Assembly: GCF_000973725.1 (NCBI RefSeq)
Contig: NZ_CP009621.1
Span: 3,004,001 to 3,068,000, forward strand
DNA: 64,000 nt
Source of the DNA: Pontibacter korlensis
GTDB lineage: Bacteria > Bacteroidota > Bacteroidia > Cytophagales > Hymenobacteraceae
Reading direction: 5' to 3'
This document shows positions 1 to 64,000 of this stretch, one piece after another (positions within the stretch are counted from its first letter, which is position 1; each line of letters starts with the position of its first letter). Under the pieces are notes generated by a model. The model ran no database searches, was not told the DNA's origin, and was given only the letters and a program-made list of their open reading frames with translations. Made by a program: the position numbers and the translations under genes.

Positions 1-621
1 CTCCAGGTGCTCCAGCAGGCTTGGCCCCTGGTACCATGGCATAGTCAGCTCAGAGCTTTCCACAATGTTATCGCCTTTAAGGGCACTAACAGGTATAAAG
101 GTGATGTCCTTCGACTTCAGCTTTTTAGCAAACTGCTTGTAATCCTCTACAATCTGGTTGTAAACCTGCTCGTCGTAACCAACCAGGTCCATCTTATTGA
201 TACAGATTACCAGGTGCGGGATACCCAGCAGCGTAGAGATAATAGAGTGACGGCGTGTCTGCTCTTGAACTCCTTTGCGTGCATCTACCAGAATGATGGA
301 CAGGTTTGAGTTAGACGCACCCGTAACCATGTTTCTAGTATACTGAATGTGGCCTGGCGCATCAGCAATAATGAATTTGCGCTTCTCTGTAGAGAAATAC
401 TTATAAGCCACGTCGATAGTGATGCCTTGCTCACGCTCTGCCTTTAGGCCATCTGTCAGCAAAGAAAGGTCTATCTGTCCATCCTCGTTCAGGCGGCCAG
501 AGCTTTCGATAGCTTCCAGTTGGTCTGCAAATATCTGCTTTGTGTCGTAGAGCAGGCGACCGATTAATGTGCTCTTGCCGTCGTCTACGTTGCCGGCAGT
601 TATAAATCGTAGTATGTCCAT
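1..621 (-). CDS. cysN: Sulfate adenylyltransferase subunit 1 (GTPase subunit), 3' part outside window
   Basis: Regulatory GTPase subunit of ATP sulfurylase, which with CysD makes adenosine 5'-phosphosulfate from sulfate and ATP. Only the N-terminal 207 codons are present; the gene runs off the left edge. The translation begins [17 protein letters not shown], with the P-loop GNVDDGKS at residues 10-17, a switch I region with [13 protein letters not shown], the G3 motif DAPGH and the G4 motif NKMD, as in elongation-factor-like GTPases. Its ATG lies one base past the cysD stop codon, so the two are almost certainly translationally coupled in the cysHDN operon. Whether an APS-kinase domain (CysNC fusion) follows cannot be seen. 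Confidence 0.95.
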
Positions 622-622
622 C

Positions 623-1531
623 TTAAAAGTATCCTCCTTTCTTACGGTCTTCCATCGCTGTTTCCGACAACTTGTCGTCGATGCGGGTAGCTCCACGCTC
701 ACTAATCTTTGACTCCAGAATCTCGGCAATTACGGCGTCGATATCATATGCTACCGACTCCACAGCTGCTGTACAGGTCATATCGCCTACAGTACGGAAA
801 CGTACCTGCTTCTTCACCACCACATCGTCCGGCTCCTGGTAAATGAAGTCAGACCATGCCATCAGTTTTCCATCACGCACCAGGCACTCGCGCTCGTGGG
901 TGTAGTAGATATGTGGTAATGCGATACCTTCGCGCTTAATGTAGTTCCATACATCAAGCTCTGTCCAGTTAGAGATGGGGAACACACGCACGTTTTCGCC
1001 TTTGTTGATGCGGCCGTTGTAGATGTTCCAAAGCTCTGGACGCTGGCGCTTCGGGTCCCACTGACCAAATTCGTCTCGTACAGAGAAAATACGCTCTTTG
1101 GCACGGGCTTTCTCCTCATCGCGACGTGCTCCACCAATGCAGGCATCAAAACCGAATTCCTCTATAGTCTCCAGCAGGGTGTGTGTCTGCAGCGCATTGC
1201 GGCTGGCATAACGGCCTGTTGGCTCTGATAGGTTCTTGCGCTTGATCGTATCCTCTACATTGCGAACGATCAGCTTTTCACCAAGGCGCTCGGCTAGCTC
1301 ATCGCGGTAACGAATGGCCTCAGGGAAGTTGTGGCCAGTGTCGATGTGTACCAGCGGGAATGGGAATTTACCTGGTCTAAATGCCTTCTCAGCCAGTCGT
1401 ACCAGTGTAATTGAATCTTTACCGCCCGAAAAAAGCAGGGCTGGCTTTTCGAACTGCCCCGCTACCTCACGCATAATGTGGATGGCTTCTGCCTCCAGCT
1501 GGTCGAGGTAATCCAGATATCTCTTGTCCAT
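623..1531 (-). CDS. cysD: Sulfate adenylyltransferase subunit 2
   Basis: Catalytic subunit of the heterodimeric ATP sulfurylase; it adenylates sulfate to APS in the cytoplasm. The 302-residue length is normal for CysD. The PP-loop ATP-binding motif SGGKDS is at residues 35-40, and the PAPS-reductase-like fold signatures ([38 protein letters not shown]) are all present. It lies between cysH (56-base gap) and cysN (1-base gap) on the same strand, so it is the middle gene of an operon controlled from the leader upstream of cysH. Nothing is truncated or unusual. Confidence 0.97.
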
Positions 1532-1587
1532 ATTTTATGATTAACAAGCGGTTGTATGTACCACTCTTAACTCTTGAAATCTTTAAC

Positions 1588-2307
1588 TTATCTTGCGTGC
1601 AAGCCGCACTCTTTTTTCGAGTTGTCTTCCCACCACCAACGGCCGGCACGGAAGTCTTCTCCTTCCAAAATGGCACGTGTACAAGGTGCGCAACCTATAC
1701 TTACAAATCCTTTGTCGTGCAGCGGGTTGTAAGGGATGTGCAGTGCTTTAACAGCAGCACGTACCTCATCCAAAGTAAAATCAAGCAGCGGGTTATACTT
1801 GATGAGCTGGTGGCCTTCGTCCCATTCCAGTAACTGTAGGTCCTGGCGTGCACCAGACTGCTCGGCACGGATACCTGTTACCCAAATCTGTACACCTTCC
1901 AGGGCACGGTTTAGCGGCTCCACCTTACGTATGTAGCAGCACTGCTTGCGATCATCGATAGAGTTATAAAAGCTCATCGGACCTTTCTCGTTCACCAGCT
2001 GCTCTACAGCCTCGTGCTTCGGGAAGTATACTTCTATCTTTTTGCCATAGTGGTTGTTCGTCTTGTGCAACAGTGTATAACTCTCGTTAAAGAGGCGACC
2101 TGTATCAAGTGTAAACACCCTAATTGGCAGGTTATTTTCAAATATATAATGTGTGATGAGCTGATCTTCTATGCCAAGGCTGGAGGAAAAGGCTATGCTG
2201 CCATTAAATTCCTGAGCCAGCCGGCGCAGTCCTTCCTCAGCCGTAAGGCCAGAAAGAGCGGCACGTAAACTATCTAGTTTAGCCAGCAATTCTTGTGATA
2301 GATCCAT
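1588..2307 (-). CDS. cysH: Assimilatory adenylyl-sulfate (APS) reductase
   Basis: Reduces APS to sulfite using thioredoxin-type electrons. The 239-residue protein has a PP-loop region with SSSLGIEDQ and the LDTGRLF segment, and the C-terminal catalytic motif ECGLH with the nucleophilic Cys234. Two further cysteine pairs, Cys123-Cys124 and Cys206-x-x-Cys209, form the CC...CxxC set that binds a [4Fe-4S] cluster in APS-specific enzymes. This argues for APS rather than PAPS as substrate and fits the absence of a visible APS kinase gene. It is the first gene of the cysHDN operon, 183 bases after the stop of a cysteine-rich leader peptide and downstream of a SAM riboswitch. The ATG at 2307 matches the family N-terminus. 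Confidence 0.95.
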   Translation of the reverse strand: MDLSQELLAKLDSLRAALSGLTAEEGLRRLAQEFNGSIAFSSSLGIEDQLITHYIFENNLPIRVFTLDTGRLFNESYTLLHKTNNHYGKKIEVYFPKHEAVEQLVNEKGPMSFYNSIDDRKQCCYIRKVEPLNRALEGVQIWVTGIRAEQSGARQDLQLLEWDEGHQLIKYNPLLDFTLDEVRAAVKALHIPYNPLHDKGFVSIGCAPCTRAILEGEDFRAGRWWWEDNSKKECGLHAR

Positions 2308-2490
2308 GGAATATATATTAATCTCTTTGAAAACTAAGTTTGTAACTAGGGTTTCCAGTTTAGAGCCATAACTATGCCACTAAGCTCAAGGAGCATGAAG
2401 TGTGCCTGCTTATATCCGGTAAAGTAAAAAGAAGAAAGCGGCTAAAAAAGACGTCGTAAAACTGGAATGGTATAGGTGAGAAGTGCACGC

Positions 2491-2619
2491 TTAGCACATA
2501 CAACAACAGCAACAGCAATTCTGCTGCAGAAGAGCAGATGTTGGGACAAAGGCAACTGATGCGGTGGCTGTACCACTGCTTGCCATACGTGTAGCTGATG
2601 TAATGTTGTAGGTTTGCAT
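2491..2619 (-). CDS. Poly-cysteine leader peptide upstream of cysH (42 aa)
   Basis: A short ORF not previously listed in this window. It reads ATG at 2619 to TAA at 2491 and ends QQNCCCCCCMC-stop. The six consecutive Cys codons are TGC TGT TGC TGT TGT TGT, followed by ATG, TGC and TAA. The rest is Ser/Thr/Ala-rich with no domain. It starts nine bases after the 3' arm of the SAM riboswitch P1 helix and ends 183 bases before cysH, the first gene of a sulfate-assimilation operon that supplies cysteine. Such codon runs are the hallmark of ribosome-mediated attenuation peptides, and polycysteine upstream ORFs are known before cysteine genes in mycobacteria. A second in-frame ATG at codon 12 (2586) could be the real start. 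The regulatory role is inferred; the peptide sequence is directly seen. Confidence 0.75.
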   Translation of the reverse strand: MQTYNITSATRMASSGTATASVAFVPTSALLQQNCCCCCCMC

Positions 2620-2628
2620 TGCTTTATC

Positions 2629-2730
2629 AATTTATATGCCCCGGCTGCCGGGCTAGGAATTGGCACCTTACCATTTTGGAGGTTGCCAGAGGGTCTCAGA
2701 GCCTAGTCTCTCGCCTCTTCTTTATAAATT
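2629..2730 (-). promoter_or_regulatory. SAM-I (S-box) class riboswitch
   Basis: On the minus strand the leader contains the conserved S-box blocks: GAGAGACTAGGCTCTGAGAC, then GGCAACC, then AAGGTGCCAATTCC. P1 is a perfect 8-bp helix, AATTTATA (2730-2723) with TATAAATT (2636-2629). P3 pairs ACC with GGT. P4 is CCCGG-CAG-CCGGG (2652-2640). The diagnostic pseudoknot between the P2 loop and the P3-P4 junction is intact as CTAGG (2706-2702) with CCTAG (2657-2653). The element lies just downstream of a TAATTTTG promoter and upstream of the poly-Cys ORF and cysH. No intrinsic terminator follows, so control may act on translation of the leader ORF or through Rho; that mechanism is inference. Confidence 0.85.
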
Positions 2731-2764
2731 TTTACAGACGTAACGTCCATTGGTGATACTAATG

Positions 2765-2772
2765 CAAAATTA
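2765..2772 (-). promoter_or_regulatory. -7 promoter element of the cysHDN operon
   Basis: TAATTTTG matches the Bacteroidota -7 consensus TAnnTTTG. It sits about 35 bases upstream of the riboswitch P1 helix, which places the transcription start near 2758. The -33 region is weak: only a GTTA lies about 19 bases upstream. The call rests on position plus consensus. Confidence 0.6.
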
Positions 2773-2837
2773 GGGCTTTTTCTGAGATGTGTAACCTTTT
2801 ATGTAAAATATTGTGAAACAGCCGCTAAAATTAGGCA

Positions 2838-2861
2838 GGCAAGAGCGTAGCAGCTCTTACC
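2838..2861 (-). terminator. Possible terminator of the 2890-3609 gene
   Basis: On the minus strand, GGTAAGAGC pairs with GCTCTTGCC (9 bp with one G-T wobble) around a six-base loop, starting 29 bases after the stop of the upstream gene. It lacks a clean T run, so it may be a weak or Rho-assisted terminator or just a processing hairpin. Confidence 0.4.
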
Positions 2862-2889
2862 TTAGGCCTGTATTGCTTTTGATTATACT

Positions 2890-3609
2890 CTAAGCAGCAA
2901 GTTGAGTTACATATTTTACAAGCGAACGCTTGGCAATTGGCAGCAGCGACTGCTCAACTGGTACCGGTATTTTGGCCACAGCCACAAAGGTGGCGGGGTT
3001 AGGTAACTTCTGGTTCTCCCGTATAAGCTGTGCCTTTAAGTGCTCATGGGTAAGAGCCAGCCCACGGCGCACAGTCTGCAGGTGCTTCGTATTAATGCCC
3101 CTGTACTTTTCATAAGTGTTTTCAAAAACAGTAATATGATACACGTACACCTGTGTCTCTTTGCCAGGGAAATTCTCCAGGAAGAGGTAGCCTTCGTTAT
3201 GGTAGATAGGAGTAATGCCCACGGGGCTGAACTCCAGGTGTCGCTCCACAAAGTCATAGAGTTCTTTCCCCTCCTCCAGTGTTTGGCTAAAGCGTGGCGT
3301 GGCATACTGTATGATCTCTTCAATTTGCGCCATTGTCTCGTCGTCCTCCACAATTTTCTCATACACTAGCTCCAGCTTTTCGAAGTCGGCGCGGCTAATA
3401 CGTTGCGGAAACTGCTCATATACCAGGCGCTTATGCTCTTTTACCTGTAACAGGTTCCGGTAGTGCATGATTAGGTCTGAGAAAATAGGGTACAGGCGCT
3501 GCTCTCCAAACTCATTTTTGGCGGCCTGCAAGTATGCCAGCAGCATGTATTTTTTGTACTCAAAGTCTAAAAGTCCCTCAGTGAGCCAGTTGATAGGTAG
3601 GGTGTTCAT
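2890..3609 (-). CDS. Conserved protein of unknown function (239 aa)
   Basis: No family is recognised. The protein is soluble in appearance, with no signal peptide or membrane segment, and is rich in charged helical stretches in its first 120 residues (for example DFEKLELVYEKIVEDDETMAQIEEII). A more beta-like half follows, with VGITPIYHNEGYLFLEN and QVYVYHITVFENTYEKYRGINT. An intact ORF of this length with normal codon use, its own start and a possible terminator argues for a real gene. It lies upstream of and codirectional with the cys operon, but the riboswitch promoter separates them, so it is probably a separate unit. No function is proposed. Confidence 0.8.
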   Translation of the reverse strand: MNTLPINWLTEGLLDFEYKKYMLLAYLQAAKNEFGEQRLYPIFSDLIMHYRNLLQVKEHKRLVYEQFPQRISRADFEKLELVYEKIVEDDETMAQIEEIIQYATPRFSQTLEEGKELYDFVERHLEFSPVGITPIYHNEGYLFLENFPGKETQVYVYHITVFENTYEKYRGINTKHLQTVRRGLALTHEHLKAQLIRENQKLPNPATFVAVAKIPVPVEQSLLPIAKRSLVKYVTQLAA

Positions 3610-3960
3610 AGGCCTTCAACTTTAGTGTTTATACTTGTGATATTAAACGAAAAAAAAGAGGGTGAGGGTTGAGGAAAGTAAGTGCTCAAAAATTAGTACC
3701 TGTAATGGTGGGTTTTAAGTGAATAGTAGTATTTTTACCTGTAGAGACATTTATTCTGCAAGACTATGTTTGCAAAACCACAACTATGAAATGCATTCCA
3801 CGCATAGCTTTTTCCTGAGGAAGTAGAAGAAGCAGTTTCCAGGTGACGTTAGCGGCTGAACTGACACCTTGCTAGCTGCCTCACAAGACTGAAGCGTGGC
3901 TGTACCTAATAGCCATTTTGAAACGAAAAAATTTCACCAACAAACACCCTTAAATTCTAA
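3610..3960. other. Divergent intergenic region
   Basis: This 351-bp spacer separates the minus-strand unknown gene from the plus-strand ThuA lipoprotein gene. A TATGTTTG at 3765-3772 fits the TAnnTTTG -7 consensus for a plus-strand promoter, although no good -33 element is visible and the implied 5' UTR is long (about 180 nt). No RNA gene or ORF was found. Confidence 0.4.
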
Positions 3961-6900
3961 ATGATAGCAAAAGTCCCAATAAAGAAGGCATTTTACCTGT
4001 TTGCGGTGTGCCTCTTTGCTGTCTTTTCCTGTAGTGATAAGCGTTCCGGTGATCCGAAGGTGCTTGTGTTTAGCAAGACCAGCGGGTTCCATCACAACTC
4101 TATTGCAGCAGGAAATGCCGCCCTTATAAAATTAGGTCTAGAAAATGGCTTTCAGGTAGACACCACTACCAATGCCAACATGTTCCATGAAGACTCTCTT
4201 AAGCAGTACTCTGCGGTAGTGTTTCTTAACACTACCGCAGATGTGCTTAATCACTACCAGGAAGCTGACTTTGAGCGCTACATTCAGGCCGGTGGTGGTT
4301 TTGTGGGTATCCACTCTGCCACAGACACTGAGTACGAGTGGGGATGGTACGGCAGATTGGTTGGCGGCTACTTTAGCAGCCACCCTGAGACGCAGGAGGC
4401 TGTACTGCATGTAGTGGATAAAAATCATGAGGCTACTGCACACCTGCCAGAGGAGTGGAAGAGAACTGACGAGTGGTACAACTTTAAGAACCTGAACCCG
4501 GAAACTAAGGTGCTGTTAGCTATAGATGAGAGCAGCTACGAAGGCGGTACTAACGGCGATAACCACCCAATGGCTTGGTACCACGAGTACGATGGTGGCC
4601 GTGCATTTTATACTGCTTTAGGCCATACAGATGAGTCTTACCAGGATCCGCAGTACCTGAAGCACGTACTGGGAGGCATCAAGTATGCGATCGGTGAAAA
4701 TAAAGAGCTGGACTATGAGCAAGCTACCTCTAAGCGTGCGCCAGAGGCTGACCGCTTTGTGAAGGTGCAGCTGAACACTGGTGCTTTCTTTGAGCCTACT
4801 GAGATGGCTATTCTGCCGAGCCTCGACATCCTGGTGGCACAGCGCCGTGGCGAATTGATGCTGTACAACAACAAAACAGGTGATGTAACGCAGGTAGGTG
4901 CGCTAAATGTGTACCATAAAACAACCATACCTGATGTAAACGCAGAGGAAGGATTAATGGGCTTAGCAGCTGACCCTAACTTCAGCAAGAACAACTTTAT
5001 CTATCTGTTCTATAGCCCTGCGGATACCTCTGTAAACCGCTTGTCGAGGTTCGTGTTTAAGAATGGTAAACTGGATAACTCCTCAGAAAAAGTTATTCTG
5101 CAGTTTTACTCCCAGCGCAATATCTGCTGCCACACTGGCGGCTCTATAGCGTTCGGTCCAGGTAACACCCTTTTCCTTTCTACTGGAGATAACTCTACAC
5201 CATTCAACGAAAAAGGACAGCCTTATGTAAATAATGGCTATGCGCCGCTGGATGATCGCCCAGGCCACGAGCAGTTTGATGCCCGAAGAACTTCTGCTAA
5301 CACCAACGACCTGAGAGGTAAGATCATCAGAATTAAGATGAATGATGATGGTACCTACACTATACCTGAAGGAAACCTGTTTCCTACAAATACACCAAAC
5401 GCGCGCCCTGAAATCTTTACCATGGGGCATCGTAATCCATACCGTATCTCTGTAGATCAGAAAAAAGGTTACCTGTACTGGGGCGATGTGGGCCCAGATG
5501 CCGCTGGCGATAGCATGAAAGTTCGTGGCCCTAGAGGTTATGATGAGATGAACCAGGCCCGTAAGGCTGGTAACTTTGGTTGGCCTCTGTTTATAGGTAA
5601 CAACTATGCTTACAACCGCTACGACTATGGTAAGGGCTTTACAGGACCAGAGTTTGATCCTGCAAAACCGGTAAACGAGTCTCGCAACAACACAGGTATT
5701 AAGGAGCTTCCTGCTGCGCAGCCTGCCTTTGTCTGGTATCCATATGCAGAGTCGCCTGACTTCCCACAGGTGGGCTCAGGAGGCCGTAACGCCATGACAG
5801 GTCCGGTTTATTACTCAGACATGTTTCCAGAACAGACACGCTACTCGTCTTACTACGACGGAAAGTTATTTGTATATGACTGGATGCGTAACTGGATTAA
5901 GGTTATCACCATGAAAGAAAATGGCGATTTTGATAAGATGGAGACGTTTATGCCAGACATTAAGCTGACGGGTGCTATAGACATGGAAGTTGGCCCAGAC
6001 GGTAGGCTTTATGTGCTGGAGTATGGTTCTGGCTGGTTTGCGAAGAATGATGATTCAGGCCTTGCCAGGATAGACTATCTGGCTGGTAACAGACCTCCTA
6101 AGGTGGCTGACTTGACAGTAGACAAAATGAGCGGTAGAACACCGTTAGTCATCACGGCCAAAGTGGATGCGAAAGATCCTGAGAACGACAAGATGCGCTA
6201 TGAGTGGAATGTTGGGGGTAAAACCCTACGCACTACAGAGCCTTCTCTGAAGTATACAATCAACAACAACGGCGACCACAGTATAAGCGTGGTAGTGTTT
6301 GATGATAAAAATGCTTCTTCTAAGAGCAATGTAGTTACCCTGTACGCTGGTAATGAGCAGCCTCAGGTTAATGTGGCTTTACAAGGCAACCGCAGCTTCT
6401 ATACCGAAGGTCAGCCAGTTAAGTATAGTGTAAAAGTTACAGACCCGGATGGCACAGTTGATATGAACAACCTGTTTGTGTCGGTGGATTATGTAGAAGG
6501 TACAGACTTGGCTGGTGCTTCTCAGGGACACCAGATTGTTTCGGAAGAAATGCTGGGCAAAAACCTGATGCTAAGCTCTGACTGTAAAGCATGTCACTCT
6601 ATCAATGAAAAGTCTATCGGCCCGACTTACACGCAGGTAGCCAAGCGTTACCAAAAGGATAATGGAGCCATGACACACCTGACCAACAAGATTATTAAAG
6701 GTGGTAGTGGTGTATGGGGTGAGGCGGCCATGCCAGCACACCCTAACATGTCTGAGTCTGATGCCAAGCAGATTGTAAAATGGATTCTTTCTTTGGGTAA
6801 CACAGAGAACGCTAGAAAGTCTCTGCCTGCCAGTGGAGAGATAGTGCCTAAAGTTGACTCAAAGCAAAAGGATAACACAGTTCTGAAACTAACGGCTACT

Positions 6901-7386
6901 TACACAGACCAGGGAGGCCAGGGTATCAAGCCACTTGCCGGAACCGGAGTAGTGTACCTGCGCAATACAACCCTGGATGCAGCAGACTTCAAGTCTATCA
7001 ATGGCTTCAACAGCGTGGAGTTCGGCGGAGCTCATTTCCTGATCTTCCCGGGCTCGAACGGTTGGCTGAAACAGCCGCAGTTAGATCTGACTAATATCGG
7101 CAGCATTGAGCTGATAGGCTTCGGCAATGGTGAGACTACCGAGTATAAAGCGGAGGTAAGGCTGGATCAGCCAGATGGCACTAAGGTAGGAGAAGGCATA
7201 CTTAAGCTTGGCGGAGAAAGACAACCAGGTAGTGGTACTGTGAAGCTTCAAAACCTACCAGATAGCAAGCTCCACGATGTCTACATTGTGGTGAATGTAG
7301 CTGGTGGTGCAACCGGCCAGAACCATGTGCTTAAAACAGTTCGCTTTGTACCTGCATCAGGAACTGCAGTTTCAAGCAGCAGATAA
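3961..7386 (+). CDS. ThuA / PQQ-type sugar dehydrogenase / PKD / cytochrome c lipoprotein (1141 aa)
   Basis: A large secreted lipoprotein: the N-terminal hydrophobic segment ends in a lipobox with Cys24 (FAVFSC). Modules in order are a ThuA-like trehalose-utilisation fold (about 30-250; FSKTSGFHHNSI, GIHSATDTEYEWGWYGRLVGG) and a glucose/sorbosone dehydrogenase beta-propeller (about 265-700; LMGLAADPNF, GHRNPYRISVD, EMNQARKAGNFGWP, LYVLEYG). A PKD-like Ig domain follows (about 715-800), then a cytochrome c domain with the heme motif CKACH at 875-879, and a C-terminal beta-sandwich resembling carbohydrate-binding modules (about 980-1130). This layout is known in Bacteroidota. It suggests surface oxidation of a sugar with electrons passed to the attached heme, but substrate and cofactor use are unknown. 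It is flanked by its own terminator. Confidence 0.92.
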   Translation: MIAKVPIKKAFYLFAVCLFAVFSCSDKRSGDPKVLVFSKTSGFHHNSIAAGNAALIKLGLENGFQVDTTTNANMFHEDSLKQYSAVVFLNTTADVLNHYQEADFERYIQAGGGFVGIHSATDTEYEWGWYGRLVGGYFSSHPETQEAVLHVVDKNHEATAHLPEEWKRTDEWYNFKNLNPETKVLLAIDESSYEGGTNGDNHPMAWYHEYDGGRAFYTALGHTDESYQDPQYLKHVLGGIKYAIGENKELDYEQATSKRAPEADRFVKVQLNTGAFFEPTEMAILPSLDILVAQRRGELMLYNNKTGDVTQVGALNVYHKTTIPDVNAEEGLMGLAADPNFSKNNFIYLFYSPADTSVNRLSRFVFKNGKLDNSSEKVILQFYSQRNICCHTGGSIAFGPGNTLFLSTGDNSTPFNEKGQPYVNNGYAPLDDRPGHEQFDARRTSANTNDLRGKIIRIKMNDDGTYTIPEGNLFPTNTPNARPEIFTMGHRNPYRISVDQKKGYLYWGDVGPDAAGDSMKVRGPRGYDEMNQARKAGNFGWPLFIGNNYAYNRYDYGKGFTGPEFDPAKPVNESRNNTGIKELPAAQPAFVWYPYAESPDFPQVGSGGRNAMTGPVYYSDMFPEQTRYSSYYDGKLFVYDWMRNWIKVITMKENGDFDKMETFMPDIKLTGAIDMEVGPDGRLYVLEYGSGWFAKNDDSGLARIDYLAGNRPPKVADLTVDKMSGRTPLVITAKVDAKDPENDKMRYEWNVGGKTLRTTEPSLKYTINNNGDHSISVVVFDDKNASSKSNVVTLYAGNEQPQVNVALQGNRSFYTEGQPVKYSVKVTDPDGTVDMNNLFVSVDYVEGTDLAGASQGHQIVSEEMLGKNLMLSSDCKACHSINEKSIGPTYTQVAKRYQKDNGAMTHLTNKIIKGGSGVWGEAAMPAHPNMSESDAKQIVKWILSLGNTENARKSLPASGEIVPKVDSKQKDNTVLKLTATYTDQGGQGIKPLAGTGVVYLRNTTLDAADFKSINGFNSVEFGGAHFLIFPGSNGWLKQPQLDLTNIGSIELIGFGNGETTEYKAEVRLDQPDGTKVGEGILKLGGERQPGSGTVKLQNLPDSKLHDVYIVVNVAGGATGQNHVLKTVRFVPASGTAVSSSR

Positions 7387-7400
7387 TAAAGCAATCCAAT

Positions 7401-7440
7401 CAAACAAAAAGGGCTTCTCATGAGAAGCCCTTTTTGTTTG
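7401..7440 (+). terminator. Perfect 40-bp palindromic terminator
   Basis: The arms CAAACAAAAAGGGCTTCTCA and TGAGAAGCCCTTTTTGTTTG are exact reverse complements with no spacer. This gives a GC-rich core hairpin followed by a T run on either strand. It lies 15 bases after the ThuA lipoprotein stop codon. Confidence 0.9.
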
Positions 7441-7701
7441 CCTTTAGAAGGCACAGCACCTATTGGCGAGACTTGATAAACTCTATTATCAAGGCAAACG
7501 ACTTAGTACAGTTTGAACTATTAGACTGTAGCAGCTAAATAGTAACAAAGCAGCATTAAAGGGCAGGAAAAGCGCTTGGAGAAGCTCCTGGTTTAGAGGT
7601 TGGCCTTAACCAAAGTGGAAGCCTTACGTTTATATGGCAAGACTTTGAGGGAGAAGCAAGACATAAATTTCTCTCTATCTACCGTAGAAAATACATAAGC
7701 T

Positions 7702-8007
7702 ATGAATTACACAGAGAATTTTGAAGGTATAAAACTAGATGTACAGGCTGTTGATATCGATATTTCGGATGCGATGCAGCAAAAACTAAGGGAGAAGATT
7801 ACAAAACTGAAGCGTCATGCCAAGAAGATAGATTCAGTGGATATATATTTCAAGGAAGAAGCGAGCCAGTCAACTAACACGAGGAGCGTGCACATGCGGG
7901 TTGGCGTACCTGGTAACGATGTGTTTGCACAGGACTCAGGAGACAATTGGTACCAGTTGCTCGATAATGTGGAGGATAAGCTGAAGCGTCAACTCGAAAA
8001 GAAATAA
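7702..8007 (+). CDS. hpf: Ribosome hibernation promotion factor / RaiA family (short form)
   Basis: Binds the 30S decoding region and helps inactivate or dimerise ribosomes in slow growth. The 101-residue protein has the S30EA beta-alpha-beta fold signature: an N-terminal strand (LDVQAVDIDISDAMQQKLREKI), a basic stretch LKRHAKK, and a second strand pair ending with a helix rich in Lys and Arg (NVEDKLKRQLEKK). It lacks the long C-terminal dimerisation domain of long HPF, so it belongs to the short HPF/YfiA class; which of the two cannot be told. It is a single gene with its own downstream hairpin terminator. The 261-bp spacer before it shows nothing recognised. Confidence 0.85.
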   Translation: MNYTENFEGIKLDVQAVDIDISDAMQQKLREKITKLKRHAKKIDSVDIYFKEEASQSTNTRSVHMRVGVPGNDVFAQDSGDNWYQLLDNVEDKLKRQLEKK

Positions 8008-8029
8008 GAGCCTCTAGGCACCACTTATC

Positions 8030-8066
8030 AAACCCGCTGTACTTAGACATAAGGCAGCGGGTTTCT
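8030..8066 (+). terminator. Hairpin terminator after hpf
   Basis: AAACCCGCTG pairs with CAGCGGGTTT across a 14-base loop and is followed by TCTTTTG. It lies 22 bases after the stop codon of the hibernation factor gene. Confidence 0.8.
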
Positions 8067-8174
8067 TTTGTAGAGCAGCTATAAAGAAACTTGATAGATG
8101 CTTATCCTCAACTAATGCGGCAGAAATCTAATACATCCGCTATACTTGCCATTTACAGATCAAAGTATAAAAAT

Positions 8175-8957
8175 ATGCCTAACACTTACTACCAAGATAA
8201 GACTGTACTAATAACCGGAGGCGCACAGGGTATAGGACTGGGAATGGCACAAGCTTTTGCTGAGGCCGGAGCAAATGTAGTGATCACCGATAAAGACGAG
8301 GAAGCAGGGCAGGAAGCACTAAAGCGGCTAAAAGGCCAGGGACTTGAGGTTGTGTTTATACCTTGTGATGTTAGCGTAGAATCTGAAGTACAGGTACTTC
8401 TGCAACAGGTAGAAGAGAAGTATAAAAAGCTGGACGTGCTCCTAAACAACGCAGGCATTGCTGACCCTTTTGTTGGGGCGCTGCAGGAACTGGACATGGC
8501 TGTGTTCGACAAAGTGCTTGCTGTAAACCTGCGCGGGCCGCTGTTGTGCTCTAAGTATGCACTGCCTCTGTTGCAGAAGGCTGAGCACCCTGCTATCCTG
8601 AACATCTCAAGCACCCGGGCTTTTATGTCGGAGCCTGATACATTTGCTTATTCCGCATCTAAAGGTGGCCTGGAGGCGCTGACGCATTCATTGGCTGTAA
8701 GTCTGACAAAAGAGCGGGTACGTGTAAACGCTATTGCACCTGGCTGGATTGAAGTAGGAGAGTGGAAGAAGGAGAGTGAGAAGTATACACCTCAGCACAC
8801 TGAGCAGGACAAAGAACAGCACCCGGTAGGGCGTGTTGGTCTACCACAGGATATAGCTGAGGCCGCCCTGTTCCTTTGCTCCGATAAGGCGGGCTTTATC
8901 ACAGGGCAGAGCTTAAGTATAGACGGAGGCATGACTGTGAAAATGATATATCACTGA
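8175..8957 (+). CDS. Short-chain dehydrogenase/reductase (SDR)
   Basis: A cytoplasmic NAD(P)-dependent classical SDR of 260 residues. The cofactor motif TGGAQGIG is at about 14-21, followed by DVSVESEV, NNAG, the catalytic YSASK at about 157, NAIAPGW, and a C-terminal DKAGFITGQSLSIDGG typical of FabG-like enzymes. The ATG at 8175 was chosen because MPNTYYQDKTVLITGG puts the first beta-strand at the usual place. An upstream in-frame start at 8091 would add 28 residues with no SDR character. The substrate is unknown. It is probably monocistronic, 97 bases before a DsbA-like gene. Confidence 0.9.
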   Translation: MPNTYYQDKTVLITGGAQGIGLGMAQAFAEAGANVVITDKDEEAGQEALKRLKGQGLEVVFIPCDVSVESEVQVLLQQVEEKYKKLDVLLNNAGIADPFVGALQELDMAVFDKVLAVNLRGPLLCSKYALPLLQKAEHPAILNISSTRAFMSEPDTFAYSASKGGLEALTHSLAVSLTKERVRVNAIAPGWIEVGEWKKESEKYTPQHTEQDKEQHPVGRVGLPQDIAEAALFLCSDKAGFITGQSLSIDGGMTVKMIYH

Positions 8958-9054
8958 TACTGAAGGATGAATACTACTCCTTCGTAGGTCATTGGCCAAA
9001 ATCCATAACCATTGCTGGCTGTAAAAGGTAAAAAATAGAGCTTAAGAATAAACT

Positions 9055-9684
9055 ATGAGAAACCTGCCAGACAACCTTTCGCTTCTTTATGTTACCAACC
9101 CTATGTGCGCATGGTGCTACGGTTTTACACCAGTGGTGCGGCGTTTAAAGGCCTTGTGGCAGGGCAGGCTAGATGTGCAGGTGCTTTTTGGCGATCTGCA
9201 GGCCCATCAAACAAAGCCTCTACTGCACGATCAGAAAGAGCGCCTGGCTCTAAGCTGGCATCGGGTGCAGGAGCGAACTTACTTGCCTTTCGAGTACCGG
9301 TTCTTTATCCAGCGGAGTTTTGTCTTTAACACTGAACCTGCCTGCAGGGCTATGTTGTGTGTACGGCTTCTACGGCCTGTGCTAACTCTGGAAGTATTGC
9401 GTGCCATGCATTCGGCTTTTTTTGTTGATAATGCTGACCTGAAAGATACACGTGAACTGGTGCGACTGGTGGGGCTGTTCGGTATTCCTGAAAACCTATT
9501 TATGACACTGTTCGAGTCGGAGGAAATAACCCAGCAAATGGAAGATGAATTTGCCTACGTGAACAATATTGGCGCCACCACCTTCCCAAGTTTGTTCCTC
9601 AATACAGAAAATGGACCGGAACGCTTGGCAGCTGGTTATGTGGAGCTGCATGAGTTAGAACAACGCCTTTTTCAGCTGTTGTAA
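9055..9684 (+). CDS. DsbA/FrnE-family thioredoxin-like oxidoreductase
   Basis: A thioredoxin-fold protein of 209 residues, probably cytoplasmic since no signal peptide is visible. The redox motif CAWC (Cys18 to Cys21) sits in the context VTNPMCAWCYGF, typical of FrnE and 2-hydroxychromene-isomerase-like DsbA proteins. A long helical insertion follows, and near the C-terminus the cis-proline region reads NNIGATTFPSLFL, as in the family. It likely reduces or isomerises thiol or polyketide-type substrates, but no substrate can be named. It is on its own between an SDR and a DUF1801 gene, all on the plus strand but with 97 to 153-base gaps. Confidence 0.85.
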   Translation: MRNLPDNLSLLYVTNPMCAWCYGFTPVVRRLKALWQGRLDVQVLFGDLQAHQTKPLLHDQKERLALSWHRVQERTYLPFEYRFFIQRSFVFNTEPACRAMLCVRLLRPVLTLEVLRAMHSAFFVDNADLKDTRELVRLVGLFGIPENLFMTLFESEEITQQMEDEFAYVNNIGATTFPSLFLNTENGPERLAAGYVELHELEQRLFQLL

Positions 9685-9837
9685 TTCCTGAAAATCACCC
9701 TGCTTTGTATATTAGGTTGTTTATATATAGTGCTTGTTTAGCATCTATAACAACCTATTTATGTTTTTGGCCGTATATTAAAACTTCAGTATATTTAAGT
9801 GTTTCTGAGTAGAAATCAGATAGAGAACAAGACCCGT

Positions 9838-10197
9838 ATGAGAAGCAAAACGACCACAAACCAAGTTGATGAGTATGTAGATAAACTGACACCTGAGAAG
9901 AAGTTGTTGGCCCAAGAGGTTCGGCGAATAATCAGCGGTTCAGTGGCCCATCTGGAGGAGTGCGTGCGCTGGGATTGCGCATGTTATTTTTTCTATGGCC
10001 CTGTCTGCTACTTTGCCTCTTCACGCAGCGGCATTCATTTTGGTTTTTTCAGAGGGAAAGAGCTTTCCGATCCTCACCGCCGCCTGGTAAGCCGCAACGG
10101 CCAATATCCACATATTAAAGTGCGCACCTTAGCCGACATTGATGAGACTTATTTTGCGGACTTAGTTCGCGAGGCAGTGCAGTTAAATCAAAACTAA
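9838..10197 (+). CDS. DUF1801 domain protein
   Basis: A 119-residue protein with the DUF1801 (YdhG-like) pattern: an N-terminal helical pair (VDEYVDKLTPEKKLLAQEVRRII), then the core CYFASSRSGIHFGFFRGKELSDP, and a conserved tail with HIKVRTLADIDE. The family is small and of unknown biochemical role. The ATG at 9838 was chosen because it begins just before the conserved helix; a GTG at 9799 would add 13 residues. It ends 3 bases before the convergent CDF gene stop at 10201, with no terminator between them. Confidence 0.8.
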   Translation: MRSKTTTNQVDEYVDKLTPEKKLLAQEVRRIISGSVAHLEECVRWDCACYFFYGPVCYFASSRSGIHFGFFRGKELSDPHRRLVSRNGQYPHIKVRTLADIDETYFADLVREAVQLNQN

Positions 10198-10200
10198 AGC

Positions 10201-11106
10201 CTAAAGGTTGCCTTTATGGCTGCAAGCCTCACCTGGCCTTTCTAGTTCCATGGTTACGTGCTGAATGTCCATGCCTGCCATGGCAGCGCGTATCCTTTTC
10301 TTTAATTCTTCCTCCTGTTGCACCGGCAACTGAAATTCGGCAACGGCATGCATGGTAAGTACATTATAGCTACCATCCAGTGTCCAGATATGCAGATCAT
10401 GTACTGATCTAATCTCAGGTATTTCTTTTAACACGGCCTCCACTTTTTCAGCACTTATGTGCTTTGGTGTACCCTGCAGCAGAATATTCATAGTTTCGCG
10501 TAAGTTTCTAATCACGTTATACAGCACGTAGAGCGTGATTAAAACAGAAAGCAGTGGGTCGATCCAAGGCAGGTCGAAGAAGTATAATATAATGCCTCCA
10601 ATCAGTACCGCTACCCATCCCAGCACGTCCTCCATCAGGTGAAGCCTTACGACACGCTCGTTCAATGATTCCCCTTTTTTCAGGCGAAGTACAGCGGCAC
10701 CGTTAACCAATATTCCAAGCAAGGCGAACGCCATCATACCTGGAGCATTTACCTCCTGAGGATCCCAGATACGAGGTATGGCCTCTGAAAGTATGATAAA
10801 TGAACCAACCAGCAGTATAACTGAATTGATAACGGCTCCCAATAATGAAAAACGCTTATAACCAAATGTGTATTTCTGGTCTCGCCCGCGCTTAGCTACG
10901 TTTTCGAAGTACCATGCCAGGCCAAGTGAGAGGGAGTCGCCAAGGTCGTGCAGGGCGTCCGAAAGTATAGCCACGCTATTGATCCAGAGTCCGCCAACTA
11001 TCTCTAGTAGGGTGAAGGCGAAATTCAGGAAAAAAGCCACTTTTATATTGCTGCCCGCTCCATGGTCGTGGCCATGGCCTCCATGATGGTGATGTGCGTG
11101 TCCCAT
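10201..11106 (-). CDS. Cation diffusion facilitator (Zn/Co/Cd-type efflux)
   Basis: An inner-membrane metal/proton antiporter of 301 residues. It starts with a His-rich metal-binding tail (MGHAHHHHGGHGHDHG) and has six predicted membrane helices. Metal-site motifs are ILSDALHDLGDS in helix 2 and LHLMEDVLGW in helix 5, the HxxxD arrangement usual for zinc transporters. The C-terminal cytoplasmic ferredoxin-like domain (about 215-300) contains VHDLHIWTLDGSYNVLTMH. It is divergent from a two-component system, separated by 131 bp, so it could be regulated by it; no repeats were found on its side of the spacer. The ion specificity is inferred from the family only. Confidence 0.92.
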   Translation of the reverse strand: MGHAHHHHGGHGHDHGAGSNIKVAFFLNFAFTLLEIVGGLWINSVAILSDALHDLGDSLSLGLAWYFENVAKRGRDQKYTFGYKRFSLLGAVINSVILLVGSFIILSEAIPRIWDPQEVNAPGMMAFALLGILVNGAAVLRLKKGESLNERVVRLHLMEDVLGWVAVLIGGIILYFFDLPWIDPLLSVLITLYVLYNVIRNLRETMNILLQGTPKHISAEKVEAVLKEIPEIRSVHDLHIWTLDGSYNVLTMHAVAEFQLPVQQEEELKKRIRAAMAGMDIQHVTMELERPGEACSHKGNL

Positions 11107-11155
11107 AGTCAGTTAAAACGCTAAGTAATGCAATAGGATACTCTATAACCTAGCA

Positions 11156-11186
11156 GTTGCTGTTTAGAGAGCAGGCCTTATATTTG
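11156..11186 (+). promoter_or_regulatory. Promoter of the response regulator/kinase operon
   Basis: GTTG at 11156-11159 and TATATTTG at 11179-11186 are spaced by 19 bases. They match the Bacteroidota TTTG/TTG - TAnnTTTG layout. The -7 element is 51 bases upstream of the response regulator start. Confidence 0.65.
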
Positions 11187-11237
11187 TGCACCGCGCTTTT
11201 GCAAGGTGATTATTGCGACCTACCTAAACCATGATGC

Positions 11238-11921
11238 ATGAAGATACTTCTTATTGAGGATGAACCAAAGGTGGCCTCATTCATAAAAAAAGGGCTGGAA
11301 GAGCAGAGCTACGAAGTTGATCAGGCCTATGACGGCAACTTTGGCATTAAGCTGGCACTTCAGAATGAGTATGACCTTATTATTCTGGATATTATCCTGC
11401 CAAACATGAACGGACTGGAGGTTTGTCGTGAGATCCGGCGTCACAACGTTGCAGTGTCTATACTCATGCTTACAGCGCTTGGTACAACCGATGATAAAAT
11501 CATAGGCTTGGATGCCGGTGCTGATGATTATCTGACCAAGCCTTTTGAGTTTAAGGAACTACTGGCACGTATCAGGGCAATCTCCAGGCGCAGTACTGAG
11601 GTTAATGTAGGTGAAAAGCTAGGTATAGCAGACCTGGAAATGGATGTGGCCAGAAAAACTGTTACCAGAGGCGGTAAGCCGATCAACTTAACGGCCCGTG
11701 AGTTCGCTTTGCTGCATTACCTGTTGCGTAACAAAGGACGGGTAGTATCTAGGGTTGATATAACGGAGCAGGTGTGGGAAACATCTTTTGACACAGGAAG
11801 TAACGTGATCGACGTGTACATTAACTTTCTTCGTAAAAAGGTGGATAAGGGACACAGCTCTAAATTAATCCACACGCTGGTTGGGATGGGTTATGTTCTG
11901 AAGGAGCAAAATACAGTATGA
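11238..11921 (+). CDS. OmpR/PhoB-family response regulator
   Basis: A DNA-binding response regulator of 227 residues. The receiver domain (1-115) has acidic residues Glu7 and Asp8, phospho-acceptor Asp51 (DLIILDIILPN), the Thr switch in LMLTALG, and Lys in YLTKPFEF. The winged-helix effector (about 128-223) has TAREFALLHYLLRNKGRVVSR and a recognition helix with NVIDVYINFLRKK. It overlaps the kinase gene by four bases (ATGA), so the two are a coupled pair. OmpR-family proteins bind tandem direct repeats of about 11 bp, and an array of exactly this kind lies at 13310-13353 just after the kinase gene. Target and stimulus are inferred only. Confidence 0.93.
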   Translation: MKILLIEDEPKVASFIKKGLEEQSYEVDQAYDGNFGIKLALQNEYDLIILDIILPNMNGLEVCREIRRHNVAVSILMLTALGTTDDKIIGLDAGADDYLTKPFEFKELLARIRAISRRSTEVNVGEKLGIADLEMDVARKTVTRGGKPINLTAREFALLHYLLRNKGRVVSRVDITEQVWETSFDTGSNVIDVYINFLRKKVDKGHSSKLIHTLVGMGYVLKEQNTV

Positions 11922-13303
11922 AAATACGCACCAAATTAACAATGCAGTTTGCCAGTATCATTGCGCTGATATTGATTCTGTTTTCACTGGTTGTTTACTA
12001 CTTTACTTCCCTTTACCGCCAGGACGATTTTTATAACCGTATTCTACGAAGAGCTGAGGTGGCTGCCCGGCATGTGTTGGAGGCCGATGAAGTAGGAGAG
12101 GATCAGAGGCGGCAAAACCTGATTCAGTTTTACCATGAGCTGCCCCATGAAGCGGTGAGGATCTATAACAGTAGCGGAGATCTTAAATTCTCGAATGGGG
12201 AAGGTGATCTAGGTGTGACTCCGGCCATACTAGAGCGCATACGCCGAGAGGGGGTGCTGGAGTATGATATAGATGTACGACAGGTAGTAGGCATACGCTA
12301 CCAGGATAGTACGGGAGATTTCGTTGTGCTGGCCTCCAGTATCGATGCCTATAGTTTACGCAAGCTACAAAACCTGAAGATTATACTTGTAGTTGGCTTT
12401 CTAGGCTCCATGGTAGTGGTTATAATTGCTGGTTGGGCCTTTGCAAAACAGGCTCTATTGCCTATAACAAAGGTAGTAAGTGAGGTAAAGCAAATTAGCG
12501 CCAACGACCTGCACTTACGTCTGAGCAATGCCGACGGCAAAGATGAACTCTCGCACTTAGCACAGACTTTCAATAGCATGCTCGACCGCCTTGAGCTGGC
12601 ATTTGAAATGCAAAGCACATTTGTGTCCAATGCCTCGCATGAGTTGCGCACTCCTTTAACCACGATGATAGGGGAACTAGAGGTAGCTCTGATGAAGCCG
12701 AGAGAGCCGGAGGAATACCAGCGGGTGCTACAGAGTACGCTGGAGGACGCCCGCCTTTTAACCGAGCTCTCTAATGGCTTGTTGCAAATAGCCCAGGCAA
12801 GTATAGATCCTTCCAAAGTAAAGCAGTCTTACCTGCGCTTTGATGAACTGGTCTGGATGGCCCGGGACCAGACCCTAAAACGCCAGCCAAAGGCACGTAT
12901 TGATATAGATTTTTCAAACTTTCCGGATGACGAGAACCGCCTGGTTGTGCGTGGCAATGAGGCCTTACTTTTGATTGCTGTCGTAAATGTTCTGGAGAAT
13001 GCTATTAAGTTCTCACCTAATGGCAGAGTGGCAGTGGGGCAGATTGAGGTGCAAAAGCATGATGTGGTGCTGCGTGTGCAAGACCAGGGTTTGGGTATTT
13101 CACAGGAAGATCTCAAACATGTGTTTGTGCCGTTCTTCCGTGCCGACAATGTCCGTAACATAACAGGCCATGGTATTGGCCTTCCGCTAACAGAGCGTAT
13201 ACTTAAAATGCACAGGGGAAGTATAAATGTAAGCTCCCAGATAAATAAGGGTACAGAAGTAACTATTTCATTGCCGCAGGCCTACGTTATAATTCCCATC
13301 TGA
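11918..13303 (+). CDS. Membrane sensor histidine kinase
   Basis: The partner kinase of the upstream regulator, 461 residues. Order: a transmembrane helix at about 8-30 (IIALILILFSLVVYYF), a periplasmic sensor loop of about 120 residues, a second helix at about 153-178, a HAMP linker, a dimerisation domain with phospho-acceptor His241 (SNASHELRTP), and a Bergerat-fold ATPase with the N box ENAIKFSP, G1 box DQGLGIS and G2 box GHGIGLPL. All catalytic elements are present. The layout resembles CusS-type kinases, but the sensor loop shows no recognisable ligand motif. Neighbouring CDF and SulP/carbonic anhydrase genes suggest metal or inorganic carbon as signals; neither is proven. Confidence 0.93.
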   Translation: MKIRTKLTMQFASIIALILILFSLVVYYFTSLYRQDDFYNRILRRAEVAARHVLEADEVGEDQRRQNLIQFYHELPHEAVRIYNSSGDLKFSNGEGDLGVTPAILERIRREGVLEYDIDVRQVVGIRYQDSTGDFVVLASSIDAYSLRKLQNLKIILVVGFLGSMVVVIIAGWAFAKQALLPITKVVSEVKQISANDLHLRLSNADGKDELSHLAQTFNSMLDRLELAFEMQSTFVSNASHELRTPLTTMIGELEVALMKPREPEEYQRVLQSTLEDARLLTELSNGLLQIAQASIDPSKVKQSYLRFDELVWMARDQTLKRQPKARIDIDFSNFPDDENRLVVRGNEALLLIAVVNVLENAIKFSPNGRVAVGQIEVQKHDVVLRVQDQGLGISQEDLKHVFVPFFRADNVRNITGHGIGLPLTERILKMHRGSINVSSQINKGTEVTISLPQAYVIIPI

Positions 13304-13309
13304 GTTCAT

Positions 13310-13353
13310 TTTTAATCTCATTTTAATCTCCTTTTAATTTCCTCTTAATCTTC
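13310..13353 (+). promoter_or_regulatory. Four tandem 11-bp direct repeats, probable response-regulator binding array
   Basis: Units are TTTTAATCTCA (13310), TTTTAATCTCC (13321), TTTTAATTTCC (13332) and TCTTAATCTTC (13343), in exact 11-bp register. The array ends six bases before the TAAGTTTG -7 element and covers the -33 region of the SulP/carbonic anhydrase promoter. Tandem repeats with helical-turn spacing are what OmpR/PhoB-family regulators bind, and one is encoded immediately upstream. Confidence 0.7.
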
Positions 13354-13359
13354 ATGTGG

Positions 13360-13367
13360 TAAGTTTG
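13360..13367 (+). promoter_or_regulatory. -7 promoter element of the SulP/carbonic anhydrase unit
   Basis: TAAGTTTG fits TAnnTTTG and lies 92 bases before the SulP start. The -33 region is occupied by the 11-bp repeats instead of TTTG, as expected for a promoter that depends on an activator. Confidence 0.6.
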
Positions 13368-13458
13368 TTTAGATAAAGTGAAGGTGTTGCAAGTGAATTA
13401 CTTGCCTCGGGCAAAATTTGATATGGCATCCTTACTATACTTATTTTGAAGTTAAGAT

Positions 13459-15030
13459 ATGAGAGAGAGTAATAATAATTTCGGCTATTTAGCAAACCTT
13501 AGCAAGGATATACCTTCAGGTTTGGTTGTATTCTTTGTAGCGCTTCCGCTTTGCCTGGGTATTTCACTTGCATCAGGAGCCCCGCTGTTGTCGGGTCTTG
13601 TTACCGGTATTGTGGGTGGCGTATTGGTGTCGTGGCTAAGTGGCTCGCAGCTTGCTGTAAGTGGTCCGGCTGCCGGCCTTACGGTTATCGTTTTGAACGG
13701 TGTAGAGACACTAGGTTCGTTTGAGGCATTTTTGCTGGCAGTTGTTATCGCTGGTTTCCTGCAGTTGATACTAGGTTTCCTGAAGGCAGGTGTGATAGGT
13801 TTATACTTCCCTTCATCTGTTATTAAAGGTATGCTGGCTGCTATTGGTCTTATCCTGATCCTTAAGCAGATCCCTCACTTCCTTGGTGCAGATGATGACT
13901 TCTTCGGAGAAATGGAATTCTTCCAGCCAGATGGCCGTAATACCTTTTCTGAGATTGGGTATGCTTTCTCAGCTATACAAGTAGGTGCACTTTTTATTGG
14001 TATTATCTCACTGGCAGTAATCCTGCTTTGGGATAATCCGAAAATCAAGAGCAATAAAGTACTAGCCCTTATACCGGGAGCTTTGTTAGCTGTAGTCCTT
14101 TCAATTGTTTTAAATGAGGTTTTCATAGCCTTTGTGCCTGGACTTGCTATAACTTCCAGTCACTTGGTAAGTATTCCGATCATTAACGGTTTTAGTGACC
14201 TGGGCAACGAACTTCAGTTCCTGGATCTTGGCTCCCTGACTAACCCATCTGTATACATTGTGGCCTTTACTATTGCTATTGTGGCTAGCTTGGAGACCCT
14301 GCTTAGTATTGAAGCAATTGACAAGCTGGACCCGCATAAGCGCCGCAGCGATACCAACCGCGAATTGAAAGCACAGGGTATAGGTAACATGGTAGCTGGC
14401 CTTGCTGGTGGCCTGCCAATGACAGCCGTAATTGTTCGTGGTTCTACTAATGTTGCAGCTGGTGCCCAAACAAGAGTTTCAAGCTTTGTTCACGGTACTT
14501 TCCTGGCGCTGTCTGTGTTCCTGCTGGCAGGCTTAATGAATAAGATTCCGCTTTCTGCCCTGGCTGCTGTACTATTGGTGGTAGGTTTTAAATTAACCAA
14601 GCCAGCTCTTTACAAGTCTCAGCTTAAATTAGGTTCAGAGCAGTTTATACCTTTCATTGTAACTATTCTTGCCATTCTATTTACCGACCTCCTGATTGGT
14701 ATCTGTGTGGGTCTGGCAGTAGGTATATTCTACATCCTGAAGGCTAACTATAAGTCGCCATACTTCTTCCATAAGGAAGAGCACCGTGAGCGTGAAGTTA
14801 TCCGTATCAAGCTTAGTGAGCATGTTTCTTTCCTGAACAAGGCCAGCATCGTTCTTACACTGGACCATCTGCCACAGAACAGCCATGTTATAATTGACGG
14901 TGAAAACTCTGAATATATTGACTACGATGTGCTGGAAGCCATAATGGAGTTTAAGAAGACGGCACATGAGCGCAACATAGAAGTAGAGTTAATTAACATC
15001 AAAGAAGTGTCTGTAATGGACCTGCACTAA
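13459..15030 (+). CDS. SulP-family inorganic anion transporter (probable bicarbonate transporter)
   Basis: A membrane transporter of 523 residues with the SLC26/SulP pattern. The N-terminal signature is DIPSGLVVFFVALPLCLGISLASGAPLLSG (residues about 16-45), with a first core motif VSGPAAGLTVIV, about ten to twelve hydrophobic helices, and a family motif KAQGIGNMVAGLAGGLPMTAVIVRGSTN. A cytoplasmic C-terminal tail (about 435-523) looks like a shortened STAS domain. It is 50 bases ahead of a carbonic anhydrase in the same orientation, which argues for bicarbonate rather than sulfate; bicarbonate-type SulP proteins are often paired or fused with carbonic anhydrase. The 11-bp repeats at its promoter suggest control by the adjacent two-component system. 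Confidence 0.9.
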   Translation: MRESNNNFGYLANLSKDIPSGLVVFFVALPLCLGISLASGAPLLSGLVTGIVGGVLVSWLSGSQLAVSGPAAGLTVIVLNGVETLGSFEAFLLAVVIAGFLQLILGFLKAGVIGLYFPSSVIKGMLAAIGLILILKQIPHFLGADDDFFGEMEFFQPDGRNTFSEIGYAFSAIQVGALFIGIISLAVILLWDNPKIKSNKVLALIPGALLAVVLSIVLNEVFIAFVPGLAITSSHLVSIPIINGFSDLGNELQFLDLGSLTNPSVYIVAFTIAIVASLETLLSIEAIDKLDPHKRRSDTNRELKAQGIGNMVAGLAGGLPMTAVIVRGSTNVAAGAQTRVSSFVHGTFLALSVFLLAGLMNKIPLSALAAVLLVVGFKLTKPALYKSQLKLGSEQFIPFIVTILAILFTDLLIGICVGLAVGIFYILKANYKSPYFFHKEEHREREVIRIKLSEHVSFLNKASIVLTLDHLPQNSHVIIDGENSEYIDYDVLEAIMEFKKTAHERNIEVELINIKEVSVMDLH

Positions 15031-15080
15031 GCAATTAGAGTGTAGTTTTGTAGACGCATTAACGTAAAGTAAACCATATA

Positions 15081-15710
15081 ATGGAAAAGATTTTTGAGAA
15101 TAACCGTAAGTGGGTAGCCGATAAACTGGCTGAGGATCCTGATTATTTCAAGAAGATGGCCATGGGACAGGAGCCACGCTACCTGTTTATCGGCTGTGCC
15201 GATAGCCGTGTGCCAGCTGGCGAAATAACAGGCCATGGTCCTGGTGAGATGTTCGTGCACCGTAACATTGCCAACATGGTGGTGCACACCGACATTAACA
15301 TGTTATCTGTGCTGCAGTATGCGGTAGAGGTGCTAAAGGTGAGAGATATCATCGTTTGCGGCCATTATGGCTGCGGTGGTGTAGCAGCAGCTGCCGGAAA
15401 CAAGCAATTCGGCTTAATCGATAACTGGCTGCGCAACATCAAAGATGTTATTCGCCTGCACGATAATGAGATTTCTTCTATTGACGATGAGCAGCAGCGC
15501 CTGCGCCGCCTGGTTGAGCTGAACGTGGTAGAGCAGGTACGTAACCTGTACAAGACTTCAATCATCCAGAACGCAATGCAAACTGACAACCCCCCAAGGT
15601 TGCACGGTTTGGTATACGACATCAGCGAAGGCTTACTGCACGACCTGAAAGTCGATATGGATACAATACAGCGTTACGACAGCATCTACAAGCTAGCAGT
15701 AGCTGAATAA
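15081..15710 (+). CDS. Beta-class carbonic anhydrase
   Basis: Interconverts CO2 and bicarbonate in the cytoplasm. The 209-residue protein has the zinc ligands Cys39, His95 and Cys98 (CADSRVPAG and CGHYGCGGV) and the Asp41-Arg43 dyad of beta-carbonic anhydrases, plus the conserved HRNIANMV segment. Length and motifs match the bacterial Can/CynT-like group. It is the second gene after the SulP transporter and ends at a strong terminator, so the two form a unit that likely imports and equilibrates inorganic carbon. No unusual residues are seen. Confidence 0.95.
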   Translation: MEKIFENNRKWVADKLAEDPDYFKKMAMGQEPRYLFIGCADSRVPAGEITGHGPGEMFVHRNIANMVVHTDINMLSVLQYAVEVLKVRDIIVCGHYGCGGVAAAAGNKQFGLIDNWLRNIKDVIRLHDNEISSIDDEQQRLRRLVELNVVEQVRNLYKTSIIQNAMQTDNPPRLHGLVYDISEGLLHDLKVDMDTIQRYDSIYKLAVAE

Positions 15711-15737
15711 CCCTGAGTTTCCTAATTCTGTTATGAT

Positions 15738-15776
15738 AAAAAGGAGCCTCCTGAATACAGGAGGCTCCTTTTTTAT
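15738..15776 (+). terminator. Bidirectional terminator between carbonic anhydrase and the barrel gene
   Basis: AAAAAGGAGCCTCCTG and CAGGAGGCTCCTTTTT form a perfect 16-bp stem with a four-base loop. It serves the plus-strand carbonic anhydrase and the convergent minus-strand gene that stops at 15777. Confidence 0.9.
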
Positions 15777-16385
15777 TTAGAATCCGGGAATATAGCTAAG
15801 GGTAAACTGGAATGAGGCGTTGCGTCGCTCTTTGCCTTCAAAACTTCCCTCGTCATCAATGTCTTTCAGACCACCATTGTAGCGCACACCAAAGCCAACT
15901 CCATTTGGTGCACGGTAGCCTACTCCGGCTGCATAGCCAAAGTCGATCGGGTATGGGTTATCTGTTATTTCGGTCTCGGTAATGGTAGTGGTGTTAGACC
16001 TGCTTACCTCTAGAGTTTGCTTTCCCTTTAGCAAAAATGACATCTGCGGGCCTGCCTCAAAAAACAGTCCACTCACCTGCACGCTCAAGAGTACTGGCAC
16101 ATCCAGGTAACTAAGGCGCAGCCTTTCTTCTGTTTCTGTGCCATTTGAGCTTAGCTCTCGCTTTGCTCCTTTGGAGGTGAATAGCAATTCTGTCTGAAGA
16201 CCAATTAACTCATTAAAGCTTTTGCGGGCTGTTATTCCTGCTGTATAGCCAGGTCGATAGTCATAATTTTCTGCGTCTCTCCCTTTAAGGGTGGTATAGT
16301 TTAGGCCTGCTTTTACGCCCATGCTCTGAGCTGTAGCTGTGCCTGCCATCAAAGCCAAACCTAGGCCCAAGATAAGTTTCTTCAT
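15777..16385 (-). CDS. PorT-like outer-membrane beta-barrel protein
   Basis: A 202-residue protein with a clear Sec signal peptide (MKKLILGLGLALMAGTATAQS). Alternating beta-strand segments follow, such as MGVKAGLNYTTLKG, IGLQTELLFTSKGAKRE, LSYLDVPVLLSVQVSGLFFEAGPQMSFLLKG and VGFGVRYNGGLKDI, ending in an aromatic-terminated strand FQFTLSYIPGF. This is the layout of the PorT/OMP_b-brl_2 family of small Bacteroidota outer-membrane barrels. The function is unknown. A promoter-like element lies 65 bases upstream. Confidence 0.85.
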   Translation of the reverse strand: MKKLILGLGLALMAGTATAQSMGVKAGLNYTTLKGRDAENYDYRPGYTAGITARKSFNELIGLQTELLFTSKGAKRELSSNGTETEERLRLSYLDVPVLLSVQVSGLFFEAGPQMSFLLKGKQTLEVSRSNTTTITETEITDNPYPIDFGYAAGVGYRAPNGVGFGVRYNGGLKDIDDEGSFEGKERRNASFQFTLSYIPGF

Positions 16386-16449
16386 GCTAAAGTATAAATT
16401 ATAGTCTATAAAAAGGTTTACAAGGAGATTTGCAGCGATTCGATATCCG

Positions 16450-16457
16450 CAAAAGTA
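16450..16457 (-). promoter_or_regulatory. -7 promoter element of the barrel gene
   Basis: On the minus strand the bases read TACTTTTG, matching TAnnTTTG, 65 bases upstream of the barrel start at 16385. No properly spaced -33 element is seen. Confidence 0.4.
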
Positions 16458-16490
16458 TAAAATGTATAGGATATAGTTAGTCCCAAATAC

Positions 16491-16522
16491 AAAAAGCCCC
16501 GCTACAAGTGTAACGGGGCTTT
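16491..16522 (-). terminator. Terminator of the low-complexity SWFGD gene
   Basis: On the minus strand AAAGCCCCG-TTAC and GTAG-CGGGGCTTT form a hairpin with one internal mismatch, followed by a T run. It lies 68 bases beyond the stop of the gene at 16591. Confidence 0.85.
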
Positions 16523-16590
16523 CATTAGATATTTTATTGTAAACATTTACCCTATTATAACTGCCCAGAAACAGTTATCTATAGGTGTGC

Positions 16591-17727
16591 CTACCATTCA
16601 TAGCCTCTTCTCGAAGATGATCCATAAGAGTATGGAGGTCCGCTGTAGGTATTACCTGAGCTGGAGCTGCTTCCATATCTGTTTCCCGAGTTATAGTCAC
16701 GGTCTCTTCCACGGTCGTGCATTTCATCCATTCTTCTGCGGCGTTCCGCATCCTCATCACCAAACCAAGACTTTACCTCATCACCGGCACGGTCGAAGAA
16801 GCCGCGGTCATCATCTCTGTCGCGGTTGCTGTCATAACCGGAAGAGTAGCGGCTGCTTCCGCTGTAGCCTGATGATTTGTAGCCCATATTGTCTCTGTCT
16901 GAAGAGCCATAGCCGTAGTTGGAACTAGATCCTGAGCCATAGTTAGATCCAGAACCATAGTTTGATGATCCGTAGTTAGAGCCAGAACCGTAGTTACTGT
17001 TAGAGGAGCCTGTGCCATAGGTGCCGCTTCCGTAATTACCGCTTCCGCTGCTGTAGTTGCCTCTGCTACCGTAATTGCTTCCGCTACCGTAGTTACTGCT
17101 ACCACTACCATAATTGCTTCCGCTGCCGTAATTGCTGCTACCGCTACCATAGTTGCTGCTACCGTAGTTTCCGCTGTAGTTGGTGCCACCTCTATAGCTA
17201 GAATCAGAGCCTGGACCTGAGCCGGTATAGCTTGATGAGCCATAGTTAGAGGCAGAGTAGCCAGAGCCCGAACCGTAGCTAGAACCTAAACCATAGTTGC
17301 TTCCGGAACGGTCATTGTCGCGGTAGCGGCTTGAACCGCTTCTGTTGCGGTCGTCGTCATCGTCGAACCAAGATTTTACTTCGTTCTTAGTACGATCCCA
17401 CATGTTGCGGTCATTGTCTCTGTCGTTTCTATCTCTGTCGTTTCTATCTCTGTCGTAATTTGAGCTGTAGCCTGATGAGCCGTAGTCTGTGCCGGCAGAG
17501 CGGCCGTATGATGAGGTGTTGCCGTAACCTGAATTAGAATAAGCATCTAGACCTGAGCCCATTCCTGAGTGGCGGTTACCATAACCGCTATCATTATCAT
17601 GGCCAGTACGGCGGCGTCTATTTCCTAAGTCAAAGTCGTTGGAGTAATAGTTTCTTGACGAGCCTCTTGACTGAGACCTGTCATTGTCATTGAAAGGGTT
17701 GTAGCCCGAATTTTCATAGCTTCTCAT
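16591..17727 (-). CDS. Low-complexity Gly/Ser/Tyr/Asn-rich protein with two SWFGD-type motifs
   Basis: A 378-residue, apparently intrinsically disordered protein without signal peptide or membrane segment. Two related motifs, WDRTKNEVKSWFDDDDD (about 110-127) and FFDRAGDEVKSWFGDEDAER (about 305-325), match the SWFGD motif found in some bacterial stress-related proteins. Between them lies a long tract built from repeats of NYGSGS and SSNYG; flanking parts are rich in Arg and Asp (DRDRNDRDRNDRD). The composition resembles eukaryotic FUS-like prion domains with many Gly/Ser-Tyr-Gly/Ser steps. The intact frame, the terminator and the codon variation across repeats support expression. No biochemical function is known; stress protection or condensate formation is speculation. 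Confidence 0.75.
   Translation of the reverse strand: MRSYENSGYNPFNDNDRSQSRGSSRNYYSNDFDLGNRRRRTGHDNDSGYGNRHSGMGSGLDAYSNSGYGNTSSYGRSAGTDYGSSGYSSNYDRDRNDRDRNDRDNDRNMWDRTKNEVKSWFDDDDDRNRSGSSRYRDNDRSGSNYGLGSSYGSGSGYSASNYGSSSYTGSGPGSDSSYRGGTNYSGNYGSSNYGSGSSNYGSGSNYGSGSSNYGSGSNYGSRGNYSSGSGNYGSGTYGTGSSNSNYGSGSNYGSSNYGSGSNYGSGSSSNYGYGSSDRDNMGYKSSGYSGSSRYSSGYDSNRDRDDDRGFFDRAGDEVKSWFGDEDAERRRRMDEMHDRGRDRDYNSGNRYGSSSSSGNTYSGPPYSYGSSSRRGYEW
16905..17290 (-). repeat. In-frame coding tandem repeats (NYGSGS units)
   Basis: An imperfect 18 to 24-bp tandem repeat array encodes NYGSGS, NYGSGSS and related units within the SWFGD protein. Synonymous differences between copies (for example GGC, GGT and GGA Gly codons and TCT or AGC Ser codons) suggest older expansion kept under protein-level selection, not a recent DNA duplication. 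Confidence 0.75.
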
Positions 17728-18290
17728 AGGTTCTAATAGTTTTTAATTTAAAGATGTTTCTTCTTGTTAAGAACGATTGCCGGCACTATCTGAATGAGAT
17801 AATGTCGACGTGTTTTTTTACGGTGCACAGACTGATATGTTATTTTCTGCCAAGATTGAGTGCATCTTCTTCATACAATTCGGCACTGGCTTCTTACTGA
17901 AATTTTTTTTTATCCTATTTAGCCTATCTAACTAGTTGTTTGATTAGTGCAATTTAAATTTCGCAAATGCTAAATAATATTTATAGATACTTATAGAATA
18001 GTATTGCACTATATTTATGTAATGCTGGTTTGTGGGTTTGTGTATATATATATTAATCTAGTTAAATACTTGGTTCTAAGTTTTTTTGAGCTGATGGTGG
18101 AAATGCGCACTAAACAGTCTTTGATAAATAAATTGTAAAATATTGTGCAATTGTCTTTGTTATATGGTCTTAGCTTTTATAAATTTGCAGCAAATCAGTG
18201 CAGAAGCAAGAGGGATGGTTGCTAAAGAATAGTGCAAAATCTACTGCTAATGCCGAGTTGGTTTAAATAACTTTTAGCTAAATAATAGGA
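17728..18290. other. AT-rich divergent intergenic region
   Basis: This 563-bp spacer lies between the start of the SWFGD gene and the start of the plus-strand lipoprotein gene. It is clearly richer in A and T than its surroundings (for example 17900-18180). It holds a good plus-strand promoter at 18156-18187. No promoter of the expected form was found for the minus-strand gene, and no ORF or RNA gene was recognised. Confidence 0.4.
18156..18187 (+). promoter_or_regulatory. Promoter of the 18291 lipoprotein gene
   Basis: TTTG at 18156-18159 and TAAATTTG at 18180-18187 are separated by 20 bases, an exact match to the Bacteroidota -33/-7 consensus. The implied 5' UTR is about 95 nt. Confidence 0.7.
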
Positions 18291-18692
18291 ATGAAATTCA
18301 GAACAATGCTGGCCTCTTTGGTTGCTGTAGTAACGTTTACAGCATGTGAGGATATCTTTGAAGGTGGAAGCCTGCAGCCTGACGGTTCTACCCCAAGCCT
18401 GACCATCAACAACCCTGGTAAAAATCAAGCTATCACAGCTGCAGGAGGTCTGCGCGTTAATATCACAGCAGTTGATAAAGACGATGTGGAGCAAATTAAC
18501 TTCACTCTGAAAGGTGAGACTGCAGAGAAAGCAGTGTTGAGCTTCAGCACAAAGCCACAGAAAAGAGTTGTTGAGTTTGACACAACGGTGAATGTAGGTG
18601 GGATAGCTCCAGGAACTTACAAGCTCCAGATCTTAGCTACAGACAAGCGCACTAACCAAACTACACAGGAAATAACGGTAAATGTAAAGTAG
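18291..18692 (+). CDS. Small lipoprotein with Ig-like fold
   Basis: A 133-residue lipoprotein: the signal segment MLASLVAVVTFTAC ends in a lipobox with Cys19. The mature part begins with a flexible Gly/Ser/Pro linker, then a single predicted beta-sandwich of about 95 residues. This carries PSLTINNPGKNQAITAAGG, INFTLKGETAEKAVLSF and PGTYKLQILATDKRTNQTTQEITVNVK, which looks like a bacterial Ig-like or cadherin-type repeat. The ligand and partner are unknown. It is a single gene with its own strong promoter and terminator. Confidence 0.8.
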   Translation: MKFRTMLASLVAVVTFTACEDIFEGGSLQPDGSTPSLTINNPGKNQAITAAGGLRVNITAVDKDDVEQINFTLKGETAEKAVLSFSTKPQKRVVEFDTTVNVGGIAPGTYKLQILATDKRTNQTTQEITVNVK

Positions 18693-18726
18693 TACCGACC
18701 TACTAAGAAAACAACTTTACCTAATT

Positions 18727-18760
18727 AAAAGGGGCAGCCACTGTAATGGCTGCCCCTTTT
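18727..18760 (+). terminator. Bidirectional terminator between the lipoprotein gene and topB
   Basis: AAAAGGGGCAGCCA pairs perfectly with TGGCTGCCCCTTTT over a six-base loop. It is placed between convergent genes that stop at 18692 and 18789. Confidence 0.9.
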
Positions 18761-18788
18761 TCGTATCAAAGCTTTAGGCTCAACTTAT

Positions 18789-21242
18789 CTAAAACTGATA
18801 TACCACTTGCCACTGTTCGTTTAGAGTGAGAGCGGCATCAAAGGGTTCACCTGTTTTCTGAGAGGTAAAGCCTTTGATTTTAGGGGTTTTACCCTTTAGT
18901 AAAAGCGAGGAAATTTGTTTATCTGTTAACTGCTTTCCGCCTACTTCGAATGGAACCATGAACTGGCAACCCTCCCGAAACCTGCTGCAACCATAGGCCG
19001 CTTTGCCTTTTAATAGCTTTCCTTGCTTACAGCGTGGGCATTGGGCAAATGGATCCTTAGCGGCAGCTTTTTCCACCTGCTCTACAACTACCTGGTTGCT
19101 GCTGTCAAGCTTCAGAATAGCATCGTAGCTATCTCCGTTTTCTGATTTAAAACCTTTAATGGTAGGTGTTTTGCCCTTGCTTAACAGAGCCTGGACCTGC
19201 TTCTCAGTAAGTTCTTTGCCCTGTTGTTCGATAGGTATCAAAAACCGGCAGCCTTCTTTGAAGCGGATACAGCCATAAGCTTTCGAGCCTTTCAGGATAT
19301 GACCTTCTTTACAGGAAGGGCAGGAGCCAAGGCCTTTAGTGGGAGTGGCTTCAGCCTGTTCAGATGCAGCAGCTTTTGTACTGGCGCTTTTCTTCTTGCT
19401 TTTGGCGGGCTGCTTCTCTTCCTGCTGTGGCTCTAAGGTAACTGTGGCGCGGTCATACTTTACCTCCTGTACCAGGCTCGTCACAAACTCCTGCAGTTCC
19501 TGCAGAAAAGCATCAGCTTTAAACTCGCCGCCTTCAATTTGACGAAGCTTGCGTTCCCACTGCCCAGTCATCTCTGCTGATTTTAGCGTTTCGTTCTTGA
19601 TAACACCAATCAGGTCGATACCCATCTGCGTAGGCACAATCTTTTTCTTTTCCTTACGGATGTACTGTCGCTTGAACAGAGTTTCTATGATCGCGGCACG
19701 GGTAGAAGGGCGGCCAATACCGTTTTCCTTTAGTGCATCTTTTAGCTCTTCGTCTTCCACCTGCTTGCCTGCGGTCTCCATAGCACGCAAGAGTGTAGCC
19801 TCAGTATACTCCTTCGGCGGATTAGTCATTTTCTTCTCCAGCAGTGGCTCATGTGGCCCATGCTCACCTTTCTCAAAGTGTGGCAAAACGCCCGTGGCCT
19901 CTTCTTCCTCCTTGGAGTCTTTACCTGTAGGTGCGTCCGATGATTTCACATCATCAGCTCTGTACAGCACGCGCCAGCCCGGCTCCAGTATCTGCTTTCC
20001 GCGTACTCTGAAAGTATAACCTGCAGACTCAGCCATTACTGTCGTATTGCTCACGATACAGTCAGGATAGAAGGCAGCAATAAAGCGGCGCGTAATGATG
20101 TCATACACATCAGCTTCACGGCCATACAAATTACCTGCCGCAGCACCGGTAGGGATTATGGCGTGGTGGTCGGTAACCTTGTTGTTATTGAAGACTTTTT
20201 TCGACTTGCGTATTTTACTTTGAAGAAGTGGCTCTACCTCCTGCCTGTAGTTACTCAGCCCCTGCAAAATGCCCGGAATCTTTGGATAAATGTCGTCTGG
20301 GAGGAATGTTGTATCTACACGAGGATAGGAAACAACCTTCTTCTCATAGAGGCTCTGTACCGTTTTGAGGGTCTCGTCTGCAGAAAGGCTGAGCTTGTTG
20401 TTGCACTCAATCTGTAGCGAGGTTAGGTCAAACAGCTTTGGCGGTGACTCAGTGCCCTTCTTGGTTTCAACATCCGTAATTGTAAGCTCGGCCTCTTTGA
20501 TGGCCTCCATAATTTTCTGTGCCTCTTCTTCCTTCTGGAAGCGCCCGTTTGTGCTGGCAAAAGTAGTTTCGCGGTAAACTGTTTTTAGTTCCCAGTACGG
20601 CTGCGGCACAAAGTTGACAATCTCGTGGTGGCGATTCACCAGCATAGCCAGCGTAGGGGTTTGTACACGCCCAATGGAGAGCGTCTGGCGGCTGCCGTTC
20701 GCGTACTTCAAAGTAAAGAGGCGCGTGGCATTCAGGCCCAACAGCCAATCTCCGATAGCCCGGCTTTTACCTGCCTGGTATAGCAGGTCGAACTCAGAGC
20801 CATCTTTTAGCTTCGCAAATCCCTGACGGATGGCATCTTCGGTAAGTGAGGAAATCCAAAGGCGTTTGAAAGGCTTTCTGTACTTTGCCTCTGTCAGCAC
20901 CCAGCGCTGTATTACTTCCCCTTCCTGGCCTGCGTCACCACAGTTTATTACCTCCTCAGCATTTTCCAAAAGCCTTTTAATGATACCGAACTGCTTTTGC
21001 ACACCACTGTCCTTCATCAGCTTAATGCCGTACCTCTCAGGCAACATGGGCAGGTCGTAGAGACTCCAGCGCTTCCATTCCGGGCGGTAGTCGTCAGGCT
21101 CCCGCAGGGTGCAGAAGTGGCCGAAGGTCCAGGTTACCTGGTAGCCGTTGCCCTCATAGTAGCCGTCTTTCTTGGTTTTGGCACCAATCACCATGGCAAT
21201 CTCACGGGCTACACTTGGTTTTTCAGCAATGCAGACTTTCAA
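18789..21242 (-). CDS. topB: DNA topoisomerase III (type IA)
   Basis: Relaxes and decatenates DNA by single-strand passage. The 817-residue protein starts with a TOPRIM domain (MKVCIAEKPSVAREIA and NCGDAGQEGE). The catalytic tyrosine is Tyr306 in SYPRVDTTFLPDD, and the type IA core includes the motif GIGRPSTRAAIIETL. After residue about 640 come two related C-terminal modules. Each has four cysteines (CPSCKEG...GCIRFKEGC and CPRCKQG...GCSRFREGC) followed by a repeat with KGKTPxIKGF, as in topoisomerase C-terminal repeat domains. Length and motifs fit the chromosomal TopB group. A TAAATTTG element lies 35 bases upstream. Confidence 0.95.
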   Translation of the reverse strand: MKVCIAEKPSVAREIAMVIGAKTKKDGYYEGNGYQVTWTFGHFCTLREPDDYRPEWKRWSLYDLPMLPERYGIKLMKDSGVQKQFGIIKRLLENAEEVINCGDAGQEGEVIQRWVLTEAKYRKPFKRLWISSLTEDAIRQGFAKLKDGSEFDLLYQAGKSRAIGDWLLGLNATRLFTLKYANGSRQTLSIGRVQTPTLAMLVNRHHEIVNFVPQPYWELKTVYRETTFASTNGRFQKEEEAQKIMEAIKEAELTITDVETKKGTESPPKLFDLTSLQIECNNKLSLSADETLKTVQSLYEKKVVSYPRVDTTFLPDDIYPKIPGILQGLSNYRQEVEPLLQSKIRKSKKVFNNNKVTDHHAIIPTGAAAGNLYGREADVYDIITRRFIAAFYPDCIVSNTTVMAESAGYTFRVRGKQILEPGWRVLYRADDVKSSDAPTGKDSKEEEEATGVLPHFEKGEHGPHEPLLEKKMTNPPKEYTEATLLRAMETAGKQVEDEELKDALKENGIGRPSTRAAIIETLFKRQYIRKEKKKIVPTQMGIDLIGVIKNETLKSAEMTGQWERKLRQIEGGEFKADAFLQELQEFVTSLVQEVKYDRATVTLEPQQEEKQPAKSKKKSASTKAAASEQAEATPTKGLGSCPSCKEGHILKGSKAYGCIRFKEGCRFLIPIEQQGKELTEKQVQALLSKGKTPTIKGFKSENGDSYDAILKLDSSNQVVVEQVEKAAAKDPFAQCPRCKQGKLLKGKAAYGCSRFREGCQFMVPFEVGGKQLTDKQISSLLLKGKTPKIKGFTSQKTGEPFDAALTLNEQWQVVYQF

Positions 21243-21276
21243 GGTGGTAATGGTTTAGAGGTTGTTAAACAGACTT

Positions 21277-21284
21277 CAAATTTA
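21277..21284 (-). promoter_or_regulatory. -7 promoter element of topB
   Basis: On the minus strand TAAATTTG matches TAnnTTTG exactly, 35 bases before the topB ATG. TTCG, 20 bases further upstream, is one base off TTTG. Confidence 0.5.
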
Positions 21285-21542
21285 ACGCTTTTAGGGCGCA
21301 TCTGCGAATTAAATCTGCACTTATACCTGTTTACTAAAAGTATAAAACACCTCTGTTTTATACTTGTTTTAGATTAGAATCTGACAAACAGACACAGCTG
21401 AATAAAACGTATGATAGGAGCGGTAGTTGAATATTTATATCCTGATAAATTAATGTTTAAATAATAAAGTTATAGCCTTTAGTACTAAACATTACTTGAT
21501 TATAAATGGTAATAACGAGTATGAAATATTTAAATATGAAAG

Positions 21543-22367
21543 ATGCTTACTAGAACAAAATGGTATAGCCGTATGCTGATGGCAGCGGGTATATTACTAC
21601 TGGCTCTTGTGGGCCAAGCTTGCGAAGAATTTGAATACAGCCCCTATGAGATAAGGCTTAGCGAGGATGAGAAAAACATTAACAGCCGCAATATTGCTAG
21701 AATTAACGCACTTAATATTAGCCCAACCGATACGCTTCGGTTTGTACTGACAGCCGACACACAAGGTTTCTATGAAGAAAACGAAAAGCTGGTCTCACAC
21801 ATAAGCCAGCGCGACGATATCGATTTTGTGCTTATTGGTGGCGACTTAACAGACTTCGGCTTAACAAAAGAGTTCAAACTGGTGCATGAGGACTTTAAAA
21901 CCCTGAAGGTACCTTATGTGGCTGTGGTTGGTAATCATGACGCTATCAATAACGGCAAGCAGGTTTTTACAGCCATGTACGGCGACTATGACATTAGCTT
22001 TGCTGTGGGCAACAGCAACTTTATACTTCTCAACACTAATTACCTGGAGTTCGATAAACAAGTACCAAACCTGGACTGGCTGGAAGCAGAGCTACAAGCC
22101 TCCGAAGGATATGAGAACGTGTTTGTGATCTCCCATATCCCGCCAACAAACAGGGAGTTTGGCGAAGAGAATGGCGTACGTTATGGTCAACTGATGAACC
22201 AGTACAACGTTAACTTCTCGCTGCATGGTCATAACCATAACTATAAATATCATTTCCCTTTCGGGGAGGAGGTGCCGGTGCTGGAGACGGCAGCTACCGA
22301 AAAACTGGAGTATATCGTGTTTACTGTGATTGGAGGCGAGGTAAGCTTTAAGCGCGTTCTAATTTAA
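21543..22367 (+). CDS. Metallophosphoesterase lipoprotein
   Basis: A surface- or periplasm-anchored calcineurin-like phosphoesterase of 274 residues. The lipobox Cys27 follows GILLLALVGQA. Metal-binding motifs appear in order: FVLTADTQG (Asp72), IGGDLTDFG (about 98-106), VGNHD (about 130-134), SHIPP and LHGHNHNY near residue 230. All five dinuclear-metal blocks are present. The substrate is unknown. It is followed after 10 bases by an outer-membrane barrel gene, so the two are probably cotranscribed. The 300-bp spacer upstream shows no confident promoter. Confidence 0.9.
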   Translation: MLTRTKWYSRMLMAAGILLLALVGQACEEFEYSPYEIRLSEDEKNINSRNIARINALNISPTDTLRFVLTADTQGFYEENEKLVSHISQRDDIDFVLIGGDLTDFGLTKEFKLVHEDFKTLKVPYVAVVGNHDAINNGKQVFTAMYGDYDISFAVGNSNFILLNTNYLEFDKQVPNLDWLEAELQASEGYENVFVISHIPPTNREFGEENGVRYGQLMNQYNVNFSLHGHNHNYKYHFPFGEEVPVLETAATEKLEYIVFTVIGGEVSFKRVLI

Positions 22368-22377
22368 AAATCAAAAA

Positions 22378-22974
22378 ATGAGTATAAGACTACTTGTGAC
22401 TATGGCTTACCTGCTTAGCCTGCCTTTTTATACTTTGGGTCAGGATAGTACTGCCACTCGAAAGTGGTATGCGCCTGATGCTATAACGTTACAATTTGCC
22501 GGGAATGTGGGTATGTTTGCCGTAGGACCTAATTACAGCTTTGCTGAAGACAAGGTTAACGCGGAGCTGCTTTATGGTTTTGTTCCTAAGTTAGATGCGG
22601 AGGAGGTACTACATCTCTTAACTATTAGAGGCATTTACAAACCTATCCGCCGGGTAGAGCTTAACGATAAGTATAAGGTTACACCACTGCGCATGAACCT
22701 GGGGCTGAGCTATTACTTTAGAGACCAGTTCTCCACCTCCTGGGACAGCTCCTACCCGAAGAACTACTATTGGTGGACGAGCAGCCTGCGCATAACAGGC
22801 GGCCTGGGAGCGGAGCTACATCGGAAAGTCAGCAACAGTAGAAGTATAAAAGAGCTGACCTTGTATGGGGAACTTGGTACCTATGACCTGATCGTGACCT
22901 CAGCTGTTAAAGACCCAACGCTTACAGCTTGGGATATACTCAGTTTTGCATTGGGTGTGCGGGCAGGATTCTAG
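22378..22974 (+). CDS. Outer-membrane beta-barrel-like protein of unknown function
   Basis: 198 residues with a Sec signal peptide (LLVTMAYLLSLPFYTLGQ). Amphipathic strand-like segments follow, such as AITLQFAGNVGMFAVGPNYSF, VNAELLYGFVPK, PLRMNLGLSYYF and SLRITGGLGAELHRK, and the last strand ends in phenylalanine (FALGVRAGF), which suggests BAM-mediated outer-membrane insertion. No named family was recognised. It lies 10 bases after the phosphoesterase lipoprotein gene, consistent with a shared envelope role. Confidence 0.75.
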   Translation: MSIRLLVTMAYLLSLPFYTLGQDSTATRKWYAPDAITLQFAGNVGMFAVGPNYSFAEDKVNAELLYGFVPKLDAEEVLHLLTIRGIYKPIRRVELNDKYKVTPLRMNLGLSYYFRDQFSTSWDSSYPKNYYWWTSSLRITGGLGAELHRKVSNSRSIKELTLYGELGTYDLIVTSAVKDPTLTAWDILSFALGVRAGF

Positions 22975-23013
22975 AAAAGCATTACCTTTAGTTGATAACC
23001 AAACCGAATTCAG

Positions 23014-23235
23014 ATGCAGCCTATTGGTAAAACTATTGTTGTTATAGGTATTGTAGTTGTTGTGTTGGGATTGATCATCTGGTTTGCAGGCGACAAGTTC
23101 AGCTGGTTTGGCAACCTACCCGGTGATATACGCGTGGAGAAGAAGAACATGCGCTTCTATGCACCTATAACAAGTATGATTTTGCTGAGCATCCTTTTCT
23201 CGCTAATCATGTGGGTGCTACGTAAATTCTTTTAA
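23014..23235 (+). CDS. DUF2905 family small membrane protein
   Basis: 73 residues with two hydrophobic helices (about 6-26 and 52-70). Between them is the conserved core FSWFGNLPGDIRVEKKNMRFYAPITSMILLS, the recognisable DUF2905 signature. It is an inner-membrane protein of unknown role found widely in bacteria. It lies on the plus strand 39 bases after the barrel gene and may belong to the same transcript. Confidence 0.85.
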   Translation: MQPIGKTIVVIGIVVVVLGLIIWFAGDKFSWFGNLPGDIRVEKKNMRFYAPITSMILLSILFSLIMWVLRKFF

Positions 23236-23299
23236 AGCAGTGCGGCTTTAAGCTTTGGCTATACTTTTATAACTTGCTGCTGCCAAAGTATAAGCTTTC

Positions 23300-23380
23300 A
23301 TGAAAATGAAACTCCACAAAGACCTTTATGCCTTGCGGGCAATGGTACTGGTGTTTCTGCTGCTTTGGCTTTTCTTCTGA
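23300..23380 (+). CDS. Putative 26-residue membrane peptide
   Basis: A short ORF from ATG 23300 to TGA 23380. The product has a basic N-terminus (MKMKLHKDLYALR) followed by a single hydrophobic helix (AMVLVFLLLWLFF), which follows the positive-inside rule for a one-pass small membrane protein. The stop codon is three bases before the ATG of the downstream YdcF-like gene, so it might act as a coupled leader or a small subunit. There is no direct evidence of expression, and a chance ORF is possible. Confidence 0.4.
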   Translation: MKMKLHKDLYALRAMVLVFLLLWLFF

Positions 23381-23383
23381 GCC

Positions 23384-24148
23384 ATGTTTTTTATACTTTC
23401 CAAAACCCTCGACTTTCTGTTACTGCCCCTGGTGTGGGTGTTGCTGTTGCTATTTCTGTCCCTATTCCTGAGATCAGCAAAATGGCGACGCATAAGCTTA
23501 ATTAGTGCGTTGGTGCTGCTGCTGTTCTTTTCCAATCCTTTCTTTAGTAACCTAGCTTGGCGGGCCTGGGAGGCCGAACCTGTACCTGTAAGCGAGGTTG
23601 AAGAGTATGATGTGGCAGTGGTGCTAACAGGTGTTACTTCTTTTAAACCTGACATAACGGACCGTGTGCACACAAACAAGGGGGCCGACCGTTTTCTGCA
23701 CACCTTACAGCTTTACCGCTTAGGCAAAGTAGACAAGATTCTGATTACCGGTGGTAAAGGCTTTCTAATGGATGATATGGTGCCGGAGGCAGAGCAGCTT
23801 AAGCGTATTCTGCTAATGGCAGGCATGCCGGAAGAGGACATAGTTGTAGAATCTGGCGCTGTTAACACACGTGAAAACGCTCAGTTTGCAGCAGAGGTGT
23901 TAAGGCAGCACCCTGAGTGGCAAAAAGTGTTGCTCGTTACGTCTGCTTTCCATATGCGCCGCTCTGAAGGTTGTTTTGAAAAGGCAGGCGTTAGTTTCGA
24001 CAGCTACCCGACCGACTTCTACTCTTCGGAGCCTGTTTTAACGCCGGACCACACTGTTGTGCCTAGTGCAGTAGCCTTTGAGGGTTGGCACCACCTTATT
24101 CACGAAATAGCTGGATATGTAGTATACAAAGTGCTGGGTTACTGCTAA
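23384..24148 (+). CDS. YdcF/ElyC-family DUF218 membrane protein
   Basis: 254 residues with two N-terminal membrane helices (about 1-25 and 38-58) and a periplasmic DUF218 domain. Motifs are DVAVVLTGV, DRFLHTLQLYRLGKVDKILITGGKG, SGAVNTRENAQFAAEVL and VLLVTSAFHMRRSEGCFEKAG, matching ElyC/SanA-like envelope proteins linked in other bacteria to cell-wall integrity. The enzymatic activity of the family is not firmly known. It lies between a tiny putative membrane peptide and a rhodanese lipoprotein gene. Confidence 0.9.
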   Translation: MFFILSKTLDFLLLPLVWVLLLLFLSLFLRSAKWRRISLISALVLLLFFSNPFFSNLAWRAWEAEPVPVSEVEEYDVAVVLTGVTSFKPDITDRVHTNKGADRFLHTLQLYRLGKVDKILITGGKGFLMDDMVPEAEQLKRILLMAGMPEEDIVVESGAVNTRENAQFAAEVLRQHPEWQKVLLVTSAFHMRRSEGCFEKAGVSFDSYPTDFYSSEPVLTPDHTVVPSAVAFEGWHHLIHEIAGYVVYKVLGYC

Positions 24149-24222
24149 AGTTGCTAGCCAGCCCTGTATAATCTAGAAGTGAAGCCTTGTGCGTACACTT
24201 ATAAACTCTATACTTTAACGCC

Positions 24223-24741
24223 TTGAAAAAACTCCTGCTTTTGTGTGCATCCTGCTGGCTAATGCTCTTACAAGCTTGCGGCCAAACTACAGACAAGGCT
24301 TATGCGTTGATGCTGAAAGGGCTGTACAGCAACTCTATACCAACTATCAAACCCAATGAGCTGCAAGCCATACTTTCTTCCGACGAAAAGAGAACCCTGC
24401 TGCTTGATACGCGGCAGCCAGAAGAGTATGGTGTTAGCCATATTGCAGGTGCACAGTTTGTCGGATACGACTCTTTTGAGGTGGAGCAACTAAAAGGCGT
24501 AGCCAAGGATACCCCGGTTATACTTTATTGCTCGGTAGGGTACCGCAGCGAAAAAATAGGAGATAAGCTGCAGGAGGCAGGGTTTACGAATGTGCGCCAC
24601 CTATACGGCGGTATATTTGAGTGGGTAAACCAGGGGCTGCCGGTCTATAACCAGAAGGAAAAAACAAACAAGATACACGCCTTCTCCAAGTCTTGGGGCG
24701 TGTGGTTGCAAAAAGGAGAGAAAGTATATGGAACAGAATAA
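24223..24741 (+). CDS. Rhodanese-domain lipoprotein
   Basis: 172 residues beginning at a TTG codon: the signal peptide MKKLLLLCASCWLMLLQAC with lipobox Cys19 starts right there and no ATG gives a sensible N-terminus. The rhodanese domain spans about 40-155 with the boundary motif LLDTRQPEEYGVSHIAGA and catalytic Cys103 in YCSVGYRS. It may move sulfane sulfur or act as a thiol-binding module in the periplasm. Its last 14 bases overlap the next gene, so translation is coupled. Confidence 0.88.
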   Translation: MKKLLLLCASCWLMLLQACGQTTDKAYALMLKGLYSNSIPTIKPNELQAILSSDEKRTLLLDTRQPEEYGVSHIAGAQFVGYDSFEVEQLKGVAKDTPVILYCSVGYRSEKIGDKLQEAGFTNVRHLYGGIFEWVNQGLPVYNQKEKTNKIHAFSKSWGVWLQKGEKVYGTE

Positions 24742-25336
24742 ACTGCTCATGCTTTTTGTGCGCAACCCGGAGCTGGGTAAGGTGAAAACCAGGCTTGCCG
24801 CTTCTGTGGGACCAGAGAAAGCGCTTGAAGTATACTTGCACCTGCTTCAACACACCAAGTTGGTTACGCAGAATTTGTCCGTAGACAAGCTTGTATACTA
24901 TACCAATGAAGTAAATCAGGATGACCTCTGGCCGAACGACAAGTATGAGAAACGTATACAACCTGCCGGGGATCTGGGTGAAAAAATGCAGGCTGCTTTT
25001 GCCGCAGCCTTCCTGGAGGGGTATACTTCGGTAGTGATTGTTGGGAGCGATTGCCTTCAGCTGACACAGGAAATAATAGCTGATGCCTTCAAAAAGCTGG
25101 AGACACACGAGGTAGTTGTTGGTCCTGCACTGGATGGGGGTTATTACCTGCTTGGCATGAATTGCCTCTATCCACAACTCTTCCAGAACAAGCGCTGGAG
25201 TACAGAACATGTGTTCCAGGAAACCCTACAGGACCTGCAGCACCTGCATATCCATTATGCCCTCCTTCCACGTTTATCAGATGTTGACCACCTTGAAGAC
25301 CTGGATGAGGACCTGCAGGAAACATTCGGCTTTTAG
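24728..25336 (+). CDS. TIGR04282-type glycosyltransferase (arsenosugar/rSAM-associated transferase 1)
   Basis: A 202-residue GT-A fold nucleotidyl- or glycosyltransferase of the DUF2064 family. Motifs are LMLFVRNPELGKVKTRLA at the N-terminus, VIVGSDCLQLTQEIIADAF (metal/nucleotide site) and VVGPALDGGYYLLGM. The family is annotated as taking part in arsenosugar or radical-SAM-associated glycosylation in some genomes; no such partner genes are seen here, so the substrate is open. It overlaps the rhodanese lipoprotein gene by 14 bases. Confidence 0.87.
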   Translation: MEQNKLLMLFVRNPELGKVKTRLAASVGPEKALEVYLHLLQHTKLVTQNLSVDKLVYYTNEVNQDDLWPNDKYEKRIQPAGDLGEKMQAAFAAAFLEGYTSVVIVGSDCLQLTQEIIADAFKKLETHEVVVGPALDGGYYLLGMNCLYPQLFQNKRWSTEHVFQETLQDLQHLHIHYALLPRLSDVDHLEDLDEDLQETFGF

Positions 25337-25405
25337 ATTGTAACCACCTCAATCAATAGGGGGTGAGGTGCCAGAAACTCATAAGCACTAATAATTAACT
25401 CACTT

Positions 25406-26557
25406 TTACTTCTGTAGCGTTAGCCCGGATACAGCATCAAATCCATACACGTCGTTTCTAAAGTGTACACGCATTTTTTCATCTACCCAGGATGTCAGAT
25501 AGATGATATGTAGGGGCACAGGATTTTTGACCCTGATATAATGGTTAGGCTTTTGTTGGCGCCAAAGCTTAGCTATGTCCCCAGATGTGTAGCCGGAGCC
25601 ACATTTTAAGAGGTATTCAGCTAACTCGACAGGCTTCTCCAGCCGGATGCAGCCGTGGCTAAAGGCACGGTCAGGGTACTTAAAAAACTCTTTTTTAGGT
25701 GTATCATGGAGATACTGCGGCAGGCTGTTCGGGAAAGGAAACTTCACTTTGCCCAGTTCATTGCCCGTCCCGTTGAGCTGGACAATACGATAGTTAAAGT
25801 TGGCTCTGTTTACGTCACGCCAGTTTACTCGCCATGGGTTTACCTGAACCCAACCCTTAGACGTTTCTTGCTCTAGGCGCATACGCTTTTTATAAAGATA
25901 GTTTGGGCTTCTTCTAAGAATAGGTACTATCTCGTTTACCGCAATAGAGGTAGGCACATACCAGTAGGGGTGCAGTACAACCATGTTCAGTTCAGAGTGT
26001 ATCGGATATGTTTTTAAACTAGGCTTGCCTACAATCACGCGCATACGCAGCAGCGTTTTGCCACTGTCCACTACCTGCATGGTGTAATCAGGTAAGTTGA
26101 TAATGGCATAGGGTGCACGCAGGTGAGTAAGTGTAGAATCGAACCGGAGCATGTTGATATGGAGCTGTTGCAGGCGTTGCTGAGGTGGTATATTAAGAGC
26201 CACAACAGTACCAGAACCTATAATTCCATCCGGCTTCAGGCCATGTCGGTACTGGAATTTTTGCACTGCTGATGTAATTCTGTGAACGTACACTGCTCCG
26301 TCCGTAGCGGAGTCTAAAGGAAGGTCTCCGGTAAGAAGAAGGTTCTCTTGTAGCAGGGGTACAAAAGGGCTGGTGTCGCCTGGGCGCAGTAGAAGTGTGT
26401 CGGGGAAAGTATGCCAGTTATCAGTAAGTACAATGTTTTGATACTGTACAATTGCCTGCTGCAGCCGCTTTTTACTGTATGGCATATACTGCTTCTGCTG
26501 CGCATAACCATCCGCCAACCAAAATATGAGAAGGAGTATGTGCAGAAAATAGTGCAT
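25406..26557 (-). CDS. L,D-transpeptidase (YkuD domain, YcbB-like)
   Basis: A periplasmic peptidoglycan cross-linking enzyme, 383 residues. It has a signal peptide (MHYFLHILLLIFWLADGYAQ), a peptidoglycan-binding helical domain (about 60-130; AVQKFQYRHGLKPDGIIGSGTVVALN), then the YkuD catalytic domain with RVIVGKPSLKTYPIHSELN and the active site SHGCIR at 300-305 with nucleophile Cys303. It is of the large YcbB-like group with a scaffold domain. It is convergent with the glycosyltransferase gene at 25336. No promoter was recognised in front of it. Confidence 0.93.
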   Translation of the reverse strand: MHYFLHILLLIFWLADGYAQQKQYMPYSKKRLQQAIVQYQNIVLTDNWHTFPDTLLLRPGDTSPFVPLLQENLLLTGDLPLDSATDGAVYVHRITSAVQKFQYRHGLKPDGIIGSGTVVALNIPPQQRLQQLHINMLRFDSTLTHLRAPYAIINLPDYTMQVVDSGKTLLRMRVIVGKPSLKTYPIHSELNMVVLHPYWYVPTSIAVNEIVPILRRSPNYLYKKRMRLEQETSKGWVQVNPWRVNWRDVNRANFNYRIVQLNGTGNELGKVKFPFPNSLPQYLHDTPKKEFFKYPDRAFSHGCIRLEKPVELAEYLLKCGSGYTSGDIAKLWRQQKPNHYIRVKNPVPLHIIYLTSWVDEKMRVHFRNDVYGFDAVSGLTLQK

Positions 26558-26636
26558 GCAAAACAGTATAGTATCTGTTTTGGTATACGTGCTAAACTGA
26601 TGCCACGCCGCAAACTGAAGCTTTTCTAAGCGCAGT

Positions 26637-26644
26637 TAAGTTTG
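26637..26644 (+). promoter_or_regulatory. -7 promoter element of the DUF2461 gene
   Basis: TAAGTTTG matches TAnnTTTG, 56 bases upstream of the ATG at 26701. The -33 region is poor. Confidence 0.45.
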
Positions 26645-26700
26645 TAGCTTTAGCACTCTTGTAAAACGACTTCGGAGCTGCCGATGCAGCACACATATAT

Positions 26701-27387
26701 ATGGCTACTACCATCGACAAAAATACCCTTACTTTCCTGGCCGAGTTGGCCGAGCACAATACACGGGAATGGTTTAATGAAAATAAAGCTCGTTATGACG
26801 CTGCACGTAAAAACTACCTGAACTTTCTGGATGAGATGTTGCTGGAGATGCAGCATTTTGAACCTGCCGCACGAGGGCAGCAAGGCAAAGACCTTGTCTT
26901 CCGGATTTACCGTGATGTTCGTTTTTCTAAGGATAAGCGCCCTTACAAAGACCATTTTGGAGCTTATGTAGCGGAAGGTGGGCGTAAGTCTATTCTGCCG
27001 GGTTATTACCTGCATCTGGCTGGTAACAACAAATCTTTTGTGGCGGGAGGCCTGTGGTATCCACCTGCTGAGGAGCTGAAGGCTGTTCGGCAAGAGATAG
27101 ACTACAACCTAGATGAATTTAAAGCACTTGTGGAATCGGAGGAGTTTAAGCAGAAGTTTGGTGCTGTAGAAGGCGAGCAACTGAAAACCACACCGAAAGG
27201 CTATGAAAAACACAATCCGGCCATTCATTACCTCCGGTTTAAAAGCTGGAATGCTATAATGCCACTTTCTGATGAAACTGTTCTTGGTGCTAATTTCCTA
27301 CAAGTGGTACTGGATGCATTTAGATCGGTAAAGCCACTGAACGATTTCCTGACCCACCCGATAAAAGATGTGGGAGAGGAGGACTAG
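26701..27387 (+). CDS. DUF2461 domain protein
   Basis: A 228-residue cytoplasmic protein of the widespread DUF2461 (TIGR02453) family. Recognisable blocks are LTFLAELAEHNTREWFNENKARYDAARKNYL at the N-terminus, RIYRDVRFSKDKRPYKDHFGAYV, and GYYLHLAGNNKSFVAGGLWYPPAEELKAVRQEI. The biochemical role is unknown. It is a single gene, convergent with the ClC gene; no clear terminator is visible in the 53-base spacer. Confidence 0.9.
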   Translation: MATTIDKNTLTFLAELAEHNTREWFNENKARYDAARKNYLNFLDEMLLEMQHFEPAARGQQGKDLVFRIYRDVRFSKDKRPYKDHFGAYVAEGGRKSILPGYYLHLAGNNKSFVAGGLWYPPAEELKAVRQEIDYNLDEFKALVESEEFKQKFGAVEGEQLKTTPKGYEKHNPAIHYLRFKSWNAIMPLSDETVLGANFLQVVLDAFRSVKPLNDFLTHPIKDVGEED

Positions 27388-27440
27388 CAAGCTGCCAGAA
27401 TCTCTTTTGCTGATTAAAGAGCTAAAGATGCGTGCTAAGG

Positions 27441-28745
27441 CTACTTACTGTTAGGTTTAAACTTTATCTCGGAGAGAGGTAGGCCTTTGTGCCTTCCAAA
27501 AAGCATGTGTTTGGGGCTGCCTACTATTTGTGAGGAATATATACCCGTATGGCCGGAGAAAAGGTAAGCTGTAATACAGGCTATAGCTATAAATACGCCT
27601 CCCTCTATGCCGAAAAGCTCAATGCCCATTATGGTGCAGGCAATGGGTGTGTTGGTGGCTCCTGAGAAAACCGCTACAAAGCCCATTCCGGCTAATAGAG
27701 CAATAGGAAGTGGTACAAACCAAGCCAAAGCATTGCCTAAAGTTGCCCCGACAAAAAACAATGGTGTTACCTCGCCTCCTTTAAAACCTGCCCCTAAAGT
27801 GAAGGTCGTAAATAGTATCTTCAGCAAGAAGTCATAACTGGGCAGGTCTGCCTGAAAAGCATCTACAATGGTAGGTATCCCTAAGCCGATATATTTTGTC
27901 GTGTCCATGGCAAATACCAATGCAGCCAATACGCAGCCACCTACAACTGGGCGCAGCGGTGGGTAGTTAATTTTTGCTTTAAACAAGCTGCTCCAGAAGT
28001 GCGCCAGTTTTGAAAACAGTAAGGCTGCTAAACCAAAAATCATTCCTGCAAAGAGCGCCCACAGCAGGTTTACCGGAGTTAGTGCGGGTACAATATCAAT
28101 TGCATAGTGCGTGTGCGGTACATGCCAAAGGTGTCCTACATAATCGGCAAGTATGGCTGCCAGAAAGCTTGGAATGATGGCGTCAAAACGAATCCGGCCC
28201 AGGATGAGAACCTCCAGCGCAAAGATGGCTCCTGCCAGTGGTGTACCGAATACGGAGGCAAAACCGGCACTTATACCTGCTGTAAGCAATACCCTCCTGT
28301 CATCTGGGTTCAGACGCAGTAGTTTAGTAACTCTGTCGGCAATAGCACCTCCCACCTGCACAGCAGTACCTTCTCGACCTGCTGAGCCGCCGAATAAATG
28401 TGTTAAAATGGTGCCAAACAGCACTAGCGGTGCCATTCGGAAAGGAATAATGTCTTTGGGTCGATGTAGCTCCTCGAGCAGCAGGTTATTGCCTTTAACT
28501 ACACTGTCTCCCCACAGGTGGTAGAACAAGCCTATAATGAGGCCGCCCAAGGGCAGGAGTGCTATAACCCATACATGGCTCTCGCGCCAGCTGGTGGCCC
28601 ACTCCAGCGAGTACAGAAAAAAGGCTGAGGCAGATCCTACTAGTATGCCCAAAAATGTGCATATCAACAGCCATTTAAGCAGGTATACCAGTGCGGGGAT
28701 TTGTTCAATAGAAGCAAGATGCCTTCTAATTTCCTTGAAATTCAT
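27441..28745 (-). CDS. ClC-family anion channel/transporter
   Basis: A polytopic inner-membrane chloride channel-type protein of 434 residues. Selectivity motifs include GSAGREGTAVQVGG with the gating glutamate, the segment GTPLAGAIFALEVLILG, and GGEVTPLFFVGATLGNA. In FALEV the residue matching the internal proton glutamate of E. coli ClcA (Glu203) is valine, as in eukaryotic ClC channels, so proton coupling may be lost. No CBS domains follow. Substrate (chloride, fluoride or other) is not determined. It is monocistronic; the 287 bp upstream show no recognised promoter. Confidence 0.9.
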   Translation of the reverse strand: MNFKEIRRHLASIEQIPALVYLLKWLLICTFLGILVGSASAFFLYSLEWATSWRESHVWVIALLPLGGLIIGLFYHLWGDSVVKGNNLLLEELHRPKDIIPFRMAPLVLFGTILTHLFGGSAGREGTAVQVGGAIADRVTKLLRLNPDDRRVLLTAGISAGFASVFGTPLAGAIFALEVLILGRIRFDAIIPSFLAAILADYVGHLWHVPHTHYAIDIVPALTPVNLLWALFAGMIFGLAALLFSKLAHFWSSLFKAKINYPPLRPVVGGCVLAALVFAMDTTKYIGLGIPTIVDAFQADLPSYDFLLKILFTTFTLGAGFKGGEVTPLFFVGATLGNALAWFVPLPIALLAGMGFVAVFSGATNTPIACTIMGIELFGIEGGVFIAIACITAYLFSGHTGIYSSQIVGSPKHMLFGRHKGLPLSEIKFKPNSK

Positions 28746-29032
28746 TTTACTAAGTATAAGCGATTCTACATTGACCTCTTATCAGAGGCCTTAAAGTAGA
28801 AGTCATCAGCTCTGGGTAGAGCGGTTCAAGGCAGACATCATTGCCGTTTGTAGCTGCTAATTTAGTGTATTTTCTGAAAGTGATAAATTTTTATGGCTAG
28901 AGCAGATCGTTTAATTGCTCCTTTGGGCTGGTTCATACTTTATCAGAAGAGCTTCGACTCTTAAACTATTAGGTTAGCTATTACCAGATATTCATAAACT
29001 TCCTGCGTCATTCAGTAACCTCAATTATTACA

Positions 29033-29820
29033 TCAGTAGTTATCAGCAACCAACTGGTGCCATCCTTCTTCAGAGACACCAAGAATCTTCTCAAAATTGG
29101 CATAAGATCTTATAAATTCGGCTAATTTTTGTTTGCCCCATTTATGCACCAAGTATTCGATTATTGTATAACCTACATTGTAGATCTGCTGGCTGTTATT
29201 TAGCTGCTGTAGGGAGGGAGAGTTCCTCATGCCATATACTTGTTTACCATGTTAGCTTCGTAACCGCCTACTGCCTCTCAAAGCCATTGAGGATAGTTTG
29301 TCGCAAACTGCTCCTCGAAATTCTTATCAAAGCCAGGTGAGTTTGTATTTTCTGCTTTATCCAAAGCTTCCTGAATAAGGATGTTGAGCTGTATGCAGTG
29401 CGTAAATTCATGTACTGCTACTTTCTCCATATCCTGAGGAAAGACGCTGTTATACCAAGTCTCGTACTTTAGGTGGAATGCCAAAGGACCACGACTAGTG
29501 CCGTTAGCAGTGCTGTTTAATAAGCCAGTTGCATCATTAAATTGTTCCTGAGTAGGATGTATAAAAACAGCTATAGTATCATGTAGAGGGGCTTCTAAAG
29601 TGGTTCTGATGCTGGCATAATTGCTTTCAAGCGAACTAGCTATGGCTGCAGCTTCCTCTTTTAGAATTCCTCTGTACAAGATCTTAAAGTAGTTGGTGTG
29701 CAGCTCAGTAGGCTCGTCTGTTATTCTTACCTGGCGTATCAGGCAGAAAGAAAGGTATACAAGTGCAAAGCAAGCAACTATTATTAATGTTGCTTTTGAT
29801 ATGCCTCTTAGAATTTTCAT
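29033..29820 (-). pseudogene. Decayed HEFTH metallopeptidase-like gene (gluzincin/peptidase MA type)
   Basis: The first part (29278-29820, 180 codons) has an N-terminal membrane or signal segment and the zinc-site motif KVAVHEFTHCIQL, then ends in YPQWL-stop, exactly where peptidase-MA proteins continue WLxEG. Reading through the TGA gives EAVGGYEANMVNKYMA, then a second TGA. A +1 shift just after this point opens a 65-codon frame (29033-29230; SLQQLNNSQQIYNVGYTIIEYLVHKWG) with the usual C-terminal helices of the family. Two in-frame TGA codons plus one frameshift show decay. An alternative is sequencing error or a translated N-terminal fragment. No neighbour suggests a function. Confidence 0.75.
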
Positions 29821-30289
29821 CTATCAGACTTTACGATTTTCAATAAAAGTGCCTTCATGTTCATTTTAACTGATGTAAGTGCTCCTAAGTAAGGCAACAT
29901 GCGGCCAGCGTAATCTTACTTAGTACCATCAGTTCTTAAACGAGGAAAAACCATTTCATCGGGGACAACAGTTTTAACGATACGCTCTGCTGCTTTGTAT
30001 TCACACTGTTTTTCTGATCCAGGCTATCAAGGGAATATGTTTCTGAGCTTTTGGTATGTATGGTAAAAAGATGAAGCAGAAGAATGTGATTTTTCCCTGC
30101 ATATTTATCAAGGTACAAAAAAGCCACCATTGGTCAAATCTCTAAAGTCTATTAGCGTCAGATACTTAAATTATATGAGATACATACTTTCCAGAATTTT
30201 AAAATGGTTTCTAAGGTACAAGCATACTGTAAAAGTGCTATATTGTATAGCTAACAGCTTGTCATATCCATTCACCTAAGAGATGCATC
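29821..30289. other. Gene-free spacer
   Basis: This 469-bp AT-rich stretch lies between the pseudogene start and the TAT-exported isomerase-like gene. A 64-codon minus-strand ORF is possible (29936-30130), but its translation has no family character. No promoter of TAnnTTTG form, hairpin or RNA was recognised. Confidence 0.3.
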
Positions 30290-31243
30290 ATGTCTACAAA
30301 TCGACGCCATTTTTTAAGAAACCTTGGAGGTTTAGCCGCCGGAGTGGCAGGACTCTCTGTTTTTGGTACTGAATCCCTGGCCATGGAGCCGTCAAAGAAA
30401 TTGTTCTTCAAGATGTCTTTAGCGCAATGGTCGCTCCACAAGGCCTTATTCAGTAAAGAAATTGATACACTTGATTTCCCTGGATTAGCCAAAAACACCT
30501 ATGGCATTGATACGGTAGAATATGTAAACCAATTCTTTCAGGACAAGGCTAAAGACAAGCAGTACCTTAACCAGTTGCTGTCCCGGTCTAAGGATCATGG
30601 TGTAAAGAATAACCTGATCATGATTGATGCTGAGGGTGACATCTGTAACCCAGATAGTAAAGAGCGTTTAACAGCAGTGGAAAACCACTACAAATGGGTT
30701 GATGCCGCAAAGTTTCTGGGGTGCCAATCGGTGCGGATAAACATGTTTGGTACAGGACCCAAAGAAGATGTGAGACTTGCCGGTATAGATGGCTTGGGGC
30801 GCTTGGCTGAGTATGCTGCGAAAGCTGGCATAAATGTGCTGGCAGAAAACCACGGGGGATACTCCTCTGATGCTGTATGGCTTGCCTCTATCGTAAAGCA
30901 GGTTAACATGAAAAACGTAGGTACTCTCCCGGACTTCACGAACTTCTGTATAAAGCGCGAGGGTGAGAACTTTTGGGAAGGCAAGTGTATAGAATCTTAT
31001 GATCCTTATAAAGGTGTAAAAGAGCTTATGCCGTATGCTATGGGTGTTAGTGCCAAAGCTTTTGAGTTTGATGCCCAAGGCTTTTGTAAGGTAACAGACT
31101 ACACCAGAATGATGCAGATAATTAAAGACTCCGGCTTTAAAGGTTACATCGGAATTGAATATGAGGGAGACCAGGTAAGCGAAGAAGTGGGTATAAAAAA
31201 AACAAAGGCTCTTCTAGAGAAAACCGGCCTTGCTGTAAGTTAA
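30290..31243 (+). CDS. TAT-exported sugar phosphate isomerase/epimerase-like TIM barrel
   Basis: 317 residues starting with a twin-arginine signal (RRHFLRNLGGLAAGVAGLSVF, about 4-24). The mature part is a xylose-isomerase-like TIM barrel: MSLAQWSLHKALFS, KNNLIMIDAEGD, CQSVRINMFG, INVLAENHGGYSSDAVWLASI (metal ligand region) and GYIGIEYEGD. Such periplasmic isomerase-like proteins are common in Bacteroidota near sugar-oxidation and NIPSNAP genes. The substrate is unknown. A NIPSNAP gene follows 64 bases later, so they may be cotranscribed. Confidence 0.9.
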   Translation: MSTNRRHFLRNLGGLAAGVAGLSVFGTESLAMEPSKKLFFKMSLAQWSLHKALFSKEIDTLDFPGLAKNTYGIDTVEYVNQFFQDKAKDKQYLNQLLSRSKDHGVKNNLIMIDAEGDICNPDSKERLTAVENHYKWVDAAKFLGCQSVRINMFGTGPKEDVRLAGIDGLGRLAEYAAKAGINVLAENHGGYSSDAVWLASIVKQVNMKNVGTLPDFTNFCIKREGENFWEGKCIESYDPYKGVKELMPYAMGVSAKAFEFDAQGFCKVTDYTRMMQIIKDSGFKGYIGIEYEGDQVSEEVGIKKTKALLEKTGLAVS

Positions 31244-31307
31244 GCTGCTTATATTGCCAGAAGCATTATGAATGCTTTTAACCAGTTTAGAAATACAAAT
31301 TATACTT

Positions 31308-32093
31308 ATGTCACAAACACGTACGCTAAACCCACGTCACCTAGGACAGATGATCCTGGTTCTTCTATTTTCTTTCATTGTTCTCAGTACTCAGGCTAAA
31401 CCTAAACAGGAATACTACGAGCTTAGGACTTATACACTTACCTCTCCAGAGCAACGGCAGGGGGTGGAAGCTTACTGGCAAAATGCAGCCATACCTGCCC
31501 TTAATAAAATGGGTATAAAAAACGTTGGGGTGTTCAGAGAGATGGAGCCCGGCGAAACGCCTAAATTATATGTTCTGATCCCTTACAAATCTCTTCAGCA
31601 GTTTGAGGCAGTACAGAGCAAGTTCTTTCTGGAGCCTGCGCACCAGAAGGCAGGCGACACATATATCAACGCTCCATTTAAGCAACCTGCCTACCAGCGT
31701 ATAGAAAGCTCACTTATGAAAGCTTTTACACACCTGCCTGAACTGGAGGTACCAGCGAAAAAAGACAGAATTTTTGAGTTGCGTGTCTACGAAAGCCACA
31801 GCGAAAAATTTGCCAAGCAAAAGATCAAGATGTTTAACGAAGGAGGTGAAATAGAAATCTTTCGCAAAACAGGTCTGCAGCCTGTCTTCTTCGGTGAAAC
31901 GCTGGTGGGTACACAGATGCCTAACCTTACTTACATGATAACAGCTCCAAGCATGGAAGCCCACAAGCAGCACTGGAAACAGTTTGGGCAGAGCCCAGAA
32001 TGGAAGGAGCTAAGCAGCTTACCAGAGTATGCAGACACCGTTTCAGAAATAACAAGTGTGTTCCTGGTGCCAACCAGCTTCTCTCAAATTTAA
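31308..32093 (+). CDS. Secreted NIPSNAP family protein
   Basis: 261 residues from the ATG at 31308 (an upstream start at 31272 would add 12 residues ahead of the signal peptide). The N-terminal segment MILVLLFSFIVLSTQA looks like a signal peptide. Two dimeric alpha/beta-barrel NIPSNAP repeats follow: YYELRTYTLTSPEQRQGVEAYW with VGVFREMEPG, and IFELRVYESHSEKFAKQKIKMF with PVFFGETLVG. Many Bacteroidota pair such proteins with sugar isomerase-like genes, as here. The function is unknown. Confidence 0.88.
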   Translation: MSQTRTLNPRHLGQMILVLLFSFIVLSTQAKPKQEYYELRTYTLTSPEQRQGVEAYWQNAAIPALNKMGIKNVGVFREMEPGETPKLYVLIPYKSLQQFEAVQSKFFLEPAHQKAGDTYINAPFKQPAYQRIESSLMKAFTHLPELEVPAKKDRIFELRVYESHSEKFAKQKIKMFNEGGEIEIFRKTGLQPVFFGETLVGTQMPNLTYMITAPSMEAHKQHWKQFGQSPEWKELSSLPEYADTVSEITSVFLVPTSFSQI

Positions 32094-32149
32094 AATTACA
32101 TGGGCTGTATCTGTAAAGTATGACCTACAAATTGAACTATGTGCAATGC

Positions 32150-32186
32150 AGAAAAGGGGCAGCAGTAATGCTGTCTCTTTTCTTTT
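32150..32186 (+). terminator. Terminator of the isomerase/NIPSNAP unit
   Basis: AGAAAAGGGGCAGCA and TGCTGTCTCTTTTCT form a 15-bp stem with two G-T wobbles and a four-base loop, followed by T-rich sequence. It lies 57 bases after the NIPSNAP stop codon. Confidence 0.75.
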
Positions 32187-32378
32187 ATGAAGCCGTTGCT
32201 TAAAGTTATTTTTCTACTAAAAGCATGTAGTAGTATACTTGTGCAGCCTGCAGTAATTAAGGAAGAGTATGAATGAGCTGGTAGTTAAGCCTGTAGCTTT
32301 TGTGGCACCTAAAACCAGTTGCATGTAGTATAAAGATGATGTGTAGAGCGGTTTTGATCTCTAACTATTGAACACTTG

Positions 32379-33716
32379 TTACCCGTTCAGGTTCGCATGG
32401 TGGCGACGCTGTCGGTAGAGGTGTAGTTCTACTAACAGCCAAAGTAAAACCATGGCATACTCCAGTGTTACTAAAAGCAGATCTTCCTGGTAATCAGGGG
32501 AGCGGTAGGCAGCATAAGTAAGTATAACCAATCCAGACCAAGTAATCGCAAAGCGGAAGTGACTCATCGCAGTTAGAGCCAGTAAGGTAGTAAGGTACCA
32601 GGGGTGCACCGTCGTAGCAAGTAATAGATATATTGTTAGAGCAGTTGCCATATAACCTGCCACCCTTCTTACTGAGCTAAGCTTTATAGCAGAAGCCATA
32701 CTTAGTATAACCACCAGCGTAATGAGGGATAACAGCGGACCAAGTACAGAAATGGTGTTATAGCCTGCCAACCGGAAGCCAATCCAACGCAATATGTAAT
32801 AGATGCTGGCGTTAAACTCAAATTTCTGAATGTATAAGTCGAGGCTCTGAAGAATGTTCTGGAGTACGCCTTGGCTTGATAGGGGAGCAGAAAGTATAAA
32901 CAGTGTCACAAAAACTGCAGCCCCATATAATGTAAAGCGTCGTGCACCAAGCTTGCTTAGCAGGAAGGGTAGAAACATCAGAGGCAGTAGCTTGGTGCCT
33001 ACAGCCAATCCGAACGCTATTCCAGACCAAACAACCCGCTGGTAGAAGAGTTGGTACAGAGCCAGCAACAGGAAGAAGATTATTAGTGCCTCGAAGTGCA
33101 GGTTACCAACAAGTTCTATGATTACCAGAGGGTTTAAGGCATAGAACAGTACGTGTTTTTCTGATAGCCCCATCTTGCGAAGCAGGCGCCAAAGCAATAG
33201 TATACTTCCTATTTCAGCGGAAAGGAGAACCAGCCGCATCACTATAATGCTTCCCATTATACTTTGCGGAGATAACTTTGCTGCCAGCCAGTATACCGCC
33301 TGTGATACCGGCGGATACACGCTGTAGTAATTGGCAGAATTAAGCTGGCTGAATAACTTTTGCGTAATACCCGACACCTGCGGCGCTTCCGGCTGCATAA
33401 AGAAAGTTGGCAAGTATAAGTAAGGGTTGATACCGGCAGCTAAAAGTCGCCCGTCCCAGATAAACCTGAAATAATCGTCTGACAAGGCAGGTCTTGCAAA
33501 CAGAAAAAGCAGCCTGAAAAGTATGGCTGCGGCCACACCATGCCAAAGGTTAAAACGCAGGTTACAAGTGTACAGGTAAGCTATAAAAACAACTGTGTAC
33601 AGAACGAGCAGTTGTGTAAAGGCTGTTCGTGGGGTGGCATAGGCCAATATAATATAAGCCACAGCCGATAGGGCTAGCGCTGCATAACCAAGGGTGTTAT
33701 TTTTTTGCGGAGCCAT
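32379..33716 (-). CDS. Polytopic glycosyltransferase (GT87/mannosyltransferase-like)
   Basis: 445 residues with about eleven hydrophobic helices. Near the N-terminus is the acidic luminal motif ALSDDYFRFIWDGRLLAAGINPY, typical of GT-C enzymes that use polyprenyl-phosphate sugars. FALNPLVIIELVGNLHFEAL and GLAVGTKLLPLMFLPFLL are further family-like segments. It probably moves a sugar from a lipid carrier onto an envelope glycan or lipid. It lies 62 bases downstream of a GT2 gene on the same strand; a GT2 of this kind can make the polyprenyl-phosphate sugar, so the pair may act in sequence. Confidence 0.8.
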   Translation of the reverse strand: MAPQKNNTLGYAALALSAVAYIILAYATPRTAFTQLLVLYTVVFIAYLYTCNLRFNLWHGVAAAILFRLLFLFARPALSDDYFRFIWDGRLLAAGINPYLYLPTFFMQPEAPQVSGITQKLFSQLNSANYYSVYPPVSQAVYWLAAKLSPQSIMGSIIVMRLVLLSAEIGSILLLWRLLRKMGLSEKHVLFYALNPLVIIELVGNLHFEALIIFFLLLALYQLFYQRVVWSGIAFGLAVGTKLLPLMFLPFLLSKLGARRFTLYGAAVFVTLFILSAPLSSQGVLQNILQSLDLYIQKFEFNASIYYILRWIGFRLAGYNTISVLGPLLSLITLVVILSMASAIKLSSVRRVAGYMATALTIYLLLATTVHPWYLTTLLALTAMSHFRFAITWSGLVILTYAAYRSPDYQEDLLLVTLEYAMVLLWLLVELHLYRQRRHHANLNG

Positions 33717-33778
33717 ACTAGCTAGGGCACAACTTAGGCTTCTGTTGTCATAACTTAACCCGATACGGTAAAAACCGC

Positions 33779-34471
33779 CTACAGGTACTTAAATATAGTC
33801 AGGATGATTTTATATCCCGCCATGATTGTACCTTTTACTGTGCCTGAAACTTTAGAAGTGCCAATGCGCTTGCGATAGGAAACAGGTACCTCTGTATACT
33901 TTACATTTTTTCTTGCGGCCTTGGCCTGCATTTCTACTGTCCAGCCATAGGTGCGGTCGCGCATACCCAGAGCCAGTAAGGTATCCAGCTTTATTGCCCT
34001 GAATGGTCCAAGGTCTGTAAAATGGGCACCGTAGAACAGGCGGAGCAACGTGGTGGCTAGCCAATTACCGAAAACCTGCTGTGGCATCATTGAGCCTCGT
34101 GCTCGTTTACCCAATGCCCTGGAGCCGATCACCATATCTGCCTGGTTCTGTAGTATAGGCTGCAACAGCCTTGTTACCTCTTCGGGGTAATCCGAATAAT
34201 CTCCATCCAAAAATACAATGACATCCGGGCGGGTTTCTGATGGCTTGGCAGCTGCATAGGCTATACCTTTTAGGCAAGCATTTCCATAGCCAGGCCTAGG
34301 TTCGTGCAGCACGGTAGCACCTGCGGCAGCGGCAGCTTCTGCAGTGCGGTCGGTGGAGTTGTTGTTCACCACAATCACCTCCTCTACAATATTGCTAGGT
34401 ATATCGCCCACCACCTGAGAAATGGATTTTTCTTCGTTGTAAGCGGGTATAATTATGTTTACTCGGGCCAT
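33779..34471 (-). CDS. GT2 glycosyltransferase (polyprenyl-phosphate sugar synthase-like)
   Basis: 230 residues from the ATG at 34471 (MARVNIIIPAYNEEKSISQVV), chosen because it starts directly at the first GT2 strand; the longer frame to 34501 adds ten residues. The nucleotide- and metal-binding acidic motif is FLDGDYSDYPEE and the acceptor region VIGSRALGKRARGSM. KYTEVPVSYRKRIGTSKVSG matches dolichyl- or undecaprenyl-phosphate mannosyl/glucosyltransferases. It has no multi-helix C-terminal anchor. It lies directly upstream of the GT87-like gene and is divergent from bcp. Confidence 0.9.
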   Translation of the reverse strand: MARVNIIIPAYNEEKSISQVVGDIPSNIVEEVIVVNNNSTDRTAEAAAAAGATVLHEPRPGYGNACLKGIAYAAAKPSETRPDVIVFLDGDYSDYPEEVTRLLQPILQNQADMVIGSRALGKRARGSMMPQQVFGNWLATTLLRLFYGAHFTDLGPFRAIKLDTLLALGMRDRTYGWTVEMQAKAARKNVKYTEVPVSYRKRIGTSKVSGTVKGTIMAGYKIILTIFKYL

Positions 34472-34535
34472 AGGTAATATAGGAGCGGCAAAGATGCCCA
34501 ATTTCCTCTAGACCTCCCTATTAATGCTGTTTTTC

Positions 34536-34568
34536 TTTGATAATCTGCCCTATACGGCACTACCTTTG
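34536..34568 (+). promoter_or_regulatory. Promoter of bcp
   Basis: TTTG at 34536-34539 and TACCTTTG at 34561-34568 are 21 bases apart, a full match to the Bacteroidota -33/-7 consensus. The -7 element is 57 bases before the ATG of bcp. Confidence 0.7.
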
Positions 34569-34625
34569 CAGTGAACTATTTGCCTGCATGCAGGTTTTTA
34601 TAATGTTAATACATTCACAACTAGT

Positions 34626-35117
34626 ATGAAAGAGGAAGCCATAAAGGTAGGAGATAAAGTCCCTGATTTTGAACTGGAGCGTCAGGATGGAGGCTTTTTT
34701 CGCCTGTATGATCTTTTAAGGGAGAAAAATGTTGTGCTCTACTTTTATCCGAAAGACAGTACTCCTGGCTGTACAAAGCAGGCCTGTGAGTTTCGCGACC
34801 AGTACGAAGTTTTCAAAGAGCAAGGTGCTGAGGTGGTAGGTATAAGCTCTGACAGTGTGGAGTCGCACCAGCGTTTTGAGAAAAACTACCGCCTGCCTTT
34901 CAAGCTACTTAGCGACAAAGGTGGTCAGATCAGGAAAATGTTTGGTGTGCCGCGCAAGTTGGGTTTGTTACCTGGCCGTGTAACGTACATTATTGACCAG
35001 GATGGTATTGTGCGCTATGTTTTCAACTCTATGTCAAAGCCGCTGGAACATGTTAGTATAGCCTTGGAAGTGCTTCGTGAAATCAACAGCGAGCAAAAGC
35101 ACTACAACAAAGCTTAG
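34626..35117 (+). CDS. bcp: Thioredoxin-dependent peroxiredoxin, BCP/PrxQ type
   Basis: Reduces hydrogen and organic peroxides in the cytoplasm. The 163-residue protein has the peroxidatic Cys49 in YPKDSTPGCTKQAC, the resolving Cys54 five residues later (atypical 2-Cys BCP arrangement), and the conserved Arg region near VTYIIDQDGIVRYVF. Length fits the family. It has its own consensus promoter and a long perfect terminator, so it is monocistronic. Confidence 0.94.
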   Translation: MKEEAIKVGDKVPDFELERQDGGFFRLYDLLREKNVVLYFYPKDSTPGCTKQACEFRDQYEVFKEQGAEVVGISSDSVESHQRFEKNYRLPFKLLSDKGGQIRKMFGVPRKLGLLPGRVTYIIDQDGIVRYVFNSMSKPLEHVSIALEVLREINSEQKHYNKA

Positions 35118-35126
35118 TTAGTTTGA

Positions 35127-35185
35127 AAAGAGAAAACAAAATGGGCAGCCAAAATTACTTTGGCTGCCCATTTTGTTTTCTCTTT
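35127..35185 (+). terminator. Long bidirectional terminator with a 27-bp perfect stem
   Basis: The arms at 35127-35153 and 35159-35185 are exact reverse complements with a five-base loop (ATTAC). The core GGGCAGCC is flanked by A/T-rich runs, giving a T-rich tail on both strands. It separates bcp from the convergent lipoprotein gene that stops at 35193. Confidence 0.9.
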
Positions 35186-35192
35186 AATACTT

Positions 35193-35774
35193 TTATTTCC
35201 TGTTAAATATATCGATCAGCTCAAACCTATTGCCATTGTTCAGCTCCACCATCAGAAATCCTTTTTCCTTGTTGAAGTAAACAGTTTTAGGGTCGTTAGC
35301 ATTGGTAGTAGATCCCTCCAGAACATAGGCGTTAAACTTTTTATCTCCTACAGATACTTCCTCAGTTGGGTCGTCGTTTGGAGAAATTTCCCAAGCAACG
35401 TTGGTACCTATACCCACTTTAATGATGAGCGAATCTGGCTTCTTTAGTATATAAGTAGCCATGAACGGTAACTGTCTCTGCTGGTCCTCAATGATGTTTG
35501 TTAGTTGCGTATTGCGCTGCTCAATGCAATCATCTGTTACGGAATAACCATCGCCGGGAAGGCTCTGCACGTAAATGCCTGTGCGGAAGTATGTAACAGT
35601 ATCACCATCGACAGACAAATTTTTAAATTTAACAGTGTCGCCAGCTCCATATACCAGCCACTGCGAGTCTTCTGGAGTAGGCTCTGTAATGGTTATCTCT
35701 CCACAGTTATCGCACGAAGCTAACGCCATTGAGGCAAATATCAGGAGGAAGAATGATTTTACTAATGTCTTCAT
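35193..35774 (-). CDS. Lipoprotein of unknown function
   Basis: 193 residues. The signal segment FFLLIFASMALASC ends in a lipobox Cys20, followed by a Cys-containing DNCGEI. The mature part is predicted beta-rich (QWLVYGAGDTVKFKNLSVDGDTVTYFRTGIYVQ, SLIIKVGIGTNVAWEIS, FNAYVLEGS, VYFNKEKGFLMVELNNGNRFELI) and has one further cysteine in DDCIEQ that could pair with the first. No named family was recognised; similar lipoproteins are frequent in Cytophagales. Monocistronic. Confidence 0.75.
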   Translation of the reverse strand: MKTLVKSFFLLIFASMALASCDNCGEITITEPTPEDSQWLVYGAGDTVKFKNLSVDGDTVTYFRTGIYVQSLPGDGYSVTDDCIEQRNTQLTNIIEDQQRQLPFMATYILKKPDSLIIKVGIGTNVAWEISPNDDPTEEVSVGDKKFNAYVLEGSTTNANDPKTVYFNKEKGFLMVELNNGNRFELIDIFNRK

Positions 35775-36106
35775 TGGGTGGTGGAAAAACAGTTAAAGAT
35801 CGTAATTTTTTGCCAAAGTTTCTCTCTATATCAGACAGAGTACTTTTGAGTATGCAAAGGTTGCATGGCTTCGGCTTTTTTGAACCAACTGATTACTTCC
35901 GAAAAATGGTCGTGAGATGCCGCTGGTAGGATAGCTGTTCCTGCCCTTGTAGCTTAATTTAGTTATTTCTGGGATACGCTTTCCTTATCCCTTCCAATCT
36001 GTACAAGTAAGGAGAAGGCCAGGCACAGCAAAGCCAGCAAACTTAACTAAGATACAAGATACTTAAAGTTTGCTGGCTTTGCTGCGTTGGTAGGTTATAT
36101 CGAAGG
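35775..36106. other. Spacer with a 19-bp inverted repeat
   Basis: This 332-bp stretch lies between the two minus-strand genes at 35193 and 36107. It contains CAGCAAAGCCAGCAAACTT (36026-36044) and its exact reverse complement at 36066-36084 with a 21-base loop. The hairpin follows the 36107 gene but has no T run, so it is not a standard terminator. Nothing else was found. Confidence 0.6.
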
Positions 36107-36364
36107 CTAGCTTCTGATCGGTATTGGCTGTGGTTTCAGCTTAGGTCGTAAAACCAGCCACACAATTGTGCCGAGAATAGTGCCTGAGAAAAATGCGAGT
36201 CCCGCGATAACCCACCCATTCAGGCCACGAAGTTCTGCATCATAGTAAACGTATGTCAGGATCAAACCTAGTAGTACCAGGTAGAGCCCGATCATGGTTA
36301 AAAAAAGAATATTGGTTATATCGATTGTTGTCGGTTCCATAACACATTGAGCTAAATTGTACAT
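36107..36364 (-). CDS. Small two-helix membrane protein
   Basis: 85 residues with two hydrophobic helices (about 18-40, ILFLTMIGLYLVLLGLILTYVYY, and about 50-72, GWVIAGLAFFSGTILGTIVWLVL) and a basic Pro-rich C-terminus (RPKLKPQPIPIRS). The loop between them reads DAELRGLNG. The pattern resembles small PLDc_N-like or phospholipase-anchor membrane proteins, but the match is weak. A second ATG at 36340 (MEPTTIDITN) is an equally plausible start. Function unknown. Confidence 0.7.
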   Translation of the reverse strand: MYNLAQCVMEPTTIDITNILFLTMIGLYLVLLGLILTYVYYDAELRGLNGWVIAGLAFFSGTILGTIVWLVLRPKLKPQPIPIRS

Positions 36365-36443
36365 ATGCAGCGATGTAACTACCTCTGCTATATTTGTTTA
36401 ACTCCAACGGTCATTTTATGTTTTTAATTATTTAAAGAAACAT

Positions 36444-36468
36444 ATTGCATTAGATGGTATAATGCAAT
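36444..36468. repeat. Inverted repeat upstream of the small membrane protein gene
   Basis: ATTGCATTA (36444-36452) and TAATGCAAT (36460-36468) are exact reverse complements with a seven-base spacer. It lies 80 bases upstream of the minus-strand start at 36364, a position and symmetry that would suit an operator. Confidence 0.4.
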
Positions 36469-36569
36469 AGAATGATTGTATTGTGTAGTTACATGAGCTG
36501 TAGGCAGAACTTACTATAATTGCACAGACTTAGCTTCTCTTCTTCTATAGTTAAACTATAGGCTAATAA

Positions 36570-36598
36570 AAAAAGCCGCCCTAAGAAGGCGGCTTTTT
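36570..36598 (-). terminator. Terminator of the M36 protease gene
   Basis: On the minus strand AAAAAGCCGCC and GGCGGCTTTTT form an 11-bp stem with a seven-base loop and a T run. It lies 19 bases after the stop codon at 36618. Confidence 0.9.
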
Positions 36599-36617
36599 CC
36601 TGTATAACTAATATGAA

Positions 36618-39600
36618 TTACTTCTTAATGATAAGTCTGTGAGTTTCTGTCTGACTTTCAACAGTAACCTTAAAGTAGTAGATACCACCCTTCAACTCAT
36701 CTATAGGTATGGTTACACCGCTTTGTCCTTCAGTAGCTTCTAACTGCTTATGCAGTACCTGCTGCCCTAAAGTGTTTACTGCCGTTACCTCTACTAACCC
36801 CGAGGTATTGTGTGCCAAACGGAGATTTACGGTATGCTGTGCCGGGTTAGGGTAAAGTATAGCTCGGCTAGCCGGAGCAACAATGCTAGATGTCTGCGAT
36901 GCAGAAAGTGTCTCTGCCTTCAGAACCAAAGTCTCGTTGGTTGCTGTAGCATCACCACCCCACTTAGATGTTACTGATGCAGTGTTTACAACAGTAGTTG
37001 GGTTAGAAACAATGTCAACATTGTCTACATACCATCCTGTTGCTCCAGTTAATACATCAGAGCCCATTCTAAAGCGGATTAATACATTCTTACCCGCAAA
37101 GCTGCTCAGGTCAACTATAGTTTGGATGTAACCGTTGCTACCACCAGTAAAGGCCGGGCCACTAATAGTGGAGGCATTTTCCAGGGGAATTGTGCTGTTA
37201 TAGCCATTCTGGATCATCTTATCACCAAGGTTAGCCCATGAAAGACCATTGTTAGTGCTAATTTCTACCACACCACCGTCAAATCCACCTTCGGTAGCAT
37301 AGCTATGCCAGAAACGAAGAAGAGCATTCTCACCTATTGTTACAGGAGTGGCTATTCTCAGGTATTGGTCGCTAAACTCATTCGGGTCTACTGCGAACCA
37401 TGATGTTTTACCACTGTACGGATTCTTCGTGCTAAGCTGCCAATCCTTAAGACCGATCAGGTGTGAAGTTTTCCATTTTGAACCTCCATTCTCCATGTCA
37501 TCCTGGAAGTATATAGTAGTACCGTCACCCTTCTGTACCTTCACTTTAAATGAGCGTGTAATTGTCTCACCCTGCGCCATTTTAACAGGCTTGAACCAAA
37601 CCACATCGCCCGAAACTTTTGGAGCATCTTTACCAGATTCGGCTACATAAGCTGTGCTGGCTGGAATGGTGCTGCTAACGGCTACGCCACTCATTGAGCT
37701 GGCTGTATGGTTCGTTACAGTGATGTTGTAGGTCAATTGGCCTCCGTCAACTACAGGGCTTGGGTTAGCATCGAGCTTGATAGCGAACTGAGGCTCGCAA
37801 GACGGTGGCATATCGAATGCTTCGGTTCCATCGGTCAGGTCATTGTTGCTGCCTTGCGTAGCGCTGTAACCTAAACCTCTTTTTGCGAAAGCTCTCCAGA
37901 TGTAGCATTGGTTGGCACCGCCGTTGTTTATTCTGTCTGCGGCCAAGATTGCATCGCGGGCATCAATGAAGCCAGGGCTACAAGGCTGCAGCTTCAGACC
38001 ATCTATAATCAATTGTAGGGCTATGTTGTTACCGCCCTTGCCGTTATAAATATCAGGATCGTAACCGTACTCATCTATCAGGCTCCAGGTCATATCCCAC
38101 AGCATGGTAGCCCAGATAAAACCTACACCGTGTGGTACTGAGATTTCTGCGTTGGAAATGTCACCGTAAGTATAAGGGTTAATGCCCATATCGGTGCTGT
38201 AAGGTGCAGGGCGAATGCCATCACCATCAGTGCCTTGAGACTGCACATAGGTGCCAATGCCACGGCGCTGAGGGCCGGTGTCACCAGGACGCATAGTCAT
38301 GAACAGAGCAAAGTAATCGCTCCAGCCTTCACCACCTTGTTCAGCACCTGATAAACACTGCGTGCTAGGGCCTCCTGTCAGGCGGATTGAGATACCGTGG
38401 CCATACTCGTGGGCAATGATGCCGTTGTCCAAGTCACCATCTCGAAGTGGAGGTACGCCTCCCTCACGACGTAGTGAGCCTGCCAGACCTTGAGAAAGAG
38501 CAGCTTTTAATTTTTCGCCATCAGCCTTGCTGATCATGATGGCAGGTATAAGTACGGCTGTACCTGTTTCGTCGCCACCCATTGAAATAGGGTCACCATC
38601 TACGTTGTTCACGACAATAACGGCGGTAGCGCCAGATGCTTGGGCGTTCAGTGCTTTTTCAATGAAAGAGCACTCCCCACGGTCTACTAGAGCAATGTTA
38701 CCAGTAATCTGATCCTGGTTGTTGAAAGGCACAGGTACAGAGCCTGCAGGTAGAGCTGGTGTGCCGCTGCAACCATTGGCAGGGTCAGCCATAATGATGC
38801 TGCCTGAAACACCTGTTTCACCTACTTGTGGGCCAAATGCAGCCTGTACTGCAGTGTAAGAGCCAGCTACGGAAGAAGGATTTATGATATGGAGCAATTT
38901 GGCTGGCAAAGAGGATGTCCAAAGATACATTTGCATGCGGCCAGGTACACCATCCTGCAGAGTAAGGAAGTTAGCGTTGTTGGTACCGCCGCCATCCTGC
39001 GCTTCAGCCATCACAGCGTCTAAGCCTTGTCCAACACCTGTAAGGTTTGTTTGCTGAAAGTTTCCGCTTTCTTCGTCAAAGCCATACAGGTAGAAAACGT
39101 CATGCATCAGGTTGTTCCAGTAGAACAGGTTTGTTGTGGCAGCCTTCACATAAGTAGTCGGCTCCTGGTTGAGGTCAAGAGGGAAGTCAAAGTTAAGGTT
39201 CAGGCCTCCATCAGGGCTGGTACCAGCGTTGGCGCCTGCTCTGTCTTCATAGGCGTGCACGTTATTGCCTTTGGTAATAGTATAGGAAAGCAGGCCGTCG
39301 TTGTGCCAGCCCAAAGGAGACGCAGTTGCGTTCTCTTTGCCAGTAACCAAGGTTCTATCACCGTGGCTTGGAGTTTCGAAAGGTACATCATAAATCCTGT
39401 ATGTACCGCTGGTGGCAACAGTGGCAGCAGCGTTTACTGGAGCGAAGGCTTTGGCCATGATCTCCTGCTGCAGCTTTCTTTTCTCAATAGTAGTTAATGC
39501 TGTTGCTCTTTTTGTGGTTGCACTTTGAGAGAAGCTAGCGGTTTCGCCTGGCGCATCCGTTACAGCAGGTTGTCCCCAATTATCATGCACTACTAAGTCT

Positions 39601-40247
39601 TCTTTTTTCAGTACCTGCCCGTCTGCTGCATCAATATACATGTTCCAGTAACTCTGTCCATCAGTAGGGTAGATGGAAACCTCCCAGGCAAGGCGTACAG
39701 TACCATCTGGCATAGGCTGGTATACCAACTTGGCAGGGATGGGAGAGAGTGAAATGCCGCCATCACTAAGTACAACAGCCTTTGCTGCAGCAGGTACCTT
39801 GTCGGTTGGGGCTTTGCGCTCTTTTACAGTTAAAGGGGCTTTTACTTGTAGCTTCAGGTGGTTGGCAGCTGCCCTTGCTGCTTGCTCAGGCGAAAGGCCT
39901 GCAGCGCTTCCTTTTATGGCAGCACGTAAATTAGGTACAAACCTGTTACCCATATTCACTACGTTGCCATCTTTGTCGATATTAATGTTGATGTTAGCAC
40001 CAACTACTTCTATGCCCTGAAAGCGCTGGCGAAGGTAAATGTGTGTTACACCGCTTTTTTTACTGGTGTACTGGTCTGTGACTACATAATCTGAAATGTC
40101 AGCAGAAGTAAGTTTGTGATCGGCTTTAGTTTGCTCGATGTGCTTTAGTGCGATGTTAAGTGCTGATTGAGCGTTACTGACGCTGGGGAGTGTCAGTAAC
40201 AGGAAGCTCAGAAGCCACAGTAACCGGCTGGGGGATAAATGTTTCAT
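36618..40247 (-). CDS. Secreted M36 (fungalysin-type) metallopeptidase with T9SS sorting domain
   Basis: 1209 residues. It has a signal peptide (about 1-26), an FTP/PepSY-like prodomain (about 35-220), then the fungalysin catalytic domain with zinc motif HEYGH at 613-617 in GIIAHEYGHGISIRLTGG. A PA domain is inserted before it (PANGCSGTPALPAGSVPVPF through GGDETGTAVLIPAIMIS, about 485-590). A DUF11-like repeat (ITVTNHTASSMSGVAVS, about 870-930) and a jelly-roll-like region follow. The last 80 residues are a type A T9SS sorting domain (ILYPNPAQHTVNLRL, GGIYYFKVTVESQTETHRLIIKK). It is thus exported across the outer membrane and likely degrades external protein. Confidence 0.95.
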   Translation of the reverse strand: MKHLSPSRLLWLLSFLLLTLPSVSNAQSALNIALKHIEQTKADHKLTSADISDYVVTDQYTSKKSGVTHIYLRQRFQGIEVVGANININIDKDGNVVNMGNRFVPNLRAAIKGSAAGLSPEQAARAAANHLKLQVKAPLTVKERKAPTDKVPAAAKAVVLSDGGISLSPIPAKLVYQPMPDGTVRLAWEVSIYPTDGQSYWNMYIDAADGQVLKKEDLVVHDNWGQPAVTDAPGETASFSQSATTKRATALTTIEKRKLQQEIMAKAFAPVNAAATVATSGTYRIYDVPFETPSHGDRTLVTGKENATASPLGWHNDGLLSYTITKGNNVHAYEDRAGANAGTSPDGGLNLNFDFPLDLNQEPTTYVKAATTNLFYWNNLMHDVFYLYGFDEESGNFQQTNLTGVGQGLDAVMAEAQDGGGTNNANFLTLQDGVPGRMQMYLWTSSLPAKLLHIINPSSVAGSYTAVQAAFGPQVGETGVSGSIIMADPANGCSGTPALPAGSVPVPFNNQDQITGNIALVDRGECSFIEKALNAQASGATAVIVVNNVDGDPISMGGDETGTAVLIPAIMISKADGEKLKAALSQGLAGSLRREGGVPPLRDGDLDNGIIAHEYGHGISIRLTGGPSTQCLSGAEQGGEGWSDYFALFMTMRPGDTGPQRRGIGTYVQSQGTDGDGIRPAPYSTDMGINPYTYGDISNAEISVPHGVGFIWATMLWDMTWSLIDEYGYDPDIYNGKGGNNIALQLIIDGLKLQPCSPGFIDARDAILAADRINNGGANQCYIWRAFAKRGLGYSATQGSNNDLTDGTEAFDMPPSCEPQFAIKLDANPSPVVDGGQLTYNITVTNHTASSMSGVAVSSTIPASTAYVAESGKDAPKVSGDVVWFKPVKMAQGETITRSFKVKVQKGDGTTIYFQDDMENGGSKWKTSHLIGLKDWQLSTKNPYSGKTSWFAVDPNEFSDQYLRIATPVTIGENALLRFWHSYATEGGFDGGVVEISTNNGLSWANLGDKMIQNGYNSTIPLENASTISGPAFTGGSNGYIQTIVDLSSFAGKNVLIRFRMGSDVLTGATGWYVDNVDIVSNPTTVVNTASVTSKWGGDATATNETLVLKAETLSASQTSSIVAPASRAILYPNPAQHTVNLRLAHNTSGLVEVTAVNTLGQQVLHKQLEATEGQSGVTIPIDELKGGIYYFKVTVESQTETHRLIIKK

Positions 40248-40924
40248 GAATGTTTAAGGTGTTAAAGGTGTTACATGTACTAGTTTGTTTGTAAGGTTAG
40301 TCAGTAGTCTGCGTTAGTGCTTAAAGTCTTCAGTAGTGCCACAAGCATTTAAGCTGAAGGACAGGCCTCCCTGTACAGCCGTAAAGTTGCCCCTGCTGAT
40401 AATAATGGTGTAAATACGTTGTGGTTTGGAAGTTGGATGTTATAGCAAATGCTGGTTTTAAATGCTAATATAACTAAAAGTAGATAAAGGTTTTCCTTGA
40501 TTGTCTTCCGGAAAGGTGATATGGGAGCTTCCTTGTACAGCAGATGAGTGTTTAAACTTCATTATGTAGGTGCATGCGAGGGTACATGAGAAGACTTTGT
40601 ACTTATGTTACCTTACTGCTAGTATAACTTTTTTGTTGTAAAGTTTAAGATTGTTGCTTTTGATTAATTGTGTTTTAACAACAATTGTGCTTTGGTTGAG
40701 GAGGTGTTGCGTAGATGATTTAGTTTATATTATTGGATAATATTTAGAAATAAATTTTCCCCCAACGTTGAAGGCTAGAAAGAGGAGGAGTTGCAGGGAG
40801 CAAACTGTATCACTTGAGTCAAATTGATAAATGCGACCTAGTATGCATAGCTGCGCCGAGAGCGAGGATAGCGCTCCAGAAATGTTGTATCTACCGCTTG
40901 CTTAGTTAATATAGATTCGTAAAC
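40248..40924. other. Gene-free 677-bp region
   Basis: Located between the M36 protease start and the stop of the upstream ceramidase-like gene. No ORF of coding character, hairpin terminator, RNA motif or TAnnTTTG promoter was recognised. It becomes AT-rich around 40620-40760. A long protease 5' region or a regulatory RNA could hide here, but nothing seen supports one. Confidence 0.3.
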
Positions 40925-42310
40925 CTATGGCTGATGCTGCTGTAATTGGCGCAACATGATTTCAGTTAGATAGCTGCCGCTGTAAGGGCCGAAGAAATTC
41001 ATGCTACGGGTTTCATACTCATCTAAAGTATAATACTTGTCAGGGGTAATGTAGCCAATATAGCCGCCGTTAAAGCTGGTTACTATAGCATTTTGTCCCT
41101 GAGCTTGTGCCTGCTTTGCAAGTTGGGGTACAAACTCGCCGGAATAATCGGCTGGAGCACCTAAGAAAACTACCTCCCCCAGCTGCAAGCTGGTTACATA
41201 AGCGGGGTGATCCCCAAAAATCCCATTGAAGAGAAAAGGAGCGAGTCGTAAGCCCTGCGTAATGCGCCATTGAGGCTTTGGCAAGTCCAGTTCTGTTCTG
41301 CCATGCCCTATAGTATAAATATACTTTGTTTCAACATGTAGCAGCTCCTCCCGAAGTAGTTTGGCTAAACGCTCGCCTACAGCCTCTGTACTCTCATGCG
41401 TGTCTCCATCGAAATATACAGGACTATGGCTGCCTACTGCACCAGCCGAGAAAGAGGCAAACTTAATGCGTTCTTCCAACTCATCAACCAGCACACCAGG
41501 ATAGTCTCGGGAGAGGCTAGGTGTTTCGGAGGGAAGTATGGTAGCGTGTGCTGAGAAAACAGAAAGTACGGCTGTTGTACCATCCTCTCGCTCAAACTTC
41601 AGAAAGCGCAATTCTGTGTCGCGGTTTTGCTGCCGATCAGCATAGTATGGGTTATCTTCATCGTTCAGCAGCCTGTTCTTTACTAAACTAGGCGCGCTAA
41701 CACTGCCGAAACCTACTTTAGTAGCTTGTAGGTCGCGTCGGGCTAGCTCCATGCTCTGTACAATCTGCTGTGTCAGTCGCTGCACCAGCTCCTCGTCATA
41801 CTTACCTGTCATAAGCTTGATTCCTAGCTTTTTGCCCCATCCGCCAAAGCTGGTGTGGCTGTGGGTGGCTGTCAGGTACACTTGCTCGGGTTTAAGGTTA
41901 AGTTCAGGATATATTTTCTCCAGCTCCTGTAGCACCTGCATCGGTACAATCAACAAATCTAATGCTACATAATAGGCCTCAGTTTTTCCATTGCTAAAAG
42001 CAAAGGTGCGTACCCAGGCAGAGTCGTGGACTTCTTCGTAGCTCATACCAAGGCGCTTGCCATAACCTGCCAGGGGAGTGCCTACCGGCGGTGTGATGTT
42101 TACTTTTGCCCAACCAACTTTTACCGTGTCGCCCTGGAAGATAGTAACAGGGGTTTCTTCAAGATCATCGATTGTTTCCTCATAATAATCGGTCTCCTGG
42201 TATGGGGTGCGGTCGAGGGGGCGGACAACGCAGGCAGTAAGCAGCAACAGAAATGCCAGCACATACAAGTAAGTATAGCGGACGGTAAGTATTGATCTTA
42301 TCTTGCTCAT
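40925..42310 (-). CDS. Neutral/alkaline ceramidase-like lipoprotein
   Basis: 461 residues. The hydrophobic N-terminal segment ends in a lipobox (LAFLLLLTAC, Cys27). The catalytic-type domain opens with VGWAKVNITPPVGTPLAGYGKR, the recognisable start of neutral/alkaline ceramidase domains. The zinc-site motif YLTATHSHTSFGGWG follows, then VLSVFSAHATILP, and near the C-terminus FLGAPADYSGEFV and YIGYITPDKYYTLDEYET. The family hydrolyses the amide bond of ceramide or related lipids; here the substrate could be bacterial sphingolipids, but that is inference. It is 57 bases downstream of the MscS gene. Confidence 0.88.
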   Translation of the reverse strand: MSKIRSILTVRYTYLYVLAFLLLLTACVVRPLDRTPYQETDYYEETIDDLEETPVTIFQGDTVKVGWAKVNITPPVGTPLAGYGKRLGMSYEEVHDSAWVRTFAFSNGKTEAYYVALDLLIVPMQVLQELEKIYPELNLKPEQVYLTATHSHTSFGGWGKKLGIKLMTGKYDEELVQRLTQQIVQSMELARRDLQATKVGFGSVSAPSLVKNRLLNDEDNPYYADRQQNRDTELRFLKFEREDGTTAVLSVFSAHATILPSETPSLSRDYPGVLVDELEERIKFASFSAGAVGSHSPVYFDGDTHESTEAVGERLAKLLREELLHVETKYIYTIGHGRTELDLPKPQWRITQGLRLAPFLFNGIFGDHPAYVTSLQLGEVVFLGAPADYSGEFVPQLAKQAQAQGQNAIVTSFNGGYIGYITPDKYYTLDEYETRSMNFFGPYSGSYLTEIMLRQLQQHQP

Positions 42311-42367
42311 TTAGATGATTGTGGCGTGCTAGGCTGGTGCTGTGCCCTCTTGTGCAAATATCCTGCC

Positions 42368-43693
42368 TTAGTTTTGCATTGCCTCTACGGCAGTGTACAG
42401 GTTATTTTTGTTTGTACCTTGGTTAGCAAACATCTGGCGCATATCGTCTGCAGCAGGGTATTCAAATACCTCCAGGTCAAAGTATTTTACTGCAGCCAGC
42501 AGGTGGTCAAAAATGTCGGCCATTATCTGCTCGTACTTCTCCCAGCGTACATCATTCGTGAACACGTATAGTTCAATGGGCATACCAGTGGTGGTAGGCT
42601 CCAGCTGGCGTACCATCATAGTCATGTGCTTGTGCGTAAACTCGTGCTGCGCGATATAGGCATCAATATACTTCCTGAAAGCACCCACATTCGTCATGCT
42701 GCGGCCGTTAATAAGCAGGCTTTTATCTATTGATTTCTCCTTGTTATACTTGTCTATTTCGCTTTGCCGCTCCTGCAGATAACTTTTAATTAGCTGAATC
42801 TTGCTGAAGCGTTTTACATCCTGCTCAGATAAATACCTTATGCTGGAAATTTTGATGAGTATAGACCGCTTGATGCGACGACCACCTGCGCTCTGCATGC
42901 CGCGCCAGTTCTTAAAAGAGTCTGAGATAAGATAATAAGTGGGAATGGTGGTGATGGTTTTATCGAAGTTCTGCACTTTTACTGTGGTCAGGTTAATCTC
43001 GATCACATCACCGTCTGCACCATACTTCTCCATGGTGATCCAATCTCCGATACGCACCATATCGTTGGTAGATACCTGGATGCTTGCCACAAAGCCAAGT
43101 ATGGTATCCTTGAAAACCAGTAAAAGTATAGCTGAGGCTGCACCCATGGCAGTAATAAATGCCCACACTTCTTTGCCTGTAAGCAGCGAGAAGACCAGTA
43201 GGCCACCTACAAAGTATAAAAAGATGGAAATGACCTGCAGAAAACTATCCACGGGCTTGTCTCGGAAGAGAGGTGTTGTTTTAAGGTAATCCTTAACAGT
43301 GCGCAGGAAAGCTCGGATGACCCAGATGCTGAGGAGTACTGTGTACACATCTGTCAGTGTCCTCAGCGGCTTTATCCAACCCGCGAAATCAGAAAACACG
43401 ATAGGCAGCGACTGTACCACAATTATAAGCGGGGCAACCTTTGCCAGGTGGTTAAAAATCTTGTTCTGGATGAGTAGGTCATCAAACTGAGTAGACGTTC
43501 TAGCAGAAAACCTTTGCATAGCACCTACCAGCAGACGCTTTGTAAAGGCGTGGGCAGCATACACCAGCAGCAGCATCACTATAAAGAGCAGCAGCATGTT
43601 CAGGTACACCGCAGAGCTCTGTGGCATGCCAAGTGCAATCAGGTGATTATACGTCCAGTGGTTGATGTGTGAAAAATGATTTGTTGTCTCCAT
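42368..43693 (-). CDS. MscS-family mechanosensitive channel
   Basis: 441 residues with about five membrane helices. The pore helix and beta domain contain GAASAILLLVFKDTILGFVASIQVSTNDMVRIGDWITM and the strand motif GDVIEINLTTVKVQNFDKTITTIPTY, characteristic of MscS. The C-terminal cytoplasmic part is longer than minimal MscS and contains the YbdG-like segment LLINGRSMTNVGAFRKYIDAYIAQH. It protects against osmotic downshock. A TACCTTTG promoter element lies 34 bases upstream. Confidence 0.9.
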   Translation of the reverse strand: METTNHFSHINHWTYNHLIALGMPQSSAVYLNMLLLFIVMLLLVYAAHAFTKRLLVGAMQRFSARTSTQFDDLLIQNKIFNHLAKVAPLIIVVQSLPIVFSDFAGWIKPLRTLTDVYTVLLSIWVIRAFLRTVKDYLKTTPLFRDKPVDSFLQVISIFLYFVGGLLVFSLLTGKEVWAFITAMGAASAILLLVFKDTILGFVASIQVSTNDMVRIGDWITMEKYGADGDVIEINLTTVKVQNFDKTITTIPTYYLISDSFKNWRGMQSAGGRRIKRSILIKISSIRYLSEQDVKRFSKIQLIKSYLQERQSEIDKYNKEKSIDKSLLINGRSMTNVGAFRKYIDAYIAQHEFTHKHMTMMVRQLEPTTTGMPIELYVFTNDVRWEKYEQIMADIFDHLLAAVKYFDLEVFEYPAADDMRQMFANQGTNKNNLYTAVEAMQN

Positions 43694-43727
43694 GTTTCAG
43701 GGTTAAGGTTGGCAATGGATTGCGGGG

Positions 43728-43735
43728 CAAAGGTA
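43728..43735 (-). promoter_or_regulatory. -7 promoter element of the MscS gene
   Basis: TACCTTTG on the minus strand fits TAnnTTTG and is 34 bases before the ATG at 43693. A CTTG lies 17 bases further upstream, slightly closer than the usual -33 spacing. Confidence 0.5.
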
Positions 43736-43861
43736 AGAAATAATGAAAGAGGCAAGTAGCCTATTCGCTTATATGACTTGGTCTTACAGCAGGCGTGGAT
43801 GCTTATGCTTTTATTTGCGGCCTTTTCACCCGATTAAGTTTTCAGGTTAGGCAATAAGGTT

Positions 43862-43869
43862 TAAATTTG
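43862..43869 (+). promoter_or_regulatory. -7 promoter element of tex
   Basis: TAAATTTG fits TAnnTTTG. It lies 147 bases before the proposed ATG of tex; the -33 region has only a partial match. Confidence 0.4.
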
Positions 43870-44016
43870 GCGTTCTGAAAGTCCGCAGTTATACTTTAAC
43901 AAAGGGCAAAAGCCATTGGAGCAGGAGGGGGAGGAGCATATGCCTTTTCAGAGTTAAGCCTATACTTCCCCCCATTTGCTGCAGTGCATAAGCAGACTAT
44001 TGTCTTACATCAATAT

Positions 44017-46281
44017 ATGGAACCTAATTTAGATCACCTTTTAAAGATAGCCTCTGAGCTATCTATTACCATTAAACAGGTAGAGGCTACCACCAGATTA
44101 CTTGATGAGGGAGCAACGGTGCCTTTCATTTCCCGCTACCGTAAAGAAGCCACCGGATCGCTTGACGAGGTACAGATTGCCGGTATCCGCGACAGACTGG
44201 AGCAGCTTCGTGAGCTGGACAAGCGACGTGAAAGCATCCTGAAGTCTATCCGCGACCAGGAGAAGCTGACGCCGGAGCTGGAGGCCCAGATTATGGCTAC
44301 CGAAACGATGGCTGTGCTGGAGGATATTTACCTGCCTTACAAACCGAAGCGCCGCACCCGCGCCACCATTGCCCGCGAAAAAGGACTGGAGCCATTGGCA
44401 GAGCGCTTGTTTGCCCAGGAGAATTTCGATGTGGAGGCTGAGGCTGCAAACTTCGTTTCGGAAGAAAAAGAGGTAAAAGATGTGAATGAGGCGCTTGCCG
44501 GAGCACGCGACATCATGGCCGAGTGGATGAACGAAAATGCCGAAGCACGTGCCACCATGCGTCAGCTATTCGAGAAACAAGGCGTGTTTAAGAGCCGCGT
44601 AATTATGGGCAAGGAAGAGGAAGGCCAGAAGTTCAAAGATTACTTTGAATGGGAGGAGCCGATCGAAAAAGCACCGTCGCACCGTGTGCTGGCCATGCGC
44701 CGCGGCGAAACTGAAATGGTGCTGATGCTGTCGGCTCAGCCTGACGAAGAAGCTGCGCTGGCGAAACTGGAGGACATGTTTGTGCAGGGCAATAATGCTG
44801 CCTCAGAGCAAGTACGTTTGGCTGCCAAAGATTGCTATAAGCGCCTGCTTAAGTTGAGCATGGAGACGGAAGTGCGCCTTAGCTCTAAAAAACGTGCCGA
44901 TGAAGAGGCCATCCGCGTATTTGCCGATAACCTGCGCCAACTGTTGTTGTCTTCGCCGCTAGGCCAGAAAACTGTATTGGCACTGGACCCTGGCTTTAGA
45001 ACAGGTGTAAAATCGGTTGTGCTGGACAAGCAGGGCAAGTTGTTGCACAACGAAACTATCTACCCACATACAGGCCAGCACAAAGAGCAGGAGGCAGCGC
45101 AGGCAGTACGCTACATGGTAACAAGGTTCGAAGTAGAAGCCATTGCTATTGGTAATGGTACTGCCAGCCGCGAGACAGAAGCTTTCGTGAAAAGCCTGAA
45201 GCTGCCAGCCTCTGTAATGGTAGTAATGGTAAACGAAAGCGGTGCCTCTATTTACTCAGCCTCTGAGGTTGCCCGTGAGGAATTCCCTGACCAGGATGTG
45301 ACAGTACGTGGTGCTGTTTCTATTGGTCGCCGCCTGATGGACCCACTAGCTGAACTGGTGAAGATCGACCCGAAAAGTATAGGTGTTGGCCAGTACCAGC
45401 ACGATGTGGACCAAACGGCTCTGAAGCATTCTTTGGATGACGTGGTGATGAGCTGCGTGAACGCTGTAGGTGTGGAGGTAAATACAGCCAGTAAGCAATT
45501 GTTGACCTACGTTTCTGGTCTTGGGCCTGCGCTGGCACAGAACATTGTAGAGTACCGTAACCAAAACGGCCCGTTCCGTACCCGTACCGAGCTGAAGAAA
45601 GTATCCCGCCTGGGCGATAAAGCCTTTGAGCAGGCTGCTGGATTCCTTCGTATCCGCAATGCAGAAAACCCACTCGATGCCTCCGCTGTGCACCCCGAAA
45701 GCTACCCGATTGTAGAGCAGATGGCAAAAGACCTGGGCGTAACAGTTAGCGATCTGATGAAGAATGAAGAGCTTCGTAAGAAGATTGACCTAAAGAAATA
45801 CGTAACCGACACCGTTGGTTTGCCAACCCTACAGGACATCATCAGCGAATTGGCTAAGCCAGGCCGCGACCCACGTGAGACGTTTGAGGCATTCAGTTTT
45901 ACAGAAGGTGTTAATGAGATCAAAGACCTCCGTGCAGGTATGAAGCTGCCGGGTATCGTGACCAACATTACCGCTTTCGGAGCTTTCGTGGACATCGGAG
46001 TACACCAGGACGGTTTGGTACACGTTAGTCACTTGTCTGACCGGTTCGTGAGCAACCCACACGATGTAGTGAAGGTAGGGCAGAAAGTTGAAGTAGCTGT
46101 GCTAGAGGTAGACGAAGCCCGCAAGCGTATCTCACTAAGTATGAAAGGTGACCCTGCTGCTGCCAAACCAGCCGGAGGTGGAGGCGGCAACCGCAACAAA
46201 GGCGGCCGTAAGGAGCGCGAAGAAGAACCAATGGACGACTTCCAGGCGAAGCTGGCCAAGCTGAAGGGTATGTTTAAGTAA
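44017..46281 (+). CDS. tex: RNA-binding transcription accessory protein Tex
   Basis: 754 residues from the ATG at 44017 (MEPNLDHLLKIASELSITIKQVE); an upstream ATG at 43984 would add 11 residues. Order: an N-terminal helical domain with the motif GATVPFISRYRKEATGSLDEVQI, a YqgF/RuvC-like domain (VLALDPGFRTGVKSVVLDKQG), helix-hairpin-helix motifs (LLTYVSGLGPALAQNIVEYR), and a C-terminal S1 domain (LPGIVTNITAFGAFVDIGVHQDGLVHVSHL, about 645-715). A Gly/Arg/Lys-rich tail follows. Tex acts in transcription and RNA surveillance in other bacteria. Complete and unremarkable. Confidence 0.95.
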   Translation: MEPNLDHLLKIASELSITIKQVEATTRLLDEGATVPFISRYRKEATGSLDEVQIAGIRDRLEQLRELDKRRESILKSIRDQEKLTPELEAQIMATETMAVLEDIYLPYKPKRRTRATIAREKGLEPLAERLFAQENFDVEAEAANFVSEEKEVKDVNEALAGARDIMAEWMNENAEARATMRQLFEKQGVFKSRVIMGKEEEGQKFKDYFEWEEPIEKAPSHRVLAMRRGETEMVLMLSAQPDEEAALAKLEDMFVQGNNAASEQVRLAAKDCYKRLLKLSMETEVRLSSKKRADEEAIRVFADNLRQLLLSSPLGQKTVLALDPGFRTGVKSVVLDKQGKLLHNETIYPHTGQHKEQEAAQAVRYMVTRFEVEAIAIGNGTASRETEAFVKSLKLPASVMVVMVNESGASIYSASEVAREEFPDQDVTVRGAVSIGRRLMDPLAELVKIDPKSIGVGQYQHDVDQTALKHSLDDVVMSCVNAVGVEVNTASKQLLTYVSGLGPALAQNIVEYRNQNGPFRTRTELKKVSRLGDKAFEQAAGFLRIRNAENPLDASAVHPESYPIVEQMAKDLGVTVSDLMKNEELRKKIDLKKYVTDTVGLPTLQDIISELAKPGRDPRETFEAFSFTEGVNEIKDLRAGMKLPGIVTNITAFGAFVDIGVHQDGLVHVSHLSDRFVSNPHDVVKVGQKVEVAVLEVDEARKRISLSMKGDPAAAKPAGGGGGNRNKGGRKEREEEPMDDFQAKLAKLKGMFK

Positions 46282-46306
46282 GCTTGGGAAAGTATATAGT
46301 ATTAAG

Positions 46307-46340
46307 AAAGCCCCTGCTAGTGTATAGCAGGGGCTTTTTG
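46307..46340 (+). terminator. Terminator of tex
   Basis: AAAGCCCCTGCTA and TAGCAGGGGCTTT form a perfect 13-bp stem with a five-base loop, followed by TT and a T-rich tail, 25 bases after the tex stop. Confidence 0.92.
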
Positions 46341-46511
46341 CGTATCTGAATTCAAAAAATACGAGCACTACAAGTTGCACTTCCTGATGCCTTTTCAAAG
46401 GTACTATCACTTGCTACGTCAAAATACAGATTGAATATATTCAATAAGATAACATATAGTTAATATTTCATACAAGCTTTTATATTATATTCGTTATATA
46501 AAATGTACTAT

Positions 46512-47156
46512 ATGAAAAACAAAATTTTACTAACAGTTGCAGCAGCCCTGGGTTTGGCTTTCGCTGCTGAGGCGCAAACAGTGTCTATCGGTCCTCGTGT
46601 GGGTGCTACTTTTGCAAAATTAAACCTGTCAGGTGATGATGAATTCACAGATGAGGTTAAAGATCTGATACAGTCGAAGCCAGGTTTACAGTTTGGCGCT
46701 GTTGCTAACGTGATGGTAAACGACTTGTTCTCTGTACAGCCTGAGCTCCTTTATGTTCAGAAAGGCTATCAGATAGAAGAGGGTGGAGTGTCAGCTAAGG
46801 AAACAATGAACTACCTGGAGGTACCCGTTCTGGCTAAGATATCCTTTGGATCGGGGCAGGTACAGGGCTTTGTTACAGCTGGTCCTTCTGTAGGCTATTG
46901 GCTGAGCGCAAAGAACAAATATGAGTATGACGGTGAGGAAGAAACTGAAGATTACGAGTTTGAGGATGAAGACAATAGAACTGAGTTTGGTGCCAACTTT
47001 GGCGTAGGTTTGGCTTATAAGGTTGGAGCTGGAGCTTTAAACCTTGACGTTAGGTATGGTCTAGGGCTTTCTAACCTGTATGATGACTCAGGAGACGATT
47101 CCAAAGTGAAGAACAGAGTAGTCGGTGTTTCCCTGGCTTACCTGTTCAGCCTGTAA
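46512..47156 (+). CDS. PorT-like outer-membrane beta-barrel protein
   Basis: 214 residues from the ATG at 46512 (MKNKILLTVAAALGLAFAAEAQ signal peptide); an ATG at 46503 adds MYY. The mature part has strand segments VSIGPRVGATFAKLNLSG, LQFGAVANVMVNDLFSVQPELLYVQKGYQIEEG, YLEVPVLAKISFGSGQVQGFVTAGPSVGYWL and VVGVSLAYLFSL, the PorT/OMP_b-brl_2 pattern, with one acidic loop (EYDGEEETEDYEFEDED). It is the second such barrel in the window, after 15777-16385. Function unknown. Confidence 0.87.
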   Translation: MKNKILLTVAAALGLAFAAEAQTVSIGPRVGATFAKLNLSGDDEFTDEVKDLIQSKPGLQFGAVANVMVNDLFSVQPELLYVQKGYQIEEGGVSAKETMNYLEVPVLAKISFGSGQVQGFVTAGPSVGYWLSAKNKYEYDGEEETEDYEFEDEDNRTEFGANFGVGLAYKVGAGALNLDVRYGLGLSNLYDDSGDDSKVKNRVVGVSLAYLFSL

Positions 47157-47177
47157 TGCTCTAAAGCAGCTTTGTTG

Positions 47178-47212
47178 AAGGCGGCTCCTGCACTTGTGGG
47201 AGCCGCCTTTTT
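47178..47212 (+). terminator. Terminator of the 46512 barrel gene
   Basis: AAGGCGGCTCC and GGAGCCGCCTT pair over a ten-base loop, followed by TTTGC and T-rich sequence, 21 bases after the stop codon. Confidence 0.88.
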
Positions 47213-47298
47213 GCTTTATTAATTCGTGGGTTAACCAATCTTACGGGTAACCGAAGCAACGGCATGAGCGAAGCAGCACGTATCCCCTAGAAAAGCTT

Positions 47299-48048
47299 AT
47301 GGATACATACAACCAGAACATGTCGGAGCTGCTGCATACGGAGCATATCTCGCCTCCGGTAAGTGGCACGAGCCACATAAATGTAGGTACGACAGAACGT
47401 GTAGCTTCTTTAATTGGCGGTGCCCTTCTTGCCTACTATGGTCTCAAAAGAACCGACAAGGCTGGCTGGTTTTTGGCGGCAACAGGAGGATCTTTGCTGT
47501 TCAGGGGGATAACTGGGTATTGCCCCACTAACGAGGCCTTAGGTCGAAATACGGCAGGTGAAAAAGATATTGCCATCGAGATAACACGCAGCCTCACCAT
47601 AAATAGACCGCGAGCGGAGCTGTATCAGTTCTGGAGAATGTTTGAGAACCTGCCCCGATTTATGCATCATCTCAAAGAGGTGCGGCAGCTTGGTCCTAAG
47701 CGTTCGCACTGGGTAGCCAGAATACCAAAAGGTGTGGGCACTGTGGAGTGGGAGGCAGACATCATTGAGGAAGAAACAGACCGCCTCATTGCCTGGCGCT
47801 CCTTAGAAGGATCTGATGTAGATAATGCCGGTGAGGTGCGTTTTTTAGATGCTCCTGCTAACAGAGGTACTATAGTACAAGCTACTATTACTTACAGGCC
47901 GCCAATCGGGGATGTAGGTGGCGGCATTGCAAAGCTGCTCAACCCTGTCTTTAAACAAATGGTGCTAAACGACCTTCACCGGTTTAAACAGCTCATGGAG
48001 TCCGGGGAGGTGGCAACCATTAAGGGGCAGCCTTCCGGGCGGAAGTAA
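47299..48048 (+). CDS. DUF2892-SRPBCC fusion protein
   Basis: 249 residues. The N-terminal part (about 22-70) has two short hydrophobic helices around NVGTTERVASLIGGALLAYYGLKR and LLFRGITGYCPTNEALGRNT, which match the DUF2892/YgaP membrane domain. The C-terminal part (about 90-240) is a START/SRPBCC lipid-binding-type fold with SLTINRPRAELYQFWRMFENLPRFMHHLKEV, VEWEADIIEEETDRLIAWRSLEGSDVDNAG and VQATITYRPP. It is 44 bases before a zinc alcohol dehydrogenase gene; this pairing recurs in stress-related loci. Ligand unknown. Confidence 0.85.
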   Translation: MDTYNQNMSELLHTEHISPPVSGTSHINVGTTERVASLIGGALLAYYGLKRTDKAGWFLAATGGSLLFRGITGYCPTNEALGRNTAGEKDIAIEITRSLTINRPRAELYQFWRMFENLPRFMHHLKEVRQLGPKRSHWVARIPKGVGTVEWEADIIEEETDRLIAWRSLEGSDVDNAGEVRFLDAPANRGTIVQATITYRPPIGDVGGGIAKLLNPVFKQMVLNDLHRFKQLMESGEVATIKGQPSGRK

Positions 48049-48092
48049 AACAGCCTCTAATACTATCAATTCACATCTAAACAAAGCAAACT

Positions 48093-49262
48093 ATGAAAGC
48101 ATTATGCTGGAACGGTATAAATGACCTTCGGATAGAGCGCGTGCCAGATCCTTCCATACTTAACCCACGGGATGCCATAGTGCGGGTAACCATGTCGTCG
48201 GTGTGTGGCTCTGATCTGCACTTGCTGGATGGCTACGTTCCTACCATGAAAGCCGGAGATATTATAGGTCACGAATTTTTAGGTGAGGTAGTAGAGGTAG
48301 GGGCAGATGTGAAGAAGCTGAAAAAAGGTGACCGCGTAGTGGTAGGCTCCATTGTTGGCTGTGGAGGCTGTGAGTTTTGTCAGTCAGACCAATGGTCGCT
48401 ATGCGATAACTCGAATGCTCAGCCAGAGTATACCGAGAAAGCGTATGGGTATCCTACAGCAGGTATCTTTGGCTACTCCCACGCTTTCGGAGGATATGCC
48501 GGCAGCCATGCAGAATACATACGCGTGCCCTTTGCTGAGCTAGGTGCTTTCAAAGTTCCGGAGGATCTGCCTGACGAGGCGCTGGTGTTTGTGAGCGATG
48601 CTTTCCCGACCGGTTTTATGGCTGCGGATATGTGTGGCATTGTGCCCGGCGATACAGTGGTAGTATGGGGCTGTGGCGGTGTAGGCCAAATGGCAATACA
48701 AAGCGCTTACCTGTTAGGAGCAGAGCGTGTTATTGCCATCGATAGATTTGAGGATCGCCTGGAGAAAGCGAGGCGCTTCGCGAAAGCCGAAGTATTGAAT
48801 TATGAAAAAGTAGATGTGCTGGAAGCGCTGAAAGAAATGACAGGAGGTCGCGGCCCAGACCGTTGCATCGATGCCGTTGGTATGGAGGCACATACTACAG
48901 GTGTTGAACAATACTACGACAGAGCCAAACAAACGCTGCGTATGCAAAGCGAGAGGCCTGCTGTACTACGGCAGGCTATTATGGCCTGCCGCAAAGGTGG
49001 CACTGTGTCTATTGTAGGAGTATACGGCGGGCTGATAGATAAATTCCCGATGGGAGCAGCTATGAACAAAGCCCTTACCTTCAGGATGGGGCAGATGTTT
49101 GCGCAAAAGTACATCCCCCAGTTACTGGATATAGTAGCAGAAGGCCAGGTCGACCCGAGTTACCTTCTTACACACAAATGGACGCTGGATCAGGGGCCGG
49201 AGGGTTATAAGATGTTCAAAGAGAAGACTGATAATTGTATGCGGGTGGTGTTTACACCGTAG
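48093..49262 (+). CDS. Zinc-dependent alcohol dehydrogenase (formaldehyde-dehydrogenase-like)
   Basis: A medium-chain dehydrogenase of 389 residues. The catalytic-zinc Cys38 is in VTMSSVCGSDLH with HEFLG after it. The structural-zinc cysteines are in VGCGGCEFCQSDQWSLC (about 90-106), and the NAD-binding motif is VWGCGGVGQMAIQSA (about 190-205). VLEALKEMTGGRGPDRCIDAVGMEAH matches the glutathione-independent formaldehyde dehydrogenase-like subgroup. The substrate is probably an alcohol or aldehyde; not determined. Follows the SRPBCC fusion gene in the same orientation. Confidence 0.93.
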   Translation: MKALCWNGINDLRIERVPDPSILNPRDAIVRVTMSSVCGSDLHLLDGYVPTMKAGDIIGHEFLGEVVEVGADVKKLKKGDRVVVGSIVGCGGCEFCQSDQWSLCDNSNAQPEYTEKAYGYPTAGIFGYSHAFGGYAGSHAEYIRVPFAELGAFKVPEDLPDEALVFVSDAFPTGFMAADMCGIVPGDTVVVWGCGGVGQMAIQSAYLLGAERVIAIDRFEDRLEKARRFAKAEVLNYEKVDVLEALKEMTGGRGPDRCIDAVGMEAHTTGVEQYYDRAKQTLRMQSERPAVLRQAIMACRKGGTVSIVGVYGGLIDKFPMGAAMNKALTFRMGQMFAQKYIPQLLDIVAEGQVDPSYLLTHKWTLDQGPEGYKMFKEKTDNCMRVVFTP

Positions 49263-49279
49263 ACGGAATGAGCAGGAAC

Positions 49280-49316
49280 AAAGGAGAGGGAGTTGCTGTG
49301 TTGGTAGCTCCTTTTT
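49280..49316 (+). terminator. Possible terminator of the alcohol dehydrogenase gene
   Basis: AAAGGAG and CTCCTTT pair over a 21-base interior and the right arm runs into TTTTTT. The stem is short, so this is a weaker call than the other hairpins. Confidence 0.5.
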
Positions 49317-49372
49317 TATGAGAAGCAATCAAAGGTATAAAGAAAAAGGAAACTTAGGAGAGGAGTGACAGC

Positions 49373-49798
49373 TTATAATGTCTTTTCTGTATCCCGAAAC
49401 CACCTGTAAGCATCCTCTAACCGATCAAAAAACTGCATTTCAAATGGATAGATGGGTCTGGATAAGTCCATCAGGTTTTCAAGGATTAGTTTGCTCAGTA
49501 CATCATCAGGCACAATAAAAGCCATTTTCTTAAGCCTTGAAGCAGAAGCAAGGCGTGGTACAGTTATCTCGGTGGCCCATATCTGATCTTCTGTGGATAT
49601 AATACCGCCTGCCTTATTGTTTACCAGCCAGAACTTCAGCTGCATCTCTATAGCAGTTTCTATGGCTGCACTCAATCCCTTCCGGTAGATTCTGGAAGGT
49701 ACCACTCCCTTTGCCTGTACAACCATGAGTTGCTCAGTTGGCCTGACAAAAATAAGGAATTCAGGCTCGTCTATGATTGTAATCTCTTTTTCTGACAT
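49373..49798 (-). CDS. Conserved hypothetical protein (SpoIIAA-like appearance)
   Basis: 141 residues, soluble, no signal peptide. The pattern of alternating strands and helices (EFLIFVRPTEQLMVVQAKGVVPSRIYRKGLSAAIETAIEMQLKFWLVNNKAGGII, then LKKMAFIVPDDVLSKLILENLMDL and YPFEMQFFDRLEDAYRWF) resembles the SpoIIAA/STAS-like proteins widespread in Cytophagales. This is a fold-level guess, not a firm family match. It lies 46 bases downstream of the sodium:solute symporter gene on the same strand. Confidence 0.7.
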   Translation of the reverse strand: MSEKEITIIDEPEFLIFVRPTEQLMVVQAKGVVPSRIYRKGLSAAIETAIEMQLKFWLVNNKAGGIISTEDQIWATEITVPRLASASRLKKMAFIVPDDVLSKLILENLMDLSRPIYPFEMQFFDRLEDAYRWFRDTEKTL

Positions 49799-49844
49799 GG
49801 AAGCTTAGTGTAGTGTCATAAGATGAGTTATTGTTTTATTAGAC

Positions 49845-51248
49845 TTATCTTACTTGCTGCTGCTGTACTGCTTTTGGTTCTTGTTTGGTACCTAAAAGCT
49901 GCCCCAGGAACAAACCTGCTATACTTGCTGCCAATCCATACAACATTGGGTTTACGCTTGTTTCTAAAAATAAGGCTAACAGCCAGACTCCCATGCCTGC
50001 CAGCATGGAGGCGATAGCAGCTGCAGAGTTGGTCTTACGCCATAACATACCTGCAACTAAGGGTACAAAAAGGCTCACGAGGCTTAGCGCCGATGACTCA
50101 CTAACCAGTTCGTATATGTTGCTGCGCATGAGCGCCATACTTAGAGATACCCCGGCCACTAACAGCACACTAACACGGGAAAGCAGCAGGAGCTTTTCAT
50201 CAGAAATGTTCTTTATGAAAGGTTTCAGCATATTTTCGCTTAATACAGCTGCAGGCGCCAGTATGCCCCCGCTGGCTGTGCTGATAATAGCAGAAATAAG
50301 TGCTCCGAAGAACAGCACCTGCACCAGTAAAGAAGAGGAGCGTAAGATAAGGCCAGGTACCAGCAGCTGGGCATCCTCATGCATTAGCTCTGGGTAGAGA
50401 AACTTAGCGTATAAAGCCAGTACGAGCGGTATGAAAGCTATTGTTAAGTACAGGAAGCCAGCTCCAATAGAAGAGGCTACTGCCACACGCTCTGAGCGTG
50501 CAGCCATCACCCGTTGAAAAACATCCTGTTGAGGAATGGACCCTAAGCCAATAGTTATCCAGAGGCCAAAGTAATTAAGCCAACTTACACTATCCCGCTC
50601 CTGCGGCACAAACCGGAAGAAGTTATCGGGTAAGGTGGAACTTATCTGTTGTAGTGGCACCTCCTGCATCAGTTCCCAGGAGATAAAGATGAGGCCGCCA
50701 ATAATCATCACTGTCTGCACAAAATCAGTGATGGAGACAGACCACATACCGCCCATAAAAGTATAACCGACAACAATCAGGCTGCCGATTACTATTCCAG
50801 AAACAGTCGAAATGTTGAACACCTGGTTCATTACAATGCCCAATGCCACCATTTGTGCCGCAATCCACCCGAAGTAGGAAATAATCATGAAGAAGCCGGC
50901 AATTTGCTCCGTTAGCCGATTGAATCGAATCCGGTAGTAATCGCCCATGGTTAGGAGATTCATGCGGTAGAGGCGTTTTGCAAAGAACAAACCGACCAGC
51001 ACGAGGCAGAGTGCTGCTCCAAAAGGGTCTTCAATAACACCTAGCAAACCATGCGAGGCAAATTCCGAAGAGGCACCCAAAAGCGTTTCAGAACCAAACC
51101 AGGTAGCAAAAACAACAGCTGTAGATATATAAAAAGGAAGCTGCCGACCTGCCAAAAGAAAGTCTTTCGTATTGTGTACACGTCTGGATGCCCAAAATCC
51201 TACCCCAACATTGAAGAGGAGATAAAGCAGCACGAAGAGTATCAGCAT
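49845..51248 (-). CDS. Sodium:solute symporter (SSS) family
   Basis: A membrane transporter of 467 residues with about 13 hydrophobic helices. SSS markers are RRVHNTKDFLLAGRQLPFYISTAVVFATWFGSETLLGASSEFASHG at the N-terminus, YTFMGGMWSVSITDFVQTVMIIGG (sodium-site helix) and GSIPQQDVFQRVMAARSERVA. It couples sodium influx to uptake of an unknown solute. No substrate hint comes from the neighbours. The protein is slightly shorter than SSS members with 14 helices. Confidence 0.92.
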   Translation of the reverse strand: MLILFVLLYLLFNVGVGFWASRRVHNTKDFLLAGRQLPFYISTAVVFATWFGSETLLGASSEFASHGLLGVIEDPFGAALCLVLVGLFFAKRLYRMNLLTMGDYYRIRFNRLTEQIAGFFMIISYFGWIAAQMVALGIVMNQVFNISTVSGIVIGSLIVVGYTFMGGMWSVSITDFVQTVMIIGGLIFISWELMQEVPLQQISSTLPDNFFRFVPQERDSVSWLNYFGLWITIGLGSIPQQDVFQRVMAARSERVAVASSIGAGFLYLTIAFIPLVLALYAKFLYPELMHEDAQLLVPGLILRSSSLLVQVLFFGALISAIISTASGGILAPAAVLSENMLKPFIKNISDEKLLLLSRVSVLLVAGVSLSMALMRSNIYELVSESSALSLVSLFVPLVAGMLWRKTNSAAAIASMLAGMGVWLLALFLETSVNPMLYGLAASIAGLFLGQLLGTKQEPKAVQQQQVR

Positions 51249-51447
51249 GATAGAAGATTTTAACAGCTTACGAGGGCAATTATTCGCTAAACTGTGGGAG
51301 TAATGCGGCCTCTGTTACAAATAATTGAGGTTTGAAACGTGCAAATTACAAATTACTGATTTTCTGGCAAAATACTTGCTACTATACTAGTCGTCGCTGA
51401 AACAACGTTTTATTGTTGTAGCAGCGATATCCTCAAGAAACAATACT

Positions 51448-52356
51448 ATGCCATACTTCAGAAAACTTACTGTTGCGCTGGGGCTGATATTGGCTCTGGT
51501 GTTCGGGCAAGTAGCTACAGCGGCTGCGCCTACTGCCACTACTACAGCCACTACTGGTGCCCGCGACATTGTGCAGGAAATCATTAACGTGGTGGGGCTG
51601 AAGCCTCGCTTTGAACTGCGTGCCGCCGATATTGACAATGCCGCTGCAGTGGTGTACAATGGTGAGCGCTACATACTATATAATGAGCGCTTTTTGGCTG
51701 CCATCAATAATGCTGTGCATACTGACTGGGCTGGTGTAAGTATACTTGCACACGAGATTGGGCATCATCTTAATGGCCATACCTTAAGCAGAAGCGGCAG
51801 TAATCCGGCTGATGAGCTGGAGGCAGACGAGTTCTCTGGTTTTGTATTACGTAAAATGGGGGCTAGCCTGGCCGAAGCACAAGCGGCTATCAACTTGCTG
51901 TCGGAAGAGGAAAGTTCTCGCTCGCACCCTGGCCGTAGTTATCGTTTAGCTGCCATCAGCAAAGGCTGGCGCAGTGCTAATGACCAGCTTCTGGCAAGTG
52001 CCAAAGGCCCGCAGCCTGACCAGCGTGCTATCGAGCCGACACCTTCGCGCTCGCGTGTGGCACAGCAGCAACCGCAGCAGCGTACTACCACTGCTCGGAC
52101 AGCATCCTTGGATAGCCGCATGGTACTCTCTAGAGTAGTGTTCAGTAAAGCGCCGCGCGAGCAGTTTTATCTTACTTCGCGCCTGCACCTGGTGCACTTA
52201 ACCAAAGATGGGCCTAAGGTAATCGGGAAGCTGACAAAAACAGGTAATCCGGATTATCCTTACTACTTTGAGAGCGAATACCTTAAAACAGTGTTTGTAT
52301 CTGATGAGGGGGTACTTGTAAACAGGCAAGGGCAGCGTGTAGGGCATCTGACCTAA
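51448..52356 (+). CDS. Secreted HEIGH-type zinc metalloprotease (M48-like)
   Basis: 302 residues with a signal peptide (FRKLTVALGLILALVFGQVATAA). The zinc-protease site SILAHEIGHHLNGHTL has His102-Glu103-x-x-His106, and the third ligand region DELEADEFSGFVLRKMGAS lies about 25 residues later, as in M48-type proteases. After residue 170 comes a Gln/Arg/Thr-rich linker (about 190-215) and a C-terminal beta-rich domain of unknown type. It is a short periplasmic or secreted protease without the membrane helices of HtpX. Confidence 0.87.
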   Translation: MPYFRKLTVALGLILALVFGQVATAAAPTATTTATTGARDIVQEIINVVGLKPRFELRAADIDNAAAVVYNGERYILYNERFLAAINNAVHTDWAGVSILAHEIGHHLNGHTLSRSGSNPADELEADEFSGFVLRKMGASLAEAQAAINLLSEEESSRSHPGRSYRLAAISKGWRSANDQLLASAKGPQPDQRAIEPTPSRSRVAQQQPQQRTTTARTASLDSRMVLSRVVFSKAPREQFYLTSRLHLVHLTKDGPKVIGKLTKTGNPDYPYYFESEYLKTVFVSDEGVLVNRQGQRVGHLT

Positions 52357-52378
52357 CTTATTATATTACTTAGGCAAC

Positions 52379-52412
52379 AGGCCACATCGTTAGTAGCGGT
52401 GTGGCCTTTGTA
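52379..52412 (+). terminator. Terminator of the HEIGH protease gene
   Basis: AGGCCACATCG and CGGTGTGGCCT form an 11-bp stem with one T-G wobble and a seven-base loop, then TTTGTATTTT. Confidence 0.8.
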
Positions 52413-52461
52413 TTTTAAAAATTTAATAACTTGCAGGAAACGCCTACAAAACCATAGAACT

Positions 52462-53184
52462 ATGAAAATCCTGAAACTGCCTGCAATGCTGCTGGCCTCG
52501 GTGGCACTATTGGCCACTATCACTTCCTGCGATGACGATGGCTTCTGCCTGAAAGGCGAAGGTGACGCAGAAAGCCGTACATTAGAACTTGAACCATTCA
52601 GAGGTGTTGATGTAAGTGGCGACACTAAAGTGTACATCCGACGCGGAAGTGGTCAGCAGGTAGAGGTGCGGGGGCAAGGTAATATTCTCGATGAACTGGA
52701 AACCGATGTTCAGAATGGTGTTTGGGGTATTGAGTTCGGCCGCTGCCTGCGCAAACATGAGACAGTGGAAGTATACATTACCGTTCCGGAGCTAGACCAG
52801 GCGCATGTTGGTGGGTCTGGGGCTGTAACTTTGGAAGATGTGTTTGAGACGCGTAATTTTGAAACCAGTGTGTCCGGGTCGGGGGATATCTTGCTACGCC
52901 TTGTGTCAGAGCAGGTGAATGCCCGCATCAGTGGGTCTGGCACAATTCGTGCAGGTGGTATTGCCGAAAACCAGGATATTTCAATTTCTGGATCAGGTAA
53001 GTATAGAGCCTTTGATGTGAATAGCCGTGCTGTAGAGGTAAGCGTTTCCGGCTCAGGTGAGGTAGAGGTAAACGTAGATGAGCAGCTAGATGTGGATATT
53101 AGCGGAAGTGGCAGAGTGTACTATACTGGTAACCCAAGCGTTAATTCCAGTATCTCAGGTTCTGGGAAGGTAATAAAGAAGTAA
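52462..53184 (+). CDS. GIN-domain (DUF2807) lipoprotein
   Basis: 240 residues from the ATG at 52462 (MKILKLPAMLLASVALLATITSC, lipobox Cys23); the upstream frame to 52399 adds 21 residues ahead of this signal and is unlikely. The mature protein is a right-handed beta-helix-like head GIN domain. Periodic SGSG motifs recur about every 18-20 residues (VGGSGAV, VSGSGDI, ISGSGTI, ISGSGKY, VSGSGEV, ISGSGRV, ISGSGKV). Probably an adhesin-like surface protein; function unknown. It is followed 8 bases later by another lipoprotein gene. Confidence 0.9.
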   Translation: MKILKLPAMLLASVALLATITSCDDDGFCLKGEGDAESRTLELEPFRGVDVSGDTKVYIRRGSGQQVEVRGQGNILDELETDVQNGVWGIEFGRCLRKHETVEVYITVPELDQAHVGGSGAVTLEDVFETRNFETSVSGSGDILLRLVSEQVNARISGSGTIRAGGIAENQDISISGSGKYRAFDVNSRAVEVSVSGSGEVEVNVDEQLDVDISGSGRVYYTGNPSVNSSISGSGKVIKK

Positions 53185-53192
53185 AATATAGT

Positions 53193-53777
53193 ATGACCAA
53201 AAAGGCAGGAAATTATGCACTGCTGCTGATGCTTCTAGTACTCAGCTTTGCGTGTAAAACCAAAAACGATGTTGATGCTTTTAAAGAAGCAAAGTATGAT
53301 CTGCAAAGTATAGATCGGATGGAGCTGAATGGCATCGATTTACTGAAGAAAAAACGTCCGCAGGACTTTTCATTTAACGATGCGGCAGTACTATACTCTG
53401 CTTTTGCCGACAATGCGCTTAATGCAGTGTCCACCATTGGGCTTAAGGTAGACTTACCAGAGGGCAGCGAAAACCGTACTATGACAGTTACAAAGCTGAA
53501 GTGGCAGCTGCTGGTAAATGATGAGCATACGCTAAATGGTTTGGTAAGTGAGCCGGTAGAGCTACGGGACGGCGTAAATAACATTACTATTAGTTCGCCT
53601 CTTTCCTTTGCTACTGAATCAGGAGGGCAGCCAGACCTGAACAAGCTTCTGCGCCTTGCAACATTACTAAACAAAGATAGCGCCGACCGCCCTAAGGTAA
53701 CGTTACAGATAAAGCCCACCATACAAACCTCGGTTGGGCCGTTCGAGTTACCAACTTTCATCAACATAAAGCAATAG
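53193..53777 (+). CDS. LEA type 2-like lipoprotein
   Basis: 194 residues. The signal MTKKAGNYALLLMLLVLSFAC gives a lipobox with Cys21. The mature part has a LEA14/WHy-like beta-sandwich pattern with MELNGIDLLKKKRPQDFSFNDAAVLYSAFADNALNAVSTIGLKVDLPEG, LKWQLLVNDEHTLNGLVSEPVEL and VTLQIKPTIQTSVGPFELPTF. It starts 8 bases after the GIN lipoprotein gene, so the two are one transcript ended by a hairpin. Function unknown; family match is moderate. Confidence 0.78.
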   Translation: MTKKAGNYALLLMLLVLSFACKTKNDVDAFKEAKYDLQSIDRMELNGIDLLKKKRPQDFSFNDAAVLYSAFADNALNAVSTIGLKVDLPEGSENRTMTVTKLKWQLLVNDEHTLNGLVSEPVELRDGVNNITISSPLSFATESGGQPDLNKLLRLATLLNKDSADRPKVTLQIKPTIQTSVGPFELPTFINIKQ

Positions 53778-53778
53778 G

Positions 53779-53806
53779 AAAAGCCAGGTAATGCCTGGCT
53801 TTTTTA
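53779..53806 (+). terminator. Terminator of the GIN/LEA lipoprotein pair
   Basis: AAAAGCCAGG and CCTGGCTTTT form a perfect 10-bp stem with a five-base loop and further Ts, directly after the stop codon at 53777. Confidence 0.9.
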
Positions 53807-53925
53807 TGGAACCATTTCTCTCGTTTTAACCTTATGTAATTGTAACTTTTTAGAGAAGCAGCACGTAGTGGTGCGCTTTTTGCAAGTTTTGTGTCTATAG
53901 ATATTTCACTTTAAAAGTATTTCGC

Positions 53926-54138
53926 ATGATGAACATGGAGTACGAAGTTCTGAGAGATAAAAACCTGTCTGTTTTGGCAGCATCTGTAAAAGCTTTTATG
54001 CAATTGGGGTGGAAACCAACAGGAAAGATTGTGGAAAATAAGGGCGACTTTGCGCTGAAGATGGAGCGAGCCGTTGAACAGCGCTGGCAACGACCAATCG
54101 GGCAGCGCAGCTGGGTGGCGTGGCCTTCGTATAACTAA
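53926..54138 (+). CDS. DUF1737-like small protein
   Basis: 70 residues. The N-terminal half (MEYEVLRDKNLSVLAASVKAFMQLGWKPTGKIVE) has the strand-helix-strand pattern and the LGWKPTG step of DUF1737 proteins, which are small cytoplasmic proteins of unknown role. The C-terminus is basic and Trp-rich (QRWQRPIGQRSWVAWPSYN). The start could also be the ATG at 53935. Monocistronic. Confidence 0.7.
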   Translation: MMNMEYEVLRDKNLSVLAASVKAFMQLGWKPTGKIVENKGDFALKMERAVEQRWQRPIGQRSWVAWPSYN

Positions 54139-54180
54139 AAATTAAGCATTTGGCAGATAAAGCTTTGTCTGCTACCTTAG

Positions 54181-54238
54181 AGCATGTTTAAACTCTTCTT
54201 GCGGATGGTGCCGCTTTTAAGAAGAATTTGAGCATGCT
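54181..54238. repeat. Large imperfect inverted repeat with a nested hairpin
   Basis: The arms 54181-54200 and 54219-54238 pair over 20 positions with two T-G wobbles and one mismatch, starting AGCATG and ending in CATGCT. Inside lies GCGG-ATGGTG-CCGC followed by four Ts. It lies between the DUF1737 gene and the M28 peptidase gene. It could be a 3' UTR hairpin, a 5' regulatory element or a remnant of a miniature element. Confidence 0.6.
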
Positions 54239-54256
54239 CTACTTATTTTAAGACTA

Positions 54257-55189
54257 ATGAAGAAAACACTCGCGCTGGCATTTGTACTTGCCACACCACT
54301 TTTGAGCATAGCTCAAAGTAGTAAACCTGATGCAAAACTTTTGCTGCAAGATATAAAAGTACTTTCTGCCGATTCTATGCAAGGGCGCCTGAGCGGTACC
54401 AAAGGTAGTGAAAAGGCGCAGGCTTACATTCTAAGGCGTTTTAAGGAGGTGGGGCTTAAGCCGTTCAACGGCAACTACAAACAACACTTTAGTATTGATA
54501 CAAAGCGGGCACAGGTGCCAGAGGCGACGAACCTTGTTGGCTACATTCCCGGAAAATCTGACAAGGCCATTGTTATCACAGCGCATTATGATCATGTAGG
54601 GGAGCGTGAGGGTAATATTTATAATGGTGCCGATGACAATGCCTCAGGGGTAGGAGCTTTACTGGCAGCGGCAGCTCATTTTTCTAAGCATCCACCTAAA
54701 CATACTTTGATTTTTGCCGCCCTGGATGGTGAAGAACTAGGCTTGCAAGGCGCTAAGGCTTTTCTGGAGCAGCCGCCAGTGCCTGTACAAAATATCCTGC
54801 TCAACATTAACATGGACATGCTGAGCATCAACAACAAAGGGGAACTATATGCCAGCGGAACCTACCATTACCCGCAGTTGAAGCCTTACCTGGAAAAAGT
54901 AAAACCGCGCAAAAAAGCGAAACTGATGTTGGGCCACGATCGCCCGGAGCAGGGGCAGGACGACTGGACCGGTCAATCAGATCATTTCAGGTTTCATGAG
55001 CGGGGCATACCGTATGTATATTTCGGAGTAGAAGACCACCCGCACTACCACAAGCCTACTGATGATTTTGAGAATGTGAATACTGTTTTCTACCCCGATG
55101 CGGCTGCTCTTGTCATAGACTTTTTAGAGATTGCAGATAGCAGCCTACAGCGTATCTCGGTGCAGAAAAAGTCTGCCGCTCAGAGATAG
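54257..55189 (+). CDS. Secreted M28-family aminopeptidase
   Basis: 310 residues with a Sec signal (MKKTLALAFVLATPLLSIAQS). The dizinc M28 site is visible: HYDHVG (His110, Asp112), GADDNASGVGALLAAA (Asp126 region), the catalytic pair in DGEELGLQGA (about 160), NINMDML and HYHKPTDDFENVN near the C-terminus supplying the last ligand. It is a periplasmic or secreted aminopeptidase that trims peptides from the N-terminus. Monocistronic. The 299-bp spacer after it shows nothing recognised. Confidence 0.93.
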   Translation: MKKTLALAFVLATPLLSIAQSSKPDAKLLLQDIKVLSADSMQGRLSGTKGSEKAQAYILRRFKEVGLKPFNGNYKQHFSIDTKRAQVPEATNLVGYIPGKSDKAIVITAHYDHVGEREGNIYNGADDNASGVGALLAAAAHFSKHPPKHTLIFAALDGEELGLQGAKAFLEQPPVPVQNILLNINMDMLSINNKGELYASGTYHYPQLKPYLEKVKPRKKAKLMLGHDRPEQGQDDWTGQSDHFRFHERGIPYVYFGVEDHPHYHKPTDDFENVNTVFYPDAAALVIDFLEIADSSLQRISVQKKSAAQR

Positions 55190-55509
55190 ATTAAAGTAGC
55201 ATGTTACCTAATTGATTTTGTTGCTTGGGAGTAATGGGTTGATAATAAGGTATATATAAATATGCTTTATTTTGTACTATAACTAATTTAATATTCCGAT
55301 ATATTTATTCTAAAACCACCATCTTTCTTGTAGATAAATCGTAGAGTAGAAGAGGCTGTTAAAACTCAATAGTCACACTTCCTGGGCTGAATTTGAGGCG
55401 TTGCTTTACTTAAACTTTGCTTCCCTCAGAGCTTTTCCTGCCACACTGAAAGTATAACTGTTTTTGAGAGCAACTGCCTGTTAATCCGATGTTAAACCTG
55501 TCTATAACT

Positions 55510-56277
55510 ATGAACAGGAAATCATACTCTTTGCTCATATTCTTTTCTATACTCTTACTCAACCCTTGGAGGGATGTGCTGGCGCAACAGTACCGTTATA
55601 AGGCGAACAGCAAAAGCAGTTTGGTGCTGGAGCGAGGCTGGGTAATACTAGTTGGCGGAGGCGTAGCAGCAGTTAGAAGCGATATTTGTGGCAGCTGGGG
55701 CTGTAATGACTTTGGCCCGAATGTGAGTGTGGGTGGCCTTTACAAGTTCTCCCCATACTTTGGCGTGAGCGGTACGATCGACTACGTAAAGTTGGGTGCT
55801 GTGGAGAAAAATCCTGAGGCACCCCTTAATGTAGCATTTGAATCGGAAGTGATTGAGGTAGCTGCCTCTGCTGTGATAAACCTGATGGATAGCTACGCCG
55901 GCTCCGGAAACTATCGGGCCAAACGTAAACGTTTTGCAGTGCCATACTTCAGGATAGGGCTTGGTGCAGTTTATTACACTCCTACATCCTTCCCCCGCGA
56001 CCGCAGTCTGGATGACTCACAGGTTACTTATGATCCGGAAAGAAACTACCCAGCTATTGCAGCTGTGTTACCTGTTGGTGGAGGTATCCGCTTTTACATT
56101 AACGACGAGTTTAGTATTGCTCCTGAGCTTTCTTACCGCGTTACTAGCACAGACTATTTAGATAACATTGGACCAGTGCTGGCCAACGGTGCCAGAAAGG
56201 ATGAATACGCTGTGGTATCAGTAAAGCTGCAGTACACCCCTGTGCTGAAGAATAAGATTTTCTCTAAGAAACAGTAA
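55510..56277 (+). CDS. Outer-membrane beta-barrel-like protein
   Basis: 255 residues from the ATG at 55510 (MNRKSYSLLIFFSILLLNPWRDVLAQ signal peptide); an in-frame start at 55489 adds seven residues. Strand-like segments are GWVILVGGGVAAVRSDICGSWGCNDFGPNVSVGGLYKFSPYFGVSGTIDYVKLG, RFAVPYFRIGLGAVYYTP, AAVLPVGGGIRFYINDEFSIAPELSYRVTSTDY and YAVVSVKLQYTPV. A cysteine pair CGSWGC may form a disulfide. It resembles small Bacteroidota barrels, but no specific family was assigned. Confidence 0.78.
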   Translation: MNRKSYSLLIFFSILLLNPWRDVLAQQYRYKANSKSSLVLERGWVILVGGGVAAVRSDICGSWGCNDFGPNVSVGGLYKFSPYFGVSGTIDYVKLGAVEKNPEAPLNVAFESEVIEVAASAVINLMDSYAGSGNYRAKRKRFAVPYFRIGLGAVYYTPTSFPRDRSLDDSQVTYDPERNYPAIAAVLPVGGGIRFYINDEFSIAPELSYRVTSTDYLDNIGPVLANGARKDEYAVVSVKLQYTPVLKNKIFSKKQ

Positions 56278-56370
56278 AGCACCAGCTATACTTAACCCAT
56301 ATTTTCTACTGTCGTAGAGGTAAAGGCAAGTACATAAACGTATTTGCCTTTATTCTTTATCTCCATACAC

Positions 56371-57390
56371 ATGAAAACAGACAACAGGAATACCCTCTTC
56401 TGGTTAGCAGCCGGGGCAGGAGCATTGATAGCAGCACGGGCAATAAGCAGAAAACTAACAGCCTATGATTTTAATGGTAAGACTGTATTGATAACCGGAG
56501 GCAGTCGTGGCTTAGGTTTAGTAATGGCACGGCAACTGGCGAAGGAGGGGGCCAGGTTGGTACTATGTGCACGTGATGAGAATGAGTTGGAAAATGCGCG
56601 CATGGAATTGGCAGGGAATGGCGCTGAGGTACTGGTACAGAAATGCGATGTAACAGATCAGCAGCAGGTGAATGATATGATTACCAACGTGCAGAACGAG
56701 TTCAGCCCGATTGATGTGCTCATCAACAATGCAGGCATGATAAACGCTGGTCCAGTGGCTGAAATGACTGTTCAGGAGTTTGAGGAGGTAATGAAAGTAC
56801 ATTTTTGGGGAGCAGTTTATACTACGCTAGCTGTTTTACCAGCTATGAAAGCGCGTGGCGGAGGCCGTATACTTAATGTCTCCTCAATTGGCGGCAAAAT
56901 AGGGGTGCCGCACCTGGTACCTTACAGTGCCAGTAAGTTTGCTCTGGTTGGTTTGTCAGAGGGGCTAAGGGCCGAGCTAAGTAAGTATGACATTTTCGTT
57001 ACTACTGCCACACCTGGCTTGATGCAAACCGGCAGCCCGAAGCATGCTATCATTAAAGGGCAGCACAAGAAAGAGTACTCACTGTTCAAGATCATGGACT
57101 CTAACCCGTTTACCTCCACTACAGCCGAAGACTCTGCCAGCACCATGTTAAATGCTCTACGGCACGGTGATGCGCAGGTAACGACCACGTTTCTGGCTAA
57201 CTTAGGTGTGTTGCTGCACAGGTTGTCGCCTGCGTTGATGACTGACGTACTCGCCTTAGTGAATGCTGTGTTGCCAGGAGAAGGCGGTATCGGTAAAGGA
57301 AGAGCTACAGGTGCCGAAAGTGAAACGCCGCTGTCAGAGTCGGGCTTAACCGGGCGTACGCAGAAGGCCGCCATCAAAAATAATGAGTAA
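56371..57390 (+). CDS. Membrane-anchored short-chain dehydrogenase
   Basis: 339 residues from the ATG at 56371. A hydrophobic N-terminal anchor (FWLAAGAGALIAARAI, about 9-24) precedes a classical SDR domain with the cofactor motif TGGSRGLG (about 43-50), CDVTDQQQVNDM, NNAGMI, the catalytic YSASKFALVG (about 191-200) and TATPGLMQTG. A C-terminal extension of about 90 residues ends in a Gly/Ser/Thr-rich tail. The substrate may be lipid-like, given the membrane anchor, but this is inference. Confidence 0.9.
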   Translation: MKTDNRNTLFWLAAGAGALIAARAISRKLTAYDFNGKTVLITGGSRGLGLVMARQLAKEGARLVLCARDENELENARMELAGNGAEVLVQKCDVTDQQQVNDMITNVQNEFSPIDVLINNAGMINAGPVAEMTVQEFEEVMKVHFWGAVYTTLAVLPAMKARGGGRILNVSSIGGKIGVPHLVPYSASKFALVGLSEGLRAELSKYDIFVTTATPGLMQTGSPKHAIIKGQHKKEYSLFKIMDSNPFTSTTAEDSASTMLNALRHGDAQVTTTFLANLGVLLHRLSPALMTDVLALVNAVLPGEGGIGKGRATGAESETPLSESGLTGRTQKAAIKNNE

Positions 57391-57480
57391 TAATTCTTAG
57401 ACTTGTATGCTGTGTAGCAACCTACGCTTGCTAAGTGCACAGACTATATCTTCACCCTGACGCCTGAAAAGGTCATACTT

Positions 57481-57996
57481 ATGAACATCAAAAACAGAGA
57501 GAAAGCCTACGACGGCTACTTTAAGATCTATAAACTAACTGTTGAGCAAGAGGGCCACACTTTTACCCGTGAGCAGTTTGACCGTGGCGATGCCGTGGCA
57601 GCATTGGTATTTGATACAGATAAGCAGCAGTACATTCTTACCAGGCAATTTCGTGTAGGTTCAGAGTCCGAACTAGTTGAGGTAGTGGCTGGCATGGTAG
57701 ACAAGGGCGAGCAGCCCGAGGAAAGTATAAAACGTGAGATTGAGGAGGAAACAGGCTACCATGTAGATAAGCTGGAACACCTGCACACTTTCTATTCGTC
57801 GCCGGGAGGAACCACTGAGCGGGTAATGCTATACTACGCGGAGGTAACGAAGCAAAATGGAGCCGGTGGTGGCAATGAACACGAGCATGAGTTTATAGAA
57901 ATTGTGCATTTGACACCTGCTGAACTGGATGCCCTTGAAACACCTGATGCTAAAACCATTATAGCGCAGCAGTGGGCAAAGCTCAACCGGAGGTAA
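57481..57996 (+). CDS. NUDIX hydrolase (ADP-ribose/GDP-mannose pyrophosphatase-like)
   Basis: A 171-residue cytoplasmic hydrolase of nucleoside-diphosphate sugars. The NUDIX box is complete: GMVDKGEQPEESIKREIEEETGY (about 77-99), with REIEEE carrying the metal-binding glutamates. The segment RQFRVGSESELVEVVAGMV before it and FYSSPGGTTERVMLYYAEV after it are typical of the NudK/ADP-sugar pyrophosphatase group. The exact sugar nucleotide is not determined. Monocistronic. Confidence 0.92.
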   Translation: MNIKNREKAYDGYFKIYKLTVEQEGHTFTREQFDRGDAVAALVFDTDKQQYILTRQFRVGSESELVEVVAGMVDKGEQPEESIKREIEEETGYHVDKLEHLHTFYSSPGGTTERVMLYYAEVTKQNGAGGGNEHEHEFIEIVHLTPAELDALETPDAKTIIAQQWAKLNRR

Positions 57997-58187
57997 TCTG
58001 AGAACATAGCTTAGCTACCAATTTTTCTCTCACAGAGAAGTAAGAACGCTAACATATTCTCTGGAAGTAGCAAAACCCAATACTTCCAAAGTACGAATGC
58101 CTTTAACATCCTAAAAAGATTTCCGATTGATAGCAAAATATCAACTAGTAAATAGCTATATTCAAGAAGTAAAACAGGCTAAACAAC

Positions 58188-59075
58188 ATGAAGGAAATCA
58201 GAAAGGAAGACATCAAACAAGAAGTGTTTGATCTTTACGATGACTATGCTCATAACCGAGTAAGCAGGCGTGAGTTCGTGCAAAAGCTATCGGCTTATGC
58301 CGTAGGAGGGCTTACCATGGCATCACTGATGAGCTTTCTTATGCCCGATTACCAAGGTGCTGTTCAGGTCAAAGCTGATGACCCACGTATAAAATCTCAG
58401 TACATCAACTACCAGTCTCCAAAGGGAGGCGGAACGATAAAGGCTTTGCTGTCCATGCCTGCAGATGCAGAAAAGAATCTAGGTGGCATAGTGGTTGTGC
58501 ATGAGAACCGGGGATTGAACCCGCACATAGAAGATGTTGCCAGAAGAGCTGCTCTCGCTGGATTCATTTCGCTTGCCCCTGATGCTTTAACGCCTTTAGG
58601 TGGCTACCCGGGCAACGACGATGACGGGCGCGCACTGCAAAGCAAACGCGACAGAGAGGAGATGCTAGAGGATTTTATAGCGGCTTACGATTACCTGAAA
58701 GCTCATAAAAACTGTAATGGCAAAGTAGGTGTGGTAGGTTTTTGCTTTGGAGGTTGGATCTCTAACATGATGGCCGTACGCATTCCGGATTTGAAAGCAG
58801 CCGTGCCCTTTTATGGCGGGCAGCCGGCGAGCGAAGACGTTCCCAACATAAATGCACCTTTGCTCCTGCACTTTGCAGAATTAGATACGCGTGTTAATGA
58901 GGGTTGGCCAGCCTACGAAGAAGCGCTAAAGGAGCACAATAAAGAGTACACAGCCTTTATGTATGAAGGTACCAATCATGGCTTTCACAACGATACCACG
59001 CCTCGGTATGATAAGGTTGCGGCAGAGCTTGCCTGGAAACGCACCATTGATTTCTTCAACAAGAAGTTGAAGTAA
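58188..59075 (+). CDS. Dienelactone hydrolase family protein with TAT-like signal
   Basis: 295 residues. The N-terminal region has [26 protein letters not shown] (about 26-51), a twin-arginine-type signal preceded by a 25-residue acidic lead. The alpha/beta-hydrolase domain has the nucleophile Cys186 in [10 protein letters not shown] (cysteine as in true dienelactone hydrolases) and GTNHGFHND with the catalytic His near 270. [14 protein letters not shown] supplies the Asp. It probably acts outside the cytoplasm on an ester or lactone; the substrate is unknown. Confidence 0.9.
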
Positions 59076-59148
59076 ACTCGGGAAGAGCTTGATACTTGGG
59101 TTAAGGTGTGACTGCCCCTAGCGTTTAAGGGCGATAAAGATTATCACC

Positions 59149-59862
59149 CTATTCCGCTACATTGCGGAACATGTCTTTTGTGTCGGCGGCACCTTCCAGT
59201 GTCAGGTATTCTGCTTGCAGGGTGCGGATTTTAAGGTTATCTGCTGTGCTGATCTGCTCCTCTAGCTGGCGGCGGCGCTGGTTTAGCTGTCCGTATACAT
59301 GGTCAACATAATCCCATTCGTTCTGAGACCAGTTTTGGCGCTTTGTGCGTACAGTGCCCATAAATGTAAGGTATGCCTCGCGCAGTTGAGATGCCTGTAG
59401 CTGATCAAGATTATCGTATTCGCGCAGTAACTGCTCCTGCCACTCAGCTATCTTATTCGCATCGAGCGGTTGCTGCATTCGGCGCTCCTGGCGCTCTTCC
59501 CATTGCTTATACCGGCCCTGCAGGTCGCGAAACTCTTGCTTAGATTTAGTAGAAAGGCTGTCGAAGCGATTTTCCAATTGGGCATTGCGGCGGCGAAGCT
59601 CTTCTTTAACTTCAGGCCATTCTCGCCTTATGGCCGTATCGCCCTTCTCTGCCTGTCTGTTTAACCAGCCTCTGAATTCCTCTAACTCCTGCTCAGCAGT
59701 CTGTCCGGAGCGTACTACTTTGGCAGTGTCATCGTCAGCGGTGTTCACCACAACTTCTCTGCTGTCTTCTACCTCCCGGCGACCGTCACAGCTCCAGATA
59801 GTAGTTAGAAGACACAGTACGAAAGTATATTGCAGTGTATGGCGGTGCTTATTCATCAGCAT
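59149..59862 (-). CDS. Charged helical lipoprotein of unknown function
   Basis: 237 residues. The signal part ends in a lipobox (FVLCLLTTIWSC, Cys25). The mature part is dominated by long charged helices, strongly coiled-coil-like from about 60 on (EELRRRNAQLENRFDSLSTKSKQEFRDLQGRYKQWEERQERRMQQ, VYGQLNQRRRQLEEQISTADNLKIRTLQAEYLTL). No family was recognised. A second ATG two codons later (59856) may be the real start. It lies 38 bases downstream of the GH3 gene stop on the same strand. Confidence 0.72.
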   Translation of the reverse strand: MLMNKHRHTLQYTFVLCLLTTIWSCDGRREVEDSREVVVNTADDDTAKVVRSGQTAEQELEEFRGWLNRQAEKGDTAIRREWPEVKEELRRRNAQLENRFDSLSTKSKQEFRDLQGRYKQWEERQERRMQQPLDANKIAEWQEQLLREYDNLDQLQASQLREAYLTFMGTVRTKRQNWSQNEWDYVDHVYGQLNQRRRQLEEQISTADNLKIRTLQAEYLTLEGAADTKDMFRNVAE

Positions 59863-59900
59863 GTTTCTACGGACTTAGTTTGTGCTAACTACTACGAAAC

Positions 59901-61766
59901 TTACTGCGTCGGGATACCATTGGGACCTGCAATGAAAGATTTGTTTAGCCGTATACCGTCTCCGTAAGTAAAATGCTTGTTAACGGTTACTGCCAAGCGG
60001 CCACGAGCAGGTATTCTGCCGAAAATTAGCTCTGCAGCAGCAGCCTGCGCATGAAAGTAGCCCTGATATGCGAGCAGCAGCGCCTGGCTTTCCTCAATCT
60101 CTGGAAACTGGTTTAGAGTATAAGCATTGTTGAAAAGTGTGATAACCGCCTTATTAGATTTTGCTAGCTGCTGCACTAACCTGGCAGCCTCTTCGGAGTA
60201 GCCTAAGCTGTTGCTTGGCCGGATAGACGGGCCATAAAGCGCTACCAGCACCACATCATACTTTTTCAGTTTCTTCCAGAGTTTCTTGGCTTCCTTACTG
60301 TTTGCCTTGCGTGAGATGTAGAAGTCGTCGGTTTCTTCTGTTAATTGCTTTACTTGCCGTTGAAATGCAGTAACCCGGGTGGCACCAATAGAAACAGTGG
60401 CAATAGACATGCGCTTGGTCGGGCGCAGCGGAAGCATTCTCTTTTTGTTGTTAAGTAAAGTTATGGCACCCTCTGCAATGCGCTTATTTATAAGGTCTGC
60501 CATTGGAGGGTTCAGGTCCTCGTAAAGATTTTCGAGAGGTATAGGCTTATACTTATCCAGCCCCAGCCACTGCTTGGCAGCCAGAACCCGCTTACATCGC
60601 CTGTCAATCTCCTCCTGCGTCAGGTCGCCGTTTTCAATAGCTTCTTTTATTGCATTGATAGCTTTAGGTACGCTATTGAGTCGTTCCAGCACATCATTGC
60701 CTGCTATCAGGGCTCGTGCCTCAGCCTCACCGGGTTCAAAGTATTTCGTTACCCCTTTCATTACCATGGCATCTGTAAAAATCAAACCTTTATAGTTGAG
60801 CTGCTTTTTCAGCAAACCTGTAACGATGGGCTCAGAAAGGGTAGAAGGTACATTAGGCGTAGGGTCTAGCTGCGGAATATGCATATGGGCCACCATCATT
60901 CCTCCTAGGCCCTGGTTTATCAACTCCTGGAAAGGATACAACTCCAAAGTGTCGAGGCGATGCCGTTGGAAAGGTATCACAGGCAGGTCGTAATGGGAAT
61001 CTACATCTGTATCACCGTGGCCCGGAAAGTGCTTTGCTACTGCCAATATGCCGCCATCCTGCATACCACGCATGTAAGCCATGCTTTTGGCAGCCACATC
61101 ATACTTGTTCTCGCCAAAAGAACGGTAGCCTATGATAGGGTTGTTAGGGTTATTATTGATATCGGCCACTGGTGCAAAATTGATATGCATGCCCAGCCGT
61201 TTAAACTCCTGTGCTACCTCTACACCCATACGGTAGATAAGGGTATCCTCCGAAAGTGCTCCCAACATCTGCTGCGAGGGGTATTCTACCGTAGAATCTA
61301 AGCGCATGCCTACGCCTGTCTCAGCATCCATAGATATCCAGAGTGGTACTTTAGAAGCTGCCTGGTACTCATTTGTAAGCTCGGCCTGGCGTGTAGGGGT
61401 ACCCTGAAAAAAGATGATGCCGCCAACCTTGTACTGCTTTATAAGGCGCATCACATCTGCCTCATACTTGGGACCTTTATTTGAGAAAGCTTCAATAATA
61501 ATGAGCTGCGCAATCCGCTCCTCCGGGGTAAGGGTGTTAAACAAAGAGTCAACCCAATAGGAAGAGCTATCTTCGAGGGCAGCGATGATAGAGGAAGGCC
61601 GGTCATAAGACACGCGCTCTACCGGGTAGAACTGCCGCTGCTGCTCACTGTAACTTTGCCGCTGTGCATCCGAGCCTTCACAGGCCCATAATGCTATAAC
61701 CAGCAGTGGGAGAAGCCAGAAATTGAAGAGCTTCCGAAAATTTGCAAGATGTGTAATCCGTTGCAT
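59901..61766 (-). CDS. GH3 beta-N-acetylhexosaminidase-like lipoprotein (NagZ group)
   Basis: 621 residues from the ATG at 61766 (MQRITHLANFRKLFNFWLLPLLVIALWAC, lipobox Cys29); the longer frame to 61820 adds 18 residues before the signal and is unlikely. The GH3 N-terminal domain has the signature KHFPGHGDTDVDSHYDLP at 245-262, which includes the Asp-His dyad loop special to NagZ-type enzymes, and LIFTDAMVMKGV with the catalytic Asp. A GH3 C-terminal domain follows from about 400. It probably cleaves N-acetylglucosamine from muropeptides or chitin-like sugars. A lipoprotein location is unlike cytoplasmic E. coli NagZ. Confidence 0.92.
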   Translation of the reverse strand: MQRITHLANFRKLFNFWLLPLLVIALWACEGSDAQRQSYSEQQRQFYPVERVSYDRPSSIIAALEDSSSYWVDSLFNTLTPEERIAQLIIIEAFSNKGPKYEADVMRLIKQYKVGGIIFFQGTPTRQAELTNEYQAASKVPLWISMDAETGVGMRLDSTVEYPSQQMLGALSEDTLIYRMGVEVAQEFKRLGMHINFAPVADINNNPNNPIIGYRSFGENKYDVAAKSMAYMRGMQDGGILAVAKHFPGHGDTDVDSHYDLPVIPFQRHRLDTLELYPFQELINQGLGGMMVAHMHIPQLDPTPNVPSTLSEPIVTGLLKKQLNYKGLIFTDAMVMKGVTKYFEPGEAEARALIAGNDVLERLNSVPKAINAIKEAIENGDLTQEEIDRRCKRVLAAKQWLGLDKYKPIPLENLYEDLNPPMADLINKRIAEGAITLLNNKKRMLPLRPTKRMSIATVSIGATRVTAFQRQVKQLTEETDDFYISRKANSKEAKKLWKKLKKYDVVLVALYGPSIRPSNSLGYSEEAARLVQQLAKSNKAVITLFNNAYTLNQFPEIEESQALLLAYQGYFHAQAAAAELIFGRIPARGRLAVTVNKHFTYGDGIRLNKSFIAGPNGIPTQ

Positions 61767-61950
61767 GTTAGTTCTATAACGCACCGCTTTACCCTTTCTT
61801 GCCCTGGCTGGTGCCTCCAAGGAGGTGCTATAGGCCGACGCGTGTGGCCCTTTCAGCGGTTCTTTACGTTAAAATGTGCCTATCAGATAATGGATTTTGA
61901 TCCTGTTTTTGTTCATTTTGGCTTACCTTTAAAGAAACACATACTCGTTT

Positions 61951-62775
61951 ATGTCGATTTTCACCCCTAGAAACCATGTGAATACCTTAGCCGATGACGC
62001 TCCACATTTTGGCTATAGCTTTTTGCCTGGCCTTTTGTTTGTAGCGCTCATGTGGCTGGTTAGCCTGCTTAGCTACCTAACAGGTGCCGATCTGGGATTT
62101 CTGGGTATCATGCCCCGTAGTTTCTTAGGTCTGGTAGGGGTGTTTTTCGGGCCGCTTATACATGGAGGCCTGCTGCACTTACTCTCCAACACCTTCCCGC
62201 TGGTCTTGTTATCTGGGCTTATACTTTATATGCACCGGAAAGTGGCCTTACGAGTTATTGTGCTGGTGTATGTGCTGAGCGGGGTGCTTACCTGGCTTAT
62301 TGGCCGACAGGCTTACCACATTGGGGCAAGCGGTGTGGTATATGGTTTAGCTGGCTTCCTGCTCTTTAACGGATTCTTAAGGCAAAACCGTGGTGCTATG
62401 GCCGTGTCTTTGGCCGTGCTGTTTCTGTACAGTGGCTTGTTCTACGGCCTTTTTCCGGGAGAAGAGCGTGTGTCGTGGGAGGGGCATGTGGCAGGGCTGG
62501 TGAGTGGTTTAGTGGCTGCCATAGCCTATGGTGACGGCAATGCCACAGACGATAGAGTGAAGCCTATAGAGCCAGATGTAGTGCAGCGGCATGTAAGCAG
62601 TACAGTAGGGCCACATTACCGGCACATGCTCATCAGTTACAGCGTGCAGCCAGACAGCCCTGAAACCAGGTACACTTATACTTTTGATGCCAAGACCATC
62701 TCAGCTAAAATGCCAACTCAGGTAGCGGTGACTTCGTCTAAAGAAATGACAAAGTCACGCGCAAAATATGAGTGA
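61951..62775 (+). CDS. Rhomboid-family intramembrane serine protease
   Basis: 274 residues with six to seven membrane helices. The catalytic Ser127 is in GASGVVYG, and the partner His179 in SWEGHVAGLVSG; Asn80 in LHLLSN completes the oxyanion site. After the last helix comes a cytoplasmic tail of about 75 residues without known motifs. It cleaves membrane-spanning helices of unknown substrates. Its last 8 bases overlap the next gene, which encodes a TVP38-type protein. Confidence 0.93.
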   Translation: MSIFTPRNHVNTLADDAPHFGYSFLPGLLFVALMWLVSLLSYLTGADLGFLGIMPRSFLGLVGVFFGPLIHGGLLHLLSNTFPLVLLSGLILYMHRKVALRVIVLVYVLSGVLTWLIGRQAYHIGASGVVYGLAGFLLFNGFLRQNRGAMAVSLAVLFLYSGLFYGLFPGEERVSWEGHVAGLVSGLVAAIAYGDGNATDDRVKPIEPDVVQRHVSSTVGPHYRHMLISYSVQPDSPETRYTYTFDAKTISAKMPTQVAVTSSKEMTKSRAKYE

Positions 62776-63559
62776 TCATAATAAGAATATACAACAACAC
62801 CATCAAGGGGTAAAGGATAAGCATCATCCTGAAAACTCGCACTCTAAGCAGCACAACGCTGACCATCAGCAAGAGGAAGATGTGAAGCAGAGTAAGTGGC
62901 CTTTATTTGTAACAGCCATACTTATTGCTGCTTTGGTAGGTTCATACTTTGTATTTCCTGGCTTTCAGGAGGAAGTGAACAAGGGCTGGCAAGTGCTTAC
63001 AAGTGGCGAAGAAAAACGCATCTCGCAATGGGTTAGCCAGTTTGGATTCTGGGGACCTTTTTTTATTGTGATAGCTATGGTCGCCCAGATGTTTCTGCTC
63101 GTGATAAACGTGGTGGCGCTGATGCTGGTAGCCATTATCGCTTATGGGCCTTTTTGGGGCTCAGTAATTGCGGTAAGCGCAGTGGCAGTAGCCTCTACCA
63201 TTGGTTACTGGATAGGGCGCAGTATAGGCGAAGCCGGTGTAAGTAAGTTAATCGGTCAGAAGTCGGAGCAGAAGGTTGCCGGCTTTATGGATCATTATGG
63301 TGTTTGGGCTGTTATCATTGCACGTATATCTCCTTTCCTGTCTAACGATGCCGTCAGCTTTGTGGCAGGTCTGGCAGGCATGGGTTACTTCAGGTTTATA
63401 GGGGCAACGCTAACTGGCATTATACCGCTTACCATACTACTTGCCTGGCTGGGAGAGAACAACGAGCGTCTCAAGAACGGACTTATCTGGGTATCCGCTG
63501 TCAGCTTGGCAATATTCATTGGCTACGTCAGCTATCAAAAGTACATCAAGAAAAAGTAG
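62768..63559 (+). CDS. TVP38/TMEM64 (DedA-like VTT domain) membrane protein with His-rich tail
   Basis: 263 residues. The first 47 residues form a hydrophilic, His-, Gln- and Lys-rich N-terminal tail (HHQGVKDKHHPENSHSKQHN). A membrane helix at about 52-68 and the VTT domain follow (about 95-250), with FWGPFFIVIAMVAQMF, the typical motif AVASTIGYWIGRSIGE, and a re-entrant region with ARISPFLSNDAVSFVAGLAGMGYFRF. Such proteins are putative lipid scramblases. It overlaps the rhomboid gene by 8 bases. Confidence 0.9.
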   Translation: MSDHNKNIQQHHQGVKDKHHPENSHSKQHNADHQQEEDVKQSKWPLFVTAILIAALVGSYFVFPGFQEEVNKGWQVLTSGEEKRISQWVSQFGFWGPFFIVIAMVAQMFLLVINVVALMLVAIIAYGPFWGSVIAVSAVAVASTIGYWIGRSIGEAGVSKLIGQKSEQKVAGFMDHYGVWAVIIARISPFLSNDAVSFVAGLAGMGYFRFIGATLTGIIPLTILLAWLGENNERLKNGLIWVSAVSLAIFIGYVSYQKYIKKK

Positions 63560-63636
63560 ACTATACCTATAGTCACAGGTTTGTATTTAGGCAGAATATT
63601 GGTTTATTTAAATGTTCTAACACAATATCTGACCTG

Positions 63637-64000
63637 ATGAATAAGAAGACCTTACTTACGCTACTTTTGGGCGTAAGCTGCACCTTTGCTTTTGCGCAAC
63701 AGCAAGAGGTATATTTTGCCACCAACCCAAGTATAACTCCCAACGCAGAGAACATAATTTTTAGCTACGAAGGCGACATTTGGCAAGTATCGGTCAACGG
63801 TGGTACAGCCGCTCGCCTTACAGGTATGGAGGGTAACGAAACGCGCCCAAAAGTATCGCCAGACGGTAAATGGATTGCTTTTACAGCCACACAGTATGGC
63901 AACCAGGATGTGTACGTAATGCCAGTCGGTGGCGGCGAAATAAAGCAGCTTACCTTTCACGAAGGTGCTGATGAGGTGGAATCCTGGAGCTGGGACTCTA
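63637..64000 (+). CDS. Tricorn-like secreted protease, 5' part only
   Basis: The first 121 codons are present; the gene leaves the window. It starts with a signal peptide (MNKKTLLTLLLGVSCTFAFAQQ). The following sequence has tricorn/WD40-type propeller repeats: YFATNPSITPNAENIIFSYEGDIWQVSVNGGTAARLTG, then ETRPKVSPDGKWIAFTATQYGNQDVYVMPVGGGEIKQLT. In full-length relatives, an S41 or amidohydrolase domain follows. The exact class cannot be told from this part. The ATG is preceded by 77 bp of spacer after the TVP38 gene. Confidence 0.85.
   Translation, partial: MNKKTLLTLLLGVSCTFAFAQQQEVYFATNPSITPNAENIIFSYEGDIWQVSVNGGTAARLTGMEGNETRPKVSPDGKWIAFTATQYGNQDVYVMPVGGGEIKQLTFHEGADEVESWSWDS

Follow-up and report, generated by a model that had tools for sequence, protein, structure and literature searches.

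The minus strand at the left end of the window (the whole stretch of Pontibacter korlensis DNA analysed here, 64,000 nt) carries cysH, cysD and the start of a gene that we take to be cysN, preceded by a short leader ORF, a SAM-I riboswitch and a promoter-like box (Table 1). The encoded CysH is 90% identical to CysH of Pontibacter mangrovi. The leader ORF, found exactly where the first-pass annotation had placed it, runs from an ATG to a TAA stop (2619-2491, minus strand) and encodes the 42-residue product MQTYNITSATRMASSGTATASVAFVPTSALLQQNCCCCCCMC. Its six Cys codons occupy 2517-2500 on the same strand, and the exact 27-nt pattern of the Cys run has a single occurrence in the 5.46-Mb genome. 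The spacer from the leader stop to cysH (2308-2490, minus strand) measures 183 nt, as had been reported, and is presumed to be the place of the regulatory decision. On the other side, the SAM-I riboswitch ends 9 nt before the leader ATG. The first-pass annotation had recognized a Cys-codon leader, which proves to be conserved, and was incomplete in that it missed the riboswitch directly upstream.

Table 1 Features at the start of the cysHDN operon in the window
Feature	Position	Strand	Basis
Promoter-like TAATTTTG, a Bacteroidota TAnnTTTG box about 35 nt upstream of the riboswitch	2765..2772	minus	Read by eye
SAM-I riboswitch aptamer (S box leader)	2629..2730	minus	RF00162, 77.0 bits (gathering 44.4), full length 1-108
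3' strand of P1, ATATAAATT, the A/T-rich stretch just upstream of the leader ORF start	2629..2637	minus	Comparison of P1 ends
Leader ORF (uORF), 42 codons, ending QQNCCCCCCMC and stop	2491..2619	minus	Relatives compared
Control codons: six Cys, Met, Cys, right before the stop	2494..2517	minus	Sequence
Pyrimidine-rich, G-poor spacer from the leader ORF to cysH, lacking a terminator-like hairpin	2308..2490	minus	Sequence and hairpin scan
cysH, phosphoadenylyl-sulfate (adenylyl-sulfate) reductase	1588..2307	minus	NF002537, 267.9 bits (cut-off 154); TIGR02055 above cut-off
cysD, sulfate adenylyltransferase small subunit	623..1531	minus	NF003587, 447.5 bits (cut-off 195)
Start of presumed cysN, continuing past the left window edge	1..621	minus	Reading of the translated sequence

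TAnnTTTG is given as the Bacteroidota promoter consensus in the available part of PMC9723704, and promoters of this type lie outside the scope of the sigma-70 promoter scan. Given the box at 2772-2765 (minus strand), the riboswitch, the leader ORF and cysHDN are probably carried on one transcript. Elsewhere in the window, a fluoride riboswitch (RF01734, 53.4 bits) lies at 28854-28790 on the minus strand.

Recurrence of the riboswitch and Cys-codon leader

Behind five of the six SAM riboswitches in the whole P. korlensis genome lies, 7-9 nt away, an ORF with Cys codons at its end. The pair stands upstream of cysH, of a nitrite/sulfite-reductase gene (Pfam PF01077 and PF03460) that has a second Cys-run ORF as well, of metY (TIGR01326 above cut-off), where the leader ends in VMRTSMCVMQSCCC and a stop, of an ATP-grasp gene (PF08443) and of a gene for an NhaC-type transporter (PF03553). 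The sixth riboswitch precedes metH (PF02574) and has no Cys-run ORF behind it. The genome also contains rho (669.7 bits).

To survey the genus, we examined all 120 SAM riboswitches of 31 genomes, counting ORFs that start no more than 12 nt after the riboswitch and hold a Cys run. Such a leader ORF lies behind 82 of the 120, and its presence follows the class of the downstream gene: cysH 15/15, sulfite-reductase-like genes 14/14, NhaC-like transporters 13/13, ATP-grasp genes 6/6, metY 26/28, receptor/peptidase genes 5/5 and unclassified genes 3/5. It was found behind none of the 31 metH and none of the 3 metB-like riboswitches; SAM riboswitches with and without the leader thus coexist in the same genomes and serve as built-in controls. 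These 34, together with L166, L167, L173 and L205, make up the 38 leaders lacking the run; among the sulfur genes, the exceptions are L173 (metY), in which the run is lost, and L205, which has just CYCC. Gene classes in this survey and in that of the order are regular-expression calls, with one member of several classes checked by Pfam/NCBIfam; the class called 'TonB/SusC-like' proved mixed, holding a TonB receptor in L226 and an M14 peptidase in L271, and L199, which the script left unclassified, resembles metY. Within this set, itself chosen for a start within 12 nt, 78 of the 82 Cys-run ORFs begin 6-10 nt past the riboswitch. When leaders were instead picked for a run of at least four TGY triplets with ATGs ignored, an ATG proved to lie no more than 18 nt past the riboswitch in all 66.

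Several genus loci carry further elements. The riboswitch with its Cys-run leader also precedes a receptor-like gene with a TonB plug domain (L226), an M14 carboxypeptidase gene (L271) and five genes of receptor/peptidase type by likeness of their starts (L235, L251, L220, L270 and L278), a hint that sulfur compounds or peptides may be taken up. Half of the sulfite-reductase leaders (7/14; L007, L272, L273, L274, L275, L276 and L279) hold a second Cys-run ORF that ends in MRAC or MCAC and starts 107-153 nt after the stop of the first, an arrangement that suggests a relay.

A different Cys mini-leader, MCCCC(C), was seen before an iscS-like cysteine desulfurase gene, named by its DNAATT motif. 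In P. korlensis (L119; contig C1, around 1083811, minus strand) it starts at or just past the stop of the upstream gene, presumably glmM-like, and lies some 100-110 nt from the desulfurase gene; the riboswitch search of the genome placed no SAM riboswitch at this site. Mini-leaders of this type occur at 7 of 30 loci examined (L405, L409, L413, L414, L416, L418, which is the P. korlensis locus again, and L423). The residues past their Cys runs vary among loci, and all seven are followed by a strong terminator-like hairpin that has a T-tract.

A second sample was assembled from named cysH loci, being the best 80 of 137 found with CysH, 13 of them from Pontibacter. All 13 Pontibacter loci have a SAM riboswitch upstream of cysH and all 13 have a Cys-run ORF, 12 within 450 nt of cysH as detected by the script and that of L049 at -563. 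The first-pass annotation had held that its reading would fall if close relatives lacked the run or broke its frame; they keep both. Beyond Pontibacter, a Cys-run ORF precedes cysH at just 9 of 67 named loci, all in MAGs labelled Chitinophagaceae, Hydrotalea, Puia, Flavipsychrobacter or Bacteroidetes, with endings such as SKCCCCCCCC (L086) and YICCCCC (L088) before the stop. These nine, and L087 with its two Cys codons only, gave zero Rfam family matches, and the script found no Cys-run ORF at the other 58 named cysH loci, Spirosoma and Larkinella included. Three kinds of control region around cysH (reverse strand, downstream and far upstream), some shortened or absent at contig ends, each gave 0/80. 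By eye, TAGAC/GTCTA-like motifs near the promoter region of Chitinophagaceae-type cysH leaders (L086, L087, L088, L091, L096, L103, L109 and L117) look like a regulator binding site besides the Cys leader.

For the order, we drew on 59 genomes and examined the best 89 of 106 further riboswitches from genomes other than that of P. korlensis, counting ORFs that start within 14 nt of the riboswitch and have three Cys in their last 16 residues. Such a near Cys-run ORF was present at 28 of the 89 riboswitches, under ten of 22 family labels including the window's own, with 18/26 for metY and 2/5 for cysH. None was found near riboswitches of metH (0/25), metB/C-like genes (0/5) or metX (0/4); a metB-like gene that the script left unclassified (L352) does have a Cys-run leader. 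At L357 and L368 a Cys-run ORF lies 82 and 69 nt past the riboswitch, outside the 28 counted. Three further riboswitches of the order, without a near Cys-run ORF, precede a cysteine-desulfurase-like gene (L374, L381 and L388).

Of 71 places listed outside the order we examined 46, including 20 from the same class, and found no near Cys-run ORF (0/46); in a single cysH leader (L445), such an ORF lies 112 nt past the riboswitch. A metY leader from a different order of the class (L436, genome G252) has a Met-rich ORF 8 nt past the SAM riboswitch, its sequence including SMRMRMPMSCFSYMCA, and is perhaps a methionine version of the device. A phylum-wide pattern of five Cys codons and a stop matched in 175 of 395 genomes and was kept out of the counts because many matches resemble CTG/TGC repeats and the pattern also permits TGG; it pointed to sites beside riboswitches in G005, G011 and G016, which were examined afterwards. 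A query with the leader peptide gave matches in 107 of 200 genomes at E of at most 1, mostly noise, with homologues among the top handful and some true ones at E above 0.01.

Reading frame, codons and composition of the leader

That the Cys run exceeds chance, as first proposed from the window, is borne out by the genus: when the letters of the 82 leader ORFs were shuffled 200 times each, three consecutive in-frame Cys codons appeared in 19 of 16,400 sequences. A search blind to frame found a run of at least four TGY within 260 nt after the riboswitch in 66 of the 120 genus leaders, and across all 120 the control strings were found 0 times (reverse complement) and once (pattern read backwards). 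The first ATG is in frame with the run and open to it in 62 of the 66, and in 22/22 in the order sample; the other four (L197, L253, L265 and L278) have an earlier out-of-frame ATG followed by a second that opens the Cys-run ORF. Run length varies, the longest run per leader ranging from 2 to 10 Cys, and the run touches the stop codon in 44/82 leaders and lies at most two codons from it in 73/82.

Which other codons stand at the end of the ORF depends on the gene behind it. Composition and Met counts were taken on the 79 of 82 leaders with a recognized gene class, and at least two Met among the last 16 residues occur in 25/26 metY leaders versus 2/53 leaders of the other classes. The suggestion that a Met codon within the run could add sensitivity to methionine supply accordingly divides by gene: it is weak for cysH, the case for which it was made, with Met in the last 16 residues of 8/15 leaders, and strong for metY (26/26). 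The product of metY makes homocysteine on the route to methionine, so Met codons in its leaders are expected if codons match the pathway.

Upstream of the run, the ORF bodies show little amino-acid constraint, yet remain open and G-poor. Across 23 close pairs of leader ORFs, substitutions at codon positions 1, 2 and 3 number 144, 154 and 169, and the synonymous share is 0.33 against 0.26 expected. G makes up 13.5% of four-fold sites in leader ORFs versus 34.7% in genes. The skew of C over G is positive in 78/79 leader bodies (mean 0.27) and 76/79 spacers (mean 0.19); for gene starts the figures are 53/79 (mean 0.03), and for metH leaders 10/29. Taken together, the comparisons indicate that the leader is kept as a reading frame, not as a protein. 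A C-rich, G-poor leader is suggestive of Rho loading on ribosome-free RNA and fits RNA kept unstructured as well.

A proposed two-input leader and its output step

Comparison across genomes establishes the pairing of riboswitch and ORF, their geometry, their restriction to gene classes, the conservation of frame and codons and the G-poor RNA. Because the pair recurs before several sulfur genes in relatives, a single RNA seems to convey two sulfur signals to the cell, and a conserved two-sensor leader is, from the sequence comparisons, very likely. More specifically, we are fairly confident that the locus has a two-input cis-regulatory leader in which a SAM-I riboswitch and a Cys-codon ORF would together gate sulfur genes.

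P1 of the riboswitch lies directly upstream of the leader start codon. In riboswitches with a leader ORF, P1 consists mostly of A-U pairs (ATTTATA/TATAAAT), and ends of the window type recur, the 12 commonest end pairs covering 73 of these 82 riboswitches; the P1 ends of all 31 metH riboswitches differ from them. Three metB-like genes of the genus have their own ATG 10 nt past the riboswitch, where the others have the leader ATG, a spacing that suggests a translational platform. As the distance is the same whether the ATG belongs to a metB-like gene or to a leader, the simplest reading is that SAM would block initiation of the gene or the leader. In the order sample, the five metB/C-like genes begin 62-160 nt past the riboswitch, not 10 nt, so the shared geometry rests on the three genus loci.

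We propose that, since P1 adjoins the leader start, SAM binding would hide the A/U-rich initiation region and stop leader translation. At high SAM the leader would therefore go untranslated and the genes would be off. At low SAM the leader would be translated, and the ribosome would meet the Cys run, at metY also the Met codons, at the end of the ORF. With ample charged tRNA-Cys, it would read to the stop and the genes would stay low; with scarce charged tRNA-Cys (or tRNA-Met), it would stall at the run, and a ribosome held on the Cys codons would turn the genes on. Full expression of the sulfur-assimilation genes would thus be expected only when both signals report that sulfur is short. From the conserved features we infer SAM binding, stalling, the output step and the direction in which the genes would respond.

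Three output steps come into consideration. Rho-dependent termination on C-rich, G-poor leader RNA unprotected by a ribosome is the one we favour, though about evenly poised between right and wrong; masking of the gene's start region has a smaller though real chance; and an intrinsic terminator is unlikely. The masking step belongs to a reading, again possible but short of probable, in which both sensors operate and the output is translational: the Cys run or nearby leader RNA would pair with the region in which the following ORF starts, and stalling of a ribosome would free that start, a scheme already proposed for mycobacterial polycysteine small ORFs. In sulfite-reductase leaders, complementarity between Cys run and spacer beats the shuffle mean in 14/14 (mean z -1.81, 30 shuffles each), and the second Cys-run ORF in seven of these leaders is relay-like. 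At L117 (Chitinophagaceae), ACAACAAC near the cysH start can pair by eye with the run UGUUGUUGU, and the available part of PMC13236596 describes the cysteine genes of M. smegmatis as under translation attenuation. Sulfite-reductase leaders are, however, the one class in which the complementarity is clear; it is weaker for cysH (mean z -0.82), receptor/peptidase (-0.57) and transporter leaders (-0.56), and without excess for metY (-0.2) and ATP-grasp leaders (0.03). Being confined to some classes, it reveals no single common refolding scheme, and Cys-run pairing to the spacer was rejected as a general rule.

Ribosome-mediated transcription attenuation of the classical type, in which the spacer would hold an intrinsic terminator and the riboswitch would act separately, strikes us as rather improbable. 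Cys codons close to the stop would suit such a leader, 7 of the 15 terminator-like matches fall in sulfite-reductase spacers, and the different mini-leader before iscS in the same genomes has its strong terminator-like hairpin. Among the 78 leaders with spacers of 60-450 nt, however, those 15 matches compare with a mean of 8.3 (range 2-16) over ten mononucleotide-shuffle sets, and the 183-nt spacer of the window has none. RNAalifold consensus structures of 26 metY and 11 NhaC leaders likewise contain no terminator, only weak elements (-8.7 and -2.5, respectively); a small mid-spacer hairpin with compensating changes is common to metY leaders by eye. The idea that stalling refolds the segment before cysH, taken as a classical switch to an intrinsic terminator, is therefore unsupported.

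Other readings would deny the ORF a sensing role. It might encode a functional Cys-rich small protein, binding thiols or metals and merely controlled by the riboswitch: the Cys run is the best-conserved part of the ORF, and the available part of PMC12810186 describes a conserved small ORF under riboswitch control in M. tuberculosis. We consider this very unlikely, as the body has little amino-acid constraint with G lowered at synonymous sites, Met enrichment follows the downstream gene and the longest run may hold anything from 2 to 10 Cys. The run might also be an artefact of chance or repeats, produced by reading a stretch of CAA/CAG trinucleotides in a single frame, and the P. korlensis genome does contain six other 5-Cys strings, left out here, that are antisense to a gene (L120 and L121) or have no same-strand ORF of at least 90 aa within 900 nt (L118, L122, L123 and L132). 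Such an origin is rejected on cross-genome conservation, shuffles and control regions, and we give it practically no weight: the frame-blind search recovered 66 leaders, the cysH control regions gave nothing and the Cys codons are mixed, with 150 TGC and 254 TGT in the genus leaders.

Returning to the two-input leader, we lean, with less assurance, towards a wider reading: a widespread, undescribed class of Cytophagales leaders in which a codon-sensing ORF would be the direct client of a SAM-I riboswitch. SAM would set ribosome entry, charging of tRNA-Cys (at metY, of tRNA-Met) would set the stopping point, and Rho or start-site masking would read out the result. Within one genome this would amount to an AND gate across the regulon, acting on about five sulfur operons, each leader having control codons that suit its pathway and an ORF body selected as G-poor RNA rather than as peptide. 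Counter-evidence to the two-input leader comes from L173 and L205, from the order sample, where a near Cys-run ORF is absent from 8/26 metY and 3/5 cysH leaders and the metB-like L352 has a Cys-run leader, and from the 9/67 share among non-Pontibacter cysH loci.

Relation to known leader systems

To our knowledge, RNA-level control of amino-acid genes has been little studied in Bacteroidota. For F. psychrophilum, leader-peptide attenuation of amino-acid operons has been inferred in general terms, according to the available part of PMC9723704. Full-text literature searches, covering top-ranked titles only and with most subscription journals outside their coverage, returned no report of a SAM riboswitch coupled to a leader of Cys codons or of Cys leaders in Bacteroidota. 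Both halves of the device are thus of known kinds; new, as far as we have seen, are their combination, its use across the order and the coding by Met and Cys. If the reading is true, it describes an RNA gate, evolved in nature, whose two inputs are a metabolite riboswitch and codon sensing by the ribosome and which is used many times within one regulon. It also supplies a sequence rule for that regulon (a riboswitch, 6-10 nt, an ATG and a Cys-run ORF), and this rule proposes sulfur-related roles for the ATP-grasp protein, the NhaC-type transporter, the TonB-type receptor and the carboxypeptidase.

Canestrari and colleagues reportedly characterized mycobacterial polycysteine leaderless small ORFs as cysteine-responsive attenuators in 2020. 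Leader peptides that have Cys runs and lack terminators have been predicted in Mycobacterium, Propionibacterium and Bifidobacterium, with a guess at Rho (PMC1262725, available part). The Pontibacter leader resembles these actinobacterial ones in that the ORF is short, has its Cys codons close to the stop, stands before sulfur or cysteine genes and is followed by no conserved terminator, with Rho suggested for both (PMC1262725, same part). Unlike them, called leaderless and without mention of a riboswitch in the text at hand, the Pontibacter ORF stands behind a SAM-I riboswitch, and its metY versions add Met codons. The 102-nt riboswitch that precedes the ORF in the predicted transcript argues against a leaderless state here. 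Ahead of cysS in Rhodobacterales, uORFC-8-2 has tandem Cys codons and a predicted ribosome-mediated attenuation (PMC8632094, available part). It differs from the Pontibacter leader in having two Cys codons and an intrinsic terminator, in belonging to Alphaproteobacteria and, as far as the accessible description goes, in lacking mention of a riboswitch.

In E. coli tnaC, attenuation is Rho-dependent and the control point lies at the end of the leader ORF. The Pontibacter leader would share both this position of the control point and, as the proposed effector, Rho. The available part of PMC8429421 has tnaC sense free Trp by an arrest peptide; as the body of the leader peptide is not conserved in Pontibacter, codon starvation is the likelier signal there.

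Control of a small ORF by a riboswitch also has parallels in M. tuberculosis. At Mbox/pe20 a riboswitch controls a uORF with Rho termination (PMC12810186, available part), the role of that uORF being left open in the abstract, and B12 riboswitches interact with uORFs at ppe2 and metE (PMC11260477, available part). The Pontibacter riboswitch would likewise control translation of a small ORF and thereby the operon, and premature termination is reported in the accessible text on both M. tuberculosis cases. These riboswitches are of other classes, and that text mentions no run of control codons; in Pontibacter, by contrast, the uORF would be a second sensor. The same logic is found in the tandems of SAM riboswitch and T-box(Met) upstream of metX and metY, which form 'NOT A AND B' gates, as described in the available part of PMC9481103. 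There, too, expression is reached at low SAM and high uncharged tRNA. The sensor of tRNA in those tandems is, according to the same portion of text, the T-box RNA; in the Pontibacter leader, this part would be taken by a ribosome translating Cys (and Met) codons.
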